Part shown: piece after piece, positions 1-29,555 of the stretch
Numbering within the stretch: position 1 is the first letter of the stretch
Layout of the letters: every line of letters begins with the position of its first letter
IMG/VR virus record: IMGVR_UViG_3300025141_000518
Coordinates: 1 to 29,555 of that record
Source: a virus
DNA: 29,555 nt
Direction: 5' to 3' (one strand)
Notes under the pieces: model-generated
Seen by the model: only the letters and a program-made list of their open reading frames with translations
Database searches by the model: none
What the model was told of the DNA's origin: nothing
Made by a program: the position numbers and the translations under genes

Positions 1-247
1 GGTTATTATCTTTGGGCTTTGCGCCGTTGATATTGATGACTGTGCCTCTGTTTTCATTTTGCTCCTTATCGTCTAGCAGGTTAGAGAGTTCCTGTTTAGT
101 TGCCTCTAGGGCGTTTATTTGTCCTATTATATACTTGTATGTTTCCATATTGTCAACCCCTCCGGACGTTACAGAGATTGCTAATGTTCTGATTCTATTA
201 TCTAAAGCTCGTCTTAATTTATATATTACGTTTTCTAAATCAGCCAT
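1..247 (-). CDS. Hypothetical protein, C-terminus cut off by window edge
   Basis: An open frame begins at ATG 247-245 and runs off the left edge without a stop, giving 82 visible codons. The N-terminus (MADLENVIYKLRRALDNRIR) is charged and predicted helical; the second half (roughly residues 38-66) also reads as a helical, coiled-coil-like stretch rich in Glu, Lys and Leu. The upstream 58-aa gene stops at 249, so the two are separated by one base and probably translated together. It lies at the downstream end of the virion block, where scaffold, capsid or tail genes would be expected, but I recognise no domain. The function is unknown. Confidence 0.7.
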   Translation of the reverse strand, partial: MADLENVIYKLRRALDNRIRTLAISVTSGGVDNMETYKYIIGQINALEATKQELSNLLDDKEQNENRGTVININGAKPKDNN

Positions 248-248
248 A

Positions 249-425
249 TTATACTACACCAACTGCACTTAGGCAGTTAGGGCAATTCTTTCTAAATCTA
301 TTGTGGTCACTACAATGTAAGACCGCTTCTTTCATTTCTTCTATAGAAGTTTCTTCCAAAACTACTGGTTCTTCTTTTTTAGGTGTGAAAAAACCTTTCA
401 CCCAGTTTATAAAATGTTTAATCAT
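249..425 (-). CDS. Small protein with C-terminal Cys/His cluster (58 aa)
   Basis: This 58-aa frame starts at ATG 425-423, sharing one base with the TAA of the preceding 215-aa gene (TAATG junction), and ends with TAA at 251-249. The N-terminus is short and amphipathic (MIKHFINWVKGFFTPKK), followed by an acidic middle. The last 20 residues carry C38, H41, C48 and C51 (CSDH...NCPNC), a spacing compatible with one zinc-binding site. The tight coupling to both neighbours is the main argument that it is real. The function is unknown; a small zinc-ribbon accessory protein is the best description. Confidence 0.65.
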   Translation of the reverse strand: MIKHFINWVKGFFTPKKEEPVVLEETSIEEMKEAVLHCSDHNRFRKNCPNCLSAVGVV

Positions 426-1072
426 TATTTTATTTGACAGCCTACTTTTTTACCACCCATGACTGCGCCACCGCTAGCATATTTTTTTCTCTTCTCACCT
501 CTAACCCACATATGTGGTCCATGAGGTCTAGGTTTTTTTGCTTTTCCACCTTTAGCCATTTTCATCGACTTTTCTTTTCGGGCTTTGTTTTCTGCCTTCC
601 ACTGTATGTCTAATGATTTATCTCCATAATCTTCTATTTTATAAGTTTTATCGTCAAAACGTTTTGCAGCTCTTTTTATACTAGCCCAGCTTCCTTCTCT
701 TGTAGCGTGGGGTTTTTTGTGAATTTTTTCATCTGAAGCGCCCAAAACTCTCGTTCCTTTTGGAAATGCACTTTCTATAGTAATTACTTTTGGTTTTCGT
801 TTTCGTTTGTAATCAGGACCCATACTTCTTCCTCCGGGTTTTCCTCTTGTTGCTCTAGGTCCAGCTTTTCTAGCGTTTTCTTTTCTAAAGTGTCTTTTAT
901 ATCTGTTTTGTTCAGGTGTCGTCGGTTTTCGTGCTGCAGTTCCACCTGTTGCTAATTCACTTCTAATTCTATCTTTTTCTTCTCTTAAATTTCTTTTGCC
1001 TTTTGAAGTGTGAGCTTTTTCAGCGTCTACTCTTCCAAGTTCTTCTAATCTATTTTCTCTTTTAGTATTCAT
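425..1072 (-). CDS. Lys/Arg-rich hypothetical protein with C-terminal YASGGAV motif
   Basis: The 215-aa product is extremely basic and hydrophilic, dominated by Lys, Arg and Gly, with no membrane segment. Its C-terminal portion contains MAKGGKAKKPRP and then YASGGAV (residues 198-204), only 11 residues from the end. Similar [FY]A-x-GG-[IA]-[AV] segments end the 681-aa and 448-aa proteins upstream in the same transcription unit. Start and stop are both TAATG junctions (with the 120-aa gene before it and the 58-aa gene after it). The composition suggests binding to nucleic acid or to acidic virion proteins, but this is inference; no domain was recognised. Confidence 0.75.
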   Translation of the reverse strand: MNTKRENRLEELGRVDAEKAHTSKGKRNLREEKDRIRSELATGGTAARKPTTPEQNRYKRHFRKENARKAGPRATRGKPGGRSMGPDYKRKRKPKVITIESAFPKGTRVLGASDEKIHKKPHATREGSWASIKRAAKRFDDKTYKIEDYGDKSLDIQWKAENKARKEKSMKMAKGGKAKKPRPHGPHMWVRGEKRKKYASGGAVMGGKKVGCQIK

Positions 1073-1434
1073 TACTTATCATATCCTTTTTTAGGTGGAT
1101 TAGAAGGATCAACTGGAGCATCATAGTCTCCAATTGAATAAGCTCTTTTAGTATCTTTCATATGTTGAATTTTTTTCTTAGCTTTTTCTCCTTTATGAAC
1201 AGCATCTTTATGTTTGTTCATTTCATGAATATTTTTTAAATAAAAATGACCTTTACCTGCTTCTTTACTTTGTTCTAAAGATTTTTTAGTAGGTTTAACA
1301 GATTTAATATCAGGACTTCTTTCACCGTACTTAATACGTTCTTCACGCGTAGATTTACCAGCTGAAATTTTTTTCTGTTTATATTTTTTAACAGCTCTAC
1401 CAAAGCCTTTTTTTGCTATTCCAAATATGCTCAT
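1072..1434 (-). CDS. Basic hypothetical protein (120 aa)
   Basis: A 120-aa, strongly Lys-rich protein beginning MSIFGIAKKGFGRAVKKYKQ, an amphipathic basic helix. The remainder is hydrophilic with scattered His and Tyr and ends in a Pro-rich tail (DPSNPPKKGYDK). The start has AGGA five bases upstream on the minus strand, and the stop overlaps the ATG of the 215-aa gene by one base. It sits among other small basic proteins downstream of the portal. No family is recognised and no enzymatic motif is visible. A virion-associated or DNA-binding role would be a guess from charge alone. Confidence 0.7.
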   Translation of the reverse strand: MSIFGIAKKGFGRAVKKYKQKKISAGKSTREERIKYGERSPDIKSVKPTKKSLEQSKEAGKGHFYLKNIHEMNKHKDAVHKGEKAKKKIQHMKDTKRAYSIGDYDAPVDPSNPPKKGYDK

Positions 1435-1439
1435 AAGTC

Positions 1440-1661
1440 CTACTTATTAATTTTTTGGTTGGGTCTTTTTCCCCATTTTCCGTAAGACTCATCTCTACGA
1501 TCTTTCATAGATTGTTTCTTACCAGATTCTTTTCCAGTTCTCATGCCTAGAGATTCATCTTCTCTATCTTTGTAGCCTTGCTTCTTAGCTTTGCCACCTT
1601 TTTTCATTCCTTTACTTGCGTAAGGAAATCTGACATTTGATCTAACACCGTTCTGTCTCAT
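1440..1661 (-). CDS. Basic small protein with internal DR-DES repeat (73 aa)
   Basis: The 73-aa product is Lys/Gly-rich and starts after a clear AGGAG. It holds two imperfect copies of a short unit: KDREDESLGMRTGK at about residues 31-44 and KDRRDESYGKWGK at about 53-65, joined by ESGKKQSM. Upstream is FPYASKGMKKGGKAKK, related in flavour to the Gly-Gly motifs of neighbouring proteins. It lies five bases upstream of the 120-aa gene, in the same leftward unit. Small DR-DES-type proteins are familiar from uncultured marine phages, but I know no function for them. Confidence 0.7.
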   Translation of the reverse strand: MRQNGVRSNVRFPYASKGMKKGGKAKKQGYKDREDESLGMRTGKESGKKQSMKDRRDESYGKWGKRPNQKINK

Positions 1662-1673
1662 ATTTTCTCCTAA

Positions 1674-2057
1674 CTATTTTTTTCCATTTCTGAAAATTTG
1701 TGTACCCTTTATACCATAAATACTTGCAACTACAAGTATCCATAAATTTGTAAACCAGCTCGGCAATGCTTGAAAATGCTCAAAGAAGACTTTTATTTTG
1801 TCCATTGCCTGGACATCGTCTGAAAAGACTCCATATGCGAGCACCACGATTGGGAGTGTGAGAATTATCAAAACCGCCTCGTCCTTATAATCTGACTGAC
1901 GCGCTTCTAATAATTTGCCCTGGTAAGCTTCCTCACCTCGAGCTTGTCGCTCTGCATGCAATACCTGTGCGTCAGACATTGCTATTTTTGCCTTCTGCTT
2001 GTTAGCGTAAATTTTACTTCCAGCAGAAACGGCTAATTTAATTGCCGATAACCACAT
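1674..2057 (-). CDS. Putative holin (GTA_holin_3TM-like), 127 aa
   Basis: I place the start at ATG 2057-2055 (MWLSAIK), one base after the stop of the preceding 78-aa gene. The longer frame to 2111 begins with GTG and overlaps that gene by over 50 bases, so it is less likely. The N-terminal 60 residues are amphipathic and helical. Two hydrophobic segments follow, near residues 61-78 (AVLIILTLPIVVLAYG) and 102-118 (TNLWILVVASIYGIKG), linked by an acidic stretch and LPSWF. This layout fits the GTA_holin_3TM type of small membrane protein, which would permeabilise the inner membrane for lysis. The assignment rests on topology and general pattern; another small phage membrane protein is possible. 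Confidence 0.6.
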   Translation of the reverse strand: MWLSAIKLAVSAGSKIYANKQKAKIAMSDAQVLHAERQARGEEAYQGKLLEARQSDYKDEAVLIILTLPIVVLAYGVFSDDVQAMDKIKVFFEHFQALPSWFTNLWILVVASIYGIKGTQIFRNGKK

Positions 2058-2058
2058 A

Positions 2059-2295
2059 TTAGAACCAAGTTGCTGTCTGTTTTCTAGCTTTAGTAGATGA
2101 ACCTTTGCCACCTGTACTTCTAACAGTCACTTTATCACCAGTTGCAATTCTAGCACTTGATCCTCTAATACTAGATTTAGCTCTTGGATCTTTTATTAAA
2201 TTCTGAGGTGGAATAGAAATTTTATTTCCGCCTTTTAAGTAACCGTCTTTGTTAGTAAACATTGACTGATTGTATCCTTTGCCTTCTTTTGCCAT
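2059..2295 (-). CDS. Hypothetical basic Gly/Ser/Lys-rich protein (78 aa)
   Basis: This 78-aa protein begins MAKEGKGYNQSM after an AGGAG placed six bases before the ATG. It is hydrophilic, without Cys or membrane segments. The middle (NKISIPPQNLIKDPRAKSS) is followed by a Ser/Thr/Gly-rich, basic tail that looks disordered. It is the first gene after the portal in this unit and its stop lies one base from the start of the putative holin. I recognise no family. The position suggests a minor virion component, but nothing in the sequence shows it. Confidence 0.65.
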   Translation of the reverse strand: MAKEGKGYNQSMFTNKDGYLKGGNKISIPPQNLIKDPRAKSSIRGSSARIATGDKVTVRSTGGKGSSTKARKQTATWF

Positions 2296-2321
2296 ATTTT
2301 TCTCCTAATGGTTTGTATATA

Positions 2322-4802
2322 CTAAGATTTAGGACCTTTCAAGGTCTTAACATCTTTAGCCTTCATTCTATCTGAAGTTAGTTTAACATCAGCAGATATC
2401 AATGATTTTTCAATTGCTGTATCTGCTCTTAAATTAGCTAAATCTTCGTTCTGTTCCAGTTTATCATCAGTGATTTCTCTGTTTTGAACCATTTTAGCTT
2501 TATCTAAATTCATTCTTTGATCTAGTTCTTGTTGTTTTCTTTCAGCATCCATTGCTTTAAGATCTACTTCTCTCTCTTTAAGTTTCAATAATGGATCATG
2601 ATCAAATCTGCTAGTAATAGCTTTTTCCTCGTTTAAAAATTCCTCAGTCATATCTGCAATCAATACAGCTTTTCGAGCTTCAATTTTTTGAGATATTTGT
2701 TGAAGTTGTTGCTGGACTTGTGGGTTTTGAACAGCCTGCTGTTGCATTTGCGGTAACACTTGAAACTCTTGTGCAAATTCCAATTGTACTTGTTCTTGTG
2801 CCATCAATGATATGTGCTCCATAATATTTTTTTCTAATGCTGCAGTAATGCTAGGATTATTTCTAACAAAGTTACTTGCCATAAAATTTAAGTGAGCAGT
2901 TATATGTGCTCTATGATCTTGACCTGGGAACGCTTGAAAAGGTTTCATACCCATTGCATCGATATGTTCGATTGCTGGATCTTTTGGTTGATTCGGTGGA
3001 GGTGGTGGTAATATTCTATCAATATCCTTTACACCTAATGCTTCATACATTTTTCTATAACACATATATAAATTGTGCATCTGTGGATTAGACATAGCTA
3101 ATTGCAATTCAGATTGTGCTAATGAAATTCTTTGTGACATTGAAAATATATTTGGATCAGCAACAGGTAGAATATCTACTCTATCATCAAAATCTTGAAC
3201 TTTAATATTTCTTTGTCCACCTACAACATCATAAGGATATTCTGGAGGTAAATAAGTTTTAAAGATATTAGCAAGTAATTTAAATTCTTGCTTTAACGAT
3301 ACATACAGTCTTTTATGGATTGCTGACATTACCCGAGAGCCACGCTCTAATAGGGCTACAGTCGTACCAACAGCTGCTGATTGGTTCCCGTCACCGACTT
3401 GCATGTCAGCAATCGACGCGAATCTTTGTCCTGCTTGAACGACTATTCCCATCAATTGCAATAATGTAGCAGAAGGTTCCTTGTAAGGTAAGAATACAAA
3501 TGCATCTTTTAAGTTTCCTCCTGGTGTATCTACATCTTTAAATTCACCTGGTTGTATGTTTGCGGCATCATCTTTTACTCTGACACCTCTTTGTTTAAAT
3601 CCTGCCGGAAGATTTGATAAAGTTCCCGCGTCTAATAATTGACGGAGAGCCGCAGTTGCAGTACGGCTCAATCCGCCAATCATATGAATGAGTCCAAGGC
3701 CATAAAATCCAAGTCCTGGCAGAAATTTGAAATGGACGAAATATTGGATCTTATTTTTCTTTGGATCATTGGGCGCGAAGTTTCGTCTTATCGACAAAAC
3801 TTTCCGACTACCTTGCTCGATTGTAACGATGTAAGGTAATTTTATTCCTGTTGGTTCGCCATCCGGACCAACGTCTTCAAAACCTTCTAAATCAAGGTCT
3901 ACGTGGAATTCTAGTAATGTATATAAAGGTTCAACTCTTTGTGATTTAGTCATACCTTCTAATTCTAATTCTTTTTTCTTTAATTCATTTGTATTTACAT
4001 CTTGTGGTCTGTTTAATTCTATATCAGAATAAAAACCATTTACTTGTTGTTTACGTAAATCATTTTCAGACACTTTAATTACATGACAAACTGAAGTCGC
4101 ATCTTGTAAAGATGTTGCAGTGTATGGCACGATTAAATCATCTGCTGGTACAAATTTAGATACAGCTCTACCTAATAATTCATCATAATAAATTTTTTTA
4201 AATGTAGAACCTGCAAGTGGAAGATAAAATAACATTTGATCAAACTCAGGTTCGTATTCTTTCATTTGATCCATGAGTTGATAGTTCATGAAATCTTTAA
4301 CACGCTGAGACTGTTGTTCTTTCTGGGGATTCGATGCTCCCATAGTTTGAGTTCTTACTGGTCCATCAGCTGGGAGTAACTCTTTATAAGCGAGCGCCTG
4401 AAACTGAGTAACAGCTTCAGCAAGTACCGGGTGAGTCGCCCCCGACGCGCCTTGGAAAGGTTCGGTTCTATTTTCATATTTGAATCCTAACAGATCTAAG
4501 CCTACAGTGTAAGCCCTTTCCCAATCAGCACGAGATACTTTATATTCTCTATAATCTCCCTCAAGCCTATTGGCTAGTGGATCAGTAATGTCTTCTGGTA
4601 ATAAATCATTTAAGTTTGCAAAGTGATCACCCTCTTCTGGAAGAGGCATTGCATTTGGATCAAAATCAATTGTTGCCCCTTCTTCGTCTTCTATAACTTC
4701 AACGGGACCTTGTGGTGTTTCTGGTGCCTCCAAATTAACAACCTCTGCAACTTCGTCGTCTGGTCGTTTAACATTTGGGAGACTTTTATCTATTTCTGCC
4801 AT
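2322..4802 (-). CDS. Portal protein (P22-like family)
   Basis: The 826-aa product has the length and layout of P22-type portals, the dodecameric ring at the capsid vertex through which DNA is packaged and ejected. An acidic N-terminal tail (about 1-70) precedes the core, which includes a FEPFQGASGATHPVLAEA-like segment (here TEPFQGASGATHPVLAEA), a wing and stem region, and FYGLGLIHMIGGLSRTATAA. A Pro run lies near residue 600. The last about 150 residues are Gln/Glu/Lys-rich and predicted to be long helix or coiled coil, resembling a barrel extension. AGGAG lies eight bases upstream of the ATG. The gene follows TerL and two unknown genes, consistent with a packaging block. A 50-aa gene overlaps its start by 17 bases. 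Confidence 0.85.
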   Translation of the reverse strand: MAEIDKSLPNVKRPDDEVAEVVNLEAPETPQGPVEVIEDEEGATIDFDPNAMPLPEEGDHFANLNDLLPEDITDPLANRLEGDYREYKVSRADWERAYTVGLDLLGFKYENRTEPFQGASGATHPVLAEAVTQFQALAYKELLPADGPVRTQTMGASNPQKEQQSQRVKDFMNYQLMDQMKEYEPEFDQMLFYLPLAGSTFKKIYYDELLGRAVSKFVPADDLIVPYTATSLQDATSVCHVIKVSENDLRKQQVNGFYSDIELNRPQDVNTNELKKKELELEGMTKSQRVEPLYTLLEFHVDLDLEGFEDVGPDGEPTGIKLPYIVTIEQGSRKVLSIRRNFAPNDPKKNKIQYFVHFKFLPGLGFYGLGLIHMIGGLSRTATAALRQLLDAGTLSNLPAGFKQRGVRVKDDAANIQPGEFKDVDTPGGNLKDAFVFLPYKEPSATLLQLMGIVVQAGQRFASIADMQVGDGNQSAAVGTTVALLERGSRVMSAIHKRLYVSLKQEFKLLANIFKTYLPPEYPYDVVGGQRNIKVQDFDDRVDILPVADPNIFSMSQRISLAQSELQLAMSNPQMHNLYMCYRKMYEALGVKDIDRILPPPPPNQPKDPAIEHIDAMGMKPFQAFPGQDHRAHITAHLNFMASNFVRNNPSITAALEKNIMEHISLMAQEQVQLEFAQEFQVLPQMQQQAVQNPQVQQQLQQISQKIEARKAVLIADMTEEFLNEEKAITSRFDHDPLLKLKEREVDLKAMDAERKQQELDQRMNLDKAKMVQNREITDDKLEQNEDLANLRADTAIEKSLISADVKLTSDRMKAKDVKTLKGPKS

Positions 4803-4938
4803 TTAAATTCTCCTGCTTCTTCTTATCTTGTTTTTTATCTTTAATCAACCCCTGTGGATTAGGGCCTCTTAATGGTGGTATTTCCTTCCATTTAACGTTC
4901 TTCATGTTTTTAACTAATGTTGGATTATTTTTTGACAT
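4786..4938 (-). CDS. Small Lys-rich protein between the 681-aa gene and portal (50 aa)
   Basis: A 50-aa frame runs from ATG 4938-4936 to TAA 4788-4786. It overlaps the end of the 681-aa gene by 14 bases and the start of the portal gene by 17. The middle reads KWKEIPPLRGPNPQGL, a compact Pro/Gly motif, and the C-terminus is a run of Lys, Asp and Gln. Overlap at both ends fills what would otherwise be a 120-base gap in a tightly packed operon and suggests translational coupling into the portal. The peptide pattern looks familiar from marine phages but has no function I know. Confidence 0.6.
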   Translation of the reverse strand: MSKNNPTLVKNMKNVKWKEIPPLRGPNPQGLIKDKKQDKKKQENLNGRNR

Positions 4939-6970
4939 TTAAACTCGCTATTCCGCCTTGTGCATATCTAGGAACAATTTGTGATTGCCAATTTCTATCA
5001 GCTATAATTCCTCGTTCTGTTCTCTCGTCTATTCTTGCCTGTTTTTCTTTTGCTATTCGTTCTCTTGTCTCCGCTGCCTCTTCCTGAGCTTGTAGCCACA
5101 ATTCTTTACTCCATTGATCCGGAACTTCTCCAGAAAGCAATTGTTCTACAGCATCTTCAGTTCCTCCTTGAACCCAAGGAGTATCAATTAAAAATGGATC
5201 TAAGTTTAATGTAATTTTATCCTTAATACCTTGTAAAACATTTTCTCTGGATTTTTCTCTTCTTGCTTTATCCATTCCTATTCTTCCTTGAGGATTAATT
5301 GTTTGATTTTGTAAGTTCACATATTGATCTCCCAATTCTAAAGCTTTTTCCTGTTGAACAGCTAATGAATTTTCTGGAAGTGCTGCTTCAAATTCTTCTT
5401 GTTCTGATTGACCTAATATTGGACCAAAACCATAATCAGTTGCATTCCCTAAAATTCTTTTCCAAGATTCTCCAGCTGCATAATCTCCAATTGCAAATGG
5501 AACCATAAAACCTATTTCAGCTAACACACCATAACCAGTCCACTTAGCAGCGCCCATAGCTCCTCTCATAAGTTTTGTAAATTTACCTAATTTTTGAATT
5601 GCATCTTTGCTTCCATCAGCTGCTTCTGCAACAGTTTTATTGTATCCTTTTTTATAATCAGCTACTGAAGTACATTTACCTCCTTCACCTTTTCTACATG
5701 GAATACCAGAACGAACTAAAGCTTCTCTTAAACCTTTAAATTTTGTTTCATCAAATTTTTTTAAACCTGTTTCAACAAAATCTTCTACTTCTTTAATAGA
5801 TTCAAAACCTTTTCCACCATATCGTAAACCTGTTTTATTATCTGTTAAAGTAATTCCTAATTTTTTTAATCGGTTATCCACATCTATTTTATCAAATACA
5901 CCTGAGTTAATTTCAGTTCTTATTGCTCGTGCTTTTGAATTAGCAATACGTGTTACTAATTGAAGATCTTTAGTAGGAGTATGTTTAACTCCCCTTACGT
6001 GGTGTTTTTCTAAAGCTGATCTAGTTACATCAACTCCTTTTTCATCAATTAAATAATTTAATAAATGATTTAATTGTAATCTACTATCTATAGGCACTCC
6101 ACCTTTAGTAAGAATATCTTGAATAGCTTGATTAGGAAGAGTTCTAGTTTTTTTAGTTATATCAACTAGTCTTTTAGTTTCTCCATAATCAGGATGAGAA
6201 GTTGCAACTTGTAGTCCATCATATTTATCAGCCCATTTTTTAGCTCCGTAATATTTATTTCCATCTGGGTCTATGTGACCAATAATTTTTTTGTTGCCTT
6301 TTATAGTTTCCCAAATTGGTTCATAACCAGCTCTATCCATTTGTGATAATAACCATCCATCAGCAGCGCCTAAATTATAGGCATATTTCCATTCTTCAGG
6401 ATTACCTACAAATCTTCTTATCTGTTCATATAAAGCTTTAGATTCTCCTTTTCCTCCAGCTGCAATTCCGTATTTTCCTTTTACGTAAGTTCCATCTGCA
6501 TTTTTACTAAAATCAATATCTACATCATGAAAATGTTCTTTAATTGCTATTTGAGCTTCTTCGGTAAGATCACCAAACTGTTTACTAGCTATTTTTCCTG
6601 CTTCTTGTTTAGTTACACGTTTTGCATAGTCAACACCCTCTGTTAAATATTTTTGTATAGTTTCTGATTTACCTCCAACTGCTTTCATAATTTGTTGTTG
6701 AGTTGGTAGTTTACCATCATTGTCTAATTTAAATTGTTCTACAAAGTCTTTTAATTTTTTAGTTGCTTTTCGCTTTTTAGTTTCTGCTGCTTTAGGAGCA
6801 TAAAATTTACTTCTACCAGGTCCAACGTCCTTACCATCTTCAAACCCGATCCGTCCACCTTCAGCAAGGTCCATGGTTCGTGGTTCAAGGGCCTGTCTTA
6901 AAACAGGGTTCTTGATTACCGGCTCTTGGCTCTCTTCCATTCCAAACTTAATTAATTGTTTAAGATTCAT
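4925..6970 (-). CDS. Large virion-block protein with HNH-like patch and GGRIGF/GGIA motifs (681 aa)
   Basis: The 681-aa product matches no family I can name with certainty. Visible features: DLAEGGRIGFEDG at residues 35-46; a basic linker; a segment at 295-350 with EKHHVRG (321-327) followed by TKDLQLVTRIANSKARA, which resembles the His-His and Asn/Leu pattern of HNH nucleases; a C-x7-C pair (C425, C433); a hydrophobic stretch near 475-495 (TGYGVLAEIGFMVPFAIG); a Glu/Arg-rich helical region at 605-655; and YAQGGIASLNVKK at the extreme C-terminus. It starts with TAATG overlap after the 448-aa gene, with AGGAG upstream, and lies between TerL and portal. An internal or ejected virion protein is plausible; nuclease activity is untested. 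Confidence 0.75.
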   Translation of the reverse strand: MNLKQLIKFGMEESQEPVIKNPVLRQALEPRTMDLAEGGRIGFEDGKDVGPGRSKFYAPKAAETKKRKATKKLKDFVEQFKLDNDGKLPTQQQIMKAVGGKSETIQKYLTEGVDYAKRVTKQEAGKIASKQFGDLTEEAQIAIKEHFHDVDIDFSKNADGTYVKGKYGIAAGGKGESKALYEQIRRFVGNPEEWKYAYNLGAADGWLLSQMDRAGYEPIWETIKGNKKIIGHIDPDGNKYYGAKKWADKYDGLQVATSHPDYGETKRLVDITKKTRTLPNQAIQDILTKGGVPIDSRLQLNHLLNYLIDEKGVDVTRSALEKHHVRGVKHTPTKDLQLVTRIANSKARAIRTEINSGVFDKIDVDNRLKKLGITLTDNKTGLRYGGKGFESIKEVEDFVETGLKKFDETKFKGLREALVRSGIPCRKGEGGKCTSVADYKKGYNKTVAEAADGSKDAIQKLGKFTKLMRGAMGAAKWTGYGVLAEIGFMVPFAIGDYAAGESWKRILGNATDYGFGPILGQSEQEEFEAALPENSLAVQQEKALELGDQYVNLQNQTINPQGRIGMDKARREKSRENVLQGIKDKITLNLDPFLIDTPWVQGGTEDAVEQLLSGEVPDQWSKELWLQAQEEAAETRERIAKEKQARIDERTERGIIADRNWQSQIVPRYAQGGIASLNVKK

Positions 6971-8316
6971 TATTCTCCTAACATCTTAGCAATACCACCG
7001 GATGCAAAGTCATCTGCCATGTCTGCAGCAGCATCCGCATCAGCTTCTGCTTTACCTTGTTCCCATTCTAACTGTTGAGCTTTTTTAGTTGGTTTAGATT
7101 TTTTAACTTTACCAGTTGCAAACATTTCTACTTCATCAAAGTTAGATCCATGATCACCGAATTTTTCAATAGTTGATTCTTCAAACTTAACGTTTTCTGG
7201 ATGGCCTCCAGTAAATTCTGCTTCTTCAACCCAGAATTCTTCTTTAGTCTTGGATCCTTTACCATGTGCTACAACTTTTCCTTCTTTAACGATAGGAGGT
7301 TCAATCAATTCTGACGCTTTATATTCTAATCTAACTGGTTGACCATAATGACCATCTGGAAAACCATGTTTATCTCTTCCAATATCAACCCACACATCTC
7401 CGTTGTTTAAATCTTGACTGACAGAGATAGGTGTTTTGGAATCTGGTAATTTAGTTGTATGAGTAATGAGTCTATCGTATTCTGTTATTTTTTCTGCTTT
7501 ACCTTCTTTAATAACTTTATTTACAAGAGGCTTGAACCATGCTGGCATGCCTGGAATATCTTTAATTGGAACTTGTGTTAATTCTTTTGCAATCTGTTTT
7601 TTACCACCACCTTTAAGTAAACCAAATAATCCTGATTTCGCAGCGCCTACTGTTGCGGCTCCTGCTCCCATCGCTTTTAAAAAGGCTCTTCTTGCGGCAT
7701 TGAATCCTCCAAGACCAAAACCTATTCTTTCATTTGTATCTTCTGCAAGTAAATAACTTAAACCGGTTCTACCACCTTGTGCAAAGTCTTCTGTTTCATC
7801 AATGATGTTTCTTTCAAATATGTGATCGGTAACACTTTCGTCACCTGCAATTTTTTCTCTGTCTGCTTTTGATAAACTTTTATATCGACCTTCTCCTTTT
7901 AAAACTTTATTAGTTTCTTTCATTGCCTCAATTGGGTCTAATTTTTTAATATCTGTAATAACTCTTTCAACAGTAACTACTTCTTCTGCAAAAGGTTTAC
8001 CAAAATCTGCTTTAATAACTTTACCTCTTTTACCAAATAATGCTTCTGTAATACCTCTACCTTCAGGACTATCTGCAGATATAACTTTAGGTGATTGTGG
8101 TTTATTAAGTTCAATTAAATATTTAAGTTCTTGTTCAGACATTTTATCTAGATCTTGACCTTGTCTTTTAGCCGACTCAGCCCATCTTTTTACTTTTGCA
8201 TCAACATTACTAGATAAAGTTTTACTAATAGACATAATACCTTCCTGTTGGAAAGGTGCACTTTCCTTCATTGCTTGCTTCATCAACAATTTTCTTAAAA
8301 TAGATAATCCTGCCAT
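6970..8316 (-). CDS. Virion-block protein with Gly-Gly motifs and internal twin-Arg-like segment (448 aa)
   Basis: This 448-aa protein has an N-terminal charged helical region (about 1-170), then FAQGGRTGLSYLL (178-190), NERIGFGLGG (195-204) and RRAFLKAMGAGAATVGAA (209-226), followed by a hydrophobic/Gly stretch to about 236. The RRxFLK plus hydrophobic run looks like a Tat signal core but is internal, not N-terminal. A beta-rich domain follows (about 255-395; PGMPAWFKPLVNKVIKEG, then NNGDVWVDIG), and the protein ends DDFASGGIAKMLGE. It lies directly downstream of TerL (two bases apart). I recognise the general pattern from uncultured marine phages but know no function. A membrane-interacting virion protein is one reading of the central segment. 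Confidence 0.75.
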   Translation of the reverse strand: MAGLSILRKLLMKQAMKESAPFQQEGIMSISKTLSSNVDAKVKRWAESAKRQGQDLDKMSEQELKYLIELNKPQSPKVISADSPEGRGITEALFGKRGKVIKADFGKPFAEEVVTVERVITDIKKLDPIEAMKETNKVLKGEGRYKSLSKADREKIAGDESVTDHIFERNIIDETEDFAQGGRTGLSYLLAEDTNERIGFGLGGFNAARRAFLKAMGAGAATVGAAKSGLFGLLKGGGKKQIAKELTQVPIKDIPGMPAWFKPLVNKVIKEGKAEKITEYDRLITHTTKLPDSKTPISVSQDLNNGDVWVDIGRDKHGFPDGHYGQPVRLEYKASELIEPPIVKEGKVVAHGKGSKTKEEFWVEEAEFTGGHPENVKFEESTIEKFGDHGSNFDEVEMFATGKVKKSKPTKKAQQLEWEQGKAEADADAAADMADDFASGGIAKMLGE

Positions 8317-8318
8317 AA

Positions 8319-9797
8319 TTAATAATACACAAACTTCCTAGGCGCTTGTTTTTCATCTACATAGTCTTCAGGGTGTTTTAAAAAACCACCTTGTCTAAAG
8401 CGCATAACAGCTTGAGTCATACTATCAACTAAGTCGTCATGATCACCATGCGGGAATGCCGCACATTCCTCTATAACTTCCTCCGCAAATTTCTGGTCTG
8501 GCGCCCATATTAGACCTGATTCAAAAAGCGGAGCGCATGTATTTACTCTCACGTGTTTATCATTTCCTTTGCTCGGTGTAAAGTTCTGAACTGGTATGTC
8601 CATTTGCCGAAGTTCGTACGTTAAAGGCAGTCCTGATGCCTTTGCTTCGATGATAACTGACTCAGGATTCCAGTATTTGTACTGATCGAGAGCTAAACGC
8701 CTTAATTCAGGAAATTCATACCTCCCTTTGATGGCATCTACTAAAATAAGGTTAGCAGGTGAGTCTTCATTGGGATAAAACACTCCCCAAGTGGTAATTG
8801 CACTAAAATCGGCCGTTTCTTTTTTCATAAATGCAGTATCGTAAGATTGAATGACATAATGTAAGTTTGGAATGTAGTCTTCTTCCCATTTTCGCCACCA
8901 TTCCCGTTTTATAAGTGCTCCTTCTTCAGAAGTTGGACGTTGCATCCACTGTGCATTCCATTTTCCAACTGGTAATGTGGCTTTTACCTTTTCAAGCTCG
9001 TCTAATTTCCAATATTCTGGCCAAACGGCTTCAGGTTTAGGTCCGTGATCCAAGATCGCCGGAAATTCGACCACTTCCCATTGATCACCTTTAATTTCTT
9101 TTTGATTTTTTAACAAAATTCCAGTTAAATCCTTCTTTGACCATCTTGTCATTACTAAAATAATTTTTCCACCTGGTTGAAGACGTTGTCTTGGACCAGA
9201 TGTGTACCATTCATACGCATTTTCCATAGCTGTTGCAGACATTGCATCTTGTTCCGAGTGCGGATCATCAATAATTAGTAGATCAGCACCACGTCCTGTA
9301 ATTGCTCCACCAACACCAGCAGCAAAATACTCACCACCTTGCGCAGTTTCCCACCTTCCTGCAGCTTGAGAGTCTTCCTGTAGTCTAGTTTTAAAAATTT
9401 TATGATAATCTGGACTATCGATTAAGTTTTTTGCTTTACGACCAAAACGTATTGCAAGTTCACCTGTGTGAGTTGCTTGAATGATCTTTAATTTTGGATT
9501 ACGGCCCACCATCCAGGCAGGTAATAAGAAAGATGCAAACTCAGATTTAGTATGTCTAGGTGGCATGTTCACTATTAGACGAGTAATTTTACCCGTTGCA
9601 AGGTCATTAAACTTTTTTGCTATATGTCTATGGTGCGCACCTTCAATAAACTCGGGCCAAACACATTTGACAAAGGATAAAAAATCGTCTTTCGCTTTAT
9701 TTTGAATTTTTTTCTCAGCGTGCATTACTTGCAGTTGCCGAAAAGTTTTACGAACGTCTGAAGGAAGCTTACTTATATCTATATTATTCAAATTCAT
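8319..9797 (-). CDS. terL: Terminase large subunit (ATPase and nuclease)
   Basis: TerL powers DNA translocation into the prohead and cuts concatemers. In the 492-aa product, a Walker A variant is MPPRHTKS (78-85), Walker B is LLIIDDPHSEQDA (173-185) and the coupling motif is VMTRWS (215-220). The C-terminal RNase H-like nuclease shows D320 (SYDTA), E384 (IIEAKASG) and the D454-D455...D458 cluster (HDDLVDSM). Length and motifs are intact. No Shine-Dalgarno is evident before the ATG; the leader is AT-only for about 20 bases. It opens the packaging block and is followed two bases later by the 448-aa gene. The small terminase-like gene is 5 kb away on the other strand. Confidence 0.93.
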   Translation of the reverse strand: MNLNNIDISKLPSDVRKTFRQLQVMHAEKKIQNKAKDDFLSFVKCVWPEFIEGAHHRHIAKKFNDLATGKITRLIVNMPPRHTKSEFASFLLPAWMVGRNPKLKIIQATHTGELAIRFGRKAKNLIDSPDYHKIFKTRLQEDSQAAGRWETAQGGEYFAAGVGGAITGRGADLLIIDDPHSEQDAMSATAMENAYEWYTSGPRQRLQPGGKIILVMTRWSKKDLTGILLKNQKEIKGDQWEVVEFPAILDHGPKPEAVWPEYWKLDELEKVKATLPVGKWNAQWMQRPTSEEGALIKREWWRKWEEDYIPNLHYVIQSYDTAFMKKETADFSAITTWGVFYPNEDSPANLILVDAIKGRYEFPELRRLALDQYKYWNPESVIIEAKASGLPLTYELRQMDIPVQNFTPSKGNDKHVRVNTCAPLFESGLIWAPDQKFAEEVIEECAAFPHGDHDDLVDSMTQAVMRFRQGGFLKHPEDYVDEKQAPRKFVYY

Positions 9798-10018
9798 ACA
9801 AAATTTTTAAAAAATTTTTCGCACCCTTTGTAGGATGTTCAATAAGTTTTTACCACCATTAACTCTCTAAATCAAGCAATTCAACCCAGAGTAGTGGGAC
9901 CCCTTTTTATTTATTTCTGGGGTCGACCTTTATTCTCGAAGTTTTTTGGAATTGGGTTTGGTACCTCTATTGATGGGGTAAAGCAGGGGCGACGTAGTCG
10001 CCCGTGCTTAGTTTATAA
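9798..10018. other. Intergenic region upstream of terL
   Basis: These 221 bases separate terL from the small genes to its right and hold no convincing gene. Contents seen: an AT-only tract next to the terL start; an ATCCTA element just downstream of a TTGAAC on the minus strand near 9832-9845, resembling the motifs in other promoters of this window but with no good -10 at the right distance; a 6-bp inverted repeat GACCCC/GGGGTC near 9898-9925; and a strong hairpin at 9981-10009 listed separately. Confidence 0.5.
9981..10009 (-). terminator. Strong hairpin after the 80-aa gene; possible terminator
   Basis: AAGCA (9981-9985) pairs with TGCTT (10005-10009), and GGGCGAC (9987-9993) pairs with GTCGCCC (9997-10003), with a single G-G mismatch between the two stems and a 3-base loop. 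It begins ten bases past the stop of the 80-aa gene. No U-run follows on either strand, so it may be a factor-dependent terminator, an mRNA-stabilising end or a processing site rather than a classical intrinsic terminator. Confidence 0.45.
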
Positions 10019-10261
10019 CTAATCTAACAAGACCATGTAAGCCTCAGCATTGTGTTGCCTAAACCAATTCAAGTCCTTACGAACTTTGTCCCATAGTTTA
10101 GATGCACCATAACCAAGTGTCTTATCTTCTATTGTTGCGCTCAACTCATTGATGAAGATTGCATCATGTTTGTTAGCCTCTTCTTTAGTTAACATAATAG
10201 ATTGTCCATTAAATCTATTACGTCTTTCTTCTGTTCTATTATCTGTATTTGTTTTATTCAT
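10019..10261 (-). CDS. Conserved-looking small phage protein (80 aa)
   Basis: The 80-aa product starts with a polar Asn/Arg-rich segment, then LTKEEANKHDAIFINEL, and ends with LWDKVRKDLNWFRQHNAEAYMVLLD. The C-terminal Trp/Phe/Tyr pattern looks like a compact helical domain and resembles small proteins seen in marine phages, of unknown function. A promoter-like pair (TTGACA, 16 bases, TAGGAT) ends six bases before the ATG. Its GGA could also serve as ribosome-binding site (AGGA seven bases before ATG), so transcription could start at or near the start codon. A strong hairpin follows the stop. Confidence 0.75.
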   Translation of the reverse strand: MNKTNTDNRTEERRNRFNGQSIMLTKEEANKHDAIFINELSATIEDKTLGYGASKLWDKVRKDLNWFRQHNAEAYMVLLD

Positions 10262-10267
10262 ATGGTT

Positions 10268-10295
10268 ATCCTACATTATCCATTGTCATTGTCAA
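10268..10295 (-). promoter_or_regulatory. Putative promoter TTGACA-N16-TAGGAT for the 80-aa gene
   Basis: On the minus strand TTGACA (10295-10290) is followed after 16 bases by TAGGAT (10273-10268). Six bases (AACCAT) then separate the -10 from ATG 10261-10259. The same TAGGAT hexamer is the apparent -10 at 11066-11061 and 12797-12802. It lies at the junction with the upstream 125-aa gene and overlaps that gene's 3' end. Confidence 0.45.
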
Positions 10296-10653
10296 CTGAT
10301 TTAATGTGTGTTCTTGTTGCCATATATGGTACTTGTTGATAGTCAGTTCCATTATGTTGATATCTATGACTCTCGTACTTTTCTTTTACAACCTTGATCG
10401 GTGTTTCAAGTGCCTCGCGTCTTGGTGCTATTGCAATGATACTTGGTAAATGCTCTCTAATAAAATCATACAAACAATGATTGCCACAAAAATAATCATC
10501 ATAAGTAATAATTTCTGGTCTACCAGAATAATTATATCTGCCTTGTTTTATTTTAATTGTTCTCAATACTTTATTATCTCCACTTCCTCGCACTCTTGAT
10601 TGTGTTTCTTTAGTATGGCAACTCGGACCATGACACCAATTATAGTTGCTCAT
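10276..10653 (-). CDS. Cys/His-rich putative zinc-binding protein (125 aa)
   Basis: I start this at ATG 10653-10651 (MSNYNWCHGPSCHTKE), which is preceded by GAGGAG at a good distance; a longer frame to 10671 is less likely. Two Cys clusters are visible: WCHGPSCH at residues 6-13 and FCGNHCLYDF around 54-63, together enough ligands for one zinc ion. Between them lies a basic beta-rich stretch (VLRTIKIKQGRYNYSG). A further segment, IAPRREALETPI, resembles a pattern common in small marine-phage proteins. It overlaps the upstream 52-aa gene by 14 bases. The role is unknown; a zinc-ribbon nucleic-acid or protein adaptor is plausible. Confidence 0.75.
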   Translation of the reverse strand: MSNYNWCHGPSCHTKETQSRVRGSGDNKVLRTIKIKQGRYNYSGRPEIITYDDYFCGNHCLYDFIREHLPSIIAIAPRREALETPIKVVKEKYESHRYQHNGTDYQQVPYMATRTHIKSVDNDNG

Positions 10654-10798
10654 TTTTTTTACTCCTCTCATATGATCTATGCAATTTGTTTTGATGATCT
10701 ATTGCCTCATTAGTTCCAACAATGCCAAAATATGCAATCGGTATTAATCCGATTGCATAACCTATAAATAATAATAACCAAATTATATCTGTTTCCAT
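10640..10798 (-). CDS. Small single-span membrane protein (52 aa)
   Basis: The frame starts at ATG 10798-10796 in a TAATG overlap with the 75-aa gene and ends at TAA 10642-10640, inside the start of the 125-aa gene. Residues 5-27 (IIWLLLFIGYAIGLIPIAYF) form one clear membrane segment after a short acidic N-terminus. A polar, charged tail follows (about residues 30-52). Stop-start coupling on one side and a 14-base overlap on the other support it as a genuine gene. It has no recognisable family; small phage membrane proteins of this kind are often lysis- or host-takeover-related. Confidence 0.6.
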   Translation of the reverse strand: METDIIWLLLFIGYAIGLIPIAYFGIVGTNEAIDHQNKLHRSYERSKKNEQL

Positions 10799-11025
10799 TA
10801 TGCTTTCCTCACAGAATAGTTAACTGCAGTTCTTGGGTGTTCACTATCAATATCCCAAAAGTTATAACATGGAAAACCTTTTAAATCTGTCCATTGTCTT
10901 GAAACAAAAGTTTTAAACTTTCCACTCCATTCATCGTAGTATTCGTGTTCATCAACTCCTCTACAAGTAGCAAATTTATTTCGTGATTTCATAAACCATG
11001 AAAAGTATTTTATTTGTTGTGCCAT
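10798..11025 (-). CDS. Hypothetical aromatic-rich protein (75 aa)
   Basis: The 75-aa product (MAQQIKYFSWFMKSRNK...) is unusually rich in Phe, Tyr and Trp and contains two Cys (C21, C53). Central EHEYYDEWSGKFKTF and a terminal RTAVNYSVRKA suggest a small beta-containing fold. AAGGA lies six bases before the ATG. A promoter-like element with a 12-bp inverted repeat lies about 30 bases upstream, with the leader between them made of TTTC/GAAA-type repeats. It starts a coupled unit with the 52-aa and 125-aa genes. No family recognised. Confidence 0.65.
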   Translation of the reverse strand: MAQQIKYFSWFMKSRNKFATCRGVDEHEYYDEWSGKFKTFVSRQWTDLKGFPCYNFWDIDSEHPRTAVNYSVRKA

Positions 11026-11055
11026 ATATCCTTTCTTTCTTTCTTTATTTATTTA

Positions 11056-11090
11056 AGGTTATCCTATCATAAATAGGATAACCTCGTCAA
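11056..11090 (-). promoter_or_regulatory. Promoter with overlapping 12-bp inverted-repeat operator
   Basis: A perfect inverted repeat, AGGTTATCCTAT (11056-11067) and ATAGGATAACCT (11073-11084), is separated by five bases. On the minus strand TTGACG (11090-11085) and, after 18 bases, TAGGAT (11066-11061) form a promoter whose spacer and -10 lie inside the repeat. This fits an operator for a dimeric regulator controlling the 75-aa gene unit. It could alternatively be a terminator hairpin of the 324-aa gene, whose stop is four bases upstream of the -35, but no U-run follows. Confidence 0.5.
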
Positions 11091-11093
11091 GTG

Positions 11094-12068
11094 TTAATTT
11101 ACACTTTCTTGGGCTTGCATATAAGCCAATCTTTCGGCAATCTTCTCCTCTCTTGTTTTCTCTCTCTTGTTCTTCATACCCTTTATTCTATCTGCAAGAT
11201 TTTTAGGATTGTAGATAGTAAGTCCTGTTGAGTTTGTTCTGATTATTTCTGCCTCGTCAATATTTAAACCAAGTTCAGTTGCAAGTTCTAATGCCTCATC
11301 AAGATATTTATAACCTTTTAGACCGACTTTAATTTCTTTCATCTGTTCTAAAATAGAGTTAATCCATTTTTGATGTGCAATTACAAATTGACCTTTGGCT
11401 TGTTTCCATTGTATCAACATCATGTATTCTTGTTCATTACAAGCAATAGACCTATCACGACAATAATCTCTACCAATTAAATCAAGTTGATATTTTTCAT
11501 TCCACTCCTTGCCATAACCTTTGTCATCATTACCAAGATACTTGTCGTTGTTATCACAATATTTTGTTTTGTGTGGGTTGCTATCTTTGCCCTCTTGTTC
11601 AATCAAAATATCTGGGTTGCAGTTTTCTTGTGCTTTAAGTTCATCACGAAATAAAGCATAACCATAAGCACTATCTCTTGAAGATGAATAATTATTGTCA
11701 GTATCAATACTACCATTTAATCTAAAATCAAAATGGCTTTCAATAGTATCTTCTTTAGTTATTGGATTGTTGTCATAGTCTCTATCTTCTTTTGTTCCAA
11801 GATAATGAAAATGAAAACAACTGTCTTTGGCAATCGTACTTACATTTTCAAATTTATTCTGTAAGTGATATGCCATTTTAACATCTTCTGGTGTATAATG
11901 TTTTCTTACTATACTTTCAGCTAGTTTCCACGCATTGTCGTTTATGTCAATCTGGTCGGCTTTTAGATTGTCATAGTTTTGTTTTTCAATCGTATCCTCT
12001 TGTTCAAGATGTACTCGCATACGATTTGCGATTTTATTTCTGTACTCTTGATTTAGTCTTAGTCGCAT
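11094..12068 (-). CDS. Hypothetical protein starting MRLRLNQEYRNKI (324 aa)
   Basis: I choose ATG 12068-12066, which has AAAGGAG seven bases upstream; the frame extends to 12098 but that start would coincide with the predicted transcription start. The N-terminal 45 residues are a charged helix (MRLRLNQEYRNKIANRMRVH) of the type seen at the start of some phage-encoded putative nucleotide-modification-associated proteins (Nmad5-like); this is a weak resemblance only. The central part is Asp/Asn/Tyr-rich and the C-terminal third (from about residue 215) is helical and Lys/Glu-rich. It is the first gene leftward of a divergent promoter pair. The function is unknown. Confidence 0.75.
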   Translation of the reverse strand: MRLRLNQEYRNKIANRMRVHLEQEDTIEKQNYDNLKADQIDINDNAWKLAESIVRKHYTPEDVKMAYHLQNKFENVSTIAKDSCFHFHYLGTKEDRDYDNNPITKEDTIESHFDFRLNGSIDTDNNYSSSRDSAYGYALFRDELKAQENCNPDILIEQEGKDSNPHKTKYCDNNDKYLGNDDKGYGKEWNEKYQLDLIGRDYCRDRSIACNEQEYMMLIQWKQAKGQFVIAHQKWINSILEQMKEIKVGLKGYKYLDEALELATELGLNIDEAEIIRTNSTGLTIYNPKNLADRIKGMKNKREKTREEKIAERLAYMQAQESVN

Positions 12069-12104
12069 TTTATTCTCCTTTTTATTATTTGTTTGCATGA
12101 TTTG

Positions 12105-12143
12105 AAATTATCACTTGACAATAGGATAGTCAAGCATTATATT
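12105..12143. promoter_or_regulatory. Divergent promoter pair with overlapping palindrome
   Basis: Rightward: TTGACA (12115-12120), 17 bases, TATATT (12138-12143). Leftward: TTGACT (12133-12128), 17 bases, TAATTT (12110-12105), leading to the 324-aa gene. The two -35 boxes lie within an inverted repeat CTTGAC...GTCAAG (12114-12119/12129-12134) whose centre contains ATAGGATA (12121-12128). The rightward promoter is near-consensus and fires into the GC-richer non-coding stretch. The same ATAGGATAGT decamer recurs in the divergent promoter at 14.88 kb, suggesting a shared regulator; both assignments are sequence matches only. Confidence 0.6.
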
Positions 12144-12200
12144 TGATTTATGACTATTAACCCTCTGACAGAATCTCGAATTCATCAAAGGTCTAGTCAT

Positions 12201-12665
12201 GAGATCAGGGGTGTTGAATATCCTAGTTGCAAATAGGGTATTGTAAGAACTCACGATATGGGAATTAACCTCCACGCGTGAACTGATCCCTGATCCTCTG
12301 GCGAGGCGTTATTGAAAAATAATTAGCCACCACTCTAGAGCAGGGGATCTGGGATCAGGTTGAAATAATATTGGCCTCTGCCCTGAAGACCGGGCGGGCC
12401 TGATCCCTGATCCATTGTGCATTGGCAGATAGCTATGGAACTGCCTAATCGTAGTAATGTCGCAATGGATCTGGGATCAGGTGTTGTAGCTGTGGGAATT
12501 GACCCACTATAGTTCAGGTCGCGATCCATATCTGGATGGTCCGGTATTTCTGCAGAGAGAAAGACCCGCCTGCACAGGACAACAACTGATCCCTGGTCTA
12601 AGTCAGAGGAGATTGATCATCTTGTAATGGGACGTGGCGTCCGCTGTACTTGGACCTGGGATCAG
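12201..12665. repeat. Array of alternating inverted GATC heptamer dyads
   Basis: Seven related sites alternate in orientation: GATCAGGGG (12203), CTGATCCCTGATCC (12283-12296), GGATCTGGGATCAGG (12345-12359), CTGATCCCTGATCC (12400-12413), GGATCTGGGATCAGG (12467-12481), CTGATCCCTGGTC (12586-12598) and CCTGGGATCAG (12655-12665). Most sites are themselves two 7-bp units. Adjacent sites can pair in more than one register, so the region could switch between alternative hairpins. The spacing between sites is 40-105 bases and the intervening sequences differ. Confidence 0.75.
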
Positions 12666-12704
12666 TAACAGAATCCCGGCCATCACTAGTGGGCAGTTAC
12701 TGGT

Positions 12705-12727
12705 CACTTTAGAATGATTCTAAAGTG
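12705..12727. repeat. Perfect inverted repeat at end of the non-coding stretch
   Basis: CACTTTAGAAT (12705-12715) and ATTCTAAAGTG (12717-12727) flank a single G, giving an approximately 10-bp stem with a 3-base loop. On the plus strand it is followed by an A-rich tract (CAAAAAGAAAAAG), not a U-run, so it is not a classical terminator for rightward transcripts. It separates the GATC region from the first AAGCNNC array and may stabilise an RNA 3' end. Confidence 0.5.
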
Positions 12728-12741
12728 CAAAAAGAAAAAGA

Positions 12742-12776
12742 AAGCAACAAGCTTCAAGCGTCAAGCAACAAGCTTG
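12742..12776 (+). repeat. AAGCNNC heptamer array R1 (5 units)
   Basis: Five consecutive 7-bp units: AAGCAAC, AAGCTTC, AAGCGTC, AAGCAAC, AAGCTTG. The first four bases are fixed while positions 5-6 vary. The final unit runs into GACA so that its TTG provides the first half of the TTGACA -35 box at 12774-12779. Related arrays lie at 13383-13440, 14117-14151 and 14194-14269. Confidence 0.85.
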
Positions 12777-12802
12777 ACAGTGACTGTAGGATTTGATAGG
12801 AT
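12774..12802 (+). promoter_or_regulatory. Putative promoter TTGACA-N17-TAGGAT
   Basis: TTGACA (12774-12779), a 17-base spacer and TAGGAT (12797-12802) precede the 32-aa gene at 12822 by about 20 bases. An AAAGGA ribosome-binding site (12811-12816) lies between. The -35 box is created by the last unit of the AAGCNNC array. It probably drives the short plus-strand operon 12822-13470. Confidence 0.5.
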
Positions 12803-12821
12803 TTATTTAGAAAGGAATAAT

Positions 12822-12920
12822 ATGGACACAACACAATTAAAAAGAATAGCAGATGCGCTGGAAGAGATCTTGCGTCTTGTTAAACAAGATATGGAAAAGT
12901 ATGAAAAAAAGAAACACTAA
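12822..12920 (+). CDS. Small helical protein (32 aa)
   Basis: The frame MDTTQLKRIADALEEILRLV... starts at ATG 12822 after AAAGGA; the in-frame extension upstream runs through the repeat array and is unlikely to be translated. The whole product is a single predicted amphipathic helix with regularly spaced Ile, Leu and Val and a Lys-rich end. It overlaps the next gene by 20 bases. At 32 residues it is short, but the promoter, ribosome-binding site and coupled downstream gene support it. The function is unknown; a helix of this kind could be a small regulator or an oligomerising peptide. Confidence 0.5.
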   Translation: MDTTQLKRIADALEEILRLVKQDMEKYEKKKH

Positions 12921-13065
12921 AAAAACAATAACAGGCTGGTCGCTTCAGGTTACATGGAGCGATGGCAGGGAGGAAACCATCACAGATATAGATAATGAAA
13001 CGGTCAGAGCTGTTGATACATGCTTAAGTGAGCTAGAACAGGAAAGAGATGCTAACAAAAAATAA
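12901..13065 (+). CDS. Small hypothetical protein with WSDGREET motif (54 aa)
   Basis: I start at ATG 12901 (MKKRNTKKTITGWSL), inside the end of the 32-aa gene; the open frame extends upstream but without a plausible ribosome-binding site. After a basic N-terminus, TGWSLQVTWSDGREETITDI reads as a beta-hairpin, followed by an acidic helix (VRAVDTCLSELEQERD). The alternating hydrophobic pattern and tight overlap with both neighbours (17 bases with the next gene) make it likely to be real. No family is recognised. Confidence 0.55.
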   Translation: MKKRNTKKTITGWSLQVTWSDGREETITDIDNETVRAVDTCLSELEQERDANKK

Positions 13066-13288
13066 AATAAAACAAATAAACAAAGATGGATGGTACTGGG
13101 CCGAAGGCCCAGTGGTCATGTGTAATTATGGAGATCCAAATACATTCACCTTCTGCATGTGCAGGAACCACGCTGAGGCCAAGGCTGTTGCTTCAGGGCT
13201 CAATGTCCTGGACTGGAATGAGATGCACGAAGAACATGGTGAAATGGTAGAATCAGATACAGAATTTGTCAGAGAAAAGTCACTGTGA
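13049..13288 (+). CDS. Hypothetical protein (79 aa)
   Basis: The product MLTKNKIKQINKDGWYWAEG... has a basic start, then WYWAEGPVVMCNYGD, a Cys pair near CMCRNH (residues 36-41), and an acidic C-terminus. AEAKAVASGLNVLDWNEMHEEHG looks like a small alpha/beta domain. Within the gene, 13095-13113 encodes a perfect 8-bp stem (ACTGGGCC/GGCCCAGT, loop GAA), unusual for a coding stretch in this AT-rich genome. It overlaps the 54-aa gene and ends within the GTG start of the following frame. The function is unknown. Confidence 0.6.
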   Translation: MLTKNKIKQINKDGWYWAEGPVVMCNYGDPNTFTFCMCRNHAEAKAVASGLNVLDWNEMHEEHGEMVESDTEFVREKSL

Positions 13289-13470
13289 AAAGAATTAAAC
13301 ACAATAACCTGTTGCCATGGTTTGCTCAGGATCATGGCACGCTTCCGGCCAGTTACCTGGCCAGCTGTGAAAAGTTTTTTAAAAGCCTGAAGCCACAAGC
13401 TTCAAGCGCCAAGCTTGACAAGCTACAAGCCTCAAGCTATAGTAGGATTATAAAGGAGAATAAAAAATGA
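13285..13470 (+). CDS. Possible small protein ending in the AAGCNNC repeat (61 aa)
   Basis: The frame opens with GTG at 13285, overlapping the previous stop by four bases. The first half (MKRIKHNNLLPWFAQDHG) has some protein-like character, but residues about 33-53 (SLKPQASSAKLDKLQASSYS) are a direct translation of heptamer array R2, and the frame then runs through the downstream promoter. A 6-bp hairpin (GGCCAG/CTGGCC, 13347-13362) is also inside it. Either a short gene has had its 3' end replaced by repeats, or only the N-terminal part is meaningful, or it is not translated. Treat it as doubtful. Confidence 0.3.
   Translation: MKRIKHNNLLPWFAQDHGTLPASYLASCEKFFKSLKPQASSAKLDKLQASSYSRIIKENKK
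13383..13440 (+). repeat. AAGCNNC heptamer array R2 (8 units)
   Basis: Units: AAGCCTG, AAGCCAC, AAGCTTC, AAGCGCC, AAGCTTG, then a 2-base insert (AC), then AAGCTAC, AAGCCTC, AAGCTAT. As in R1, the AAGCTTG unit followed by ACA creates TTGACA (13415-13420). Here the three later units form the promoter spacer and the last one supplies part of the -10 (TATAGT, 13438-13443). Confidence 0.85.
13415..13443 (+). promoter_or_regulatory. Promoter for the Gp88-family gene, built from repeats
   Basis: TTGACA (13415-13420), 17 bases, TATAGT (13438-13443), then AAGGAG (13453-13458) and ATG at 13467. Both boxes are close to the sigma-70 consensus. The whole promoter is composed of AAGCNNC units, so the repeat array doubles as regulatory sequence. 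TAGGAT-like sequence follows at 13443-13448. Confidence 0.65.
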
Positions 13471-14066
13471 ATACAAAAGAAGCATGGAAACTGGTTGGCG
13501 GGCTGTCGAAGCCTGGCAAGATGCCCGGATGGTCAATTGGTATACCTGCAAAAGAATGCAAGACAGGCGTCAAGCTGCAGAAGGTCCCCGGATCTGTCTG
13601 TTATGACTGTTACGCCATGAAAGGCTGTTATGTCTTCAAGGTAGTACAAGACGCTCAATACAGGAGACTTAAAGCAATATACACAGCTCCATGGGTCAAG
13701 GCTATGGTTCACCTGATCAACAGCAAGAAGCCGGACGTGTTCAGGTGGCACGACTCAGGAGATGTACAGGATCTTGAACATTTAAATAAAATATACGACG
13801 TCTGCAGGTTAACACCGGGCAAGCGTCACTGGATGCCAACGCGTGAAGCGTGGATCAAGGACCATCTCGATAGGGCACCTGCTAACCTGGTGATCAGGTT
13901 CTCTGCTCCGATGGTGGACCACGAAGCACCTGCCAGCTGGCCAAACACCAGCACCGTGGTGACAGCTCAGGCTACGTGCCCGGCGCCTCATCAAGGCAAT
14001 CAATGCAAAGATTGTAGAAATTGCTGGAATAAAGAAATAAAGAATATATCATACGGCCAGCACTAA
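13467..14066 (+). CDS. Gp88-family (GP88 domain) phage protein
   Basis: The 199-aa product matches the pattern of the phage Gp88 family, whose biochemical role is unknown. Visible hallmarks: an N-terminal LVGGLSKPGKMPGWSIGIPA; a first Cys cluster VCYDCYAMKGCY (C45, C48, C54); RWHDSGDVQ (93-101), WMPTREAWI, and VIRFSAPMV; and a second cluster CPAPHQGNQCKDCRNCW (C171, C180, C183, C186). The two Cys groups could bind a metal or cluster. The start has a good AAGGAG and an upstream repeat-derived promoter. It is the last gene of the plus-strand island, followed by a GC hairpin. Length is typical of the family and nothing seems missing. Confidence 0.8.
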   Translation: MNTKEAWKLVGGLSKPGKMPGWSIGIPAKECKTGVKLQKVPGSVCYDCYAMKGCYVFKVVQDAQYRRLKAIYTAPWVKAMVHLINSKKPDVFRWHDSGDVQDLEHLNKIYDVCRLTPGKRHWMPTREAWIKDHLDRAPANLVIRFSAPMVDHEAPASWPNTSTVVTAQATCPAPHQGNQCKDCRNCWNKEIKNISYGQH

Positions 14067-14093
14067 TGACATTTCATCACCCAAAATATTATG

Positions 14094-14108
14094 CTGCCCT
14101 CCGGGCAG
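14094..14108 (+). terminator. GC hairpin downstream of the Gp88-family gene
   Basis: CTGCCC (14094-14099) and GGGCAG (14103-14108) flank TCC, 28 bases after the stop codon. It lacks a U-run (AGCGAAAG follows), so it may only be a weak or factor-assisted terminator or an mRNA end-stabilising stem. It lies directly before array R3 and in the convergent gap with the leftward nuclease gene. Confidence 0.4.
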
Positions 14109-14116
14109 AGCGAAAG

Positions 14117-14269
14117 AAGCTTCAAGCTGCAAGCCTCAAGCGTCAAGCATCACCAAGCCAGAATGAGAAGCGATCATCAACACCAAGTTTAGAAAGCTCC
14201 AAGCCACAAGCTTCAAGCTCCAAGCAACAAGCATCAAGCTGAGGCCTCAAGCCACAAGCCACAAGCTCA
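14117..14269 (+). repeat. AAGCNNC heptamer arrays R3a and R3b
   Basis: R3a (14117-14151) has five exact units: AAGCTTC, AAGCTGC, AAGCCTC, AAGCGTC, AAGCATC, with an offset sixth at 14155. R3b has seven units from 14194 to 14242, a 6-base interruption and three more to 14269. R3b and the end of R3a lie inside the nuclease frame on the minus strand. Immediately after R3b is CTTGATCC-AG-GGATCAAG (14276-14293), which links this array with the GATC repeat family. Confidence 0.85.
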
Positions 14270-14565
14270 TCGATCCTTGATCCAGGGATCAAGAAGTATT
14301 GAACAAGTTTCGAGGACCTTTGACCAAGGGCCTCGACTAAGATAAATGTATTCTTAGGATGTGTCTTATGGAAGGCAATTTGATGGGGGGAAATTTTGAT
14401 TTTATTCCCCTTAGTGCACTTTAATTCTACTGTGAAAAAGGTGCCAGAATTATTATAGCCCAATAGATCAGGAGTGCCGAGAGAGCTAAGGTTTTCAATC
14501 CTAATCCAGGAAATATCTTTAGAAACTTTACGAAGTTTTTTATATAATTTAGCTTCTGGACCCAT
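14143..14565 (-). CDS. VRR-NUC/PD-(D/E)XK endonuclease-like protein with repeat-derived tail
   Basis: The first about 85 residues match a VRR-NUC-type nuclease core: an N-terminal helix with E4, then GTPDLLGY (D33), VELKC (E47, K49) and ISPHQIAFH (Q62), giving the PD-x13-ExK catalytic pattern. These enzymes cleave or resolve branched DNA in phage and repair contexts. The last about 45 residues (from about LIPGSRIDELVACGLRP) are encoded by the GATC and AAGCNNC repeats and read as a Leu/Ala/Cys-rich repeat, so the natural C-terminus has probably been replaced or extended. It lies nearly 30 bases after an 82-aa gene in a leftward pair driven from the 14.88-kb promoter. Confidence 0.7.
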   Translation of the reverse strand: MGPEAKLYKKLRKVSKDISWIRIENLSSLGTPDLLGYNNSGTFFTVELKCTKGNKIKISPHQIAFHKTHPKNTFILVEALGQRSSKLVQYFLIPGSRIDELVACGLRPQLDACCLELEACGLELSKLGVDDRFSFWLGDA

Positions 14566-14593
14566 ACAGTTTTCGGGGGAATATCGTCATTCA

Positions 14594-14842
14594 TTAAACG
14601 TCGTAATGAGTAGATCTTAGCTTGTCAGGTATAAGTAATTTTTTCTCGTTTTGAGGTCTTAAAACTAACCGTAGTGAAGGTTGCCCTATAATCATATGCT
14701 CCTGCACTTCCATTCTTTTAATTTCTTCTAGGTGGCCATCAATAGCTACATAAATTTTAGCATGAGAAATAGCATTACCTTGATACTTAGTTTGTCCCAT
14801 TGTGAACTTACCTAAGAATTCTTGTAGATGTTTTACAAACAT
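14594..14842 (-). CDS. Hypothetical protein (82 aa)
   Basis: The 82-aa product starts after a strong AGGAG (ATCAAGGAGAATTAAAATG on the minus strand). It has a helical N-terminus (MFVKHLQEFLGKFTMG), a central beta-type stretch (HAKIYVAIDGHLEEIKRM) and a basic end. It is the first gene behind the leftward half of the divergent promoter at 14.88 kb and is followed by the VRR-NUC gene, suggesting the two are co-expressed. I recognise no family; similar small proteins are plausible in marine phages. An accessory role with the nuclease is conjecture from position. Confidence 0.7.
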   Translation of the reverse strand: MFVKHLQEFLGKFTMGQTKYQGNAISHAKIYVAIDGHLEEIKRMEVQEHMIIGQPSLRLVLRPQNEKKLLIPDKLRSTHYDV

Positions 14843-14871
14843 TTTAATTCTCCTTGATGGTCTTTCATATA

Positions 14872-14905
14872 TTGACTTTATAGGATAGTTCCCTTAAATT
14901 GTCAA
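14872..14905. promoter_or_regulatory. Second divergent promoter pair with ATAGGATAGT motif
   Basis: Leftward: TTGACA (14905-14900), 17 bases, TATAAA (14882-14877), for the 82-aa and VRR-NUC genes. Rightward: TTGACT (14872-14877), 17 bases, TAAATT (14895-14900), for the small terminase. ATAGGATAGT (14880-14889) lies between, identical to 12121-12130 in the other divergent pair. The rightward -10 ends exactly six bases before ATG 14907, so the transcript would be leaderless. Confidence 0.6.
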
Positions 14906-14906
14906 T

Positions 14907-15548
14907 ATGGGAGTTCCAAAAAGATTAACAGAAATGCAACAAAGATTCGCTGAGTTTTTAGTATTCGGTGGACCTGAGGGACCAATGTCTAAACGTGAAG
15001 CTGCTGTCGCAGCAGGTTATTCACCTGACCGTGCAATGCGGGAAGGATCAGAACTAACCAACCCAAGATATTCACCATTAGTAGTAAAATATATTGGTGA
15101 GTTAAAAGAAGAAAGACTTAGAAAACATGAAGTCACATACGAAGGACATGTTGCAGAACTCGCTAGGTTGAGAGAAGCCGCTTTAAAGAAAGGAAGTTTT
15201 TCCAGCGCTGTAAATGCTGAAGCCAGTAGGGGAAAAGCAGCAGGATTGTATATAGATAGAAAAATAATAAAAACAGGTAAATTAGATGATATGACAGAAG
15301 AACAACTAGAAGCAAAAATGAAACAAATTTTAGACGACTACGCACCTCTTTTAAATGCAAAGACTGTTGAAGGTGAGGCAATCGAGACAACTACTCTTCC
15401 TGTAAACTCAAAAGAATCAACATCAATACAAGACAAAGAATCATCTAAATCTTCTGAATCTTCCTTACCCATTGACGAGGTATCATCGTCCGATCCCCAA
15501 AAGAAAAAGTCCCATCATCTTCCCGATCAAAAGAAGCAAAAAGTTTAA
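14907..15548 (+). CDS. terS: Small terminase subunit-like protein
   Basis: The N-terminal 90 residues have the pattern of small terminase proteins, which recognise packaging sites: RLTEMQQRFAEFLVFGGPEG, a helix-turn-helix-like stretch SKREAAVAAGYSPDRAMREGSE, then LTNPRYSPLVVKYIGEL. A charged helical region (about 75-150) follows, for oligomerisation. From about residue 160 the tail is Ser/Glu/Lys-rich and probably disordered. The last 104 bases overlap the 96-aa gene on the other strand. It is transcribed opposite to and 5 kb from terL, which is unusual but known in phages. The ATG has no ribosome-binding site and lies six bases from a -10-like box. An unrelated HTH protein remains possible. 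Confidence 0.7.
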   Translation: MGVPKRLTEMQQRFAEFLVFGGPEGPMSKREAAVAAGYSPDRAMREGSELTNPRYSPLVVKYIGELKEERLRKHEVTYEGHVAELARLREAALKKGSFSSAVNAEASRGKAAGLYIDRKIIKTGKLDDMTEEQLEAKMKQILDDYAPLLNAKTVEGEAIETTTLPVNSKESTSIQDKESSKSSESSLPIDEVSSSDPQKKKSHHLPDQKKQKV

Positions 15549-15735
15549 TAGATTTATCATCTTTAGAATATAACCAACCTTCATTGATTGGTCTTGCTAA
15601 TCTCATCTTATCAAACTCTCTGTCAGTAGCCCAGCCAGAGTCACTCACACAATCGATCCACTCCACCCTGACTTTAGGATAAGGTATATCGGGAGTTCCA
15701 AATGAGGCGACGGCTTTTCTTCTTTTCTTAGGCAT
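15445..15735 (-). CDS. Hypothetical protein overlapping the small terminase gene (96 aa)
   Basis: The 96-aa product starts MPKKRRKAVASFG and contains VRVEWIDCVSDSGWATDREF, ARPINEGWLYSKDDKSIKLF and FSFGDRTMIPRQWVRKI, an alternating beta-strand pattern suggesting a small compact fold. The predicted protein looks much more folded than the terminase tail on the opposite strand, so the 104-bp overlap most likely arose by the terminase gene reading into this one. No ribosome-binding site is seen; a weak promoter match (TTAACA, 17 bases, TACAAC) ends six bases before the ATG. The function is unknown. Confidence 0.7.
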   Translation of the reverse strand: MPKKRRKAVASFGTPDIPYPKVRVEWIDCVSDSGWATDREFDKMRLARPINEGWLYSKDDKSIKLFASFDREDDGTFSFGDRTMIPRQWVRKIQKI

Positions 15736-15766
15736 ATAAGAGTTGTACCAGATAAATCACTTAATG

Positions 15767-15981
15767 TTAACAGCTTTCGCGCGCGCGAAAGGCACCACTG
15801 GTATGGACATTATATAATGTCCAGTTTGAGAAAAAATGTCCACTAAAATGTCCACTAAAATTGATTATAACTATTGGTATTGCTATCTTTTTTTCTTTTT
15901 GGACATAAAGACACTTTTTTTTCATGTTTTTTTTTAATGACACTAAATTATCTCCAGAATCTCTTATAGAAAATGTCCTGT
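15767..15981. promoter_or_regulatory. Palindromes and six ATGTCC sites in an intergenic region
   Basis: Perfect 18-bp palindromes CTTTCGCGCGCGCGAAAG (15774-15791) and GGACATTATATAATGTCC (15805-15822) are followed by a 12-bp tandem repeat AAAATGTCCACT (15833-15844 and 15845-15856). Further ATGTCC sites, in both orientations, are at 15901-15906 and 15973-15978. The T-rich runs at 15889-15932 lie in between. The layout resembles an operator cluster or iteron-type replication origin for a protein recognising ATGTCC. No gene lies in this 246-base gap apart from an unlikely 52-codon frame. Confidence 0.55.
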
Positions 15982-16191
15982 CTAATTTGTACCATAATAT
16001 TGCCTCAATATTGCCATATTCTCCTTGGCATCAGCAACTATATGTAACAATTTGTCAACCTCGCTTGTAATGTCAATGTGATCTACAATCACAGGTTGTT
16101 CACTATTCATGAGATAATCTATTTTTAATAAGGCTTCTTCCATATCAGCTTGATATCTCAGAATTAACGCCTTGTATATCTGCTCTCTCAT
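15982..16191 (-). CDS. Small helical hypothetical protein (69 aa)
   Basis: The product MREQIYKALILRYQADMEEA... is almost entirely helical, with two amphipathic segments (about 3-30 and 42-65) around a short linker (QPVIVDHIDIT) and looks like a helical hairpin. It overlaps the end of the glycosyltransferase gene by four bases (ATGA). Small helical proteins of this sort are common in marine phages, and no function is known to me. It is the last gene of the long leftward unit, followed by the palindrome-rich gap. Confidence 0.7.
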   Translation of the reverse strand: MREQIYKALILRYQADMEEALLKIDYLMNSEQPVIVDHIDITSEVDKLLHIVADAKENMAILRQYYGTN

Positions 16192-16907
16192 TTGTCCTCC
16201 TTTTTAATTAATGAATCCCCAAACTTGCCAGTAAAGCCCCATGATCCGTGGTGCGTGGTCCATGAGTCCAGGTTAGCGTATATCTTAATATCACAATTTC
16301 TAGCAAGATCACAGAAGGCTAGATCTTCACCCATCCACTCATGATCCTTAAAGCTTGTATCCCAGAAATTATACATATATCTATCTATAGCTCCCTTATA
16401 TCCTACCTCTTTATCCATTTTATCTTGGTGTTCTTTATCAAATTTAATTTTTTTATCAGGATACTTCTCCATCAAAGTTTTAAACACAGATCTATTAATT
16501 AACATTAAGCCAGCCGGAGCAGACTTTAACTCTACTAAATCAAAGGGTAAAATTTTAATATTATCAGGATTTATATGTTCAACAGGGTATTTAGTTTTCA
16601 AAGGATTTTCTTTTAATCTATAAGGAGTAACGACAATATCTTTTTCAGGCACTAACATTCTTAAACCAGCTTCATGAGAAAACTCTACATCAGCATCAAC
16701 ACACAACATATAATCATACTCAGACGCCATGAATCCTGCAGTCAATAGGTTTCTCGCATGAGTCACCAAAGAAGATTTAACTGATTTAAATATACACTCA
16801 ACTCCAGACTTAGCTAATACAGCGTACGTGTTGAGGATGGAGACACAGGTCTCTACCTTCATCGTGTCATAACAGGGCATAGCTATAAATACTTTAGGCT
16901 TTTTCAT
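16188..16907 (-). CDS. Glycosyltransferase (GT-A-like)
   Basis: The 239-aa product has the GT-A nucleotide-sugar glycosyltransferase pattern: VFIAMPCYDTMKVET at the N-terminus (donor binding), SLVTHARNLL (46-55), and YMLCVDADVEF with the metal-binding DAD at 71-73. Later elements include KSAPAGLMLINRSVF, the acceptor-loop-like GEDLAFCDLARNC and a terminal HHGSWGF. Such phage enzymes glycosylate DNA, capsid proteins or host envelope; the substrate cannot be told here. The segment LDSWTTHHGSW is encoded by the GRTCCNT heptamers (16243-16263). Its start overlaps the oxygenase stop by four bases, suggesting both act in the same modification pathway. Confidence 0.8.
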   Translation of the reverse strand: MKKPKVFIAMPCYDTMKVETCVSILNTYAVLAKSGVECIFKSVKSSLVTHARNLLTAGFMASEYDYMLCVDADVEFSHEAGLRMLVPEKDIVVTPYRLKENPLKTKYPVEHINPDNIKILPFDLVELKSAPAGLMLINRSVFKTLMEKYPDKKIKFDKEHQDKMDKEVGYKGAIDRYMYNFWDTSFKDHEWMGEDLAFCDLARNCDIKIYANLDSWTTHHGSWGFTGKFGDSLIKKEDK

Positions 16908-17566
16908 TTTGTTTCTAAACCTTGCATCATATTATTATCTTTTAATAAAAAATTTGCAGCGATAGAAATTCGAGTTACATCTGAATTAAAACTAGCTACT
17001 GAATGAGTAAGATTCCATGGGAAAATAAAAAACTCTCCAACCTTTGGTCTAAAAGCAAATGAATTTGTGTGAAAATTTTGAGGGTTAGCCATAAAAAAAG
17101 ATAAACTTGCAGGGCCTTCGCCAGTTCCTTTCCAGTTCTTTTGTTCTTCCTGTATAGGTTCCGGTATATCTAAAAATAATACACTAGACAAATGACAGTT
17201 ATGATGAATATGTGGTGGGTTAGACTCACCTTTCTTCATAAAATTTACCCACGCGGCTGTGGTTTGTATGTCTGTTAAATCTAAACTATACCAAGTTTTG
17301 TAAGCTTGTTGATAAGCTTTTAAATAAGGTTTAATAATTTTAGTATATTCCTTCTGGTCAATAGATCTTTCGTCTTTGATAATTCCAGCTAAGTTCTCAC
17401 TCCAATTCTCGGTTGCTTTGTTAGTTATCTTTTTTAAAGACTCAATATCACTTGGTCTAACTTTAATTTTAAATAGTAAAGGACCCCAATGGTATATATT
17501 ATATTCCATAGTCCAGTCCGTTGCACTAATTAACTTTTGTTCTCCACCTTCATGTGTTTCTTTCAT
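16904..17566 (-). CDS. 2OG-Fe(II) oxygenase, copy A
   Basis: The 220-aa protein fits the 2OG-FeII_Oxy_5 type of Fe(II)/2-oxoglutarate dioxygenase found in marine phages. Iron ligands: H119 and H121 (NPPHIHHNCH), plus H188 (PWNLTHSV). R199 (DVTRISIA) is the likely 2-oxoglutarate salt bridge. Hydrophobic strands around these form the jelly-roll core (SSVLFLDIP, GEFFIFPW). MKETHEGGEQ is the chosen start because AAGGAG lies upstream. A paralog with the same core is encoded at 18507-19202, with an exonuclease and a small gene in between. Substrates could be nucleotides, DNA or proteins; no specificity can be read. Confidence 0.8.
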   Translation of the reverse strand: MKETHEGGEQKLISATDWTMEYNIYHWGPLLFKIKVRPSDIESLKKITNKATENWSENLAGIIKDERSIDQKEYTKIIKPYLKAYQQAYKTWYSLDLTDIQTTAAWVNFMKKGESNPPHIHHNCHLSSVLFLDIPEPIQEEQKNWKGTGEGPASLSFFMANPQNFHTNSFAFRPKVGEFFIFPWNLTHSVASFNSDVTRISIAANFLLKDNNMMQGLETK

Positions 17567-18353
17567 TTTTCATCTCCTTAAGTAATTGGTTTAAATCCCC
17601 TTGTGTCATTTTAACTTGTTCTTTCTCATCAAACTGTAATTCATGATACATATCTAATCGCTTTAGAAACTTATGTTTCCAAGACCTTAAATCAGCGTCT
17701 TGAAACTTGAATTCTTGGTAATATAGGTCAGGGGTACAGACCATAATGATTCCTTGTTTTATTTCTGATTGATAAACGTGGTCATGTGCCATACAATACG
17801 CGGCAATTTGTAAAAAATAATCCTCAATCCACTCAATTCTTTTAGGGCGATTCGCTTGCTTAAAATCTACAATGGTATCCATCCCATTGTGGAGGCATAC
17901 GAGGTCAGTAGACCCAGCGTATAACCCAGGGTAATATAGTGTAACTTCCGAGCCATAATATTCTTCAACAGGGAGTAACCCTTCTTCAATAATTTTTTGG
18001 GCCATGGCTTTCGCCTCCTGTCCGAGCCCTGTAAGATCATCGTAGCCAGTTCCGAGTATATGATGTTCCAGGAATTTGTGCATGGCAGTCCCCCGCTTGC
18101 TAGATAAATTTTTGATTCGCTCTGCTTCTGTTTCTCCAACTTTGGCCTTCCAGTCTTTTAAAAATTGTTGATTTTTGGTCTTGCCTAATATCGTAGTTAC
18201 ACTTGGAAGTCTAGAACCATTTATATCATAGGTCCTTGATCCTTGGTCCGTGATTTGTGTACCAGTAATATATTTAAATTTATCAGATTTTTTTAATCTT
18301 TGAGGCATACCAGTATTTTTCCAGTGTTCTCGTAAGTCGTTTTCATCCATCAT
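17550..18353 (-). CDS. PD-(D/E)XK exonuclease (RecB/Cas4-like)
   Basis: The 267-aa protein shows the phage RecB-type exonuclease pattern: PSVTTILG (50-57), KRGTAMHKFLEHH (H92), YAGSTDLVC (D150), TIVDFKQA (D163, K165) and the helix QIAAYCMAH (Q182). Such enzymes degrade or process DNA ends for recombination, replication or host-DNA recycling. The start is in a TAATG overlap with the 54-aa gene. Part of the N-terminus (TDQGSRTYD) is encoded by GRTCCNT heptamers (18231-18251). It lies between the two oxygenase paralogs. A host-takeover nuclease role is an alternative. Confidence 0.8.
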   Translation of the reverse strand: MMDENDLREHWKNTGMPQRLKKSDKFKYITGTQITDQGSRTYDINGSRLPSVTTILGKTKNQQFLKDWKAKVGETEAERIKNLSSKRGTAMHKFLEHHILGTGYDDLTGLGQEAKAMAQKIIEEGLLPVEEYYGSEVTLYYPGLYAGSTDLVCLHNGMDTIVDFKQANRPKRIEWIEDYFLQIAAYCMAHDHVYQSEIKQGIIMVCTPDLYYQEFKFQDADLRSWKHKFLKRLDMYHELQFDEKEQVKMTQGDLNQLLKEMKNERNT

Positions 18354-18517
18354 TAAAAACCATTCCTATCAGCTACCTCTTCTAACAATTTTTTAGTCGC
18401 ATCTAGCTTTTCTTTCTTAGTCTTTTTTTTAAATATTTCATCGTATCTTTTTCGGTACAAATCTGTGGAAACCCTTGATTTTCCATCCCATTTTCGACCT
18501 TTGTTTTTAGGTATCAT
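18353..18517 (-). CDS. Small basic protein (54 aa)
   Basis: I start at ATG 18517-18515 (MIPKNKGRKWDGKSRVS), overlapping the 2OG oxygenase stop by 11 bases; the frame upstream to 18562 lies inside the oxygenase gene. The N-terminal NKGRKWDGKSR is a Gly/Lys/Arg-rich loop and residues 20-50 form one long charged helix (DLYRKRYDEIFKKKTKKEKLD...). It ends with TAATG into the exonuclease. The tight packing supports it as genuine. No family is recognised; nucleic-acid binding is a guess from charge. Confidence 0.65.
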   Translation of the reverse strand: MIPKNKGRKWDGKSRVSTDLYRKRYDEIFKKKTKKEKLDATKKLLEEVADRNGF

Positions 18518-19202
18518 AATCCCCAATAGTATTTTTAAGTGGTTGCCATTGATTTTCTCCAACTTTTTTTAAACTATTTAGAGGGACTTGAGATGATATA
18601 TTTCCAGACACAGAGATTCTTTCAACATCAGCTTTAAAAGGAGCTACAAAATGTTTTAACCACGCAGGGAAAATAAATATATCTCCTTCTTCTGGGAAAT
18701 GTGATTGATAAGTAATGGCCTGTCTATTTCCTTCACCATAAATAAAACTAATTCCACCAGGTCCAGAACTTCTACCTTTATAAGCTTTAAATTCTTCCTT
18801 AATTTCTTTAGGAACTTTTAAATATATTACAAATGATAAATCATCTGCATGATCATGAGGTGGATTGAATTCATTTTTTCTTTGATAGTTTATCCACATT
18901 GCTCTTAATAAATAACTTGGAGGTTGTTTAAATGGTACGCCTTTCCATTTTTCAAATATTCTAGTATACAGTTTTAAAAATTCATCTACGTATGGAAGTA
19001 ATACATCATAATCTCTAAACCTAAATTCTTTTTGTATGATACCCGCTAGTCTGTTTTGGTAATCATACTCTTTGGTACTAGACCCCTCTCCTTCTTTTAA
19101 TAATAAATTTTTAAATTCATCTGTAATTCTTAACTTAGCTACACATGGTCCCCAAGTTAAAAGTTGGTATTCTAGCTCTGTTGTTTTGTTTTTTTCTGTC
19201 AT
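18507..19202 (-). CDS. 2OG-Fe(II) oxygenase, copy B
   Basis: A paralog of copy A with the same layout: helical N-terminal half, then FNPPHDHADDLSF (H116, D117, H118), IYLKVPKEI, GDIFIFPAWLKHFV (H184) and ADVERISVSGN (R195). The conserved His/Asp, distal His and Arg indicate an intact Fe(II)/2-oxoglutarate site. Outside this core the two copies are divergent, so they probably act on different substrates or at different positions of one. It starts with an ATGA overlap after the homing endonuclease gene and is followed by the small 54-aa gene and the exonuclease. Confidence 0.8.
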   Translation of the reverse strand: MTEKNKTTELEYQLLTWGPCVAKLRITDEFKNLLLKEGEGSSTKEYDYQNRLAGIIQKEFRFRDYDVLLPYVDEFLKLYTRIFEKWKGVPFKQPPSYLLRAMWINYQRKNEFNPPHDHADDLSFVIYLKVPKEIKEEFKAYKGRSSGPGGISFIYGEGNRQAITYQSHFPEEGDIFIFPAWLKHFVAPFKADVERISVSGNISSQVPLNSLKKVGENQWQPLKNTIGDYDT

Positions 19203-19639
19203 TCTAATGCCATTGCCTCTCTATATTGTTGTAAACTCACCACCTTATCATTAAATACATAGTCTGGCGAGTAATGATCTATGACTTGTTCTATCTTATG
19301 AAGCTTAACTTGCGCATAAGGCCATAATAAACGGGCTGTATAATAACACTCTCTAAACGTACATCTCCAACGCCATTGAGTTTTATATTTGGTACCATTT
19401 TTACGGACACCTTTAATATTTCTTTTAATTACAGTTCCTACATTTAAAGTTTCATGTACCCAACGAATCACAGCTTCATCGGTCATAGCTATCTCCATAC
19501 TAATACGCATACTATTAGATATTCTGTAACCTGGTTTACCATTGTGCTTCTTTTTCTTTTCAGGACCTCTTTTTATGTGAAGACTACCTTCTCCATCAAA
19601 GAGTCCAGCTATGTATGCTATATTATTTTCTGATATCAT
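19199..19639 (-). CDS. LAGLIDADG homing endonuclease-like protein
   Basis: The 146-aa product has one LAGLIDADG-type motif, YIAGLFDGEGSLHI (residues 9-22), followed by beta-strand-like segments ending in SMRISMEIAMTDEAVIRWVH and basic DNA-contact loops (KRNIKGVRKNGTKYKTQW). A single motif implies action as a homodimer. It is free-standing: no intron or intein is evident in its neighbours. Its stop overlaps the oxygenase start by four bases (ATGA), so it appears integrated into the operon. Such enzymes spread by cutting unoccupied alleles; a structural or regulatory re-use is also possible. Confidence 0.8.
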   Translation of the reverse strand: MISENNIAYIAGLFDGEGSLHIKRGPEKKKKHNGKPGYRISNSMRISMEIAMTDEAVIRWVHETLNVGTVIKRNIKGVRKNGTKYKTQWRWRCTFRECYYTARLLWPYAQVKLHKIEQVIDHYSPDYVFNDKVVSLQQYREAMALE

Positions 19640-19692
19640 AAGTTATTATCTTTTTCACTATCGTAGTCCATGGGTTTAAATCATAATCCATT

Positions 19693-19893
19693 TTAGTGCA
19701 ACTTGTTAGAAATATCACCATTATCGTTATCACTAATAGCGTCATTGCTACTCTCATAAAACTCTCCTTCCGAATCACAGTCCCAGCATTGGTGAACTGT
19801 TTCCCCCCATTCTGTGCCCACCTTCAGGTAACCATTACCTTTACAGGTAGGACAGATGTGTCTACGTATTTGCTTTACTTTTAATTTTGCCAT
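19693..19893 (-). CDS. DnaJ-type zinc-finger small protein (66 aa)
   Basis: The 66-aa product is basic at the N-terminus (MAKLKVKQIRRHI) and has CPTCKGNGYLKV (C14, C17) and HQCWDCDSEGEF (C36, C39), a DnaJ-like CxxCxGxG...CxxC pair that should bind one zinc. The tail is Asp/Asn/Ser-rich. It overlaps the end of the 60-aa RHH-like gene by 32 bases. Small DnaJ-finger proteins are common in phages and probably act as adaptors or RNA/protein binders; no specific role can be given. Confidence 0.75.
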   Translation of the reverse strand: MAKLKVKQIRRHICPTCKGNGYLKVGTEWGETVHQCWDCDSEGEFYESSNDAISDNDNGDISNKLH

Positions 19894-20044
19894 TTAACTT
19901 TTTTGCTTTCTCGTTTGCTAAACATTCTACAGTCTTACTAATTGATAATTTTGCATCGGGTAATAATACCTTCGACAAAGAGATCAAAGTCTTGTATGTT
20001 TCATGCGTTAACGAAACGTTTCTATATTTTGTTATATCGGTCAT
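19862..20044 (-). CDS. Small RHH-like putative DNA-binding protein (60 aa)
   Basis: The product begins MTDITKYRNVSLTHETYKTL, a short strand (YRNVSLT) followed by two helices (about 14-28 and 34-50, SISKTVECLANEKAKKL). This strand-helix-helix layout is that of ribbon-helix-helix regulators, although the identification is by pattern only. AAGGA lies before the ATG, and a promoter (TTGACA-N18-TATATT) sits about 20 bases upstream. As the first gene of a long leftward unit it may be an autoregulator, possibly of the TAGGA-type motifs in nearby promoters, which is speculation. Confidence 0.6.
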   Translation of the reverse strand: MTDITKYRNVSLTHETYKTLISLSKVLLPDAKLSISKTVECLANEKAKKLNGKIKSKANT

Positions 20045-20069
20045 TGTGTCCTTTCATTTATTTCTGAGC

Positions 20070-20099
20070 AATATATAGGAGTAATAGGAGATTTGTCAA
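20070..20099 (-). promoter_or_regulatory. Promoter of the 20.0-kb leftward unit
   Basis: TTGACA (20099-20094), 18 bases, TATATT (20075-20070) reads leftward towards the RHH-like gene, and the predicted start lies about 20 bases before ATG 20044. Two TAGGAG copies (plus-strand 20076-20082 and 20085-20090) lie in the spacer, resembling the TAGGAT motifs elsewhere; the second serves as ribosome-binding site for the divergent gene at 20101. Confidence 0.55.
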
Positions 20100-20100
20100 G

Positions 20101-20319
20101 ATGAAATTTATATTAACTATGATTATTTGTACCAGTGTTTATCAACAGTGTTTAGATCCTTTTCCTATGCCGGAAGTATATCCCACTCATTACGAATGCC
20201 TTATGGCAGGTTATAAAGAGGCTATGAAAAAAGCTAAAGAGATAGGACCACCAGATGTAAATAAGTATGGGACTATTATAAAATTTTATTGTAAGCAAGT
20301 TCCACACACCAATACGTAA
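20101..20319 (+). CDS. Small secreted-type Cys-containing protein (72 aa)
   Basis: The 72-aa product begins MKFILTMIICTSVYQQC, a short hydrophobic signal-like segment, followed by a domain with Cys at positions 10, 17, 33 and 64 (MIIC, QQCLDPFP, HYECLMAGY, KFYCKQV). Odd spacing fits two disulphides in a secreted or periplasmic protein. Central LMAGYKEAMKKAKEIGPPD is helical. The gene runs opposite to its neighbours, with AGGAG ten bases before the ATG and a stem-loop with T-rich tail downstream, so it is probably a single-gene unit. Similar small proteins occur in marine phages; the role is unknown. Confidence 0.7.
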   Translation: MKFILTMIICTSVYQQCLDPFPMPEVYPTHYECLMAGYKEAMKKAKEIGPPDVNKYGTIIKFYCKQVPHTNT

Positions 20320-20368
20320 TTGACAATGTGTCCAAATTGTGTTAAAGGCTAAGACTTCTCACCACAAT

Positions 20369-20400
20369 AACCTATCACTTATTCCCTCTTGTGATAGGTT
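20369..20400 (+). terminator. Putative rho-independent terminator
   Basis: AACCTATCAC (20369-20378) and GTGATAGGTT (20391-20400) form a perfect 10-bp stem with a 12-base loop, followed on the plus strand by a T-rich tract (TATTTCATTTTCTTTT). It ends the rightward 72-aa gene and abuts the stop of the leftward 33-aa gene, so it may serve both. The stem is AT-rich, so strength is uncertain. Confidence 0.55.
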
Positions 20401-20501
20401 TATTTCATTTTCTTTTGTGTAATATTACCATCATCGTCGATCCACAATTCGTATGTGGTCTTACCATCAAAGTAATATCCGTGTAATGTTTTCTTTTTCA
20501 T
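20400..20501 (-). CDS. Very small protein (33 aa)
   Basis: ATG 20501-20499 to TAA 20402-20400 encodes MKKKTLHGYYFDGKTTYELW... ending in DGNITQKKMK. The alternating hydrophobic pattern (YYFDGKTTYELWIDDDGNI) reads as a beta-hairpin, which argues for a real peptide rather than chance. It is 15 bases downstream of the 48-aa gene in the same direction, and its stop is inside the terminator stem. At 33 residues the call is uncertain and no function can be offered. Confidence 0.45.
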   Translation of the reverse strand: MKKKTLHGYYFDGKTTYELWIDDDGNITQKKMK

Positions 20502-20515
20502 AATTCATACAACCC

Positions 20516-20662
20516 CTACAGTTTCCGTGCACGTACTCCTGCAGGAGCAAAGGCTCCGAGGCTACTGGCATGGGACGAACCCTTAGCCAGATTATCGCTT
20601 GACGTACAGGGAATAGCGCGAGGCATTATTTGGACGCCGGTCCTTTTCAATTTTATCTGCAT
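20516..20662 (-). CDS. Small basic protein in a GC-richer stretch (48 aa)
   Basis: The frame from ATG 20662-20660 (MQIKLKRTGVQIMPRAIPCT) to TAG 20518-20516 gives 48 residues, ending ASSLGAFAPAGVRARKL. It overlaps the preceding gene's stop by ten bases. The coding stretch is GC-richer than its surroundings, with a CTCCTGCAGGAG palindrome (20536-20547) and a GGAGC/GCTCC stem (20544-20557). The Ala/Ser/Gly-rich basic C-terminus looks ordered enough for a peptide, but the composition could also reflect a structured non-coding element. I favour a coding reading because of the coupling. Confidence 0.45.
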   Translation of the reverse strand: MQIKLKRTGVQIMPRAIPCTSSDNLAKGSSHASSLGAFAPAGVRARKL

Positions 20663-20865
20663 ACACATCCAATCATAGTTCCACTACCATCTTTCATGAT
20701 GTGTAAGTTTAAAGTGTCAACATAGCCGGTTAATTTCAACCGAAGAATGTCACACAGATCAAAACAACTTAGTTGAGCTTGATCTAGTAACATTATTTCT
20801 TCCATTATCTGCTTGGATACTGGAAGAAGTTGATATAAACCGTCGTTTAGGATAATAAGTTCCAT
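20653..20865 (-). CDS. Hypothetical protein (70 aa)
   Basis: I start at ATG 20865-20863 (MELIILNDGLYQLLPVSKQ), nine bases after AAAGGAG; two upstream codons begin with TTG. The product has a hydrophobic strand at its start, a central acidic helix (IMEEIMLLDQAQ), two Cys near LSCFDLCD, and ends GTMIGCVCR. It overlaps the previous gene by 107 bases in another frame, an unusually long overlap, and the next by ten. It is unclear whether both overlapping genes are translated at full length; the ribosome-binding site argues for this one. No family is recognised. Confidence 0.5.
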   Translation of the reverse strand: MELIILNDGLYQLLPVSKQIMEEIMLLDQAQLSCFDLCDILRLKLTGYVDTLNLHIMKDGSGTMIGCVCR

Positions 20866-20968
20866 TTTCAAACTCCTTTATTAATTGATACCATTCAGCT
20901 TTGTATTTCAGATTCTTCGTTCGATTCCAATTTCGAGCCGCTTCGTCTATTTTTTCCAACAGGTTCAT
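20759..20968 (-). CDS. Hypothetical protein in nested gene train (69 aa)
   Basis: The start ATG 20968-20966 (MNLLEKIDEAARNWNRTKN) follows GAAGGAG closely; an upstream start at 21001 lacks one. The first 42 residues are a charged helix ending in AEWYQLIKEFENGTYYPKR. The remaining third is Ser/Asn/Arg-rich and lies in the 107-base overlap with the next gene, so it may be less constrained. It also overlaps the 80-aa gene upstream by 74 bases. The N-terminus looks like a genuine small protein; function unknown. Confidence 0.55.
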   Translation of the reverse strand: MNLLEKIDEAARNWNRTKNLKYKAEWYQLIKEFENGTYYPKRRFISTSSSIQADNGRNNVTRSSSTKLF

Positions 20969-21137
20969 TTCTACTCCTTCCCCATTTAATAATTCTATCA
21001 AAATTTCTAGTTTTTAATTTTATCTTAGGACCATACGGTTTCCAGGCTTCGGACATAAGATTTAATTCTATAACTAAATTAGTCCATTGTTTTGGAGTTA
21101 TATTTGTTACTTTTATATTTATTTCTCTATCTTTCAT
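20895..21137 (-). CDS. Conserved-looking small phage protein (80 aa)
   Basis: The product MKDREINIKVTNITPKQWTN... has a pattern familiar from marine phages: ITPKQWTNLVIELNLMSEAWKPYGPKIKL, then IIKWGRSRNE, and a Ser/Glu/Arg-rich tail overlapping the next gene. The core is strand-helix-strand. A promoter (TTGACA-N17-TATATA) ends seven bases before the ATG, the closest positioning of any promoter here with an aligned leftward gene. It starts a nested train of overlapping genes (20895-21137, 20759-20968, 20653-20865, 20516-20662). Function unknown. Confidence 0.7.
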   Translation of the reverse strand: MKDREINIKVTNITPKQWTNLVIELNLMSEAWKPYGPKIKLKTRNFDRIIKWGRSRNEPVGKNRRSGSKLESNEESEIQS

Positions 21138-21143
21138 TCTGTA

Positions 21144-21172
21144 TATATAGGATATCTAGGGATATTTGTCAA
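21144..21172 (-). promoter_or_regulatory. Promoter TTGACA-N17-TATATA for the 80-aa gene unit
   Basis: TTGACA (21172-21167), 17 bases, TATATA (21149-21144) on the minus strand. ATAGGATA on the plus strand (21147-21154) overlaps the -10, the same octamer found in the divergent promoters at 12121 and 14880. The -35 overlaps the stop codon of the preceding 44-aa gene. Confidence 0.55.
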
Positions 21173-21303
21173 CCTCTTTTTCCACGATATTTACCCATTC
21201 TTTTTTCGTGTTTATTTCTGTTCTTTTTGTGACGTCCAGGACGTTTTTTAGGCTTGTCACGTTTAGGCTTGGTACTAATACCAAACTTAGCTCTTTTACT
21301 CAT
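21169..21303 (-). CDS. Small very basic protein (44 aa)
   Basis: ATG 21303-21301 to TGA 21171-21169 encodes MSKRAKFGISTKPKRDKPKK followed by further Lys/Arg/His and ending MGKYRGKRG. About half the residues are Lys or Arg, so nucleic-acid binding or charge neutralisation is the natural inference. The start overlaps the end of the zinc-ribbon gene by eight bases. Small basic proteins of this pattern recur in marine phage genomes, with no known function that I can name. Confidence 0.65.
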   Translation of the reverse strand: MSKRAKFGISTKPKRDKPKKRPGRHKKNRNKHEKRMGKYRGKRG

Positions 21304-21511
21304 TAAATTGTCTTATATTAATTTGATCTTTGCCTGTAACGTGAGGCATATAACTAATTTTACCATTAATCTTTTGTTCTAAATCACTACCACATGTAAC
21401 ACATCTAAATATAGTTTTATATATAGAAACAAAAATACTGTCTTCAGTACAGTACGGACATTTTCCATTTACTACTTGTGCTTGTATATTAATCTTGTCG
21501 AATGTTGTCAT
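21296..21511 (-). CDS. Zinc-ribbon protein (71 aa)
   Basis: The 71-aa product has CPYC (C18, C21) and CVTCG (C37, C40), two CxxC knuckles separated by 15 residues, i.e. a classic zinc ribbon, within KCPYCTEDSIFVSIYKTIF and FRCVTCGSDLEQKI. The remainder is a short basic N-terminal extension and a Gly/Ile/Asn-rich tail. AGGAG lies upstream. Such proteins often recognise RNA or DNA or serve as transcription adaptors, but which is not visible. It overlaps the flanking 40-aa and 44-aa genes. Confidence 0.8.
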   Translation of the reverse strand: MTTFDKINIQAQVVNGKCPYCTEDSIFVSIYKTIFRCVTCGSDLEQKINGKISYMPHVTGKDQINIRQFNE

Positions 21512-21611
21512 ATTTCTTTTTTCTCCTATAGGCTTTCTTATTTTTTATCACAAGTTGACGATAACGTCTATCTCTTAAAATCTTTGCAATTGGATTCTTT
21601 TTTTGATTCAC
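21489..21611 (-). CDS. Small basic protein, GTG start (40 aa)
   Basis: The frame starts at GTG 21611-21609, one base into the TAG of the preceding 63-aa gene (TAGTG), and stops at TAA 21491-21489 inside the zinc-ribbon gene. The product (VNQKKNPIAKILRDRRYRQL...) is mostly Lys and Arg with NPIAK-IL near the start and a KKKYDNIRQD end. It fills the only gap in an otherwise contiguous gene train, which supports it despite the GTG and lack of a clear ribosome-binding site. Function unknown. Confidence 0.5.
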   Translation of the reverse strand: MNQKKNPIAKILRDRRYRQLVIKNKKAYRRKKKYDNIRQD

Positions 21612-21802
21612 TATTTTGTTAACAGAGTAAAGATAACGTAAGCCATACCTGTAATTAAAGCTCCTACAGACACTAATAAAATGCTTTCTACTCTATTAAT
21701 TTGTCGCTCTAATTTTAAAATTTTATCATGAGTTTGTTTTTGCATTATTCTACAAAGCTTTTCATGAGATTCGATTCGTTGTAATGCGTCTTGTTTAGCC
21801 AT
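21611..21802 (-). CDS. Small coiled-coil membrane protein (63 aa)
   Basis: Residues 1-38 (MAKQDALQRIESHEKLCRIM...) form a charged coiled-coil helix, and residues 41-60 (ILLVSVGALITGMAYVIFTL) a single membrane span at the C-terminus. This is the architecture of XhlA-type holin-associated proteins, though the similarity is only by layout. With its neighbours at 21805-22430 it forms a group of small membrane or signal-anchored proteins that might together affect the host envelope or lysis. No further evidence for a specific role. Confidence 0.65.
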   Translation of the reverse strand: MAKQDALQRIESHEKLCRIMQKQTHDKILKLERQINRVESILLVSVGALITGMAYVIFTLLTK

Positions 21803-21804
21803 GA

Positions 21805-22014
21805 TTAGTCTAATATTATTGCTTTTATGGACTTTTCACCCATATATATTTCAGTCTTTGCTTTACCCTTCCAACATTTATAAGACACAGTTTCACTGTA
21901 CTGTCTCTCCGCTTCACGTTTCCCGCGTAAACATTGGGCCATTGAGGCTTGAATACGATGTTCCTTAATTTCTCCGTTTACGAACATTAATAATCCTATC
22001 ACCGCTTCGATCAT
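21805..22014 (-). CDS. Hypothetical protein with short N-terminal hydrophobic segment (69 aa)
   Basis: The 69-aa product begins MIEAVIGLLMFVNGEIKEHR: a short hydrophobic segment (residues 2-12) then a charged, Cys-containing domain (C28, C46: AQCLRGKREAER and SYKCWKGKAK) ending in a strand pair. The hydrophobic start may be a weak signal or anchor; two Cys suggest a possible disulphide if exported. It overlaps the previous gene by four bases (ATGA). I see a resemblance to small proteins of uncultured marine phages but no function. Confidence 0.6.
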   Translation of the reverse strand: MIEAVIGLLMFVNGEIKEHRIQASMAQCLRGKREAERQYSETVSYKCWKGKAKTEIYMGEKSIKAIILD

Positions 22015-22430
22015 TGATGACTCCCGTTTCCATTTTTATAATGTATTTCTCTGTTAGCGTCTTTTAATTCTTCTATATCTTCTAACACTTTATCCATTTG
22101 TTTTCTTAAAAATTCTATGTTGACTTTGTTTAAAGCCATATTCTCAATGTGTGCATTTAACTTATCCACGGACTTGTATAAATCCTCGATCATCATAAAT
22201 TGCTCGGAATCTGCAGGAAGCGAACCAAGTTGGCCCCGTGGCCATTTGATTCTAAACTCTGTATTCTCTGTCAAGTCTTTTGTCATTAACTCTACTTGTG
22301 TTGAAAGTTTGTTTTGAGTCTCAATGATACCGAAGTAAGCCCAGGTTCCAATAGCGACCATACAAATCAAAGACGCTACCGTCTTCATCGGCATTTGAAC
22401 TGCTGCTTCTTCTGAAATTTTAAGTGCCAT
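22011..22430 (-). CDS. Single-span membrane protein with coiled coil (139 aa)
   Basis: The protein starts MALKISEEAAVQMPMKTVAS, then a membrane span at about 17-34 (SLICMVAIGTWAYFGII) and a long charged region: EFRIKWPRGQLGSLPAD, then a coiled coil from about 75 to 130 rich in Glu, Lys, Leu and Asn. The C-terminus is polar (KNGNGSHQ). This N-in, coiled-coil-out layout resembles spanin-like or tail-chaperone-like proteins, but there is no second spanin partner visible. It is coupled on both sides by TAATG/ATGA. A conserved marine phage family of unknown role is the best description. Confidence 0.7.
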   Translation of the reverse strand: MALKISEEAAVQMPMKTVASLICMVAIGTWAYFGIIETQNKLSTQVELMTKDLTENTEFRIKWPRGQLGSLPADSEQFMMIEDLYKSVDKLNAHIENMALNKVNIEFLRKQMDKVLEDIEELKDANREIHYKNGNGSHQ

Positions 22431-22630
22431 TATTTCCAGCCTCTCTTAGCTAGTTTAGGTTTTCCTTTAATTAAACCACCTGTTGAGTTTAACGTTCGTG
22501 GTTTAATGAGTCCAGGTAAATTTTTACCATCGTAATCTTCAATACGTATAATAGGACCATCCGATCTTACTAAAAATTGATATTTTCCTGGTCTATATGT
22601 TCTAGGTTTTCTAGGTTTTTTCTTTGGCAT
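22430..22630 (-). CDS. Basic hypothetical protein (66 aa)
   Basis: The 66-aa product is rich in Lys, Arg, Pro and Gly (MPKKKPRKPRTYRPGKYQFL) with a central beta-like stretch (SDGPIIRIEDYDGKNLPGLI) and ends GKPKLAKRGWK. It is coupled by TAATG on both sides. The RIEDYDG and terminal KLAKRGW patterns look like small marine-phage proteins, but no domain is recognised. Charge suggests nucleic-acid binding; this is inference. Confidence 0.6.
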   Translation of the reverse strand: MPKKKPRKPRTYRPGKYQFLVRSDGPIIRIEDYDGKNLPGLIKPRTLNSTGGLIKGKPKLAKRGWK

Positions 22631-22890
22631 TAATTATAGTTATACCCCGTGCTAGGAGCATTTCCTTCTTGTAATTTTTTAAATAATTGTTCGTGTTGTT
22701 CCATAATCTCTTCATCAGAATCCATCATACGATCCATCTTATCTTCTAATTTTTCTACTTGTCTTTCAAGTTTAGAAACTTTGTCTAGTTGTACTGCTTG
22801 ATTAGTAGAAAGATCAAACGTTCTAGTAAGAGTCCAGCCAGCTAACGCCAGTAGAATTCCAACTAATAATGTCATTAATTTTTCAATCAT
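22630..22890 (-). CDS. Membrane-anchored coiled-coil protein (86 aa)
   Basis: Residues 1-25 (MIEKLMTLLVGILLALAGWTL) are an N-terminal membrane span, followed by a short polar linker and a coiled coil from about 38 to 75 (LDKVSKLERQVEKLEDKMDR), then a Gly/Asn/Tyr-rich end. It is the third membrane/coiled-coil protein in this block with the 63-aa and 139-aa ones. Overlap with the Cys-rich gene is eight bases. The repetition suggests a complex at the inner membrane, possibly lysis-related, but nothing direct shows it. Confidence 0.65.
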   Translation of the reverse strand: MIEKLMTLLVGILLALAGWTLTRTFDLSTNQAVQLDKVSKLERQVEKLEDKMDRMMDSDEEIMEQHEQLFKKLQEGNAPSTGYNYN

Positions 22891-23053
22891 ACTTTACTTC
22901 GTTTTCAAAAGACATGTCTGTGGCATGTTCTTTTTGATATTTGTAAGTTCTCTTTCCACATTTACAATTATCACAAGTGCATACACCATAATCATCTGCA
23001 TGAAGATCTCCACTGCAATGACAATCACAATGACAATTTTTACACTTACTCAT
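22883..23053 (-). CDS. Cys-rich metallothionein-like small protein (56 aa)
   Basis: I start at ATG 23053-23051 (MSKCKNCHCDCHCSG), which has GGAGG upstream; the longer frame overlaps the next gene more. The first 35 residues contain CKNCHCDCHC and CTCDNCKCG, nine Cys and two His around an acidic linker (SGDLHADDYGV). This density and the CxC/CxxC patterns resemble metallothioneins or a multi-zinc cluster. The rest (KRTYKYQKEHATDMSFENEV) is hydrophilic. It overlaps the 216-aa gene by eight bases. Metal storage, redox buffering or a compact zinc scaffold are possible; none is shown. Confidence 0.7.
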   Translation of the reverse strand: MSKCKNCHCDCHCSGDLHADDYGVCTCDNCKCGKRTYKYQKEHATDMSFENEVKYD

Positions 23054-23696
23054 CTTTTTCCTCCACGTCATAAAAAAACTTATCAGAGTCTTCTGTTTTC
23101 CATTTCATATCATCCTCAACATTCCATTCACTCGTTTGTACCTTCCAATCAAATGGGATTTCATCCTTAACTGTAAAAGATGGAATGCTCCATATAAGTC
23201 TATTGTTTGGCTGAGCCGCATAGTTGCCGTTTTCTAACGCAAGTATGTGAGCGCACTTATGTTCGTGCGGAATTTCAGAATGATCTGTATCTACTATATT
23301 ACTCTCTGGATGCGCCCAGTCAACAGTAAATAAATAAGCACCTTTGTGCCATTTTTTATCTTTACCTAAAAATTTTCCTGATTGTCCGTCTAAAAAATCA
23401 AAACTAGTAATAGCAGGATAATAACTAAAACAATTCCAGAGTTCCAATTCATCAAGTCTTTGAGGTGGAACAGTTTCCGGTTGAAAGCCACGTTGAATAA
23501 AGGCCGAAATAGGCAATCTATAGAAGACAGCACCATTTTCCATAATACAATGAAAGAGGATAGGACGTCCTGTAATAGACGCCACCCCGAAAATAATACA
23601 ATCTTCAACCTCTCCATGATGTCTGGTAAGGTCATAAAGATATTCTCTCCTGATCTGTGCATACATCACAGGTATGTTTGCATTTAGATAGGCCAT
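23046..23696 (-). CDS. Conserved marine-phage hypothetical protein (216 aa)
   Basis: The 216-aa product begins MAYLNANIPVMYAQIRREYL and shows HHGEVEDCIIFGVASITGRPI, an alternating strand region with FHCIMENGAVFYRLPI, then WNCFSYYPAITSFDFL, KGAYLFTVDWAHPE, HEHKCAHILALENGNYAAQP and NRLIWSIPSFTV. This set of motifs is one I associate with a widespread uncharacterised phage protein. It appears all-beta, without signal or membrane segments. It is read just after the polymerase and the 37-aa membrane protein, so it probably belongs to early metabolism or host takeover. Function unknown. Confidence 0.8.
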   Translation of the reverse strand: MAYLNANIPVMYAQIRREYLYDLTRHHGEVEDCIIFGVASITGRPILFHCIMENGAVFYRLPISAFIQRGFQPETVPPQRLDELELWNCFSYYPAITSFDFLDGQSGKFLGKDKKWHKGAYLFTVDWAHPESNIVDTDHSEIPHEHKCAHILALENGNYAAQPNNRLIWSIPSFTVKDEIPFDWKVQTSEWNVEDDMKWKTEDSDKFFYDVEEKDE

Positions 23697-23702
23697 ACAT
23701 AA

Positions 23703-23816
23703 TTAAAATATGATTGCGCCTAATACAAAACCAACAACACCACCTATAATATATTCTCTGTGCATAAGCCAAGAGTGTTCAATATAATCTTTAGCTTTTT
23801 CTATTTGTTTGTTCAT
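23703..23816 (-). CDS. Small membrane protein with GxxxG motifs (37 aa)
   Basis: ATG 23816-23814 to TAA 23705-23703 encodes a charged N-terminus (MNKQIEKAKDYIEHSWLMHR) and a C-terminal hydrophobic span (YIIGGVVGFVLGAIIF) with GG-x2-G and G-x3-G spacing typical of helix packing. GGAGGAAACT before the ATG is a perfect ribosome-binding site, the strongest argument for a gene this short. It lies between the polymerase and the 216-aa gene. Its role is unknown. Confidence 0.65.
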   Translation of the reverse strand: MNKQIEKAKDYIEHSWLMHREYIIGGVVGFVLGAIIF

Positions 23817-23825
23817 AGTTTCCTC

Positions 23826-25670
23826 CTATTTTATATTACCCCAATTGGGTCCAGATTCATAGTCTACTTTATTAGGAACTTCAAGTGAAACCGCGTGTTC
23901 CATTATCTCTTTAATTTTTTCTGCATTGTCACTTACAGATATATCCAATTCATCATGAACTTGGATGTGTGGAGTAATTCCTTCTTTATATAATTCAATC
24001 ATCGCCTTCTTTGTCATGTCAGCAGCTGATCCTTGTATTAATCTGTTTAAAGCTTTGTAAGTGTACGCACGTTTAATCCCTGGTCCGTGTTCCAAGAGCG
24101 CTGCATCATGTGGCAATGCCTTATGGATACCGAACTGAGTAGGTTCCCATAAGTGAAACCTGCACAATCGTCCAAGTAAAGTTCTTATTTGTCCTCTATC
24201 TTGAGCGCGTTGCATTACATTATCCATTAATCTTTTTACAAATGGAACTTTGTTATGATACTGCCGGAACAATCCATCAGCTTTATCTTTACTGATACCA
24301 AGTTCAGCTTGTAATTTATTTTTTCCCATCCCGTAGAACAGTCCAAGATTTATTGTCTTAGCCTGTTCACGAGGGATCTCAGCCATGTCTGCCACGATAG
24401 TATGGAAATCGGCATCGCCTTTATTATAGGCTTCCAATACCTCGTCCACGCCATAGAGATTCTGTAAAGTTGCATAATGTACTACCAACCTAGGCTCTTG
24501 TTGAGAATAGTCAAATACACCCCATGTATGGCCCTCCTCGGGTATAAATAATGACCTAATCCGTGGTCCAAGTTCCTTGTTCCTAGCAGGAATTTGCTGA
24601 AGGTTCGGGTTAGAATAACTAAATCTCCCGGTTACTGTTCCTCCATTATCTGATCTAAGTTGATTAATTTCTGCATGAATTCTTCCTTTGTGATTATGTT
24701 TTAATATGGTATCAATAAACGTGGTATGCGCCTTGTTTATTTCTCGAGCGCGGGCGATTCTTTTCACCAGCGGGTGGGGGTGATTTTGAAGAAAGTTTTT
24801 TGTAAATGATGGAGAATTTGTTTTTTCGGTGCGGTCAAATGGTAGGCGAAGTTTTTCAAAAACTTGCGCAATACTCCTCGCTGCCCATATTTGGATATCT
24901 ACTCCAGTTTCTTTTTTTACTTTTAATAAGCATTCTTTTTCTTCTGATGATAGGTTGTCTTTTAATTGGTGAGCTGCTTCAACATCTACTCGAACTCCTA
25001 AAAACCGCATATCTACGAGGCAAGGAAAAAGTTCTGTCTCTAAATCAAAAATAGATTGTATATCTTGGTGTAAAATTTCTTTTTTAAGTTCTTGCCATAA
25101 CTCTAAAGTTATCTCTGCATCTTTTTCTGCGTATGCGCCAACATAAATGGCAGGTAGTTTATACATTTCTGCTTTAGGGTCTACTCCCCATGATTTTGCT
25201 GCGTCATATAGAGCTGATTCATCTTTACCTTTACCTATATATCTACGACTACAATTATTTAAATCATAACGCATTTGATTTTCATCAACAATTGCTGCAG
25301 CAATCATAGTGTCTACAATTTTTCCATTAATACTTAAACCTAGCGACCTGATCCAACAAACGTCATACATGGCGTTATGAAATATTTTTGTGGCTGGTGT
25401 AGATAATACATCTTGAAACCATTTTAAAACTTTTTTACGATCCATATTACCACCACCTTCGTGAGCAATTGGATAATATCCTGACCAATCTTTAACAGCT
25501 ATCGCAATCCCGGTTACATCTCCTCTACCTGTAACATTACCTGATCCCATTTTTACTAAATCAGGATCTTTAGTTTCTAAGTCAATTGCAATTTCAGTAT
25601 GTTTAGATAAATCTGGAAATTCTGTTGGTGGTAACCATTCAGTTTGTGGTTTAAAAAGAGGGATTTGCAT
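23826..25670 (-). CDS. polA: DNA polymerase family A with 3'-5' exonuclease
   Basis: The 614-aa replicative polymerase shows all core motifs. Exonuclease: D30-L-E32 (AIDLETKD), HNAMYD with D103, and YAEKDAE with D184. Polymerase: motif A VFDYSQQEPRL (D387), motif B REQAKTINLGLFYG (R434, K438, Y446) and motif C VHDEL (H572, D573, E574). The position equivalent to E. coli Phe762 is Leu442. No 5'-nuclease domain is present, as usual in phage enzymes. It sits within a replication block with primase, helicase and DUF3310. Start and upstream stop form a TAATG overlap. It contains two clusters of GRTCCNT heptamers (24075-24095 and 24558-24585). Confidence 0.95.
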   Translation of the reverse strand: MQIPLFKPQTEWLPPTEFPDLSKHTEIAIDLETKDPDLVKMGSGNVTGRGDVTGIAIAVKDWSGYYPIAHEGGGNMDRKKVLKWFQDVLSTPATKIFHNAMYDVCWIRSLGLSINGKIVDTMIAAAIVDENQMRYDLNNCSRRYIGKGKDESALYDAAKSWGVDPKAEMYKLPAIYVGAYAEKDAEITLELWQELKKEILHQDIQSIFDLETELFPCLVDMRFLGVRVDVEAAHQLKDNLSSEEKECLLKVKKETGVDIQIWAARSIAQVFEKLRLPFDRTEKTNSPSFTKNFLQNHPHPLVKRIARAREINKAHTTFIDTILKHNHKGRIHAEINQLRSDNGGTVTGRFSYSNPNLQQIPARNKELGPRIRSLFIPEEGHTWGVFDYSQQEPRLVVHYATLQNLYGVDEVLEAYNKGDADFHTIVADMAEIPREQAKTINLGLFYGMGKNKLQAELGISKDKADGLFRQYHNKVPFVKRLMDNVMQRAQDRGQIRTLLGRLCRFHLWEPTQFGIHKALPHDAALLEHGPGIKRAYTYKALNRLIQGSAADMTKKAMIELYKEGITPHIQVHDELDISVSDNAEKIKEIMEHAVSLEVPNKVDYESGPNWGNIK

Positions 25671-25936
25671 TACTTAATAATACCCCATGAATTCTTTTTT
25701 TCTTTTATTTCTTCTTTCACTTCTTTAGGATAGTCTCTATCAATCGCCATGTCAATATAATGTTTTGCTTTTAATAAATCTTCTTTTTGATTTTTCTGTT
25801 TATGTCTACATAAATATTTTATTGCGTTGCCCTCAGCAAAAGGAATATTATTTCTGTTAATAAATTCTGATGGTTGAATAACCATAGACCTATAGTGATC
25901 ACCGCCTACTTGCTTTTTATATATTTTATCACTCAT
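25670..25936 (-). CDS. DUF3310 protein
   Basis: I use ATG 25936-25934 (MSDKIYKKQVGGDHYR), which overlaps the helicase end by eight bases; the upstream extension lies inside the helicase gene. VGGDHYRSMVIQPSEFINRN, GNAIKYLCRHKQKN and DLLKAKHYIDMAI are hallmarks of the DUF3310 family found in many phages next to replication genes; its function is unresolved (a nucleotide-related role has been suggested). The tail is charged (EEIKEKKNSW). It overlaps the polymerase start by one base and is therefore translated with it. Confidence 0.85.
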   Translation of the reverse strand: MSDKIYKKQVGGDHYRSMVIQPSEFINRNNIPFAEGNAIKYLCRHKQKNQKEDLLKAKHYIDMAIDRDYPKEVKEEIKEKKNSWGIIK

Positions 25937-27428
25937 AATTTTCCATTGGATATGCTTTTTCATAATCTTTAGGTCTTATAATATGTAAATTTTCTTTGGT
26001 TCTTGTTGCACCTACATAAAATAATCTTGTTTCATCATCAGGGTTTTTTCTAAATGATCTATTTGTATTAGTAGTTAGATCAGTTAATAAAACTACATTA
26101 GGTCGTTCTCCACCTTTAACACTGTGTATAGTAGATAAATGAATTCTTGGATTTGCTTTTAAATTTTCACCATTTCTACGCATACTTCTAATGTAATTTT
26201 TTCTTCTAAAATTTAAATCATCAAATGCTTCATACCAAACTGCATCAGTTTTTAATCCATAGTCTTTTAATTGAGATAAATTATAATAACTTTCTTTAGC
26301 CATTCCTTTAAGTTTTATTTTAGTTGCATGTTTAGGAGTCATATAACTATATATTCTTTCTACTTGTTTATAATTTAATGGAGTTCCTTTTCTTGCTAAC
26401 TCCCAATCTGCGGCAGCTTCTGATGCATCTTTCTCTGGCATTTTTTTAAATCTATTTTCAAAATACCAACCTCGTTCTCTTATTTCATCTTCTATATTAT
26501 CTAACATGTGACGAGTTCTCGATAAAACATACCACTCACCTGAAGACATATCTAAATCTTTTATATCATCGTGAAATTTTAAAGACCCTTGATGATCTCG
26601 CGGCGCCCATTCTTTATATCTTCTATTAGAAACTCTCTTAATAATACCTAAAGCAAAATCATGAATAGCTCTTGGTATTCTTCTTGATTGTGTAAGATTT
26701 AAAAGTTTTCCTGTTTGTGCAATAAAAGAATCTACATCAGCACCAGCCCATCTAAATATTGCTTGGTCATCATCGCCGGCGATAAAAGAATCTTCTGTAT
26801 TATTCCATATTTTTTTAGCCATGTCCCATTGCATTAAAGATAGATCTTGTGCTTCATCAATAAATACAACATCAAATTTAGGACACTTGTCTGATTTAAT
26901 AAACTCTAATATCATGTCATTATAATCTTTAAGAACGTTTTCTTTTTTATATCTTTCTAATTCATGGGCTAAATGAACTAAAGTTTTGTATTCCACTTCT
27001 GTATTATGTTCTCCCATTTTTAATTGTTGCTCTAGTGTTATATTTCTAAGTTTAGCTAAATGAATAAGTCTTAAGTAATCACTTTTAGTTGTAAATATAC
27101 CAGTCTCTTGATCATCAAATTCATTATAATCTAAAAAAATATTTAATTTGTTACCTAGATCTTCGTAATGTCTTTTCTGCATTACTTGATCTTTATTGTA
27201 TCCAAGTTTTCTAAATGCTAATGAGTGTAAAGTTCTAAAATAAGGAAGGTCATCTTCTGTATAATTAAATTTATCCATTGCTCTTCCTTTAGCTTCGTTG
27301 GCAGCTTTCTTGGTAAAAGCAAAGTATCCTATTTTGTCAGGATCAGTATCTTTTAAATAATCTTGTACTTTATTTAATAAAGTATATGTTTTTCCTGTAC
27401 CTGGTGGTCCTAATACAATTGTTTTCAT
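25929..27428 (-). CDS. UvrD/Rep-like superfamily 1 DNA helicase
   Basis: The 499-aa product is a compact SF1 helicase that would unwind DNA for replication or recombination. Motifs: Walker A GPPGTGKT (7-14), Ia FAFTKKAANEAKGR (37-50), TLHSLA (66-71), DEAQDLS (191-197), motif III GDDDQAIFRWAGA (218-230), LTQSRRIPR, then HLSTIHSVKGGE and LFYVGATRTKENLHI near the C-terminus (motifs V and VI). It is shorter than UvrD (about 720 aa), as in phage versions. Overlaps: four bases with the 298-aa gene and eight with DUF3310. It is placed between the primase-like gene and the polymerase. Confidence 0.9.
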   Translation of the reverse strand: MKTIVLGPPGTGKTYTLLNKVQDYLKDTDPDKIGYFAFTKKAANEAKGRAMDKFNYTEDDLPYFRTLHSLAFRKLGYNKDQVMQKRHYEDLGNKLNIFLDYNEFDDQETGIFTTKSDYLRLIHLAKLRNITLEQQLKMGEHNTEVEYKTLVHLAHELERYKKENVLKDYNDMILEFIKSDKCPKFDVVFIDEAQDLSLMQWDMAKKIWNNTEDSFIAGDDDQAIFRWAGADVDSFIAQTGKLLNLTQSRRIPRAIHDFALGIIKRVSNRRYKEWAPRDHQGSLKFHDDIKDLDMSSGEWYVLSRTRHMLDNIEDEIRERGWYFENRFKKMPEKDASEAAADWELARKGTPLNYKQVERIYSYMTPKHATKIKLKGMAKESYYNLSQLKDYGLKTDAVWYEAFDDLNFRRKNYIRSMRRNGENLKANPRIHLSTIHSVKGGERPNVVLLTDLTTNTNRSFRKNPDDETRLFYVGATRTKENLHIIRPKDYEKAYPMENYE

Positions 27429-28321
27429 TTTAATAAATCTTCTACGTTTTTTCTAATACTAGTTTTAAATTTAATTTCATCAGAACTGAGCTTATGATGA
27501 GCAATGGGGTCTACCATTTCATACTCTCTGTACTTTTCATGAAAATCAAACCACGATTCTTTCCATCTGTTTCCATTGAGATTATTTTTGAATTGCCATC
27601 CAGTTATTGTAACATATTCTATTAAACTACTTTCGTAATTACCTTGTTCTGGATATATTTTAGAAAAAAACTCTTCTTCGTTTATTTTTAAAGTATTAAC
27701 AAATTTTAAAAAAATAGTTTTAAACTCTTTACCATCTACATGATGAGCATCCATCCGTGGGTCAATGCGTGGTCTATATCCTTGACTTTTTTTCCATTCT
27801 ATTTTTGGTGAGGCAATTGCATTCTTTAAAGCTTGCATTACTGCAGGTTTGGGTAAAGCACTTTCATGAACCAAACCAGTTTGACCCGGAAAACAAATAC
27901 ATCTAGCAACAGAAAAATTAAACATTTTACCAGAACCTATGTCTTCCATTAATTCTGTATAAGGAGTTCCATCTGGATTAGTAAAACTTACTTTACGATC
28001 TACCACCCTAAATGTTTGCCTTCGAGAAAAAGTAGGTTTCTCTGTCCAAAACTCAAAAGTTTTTTCTCCAAAAACAGGACCGAGTACAGTTTTTATTTCA
28101 TATATTTTATCCCTATTAGCATGCCAAATATCTTGCACCATATTTGGTTTTAAAGGAGAATAATAATATTTATCCATCATTTCTTTCATATATTTTTCGT
28201 CGTCTCCTGTTAGAACATGTCCTTCAAACCATAATTTTTTTCGCTCGTGAAATAATTTATAACAAGCATTCTTGTATTGAGGTTCGCTACCCCATATTGA
28301 AAATTTTTCTAGTTTAGCCAT
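27425..28321 (-). CDS. Unknown replication-block protein (298 aa)
   Basis: The 298-aa product begins MAKLEKFSIWGSEPQYKNA and has a helical region with MMDKYYYSPLKPNMV, then beta-rich segments (VFGEKTFEFWTEKP, FRVVDRKVSF) and FNFSVARCICFPG. The C-terminal half carries RMDAHHVDGKEFKTIFLKFV, an HH-D motif, and NGNRWKESWFDFHEKY. The combination of NPDG, NFSVARC and preceding KYYYSP loosely recalls DUF3223, but I cannot assign it. It is coupled to primase (TAATG) and helicase (ATGA), so participation in replication is likely. Function unresolved; a nuclease or accessory subunit is possible. Confidence 0.65.
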   Translation of the reverse strand: MAKLEKFSIWGSEPQYKNACYKLFHERKKLWFEGHVLTGDDEKYMKEMMDKYYYSPLKPNMVQDIWHANRDKIYEIKTVLGPVFGEKTFEFWTEKPTFSRRQTFRVVDRKVSFTNPDGTPYTELMEDIGSGKMFNFSVARCICFPGQTGLVHESALPKPAVMQALKNAIASPKIEWKKSQGYRPRIDPRMDAHHVDGKEFKTIFLKFVNTLKINEEEFFSKIYPEQGNYESSLIEYVTITGWQFKNNLNGNRWKESWFDFHEKYREYEMVDPIAHHKLSSDEIKFKTSIRKNVEDLLK

Positions 28322-29555
28322 TAGAAAGGTACCTCCTCTTTTAGTTTCTTTTGTGTAAATTGATCTTCTACTTTGTCAAATATTTCTACTTTCATAACCG
28401 ATGGTTTCTTTTTACCAATAACCATTCTTCCCTCATCACATCCACAATGTTCTTTTAACATCTGTTGAGTAACTTGATAGTCTTCCTTCCATTTTTTCTT
28501 AGTTAAATGTCCATGAAAGAATCTATGAAATGTAAACACATGCTTGCCATCTTCAGTATAAACTGCTCCATTTAAAATATCTTTTTTAGTAACTGATCCA
28601 ATTGATCTTTGAATACAGTAATCTTCTAAATGATTACCTAGTTGATCTATCTTAGAAGAGCCAACTGGTGCCTCTACTTCTTCAATTGCTTGTAGAAGTT
28701 GATCAACATATGATTCAAATTCTTTTGTAGTAACTCTTTTCGGTTTTTTATTTATTTGTTTTGCTACCGTTCTTCTAAATAATCTTTGTTCCATTAGATA
28801 ATCTATTGTATCTAACTTAACTCTTTCTCCATCTACATTGACCCAATAATAAGGTTCATCTAATAAAATTTTTTGTAAATCAGTAAGTGAAGGAAAGACT
28901 GATTCTCCTCCTATACCAAATTCTCTAGTTCTACATAAATTTTTATCACAATGATTACACATCGGCTCTTCATTGCATTTAAAACCTAAATCTTTTCCAT
29001 CATTAAATTTTATTTTACCTTGAACTATTTTATCTTCTAGTGGTCCTTCAGGATGTTTTTCAAAATATTTATAATTAAAAGCATTTATTTTTGATTGCCA
29101 ATTTTCTGGCCACTTTCTTTTTGCATATTGTATATATTGATAAATTATCCTGTCTCTTCCATCTTTAATGTCTGTTTGTGTTAATGATTCTAAACAAGGA
29201 GGCCCGTCAGAAAATTCTGATTCGGGCCTCTCTACTTTTATGGAACCAACATCTAGTTGTTTTACATTTTTATAGATCCCATAAAATTCTTCTAAACTTG
29301 CTGCGGTACCATCCTCTTTAAATGCATACCTGGTTGTATTATCCCCATTAAAATATGGTAAATTTAAAAAATTTCCGGTATCATCTTGCGATTTTAATTC
29401 TATTTGTTTTGGAAATACTTCTGCTCCTCCATAACCCAATACTGCACTGATAGATAAAAGTTTATCTCTTACTATTTTTGCTTCTACTGGAACTTCAGTA
29501 AATAAAAATACATGAGCCCCTCCCGATTTAGATCGGAATACTACCAATGGTAGTT
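28321..29555 (-). CDS. Archaeo-eukaryotic-type primase, N-terminus cut by window edge
   Basis: Translation is open to the right edge; the visible part starts LPLVVFRSKSGGAHVFLF, where RSKSGGAH is a catalytic-core motif of AEP/TOTE-type primases, so the true start lies outside. About 410 codons remain: the primase C-half (KSQDDTGNFLNLPYFNGD), a Cys-rich segment FKCNEEPMCNHCDKNLCR likely binding zinc, and a helical domain with KKPKRVTTKEFESYVDQLLQ. The last about 100 residues resemble a small helix-strand domain. It would synthesise primers for the polymerase, which lies three genes downstream in the same unit. Confidence 0.8.
   Translation of the reverse strand, partial: LPLVVFRSKSGGAHVFLFTEVPVEAKIVRDKLLSISAVLGYGGAEVFPKQIELKSQDDTGNFLNLPYFNGDNTTRYAFKEDGTAASLEEFYGIYKNVKQLDVGSIKVERPESEFSDGPPCLESLTQTDIKDGRDRIIYQYIQYAKRKWPENWQSKINAFNYKYFEKHPEGPLEDKIVQGKIKFNDGKDLGFKCNEEPMCNHCDKNLCRTREFGIGGESVFPSLTDLQKILLDEPYYWVNVDGERVKLDTIDYLMEQRLFRRTVAKQINKKPKRVTTKEFESYVDQLLQAIEEVEAPVGSSKIDQLGNHLEDYCIQRSIGSVTKKDILNGAVYTEDGKHVFTFHRFFHGHLTKKKWKEDYQVTQQMLKEHCGCDEGRMVIGKKKPSVMKVEIFDKVEDQFTQKKLKEEVPF

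Follow-up and report, generated by a model that had tools for sequence, protein, structure and literature searches.

A modular array of clasped hairpins in marine phages, very probably a structured noncoding RNA

The array and its genomic setting

The window analysed here is a virus record of 29,555 bases, and, by DNA in the array region, Pelagibacter phage HTVC027P is its nearest relative in culture. No convincing gene is found in the stretch of about 600 bases between a divergent gene and a series of small + strand genes ending in GP88 (Table 1). The first-pass annotation had described positions 12115-12727 as a near-consensus promoter pointing into a GC-richer non-coding stretch. This description is confirmed, with TTGACA at 12115, a 17-nt spacer and TATATT ending at 12143, and with a GC content of 46% in the array region versus 35% in the window. 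The + strand frames of the array region are short (42 codons at most), and conservation tracks the stems. A 28-codon ATG frame is indeed present (12150-12236), but it had been presented as the sole in-frame start, and GTG/TTG frames reach 42 codons.

The array region contains 13 GATC sites, compared with a mean of 4.5 in dinucleotide shuffles, none of 500 reaching 13; the density over the whole window is 4.2 per kb. Seven alternating GATC dyads had been noticed. They correspond to the arms of three homologous hairpins together with additional partner elements at 12203-12208 and 12700-12705. The reported count of four perfect 8-bp palindromes has to be corrected to six, which is marginally above chance (shuffle mean 2.4; 4% of the shuffles reach six). 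The predicted RNA fold of 12150-12733 has an energy of -222 kcal/mol (z = -6.5), and none of the dinucleotide shuffles is as stable.

Table 1. Features of the array region and its neighbours, with positions in the window
Feature	Positions	Strand	Basis or remark
Divergent neighbour gene	11094-12098	-	No known family in family searches
21-bp dyad CTTGACAAT-AGG-ATAGTCAAG	12114-12134	+	Candidate operator; overlaps the -35 box
Sigma-70 promoter TTGACA-N17-TATATT	12115-12143	+	11 of 12 consensus positions; conserved; predicted start ~12150
5' leader	12150-12212	+	Inspection and fold; possible pseudoknot; ends in GATCAGGGG (12203-12211)
Leader module E (GTTGAATATCC...AACCTCCACGCGTGAA)	12213-12282	+	4 loci; other slots also used (L106, L219, L251)
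Hairpin H1, canonical arms	12283-12358	+	Hairpin alignment
Linker module B (GGCCTCTGCCC...GGGCGGGCC hairpin)	12359-12399	+	9 loci, at differing positions
Hairpin H2, canonical arms	12400-12480	+	Hairpin alignment
Linker module A, nested three-way junctions P1[P2,P3[P4,P5]]	12481-12585	+	40-sequence alignment
Hairpin H3	12586-12665	+	Interior shared at 96% identity with the first hairpin of L157 and L249
Terminal module, AGUAAC/GUUACU-closed	12666-12705	+	Ends in CTGGTC (12700-12705); CTGRTC conservation
CACTTTAGAATGATTCTAAAGTG dyad (TTTAGAA-N3-TTCTAAA)	12705-12727	.	Candidate operator
Second promoter TTGACA-N17-TAGGAT, downstream small genes	12774-12802	+	Preceded by (CAAGCNN)n repeats
GP88 gene (PF17338)	13467-14066	+	Constant downstream neighbour of the array

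The two neighbour genes are recurrent companions of the array. Among 105 loci seeded by the hairpins, GP88 lies downstream on the same strand in 91 and the divergent gene upstream in 64, with neither of them in 6; array and GP88 are 58 to 1660 nt apart. Conversely, hairpins are found in 51 of 53 loci seeded by GP88, but these loci are close relatives of the window, so that the two linkage counts are not fully independent of ancestry. The structure models of GP88 (pLDDT 94) and of the divergent neighbour (pLDDT 83) are confident; neither has a significant fold match, and they therefore yield no mechanism. GP88 and its relatives share invariant Cys, His and Trp residues (C31, C45, C48, C171, C180, C183, C186, H199 and the FRWHD motif), and the cysteines look, from their pattern, like a metal or Fe-S site. 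In HTVC027P, the two genes directly after the array are gp33, which is GP88, and gp34. Infection RNA-seq of this phage placed gp33 and gp34 in an additional temporal cluster whose expression is high at 6-9 h, which corresponds to early-to-middle expression (PMC12753301). The libraries are directional and public (PRJNA1253180), and the published counts cover annotated genes only (PMC12753301).

Hairpin clasps, covariation and module exchange

Relatives were gathered through the two flanking proteins and, independently of any protein, through the hairpin arms alone, near-duplicates being removed. The hairpins, whose arms are nearly self-complementary, were counted by the T.T position, which is present on one strand only. 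The element was found in at least 206 non-redundant marine viral loci, with 346 hairpins and 1 to 4 hairpins per array. Among 84,980 bacterial and archaeal genomes, the arm pattern matches one contig only, a phage-like one (L279, KB911123.1) in a Flavobacterium single-cell assembly. This contig carries the array, GP88 and RF02976 (the Rfam family Flavobacterium-1), in a stretch that resembles HTVC027P (62% covered, 78% identical). It therefore probably comes from a pelagiphage, in which case Flavobacterium-1 may be a misleading name for the family. As for cultured or complete phages, the full array occurs in HTVC027P, at 17,744-18,203 on the minus strand of MN698241.1, and a single hairpin precedes GP88 in 023Pt_psg01. 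The latter belongs to a minority group (also including L178 and L201) in which a small gene, not the promoter, precedes the hairpin. HTVC033P has both neighbour genes and lacks the canonical hairpin; several inverted repeats are seen in its gene gap beside the divergent gene (L280 1520-1690), which may hold a diverged counterpart of the array. A literature search retrieved no report of this RNA. A 2023 survey reportedly lists over ten thousand candidate structured RNAs from viruses and phages, and pieces of the array RNA may be among them.

Each H hairpin is built from two conserved arms, CUGAUCCC-U-GRUCC on the 5' side and GGAYC-U-GGGAUCAG on the 3' side. Eight near-invariant pairs (CUGAUCCC/GGGAUCAG) form the base; directly above them, 324 of the 346 hairpins have a U.U mismatch. 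About nine varying and covarying pairs stack above it. Stem positions 10-17 are 96% paired, as compared with 32-39% when one side is slid and with 63% when the 3' partners are dealt anew among the hairpins (maximum 65% in 500 shuffles), and many of the changes are two-sided. At positions 14-17, G.U pairs (n = 159) far outnumber A.C oppositions (n = 10), which indicates that the + strand folds; wobble pairs reach 25% of the hairpins at position 17. The hairpin interiors point the same way, since the + strand RNA is the more stable in 251 of 341 cases and the - strand in 90 (p = 7e-22). Taken together, the one-sided wobble and the interior stability settle the strand and make RNA far likelier than duplex DNA. 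A search for a generalised U.U/GRUC motif gave a single match outside the arms, and this generalisation was dropped for want of support.

The modules between the hairpins have a structure of their own. In the 40 aligned copies of module A, 91% of the pair cells are standard versus 35-54% after sliding, with compensatory changes in P2, P3, P4 and P5. Linkers sort into recurring families, and 64 different module strings are found among the 172 loci with enough flank. Leader modules vary from phage to phage. In the window, GATCAGGGG (12203-12211) provides an extra partner for the first arm. A possible H-type pseudoknot, pairing TTCAGC/GCTGAA together with GAATATTTAT/ATAAATATTC, can be drawn in the leaders of L055, L213, L223 and L263, with compensatory variants in L140 and L203.

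The earlier suggestion of a large structured phage RNA is thus borne out by homologous phages that carry the region with covarying pairs and compensatory stem changes, and by a strand-specific folding that follows the direction of a conserved, dedicated promoter. We have little doubt that the region corresponds to a structured RNA of the + strand.

A further property of the array is that its parts are exchanged between phages. The 346 heads fall into 235 families. Comparison across arrays gives 176 pairs of hairpin interiors with 80% identity or more, and both flanks are unrelated in 162 of these pairs; the H3 interior, which is shared with L157 and L249 despite differing flanks, illustrates this. 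Local similarities between arrays end inside the arms in 40.5% of cases, versus 14.4% expected by coverage. This concentration of the breaks identifies the arms as joints for the exchange of heads and modules. Judging from the alignments, the near-identity of the arms may be kept either for exchange or because a protein reads them. A CRISPR-like role of the heads as spacers was considered and rejected: when the heads were compared with all loci, 937 matches adjoined arm sequence and 106 did not, and most of the 14 listed among these arm-less matches fall inside arrays. We know of no precedent in an RNA for such an architecture of exchangeable cassettes.

Control elements, 3' end and alternative register

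The -35 box of the array promoter is embedded in a dyad, CTTGACAAT-N3-ATTGTCAAG, whose outer 6+6 bp are perfect in 107-108 of the 108 loci where it is recognised. In 1.48 Mb of loci, 108 of the 111 CTTGAC-N9-GTCAAG sites lie within 800 nt upstream of an array, and the window contains a single dyad of this type. By its sequence and placement, it looks like a dedicated operator. A transcript start near 12150, as expected by the first-pass annotation, fits the promoter.

At the other end, the element at 12705-12727 had been taken for a strong terminal hairpin. The dyad is perfect, but it looks more like a DNA operator, and the absence of a T-run rules it out as an intrinsic terminator. The motif TTTAGAA-N3-TTCTAAA is strongly over-represented, with 64 sites in the 206 loci versus a mean of 0.38 for shuffled-heptamer dyads; 23 of these 64 sites lie within 450 nt after an array. 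The motif is reminiscent of the iron-control element to which Irr binds in alphaproteobacteria. Terminator-like sites are rare within 400 nt downstream of the array (4 of 194 loci), and the array may thus be the leader of a longer mRNA. The pattern of the second promoter (TTGACA-N17-TARGAT) recurs in 91 of the 206 loci. Runs of (CAAGCNN)n are seen in the window at 12749-12779, 13390-13424, 14124-14152 and 14201-14232, several of them just 5' of TTGACA-type promoters, and extend into short reading frames.

A second folding register can also be drawn. Every 5' arm is complementary to every 3' arm, and each 3' arm is also able to pair with the next CTGRTC downstream. In 141 of 198 loci, this short element is present after the last hairpin. 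The bases adjoining the terminal CTGRTC helix extend it to a P1 of at least 5 bp in 47% of cases, versus 7% of controls. In constrained folds, the single-hairpin register is usually the lower in energy, these energies being indicative only (one locus is inconsistent). A switch between the two registers is possible.

Proposed function, rival explanations and comparison with known systems

The explanation that we favour, with reasonable though far from full confidence, is that of a structured RNA that is modular and regulated and that probably serves as a multivalent scaffold or decoy for protein binding. The region would encode an RNA about 550 nt long, restricted to a large set of SAR11-type marine phages. 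The sigma-70 RNA polymerase of the host would start near 12150, and since the -35 box sits in a dyad, transcription would probably be switched by a dimeric regulator; we infer both the transcription of the window array and its repression at the dyad. The transcript is predicted to fold into a string of H hairpins separated by modules that fold on their own, for example module A with its three-way junctions. Each hairpin would combine eight near-invariant pairs, the U.U mismatch, a GRUC core, a covarying upper stem and a variable head. The simplest account of the constant U.U clasp is that of a repeated protein-binding site, a candidate role in which the RNA would serve as a multivalent scaffold, or as a decoy, for an RNA-binding protein of phage or host origin. 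Like the GP88 region, the RNA would be produced during early-to-middle infection. Its near-identical clasps double as homology joints for the swapping of heads and modules. The strength of these proposals is uneven: action in trans is probable, whereas a decoy or scaffold function, for which we infer protein binding, is put forward tentatively.

The same array could instead act in cis, as a very long structured 5' UTR controlling the GP88 operon through attenuation, RNA stability or a sensing switch. The arms can pair with either neighbour, which gives two registers as in an attenuator, and the terminal CTGRTC (141/198 loci) with its extended P1 (47% vs 7%) suits such a device. The same-strand position of GP88 downstream (91/105), the hairpins upstream of GP88 (51/53), the near absence of terminators in between and the shared temporal class of HTVC027P gp33 and gp34 also suit a leader. 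However, separate TTGACA-N17-TARGAT promoters commonly stand between the array and the genes (91 loci), the distance to GP88 varies from 58 to 1660 nt, the number and order of modules vary freely, unlike those of a sensor, and the single-hairpin register is usually the more stable. We consider a cis-acting leader to be possible but somewhat doubtful, and action in trans to be likelier than a pure leader function. Since any 5' arm is complementary to any 3' arm, identical arms might also pair between molecules and build a multimer or cage made of RNA only. Such cages are formed by GOLLD and ROOL (PMC12286853), which resemble the array RNA in size, phage location and multi-junction structure. 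This assembly is unlikely, as a number of hairpins varying from 1 to 4 fits poorly with a fixed cage symmetry, the window has no tRNA genes, and no GOLLD or ROOL match was obtained even at a relaxed threshold.

Two further explanations place the function in DNA. The hairpins could be single-stranded recombination sites, similar to integron attC, folded DNA being recombined by an integrase-type enzyme that shuffles the heads. Two conserved blocks split by a mismatch, a variable head, a strand bias and breakpoints in the arms would all be expected of such sites, and folded single-stranded DNA would even give a weaker form of the wobble and strand bias. But wobble pairs are frequent (25% of the hairpins at position 17), which would be expected of RNA, a conserved promoter reads the folding strand, the inter-hairpin modules have their own covarying structure, and no integrase gene is tied to the array among its conserved neighbours; we hold this explanation to be very improbable. 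The remaining proposal, already raised by the first-pass annotation, is that the region works as duplex DNA, either as a replication origin or as a packaging signal. It does contain inverted repeats and is situated where divergent gene blocks meet, not far from the gene of the small terminase (14907-15548). This branch is left without support, because wobble pairs are tolerated on a single strand (G.U 159, A.C 10); strand-specific wobble and a conserved mismatch are meaningless in duplex DNA, and cassette exchange and variable copy number also speak against it. We give it almost no credence.

A broader proposal, which we advance as a conjecture, is that of a new noncoding RNA evolving as a cassette array. 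Invariant clasps would carry exchangeable heads that phages reassort by recombination, so that every phage would present a particular repertoire of RNA domains to counter factors or defences of the host, perhaps in complex with GP88. Pelagiphages, the phages of SAR11, rank with the most abundant of all viruses on Earth, and to our knowledge hardly anything has been established about the way in which they take over SAR11 cells. If correct, a promoter-driven RNA with exchangeable cassettes in hundreds of pelagiphages would represent an unusual evolutionary route for noncoding RNA, and RF02976 would be a fragment of a larger system. These ideas can be tested now, as the array is carried by a cultured phage, HTVC027P, for which directional reads from infected cells have been released (PRJNA1253180, PMC12753301).

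Rfam covariance models found no RF02976, GOLLD or ROOL match over 12050-12850, relaxed threshold included, and by the tests run the array RNA is not a member of GOLLD, ROOL or Flavobacterium-1. It had been said to resemble no nameable RNA class, which is true of the region itself, but RF02976 is an array module in several relatives. It was the only family retrieved when the arrays were searched at gathering and relaxed thresholds, and it forms the last (3') module in HTVC027P (L006 7311-7431), L279 and L232. Flavobacterium-1 RNA, of about 121 nt, amounts to one module, and the family does not include the H hairpins, module A or the promoter dyad. A stand-alone RF02976 copy is also seen in the window, between small genes (20512-20646, - strand, 60.6 bits).

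Integron attC sites are shuffled and have conserved paired boxes around a mismatch and a variable head. The array shares the paired boxes flanking a mismatch, the variable head and the shuffling, but differs by its RNA-type wobble pairs, its dedicated promoter and the exchange of the heads themselves; no integrase was found among the genes named by family searches or the two conserved neighbours. Sponge RNAs of the CsrB/RsmZ type and repeat RNAs of the ToxI type bind several protein molecules through a repeated small motif in variable copy number. The array RNA likewise repeats a small structural motif in variable copy number, but this motif is the U.U clasp and the heads differ from hairpin to hairpin; no CsrA-type or ToxN-type protein was identified for it.

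The array RNA belongs to a known broad kind, the large noncoding RNAs of phages. GOLLD and ROOL form RNA-only nanocages, and GOLLD rises during phage lysis (PMC12286853). Like the array RNA, they are large structured phage RNAs, and neither has an assigned function. They have a fixed architecture and often lie near tRNA genes, whereas the array RNA is a mosaic of exchangeable units.

Follow-up and report, generated by a model that had tools for sequence, protein, structure and literature searches.

Directional AAGCNNC heptad arrays flanking the GP88 gene of HTVC027P-type pelagiphages: candidate joints of an exchanged early-gene cassette

Genes and features of the locus

The window, meaning the whole 29,555-nucleotide stretch of the IMG/VR virus record analysed here, was assigned by synteny and proteins to a pelagiphage related to cultured HTVC027P, whose host is SAR11. 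HTVC023P-type phages, HTVC027P among them, are widespread SAR11 viruses according to two reports (PMC9599517; PMC11066056). The locus is anchored on the left by the large terminase subunit, TerL (8319..9797, - strand, profile match), and on the right by the small terminase subunit, TerS (14907..15548, + strand, profile match and synteny). A promoter-like site at 12114..12143 (+ strand; TTGACA-17-TATATT, by promoter match) with an inverted repeat read by eye (CTTGAC-N9-GTCAAG) probably marks the start of the + strand locus, and a similar sequence is also present in HTVC027P. Three hairpins of one family, TGATCCCTG..CTGGGATCA, were recovered on the + strand by inverted-repeat search and family covariation (12283..12358, 12399..12481 and 12585..12666). 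These hairpins covary, with 88 G-T against 4 A-C pairs, which indicates RNA-like elements on the + strand; none matched Rfam at gathering score, and the two matches returned for 11900-15000 were far below gathering (best E 0.22).

Four heptad arrays, all on the + strand, are interspersed with the genes that follow. Array 1 (12742..12776, 5 units) enters with its last unit the -35 of the next promoter (AAGCTTGACA, 12774-12802), and small cassette ORFs from the ORF list follow at 12822-12920, 12853-13065 and 13049-13288 (12822..13288 overall, + strand), with no family found. The small ORF 'KRIKH' (13285..13470, + strand, 61 aa, GTG start), for which a Pfam search returned no family, has a C-terminal tail encoded by array 2 and a stop that overlaps the GP88 start. 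Array 2 (13383..13440, runs of 5 and 3 units) contains the GP88 promoter, TTGACA-17-TATAGT (13415-13443). Beyond GP88 lies the small ORF 'HPKYY' (14066..14242, + strand, 58 aa), with a conserved HPKYY head and a tail read from arrays 3 and 4 (K-x-Q-A-x-S-x) as judged by a codon-phase test. Array 3 (14117..14151) has 5 units and array 4 (14194..14269) has runs of 7 and 3 units, the antisense of which encodes the C-terminus, (L-x-L-x-A-C-x)n, of the convergent ORF 'NUC' (14143..14565, - strand, 140 aa). NUC is Holliday-junction-resolvase-like by a Pfam match to Hjc at E 0.011, below the cut-off.

GP88 (PF17338; 13467..14066, + strand) was identified at Pfam E 1.8e-24, and a radical-SAM-like fold is predicted from a model of pLDDT 93 and fold comparison. 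Radical SAM enzymes made up the top 19 of 50 structural matches, at Z scores of 6.4 to 5.3, below the level that stands out alone, and the best Foldseek E was 0.057. The canonical cluster motif of radical SAM enzymes is CX3CX2C, from which the invariant cysteines of GP88 (C31, C45 and C48, forming CX13CX2C) depart. The GP88 relative of HTVC027P, gp33, is an early-middle gene (PMC12753301).

Composition and distribution of the arrays

AAGC recurs in the window at an exact 7-nt spacing in six perfect runs, amounting to 28 units in four clusters that end at 14269; the runs start at 12742 (5 units), 13383 (5), 13420 (3), 14117 (5), 14194 (7) and 14249 (3). Adjacent pairs at spacing 7 numbered 22, against a mean of 0.15 and a maximum of 2 in 1000 dinucleotide shuffles of the region and a mean of 0.29 and a maximum of 3 in 200 shuffles of the whole window, and the longest run of 7 compares with at most 3 in shuffles. 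All runs lie on the + strand; GCTT at the same spacing gave one chance pair, at 6765, and a pattern search of the window's own record returned 15 forward, 0 reverse and 0 reversed-control matches. The four clusters of AAGCNNC heptads that the initial annotation placed at 12742-14269 are far above shuffled sequence, and its description of a fixed AAGC with variable positions 5-6, of occasional slips (spacings of 9, 10 and 13 occur inside the clusters) and of arrays on both sides of the plus-strand genes was borne out; its placement of them in an accessory island of a marine phage is likewise supported.

Arrays were found in at least 120 stretches of IMG/VR, and HTVC027P (MN698241), with its GP88 locus at about 16.2-18.3 kb, carries the same arrays with 3+5+13 units. 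Whether the loci were fetched independently by array, by GP88, by nuclease or by TerS, the arrays lay at fixed spots around the GP88 gene, between TerL and TerS. Across the viral loci the unit spacing was 7 in 2330 cases and 8 in 13, position 7 was C in 2436 of 2476 units, and three-unit matches numbered 1699 in the sense direction, which is that of GP88, and 0 in antisense. NUC- or TerS-based fetches, using neither array nor GP88 (window included, some contigs in both sets), gave 118 records that reach 450 nt or more beyond NUC towards GP88; all 118 carry arrays and 117 carry GP88. Where contigs extended at least 1500 nt past GP88, NUC was present in 141/142 and TerS in 140/142. Real and lineage-wide, the arrays always run in the sense direction of GP88. 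Copy number varies at fixed positions in relatives, from 0 to 20 units after GP88 and from 0 to 11 before it. The arrays are neither invariant, nor confined to one genome, nor as frequent in shuffled sequence, the outcomes that would have refuted the initial annotation.

Runs of RAGC with a spacing of 4, 7 or 8 were absent from the fetched stretches of phages outside the group that have a GP88 relative (Caulobacter phage Seuss; Roseobacter phages CRP-125, CRP-4 and CRP-603; Acinetobacter phage Mithridates; two Manatee Spring phages) and from that of HTVC033P; HTVC023P and DSL-LC04 had no such arrays. In the nearest relatives of phage 023Pt_psg01 heptads are missing, and RAGC stands at the same sites with spacings of 4 and 8, so that the locus can do without the exact period; the statement on spacing 8 rests on RAGC spacing counts, because the exact octad pattern was found in 0/3 records (HTVC027P, 023Pt_psg01 and HTVC033P). 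No description of the arrays was found in the open-access main texts covered by the literature search, and the terms 'tandem repeat', 'direct repeat' and 'intergenic' are absent from the main text of PMC9599517.

Relations among units and comparison with other repeats

Expansion by slippage, proposed in the initial annotation, is contradicted by the units: adjacent ones share NN in only 106/1862 cases (5.7%, with 7.9% expected under independence), against 558/686 (81%) in bacterial-genome arrays fetched with the same pattern. No three-unit NN string was repeated within any downstream array of 103 representative loci. Upstream and downstream arrays resemble each other no more within a genome than between genomes, and intragenomic conversion between arrays was rejected on an up-down sharing ratio of 1.07 for two units and 0/1371 for three. 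Slippage is refuted as a recent process; an ancient slippage origin is possible. The AAGCNNC tandem repeats of Pseudomonas, Halomonas and other bacteria show the same pattern as the phage arrays but consist of mostly identical units at scattered loci and behave as microsatellites.

The STRR cores of filamentous cyanobacteria differ from AAGCNNC. Tandem 7-bp units are shared with STRR (PMC2670836), whereas here the host is SAR11, the spacer is diverse within an array and the arrays are tied to one phage locus. Identity with STRR was ruled out by the HTVC027P-type synteny and proteins and by the low NN identity of adjacent units, in agreement with the distinction drawn in the initial annotation.

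Conservation of the core and translation on both strands

Conservation of the AAGC..C core acts on the nucleotides and goes beyond the needs of either encoded protein. GCT makes up 10% of the Ala codons in the NUC body versus 85% in NUC tails lacking the HPKYY overlap (33/77 tails), AAA makes up 78% of the Lys codons in the HPKYY body and AAG 81% of those in the HPKYY tail free of NUC overlap, and Cys (TGT/TGC), the choice of which falls in NN, stays mixed in the NUC tail. Divergence was 0.28 in NN, 0.42 at GP88 four-fold sites and 0.08 in 30-nt flanks, all three figures being drawn from the 21/34 comparisons at GP88 divergence of 0.15-0.20; the drift of NN is roughly what a weakly constrained site would show. 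The predicted reading frames show the arrays to be translated on both strands, sense in the small ORF tail and antisense in the nuclease C-terminus. Rickettsia palindromic elements are repeats that invade gene ends and are still translated; the translated repeat in gene ends is shared, but here it is made of tandem directional heptads, and the palindromic family of this locus is separate.

Linkage and breakpoints

An earlier distance test on all loci was biased, the loci having been chosen on GP88 similarity, and the array-fetched set was relied on instead (34/120 array-fetched loci, with all genes at 75% coverage or more and distinct sequences). The Spearman correlation of pairwise distances in these 34 loci was 0.15 for GP88-NUC versus 0.70 for NUC-TerS, an order kept in 300/300 subsamples; it was 0.72 for TerS and the next gene (30 loci) and -0.04 for the left gene and GP88 (26 loci). 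Corresponding values for GP88-NUC and NUC-TerS were 0.20 versus 0.60 in the NUC-fetched set (n=47) and 0.16 versus 0.51 in the TerS-fetched set (n=46), fetches for which some of the listed pairs have no GP88 value and 19/140 pairs fall in none of three identity classes; a mean mixing all of these is not used here. With n=76, GP88-NUC was 0.08, while the correlation between the two halves of GP88 was 0.63. In descent, GP88 is unlinked from genes across the arrays, whereas genes without arrays between them stay linked.

In recombinant pairs the change of parentage falls after the GP88 stop and before the array ends. Identity between L012 and L166 is 0.58 in GP88, 0.67 before the array, 0.72 in the array, 0.96 after it and 0.94 in NUC, and the alignments of L449/L458, L421/L425 and L435/L438 become identical within the last array units. 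Breaks that do not fit were seen in L454/L457, L454/L508, L457/L517 and L456/L517, in which NUC is close and the 45 nt after the array are dissimilar. The link across array 2 is unbroken, pairs close in GP88 sharing the upstream small-gene type in 276/299. In the Pfam/PHROG scans run, an exonuclease was recognised (phrog_298; PDDEXK_1 just under the cut-off) but no annealing protein.

Interpretation of the arrays

Since the arrays sit at the edges of an apparently swapped gene block, they look like functional joints, not ordinary stuttering repeats. Our tentative preference, which could well prove wrong, is for recognition or homeology arrays that join an early-gene cassette open to exchange to its surroundings, with a presumed causal role in the exchange. 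The heptads would form a cis-acting array of (C)AAGC motifs with a free spacer of two bases, maintained as nucleotide sequence where it borders a cassette of early genes (small gene, GP88 and 'HPKYY') between the terminase genes of HTVC027P-type pelagiphages. They may act as the target of a core-recognising factor or, because any two arrays match at 5/7 positions in the same orientation and at the same gene borders, as a tract of tolerable homeology for annealing-type phage recombination. The cassette would be swapped without damage to neighbouring genes, and growth of arrays into gene tails would be harmless, the unit being stop-free in all frames. The initial annotation's suggestion of a target for insertion comes close, in that an array-bounded GP88 cassette is exchanged between phages. 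Against a role as joints, the association may be coincidence, natural module borders recombining without special sequence, and selection to keep the core solely for exchangeability is an indirect reason. Boundary or linker sequences at the module joints of mosaic phages are conserved sequences at the borders of exchanged modules; here there is a degenerate short-period array and not one conserved sequence.

The main rival is a binding-site array for a putative phage or host regulator, which would bind the CAAGC repeats cooperatively, as DNA or sense RNA, and regulate the GP88 transcription unit, with border recombination as a by-product; we consider this a real possibility, though a doubtful one. 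Sigma-70-like promoters adjoin arrays or lie inside them (window positions 12774 and 13415), and among upstream promoters, detected in 44/147 loci, the last AAGC lies exactly 4 nt before the -35 (AAGCTTGACA) in 21/44, yet the longest arrays follow GP88, between convergent genes and not at a promoter. A nucleotide-level core with a free spacer in almost invariable phase would suit binding, but the core spacing differs in the psg01 clade. In HTVC027P, GP88 (gp33) and gp34 make up an early-middle expression cluster of their own (PMC12753301), and the adjoining hairpins are RNA-like on the same strand; the array RNA, however, is not unusually open (-0.207 versus -0.119 kcal/mol per nt when fully shuffled). 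The known analogue is the heptad parS/operator of plasmid pSM19035, where 7-10 consecutive heptads overlap the promoters of several genes of one plasmid (PMC9499535). Runs of 7-bp repeats overlapping promoters are shared, here by arrays 1 and 2 only; the pSM19035 core is WATCACW in mixed orientations, whereas CAAGC-N2 has one orientation and occurs also downstream of genes and inside coding sequence. pSM19035 has the ribbon-helix-helix protein Omega, while PF01402 was over the cut-off in 0/6 records here, with one sub-threshold match in 023Pt_psg01. A Rho utilisation site was considered and set aside, psg01-type arrays being GAGC-rich and the arrays not open RNA. TRAP-like RNA repeats offer an analogy only.

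A protein-level purpose, with the arrays serving to encode disordered tails rich in K/Q/A/S and in Leu/Cys, is improbable. NN composition does depend on the HPKYY codon phase (chi-square 104, null maximum 46, reached in 0/2000 cluster shifts), the antisense TGN codon in NUC is never TGA (T at that base in 0/135 units) and the NUC C-terminus is conserved as protein. Synonymous positions, however, are fixed inside the core and variable in NN, and core substitutions show no excess at third codon positions (10, 9 and 6 at positions 1, 2 and 3). HPKYY is in frame in only 82/146 loci, HTVC033P has an HPKYY-like ORF without arrays, and the NUC tail is replaceable, since psg-type NUC has an unrelated C-terminus.

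Recognition of the arrays as a packaging (pac/cos) site by the adjacent small terminase is more improbable still: although the locus lies between TerL and TerS and orientation is uniform, contig ends show no peak near the arrays (47 upstream and 36 downstream ends, scattered), HTVC023P has NUC, TerS and TerL without arrays, hairpins or a GP88 match, and linkage to TerS holds for NUC, which lies close to it, but not for the gene on the far side of the array. An ordinary microsatellite grown by slippage, like those in the bacterial genomes matching the same pattern, has in its favour that unit number differs among relatives and is the least credible reading of all, given the dissimilar adjacent units, the unrepeated three-unit strings and a core conserved while NN drifts.

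Implications

Arrays at the joints of an exchanged cassette could, in a stronger and more speculative form that we consider unlikely, belong to a dedicated cassette-exchange system of lytic pelagiphages. Directional CAAGC-N2 arrays, accompanied by tandem structured RNA hairpins, would delimit on both sides an early gene cassette built around a radical-SAM-like enzyme, and a putative factor would recognise them, the arrays having grown into the tails of two convergent genes and being translated both ways. HTVC027P and its host HTCC1062 are cultured and have transcriptome data, which allows a direct search for the partner factor, the transcript ends and the crossover positions.

Variable-unit short repeats should not be read automatically as slippage products. 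A core-constrained, doubly translated array at a site of cassette exchange would give the modular evolution of phages a concrete device that can be tested. The phage group that bears the arrays is very common and infects the ocean's most abundant bacteria; if the stronger form is true, one of the ocean's commonest phage groups would reshuffle its host-takeover genes by such cassette exchange.

Heptad arrays in the window and among relatives

The initial annotation had placed AAGCNNC heptads, variable at positions 5-6 (NN), at 12742-14269, and six perfect spacing-7 AAGC runs (28 units) were indeed found there in four clusters (array 1, 12742-12776; array 2, 13383-13440; array 3, 14117-14151; array 4, 14194-14269), with every unit on the plus strand. 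The heptads exceeded chance: 22 adjacent pairs were counted, and no dinucleotide shuffle gave more than 3 (1000 shuffles of the region and 200 of the window). The island that holds them in the 29,555-base IMG/VR virus record also contains GP88 (PF17338; 13467-14066, plus strand; E 1.8e-24), and is anchored by the large (TerL, 8319-9797, minus strand) and small (TerS, 14907-15548, plus strand) terminase subunits; the minus strand of the window encodes PolA, a helicase, an exonuclease and others. The nearest cultured match, Pelagibacter phage HTVC027P (host HTCC1062), shares the gene order of the window; its GP88 is 51.7% identical and is surrounded by arrays of 3, 5 and 13 units. In its sister HTVC023P, TerS, TerL and the convergent Holliday-junction-resolvase-like ORF (NUC; sub-threshold Pfam match) were present, and arrays, hairpins and a GP88 match were not found.

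A five-core pattern matched at least 120 stretches in viral contigs. A whole-record search gave matches in 20/20 records, on a single strand per record and with none in the reversed control, and among the matches listed in these 20 whole records the span was within about 2.5 kb. In records with enough sequence fetched by NUC or TerS, which uses neither array nor GP88, an array was present in 118/118 and GP88 in 117/118 (window included, some contigs counted twice). At array- and GP88-fetched loci, sets partly selected on arrays, at least 3 units lay within 400 nt before GP88 in 133/137 (range 0-11) and after it in 135/145 (range 0-20). Orientation was uniform (1699 sense vs 0 antisense). Heptad runs were absent from 14/14 loci (handles L328-L341) with a GP88 at least 93% identical to that of phage 023Pt_psg01; psg01-like loci carry RAGC-rich stretches at the array positions, spaced chiefly at 4 and 8, as though one array type had been swapped wholesale for another. 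Within this clade (L208, 6640-6790; L328, L333, L336) a GGGAGGGTGGGCCC-like element joins RAGC at spacing 4/8. AAGCNNC repeats also occur in many Pseudomonas, Halomonas and Alcanivorax genomes (L210-L289), mostly homogeneous, with mixed NN at L252, L255, L256, L280, L284 and L288; some bacterial repeats stand as opposed arrays.

Exchange of the array locus

Judged by sequence comparison, the cassette at the array locus is exchanged between phages. For GP88 and NUC, which have arrays between them, pairwise protein distances correlated at 0.15 in array-fetched loci (n=34) vs 0.70 for NUC and TerS, which have none, an order held in 300/300 subsamples; the corresponding values were 0.20 vs 0.60 in the NUC-fetched set (n=47) and 0.16 vs 0.51 in the TerS-fetched set (n=46). 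The gene left of the island was likewise unlinked from GP88 (-0.04, n=26), and within-gene half controls gave 0.63 for GP88, 0.62 for NUC and 0.81 for TerS. The profile of GP88-similar pairs (11/13 such pairs) fell from 0.91 in GP88 to 0.76 directly behind it, then to 0.62 within the array and 0.48 just past the array, and stood at 0.75 in NUC (baseline 0.72 in 29 random pairs). In the reverse case, the locus pair L012/L166, identity climbs from 0.58 to 0.96 over the array. Identity in recombinant-pair alignments starts within the last array units; some pairs misfit, the dissimilar stretch being the 45 nt following the array. Array 2 was no divider, the two members of a GP88-close pair sharing the type of upstream small gene in 276/299 cases.

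Coding content and constraint on the core

AAGCNNC is stop-free in every sense frame, and by direct reading its three frames give one heptapeptide class. A small ORF after GP88 with a conserved HPKYY head (14066-14242, plus strand) enters the array in frame in 82/146 loci, and NN composition varies with its codon phase, the observed chi-square being reached by 0/2000 cluster shifts. The antisense of the array encodes the conserved C-terminus of NUC (consensus L-x-A-C-G-L-x-L-x-A-C-C-L-G-L), with the stop within or past the array in 80/83 loci having both; the tail codon able to turn TGA is TGA in 0/135. This C-terminus has two unrelated forms, array-encoded (L-x-L-x-A-C-x)n, as in NUC of the window (14143-14565, minus strand), or psg-type (GLLSDHRETP..DWDHIQRLL type; L208, L328, L394), the latter without heptads.

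From body to tail, GCT rose from 10% to 85% of NUC alanine codons (tail without HPKYY overlap) and AAG from 22% to 81% of HPKYY lysine codons (tail without NUC overlap); cysteine TGT/TGC and glutamate GAA/GAG, with the third base in NN, remained mixed. Since both tails take core-dictated synonymous codons that are disfavoured in the bodies, the core is, on codon choice, maintained for a nucleotide-level reason. In 34 anchored pair comparisons, NN divergence was below or near that of four-fold sites (0.28 vs 0.42 where GP88 divergence was 0.15-0.20; 0.08 in the flanks); the pairs were selected to have matching unit counts and alike flanks, which biases divergence downwards.

Hairpins and GP88

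A family of hairpins, its arms being TGATCCCTG.../...YTGGGATCA, is found upstream of array 1, with 123 distinct copies in 92/160 loci. Tandem copies (TGATCCCTG-RTCC...GGAYC-YTGGGATCA) occupy 12283-12358, 12399-12481 and 12585-12666 on the plus strand, and are found at many loci (e.g. L017, L030, L207). Covariation is strong (pair 14 paired in 123/123, 59 expected), and because 88 G-T vs 4 A-C pairs point to plus-strand RNA, the family is probably a structured RNA of that strand; it had no Rfam match. Seen after GP88 in 25/145 loci (e.g. L012, L151), a small AGAACC-loop-GGTTCT hairpin sits between arrays 3 and 4 and reads as KPEPSSGS within the HPKYY tail. The inverted repeat GGATCAGG..CCTGGTCC, before array 3 and downstream of GP88 (many loci, e.g. 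L017, L059, L207), resembles the upstream family with arms reversed and sits within the HPKYY ORF wherever that exists.

GP88 belongs to a Pfam family whose function is unknown, and its predicted fold is radical-SAM-like. Its AlphaFold2 model (54 sequences, pLDDT 93) best matched radical SAM structures throughout (spore photoproduct lyase, Z 6.4; viperin-like, 6.0; EpeE, 5.7; BtrN, 5.6); Foldseek alone gave no significant match to the model. The seven invariant cysteines (C31, C45-x2-C48, C171, C180, C183, C186) would suit two metal centres; the spacing CX13CX2C is unusual, and the classical CX3CX2C is absent. PMC12753301 places gp33 (GP88) and gp34 of HTVC027P together in a separate expression cluster at 6-9 h.

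Interpretation of the arrays

The cassette borders carry a directional, nucleotide-constrained motif array with unlinking across it. That the arrays are regulatory binding sites is nearly as likely as a part in exchange, given that both array 1 and array 2 continue into a -35 element (as AAGCTTGACA). The heptads of pSM19035 overlap promoters, and the arrays here seem to work somewhat alike, but do not match the pSM19035 heptad motif. Between exchange and binding sites, sequence alone does not decide.

Expansion by slippage, proposed initially, was not borne out. C occupies position 7 in 98.4% of 2476 units (614 distinct viral runs) and NN is nearly free, being common to neighbours in 5.7% (7.9% expected), compared to 81% in bacterial genome arrays of the same pattern. 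Within the downstream arrays of 103 representative loci no three-unit string repeated, and in a given genome the arrays on the two sides of GP88 resembled each other no more than arrays of different genomes did; an excess of NN identity at lag 3 (21 nt; 14.5%) fits the codon phase of the HPKYY ORF. On the results given here the arrays are not STRR elements and not a microsatellite, and they were rated as belonging among motif arrays or module-border sequences.

On the favoured reading, the arrays would promote or permit exchange of the cassette, either by offering tracts of homeology to annealing recombination or by way of a factor that binds the core.
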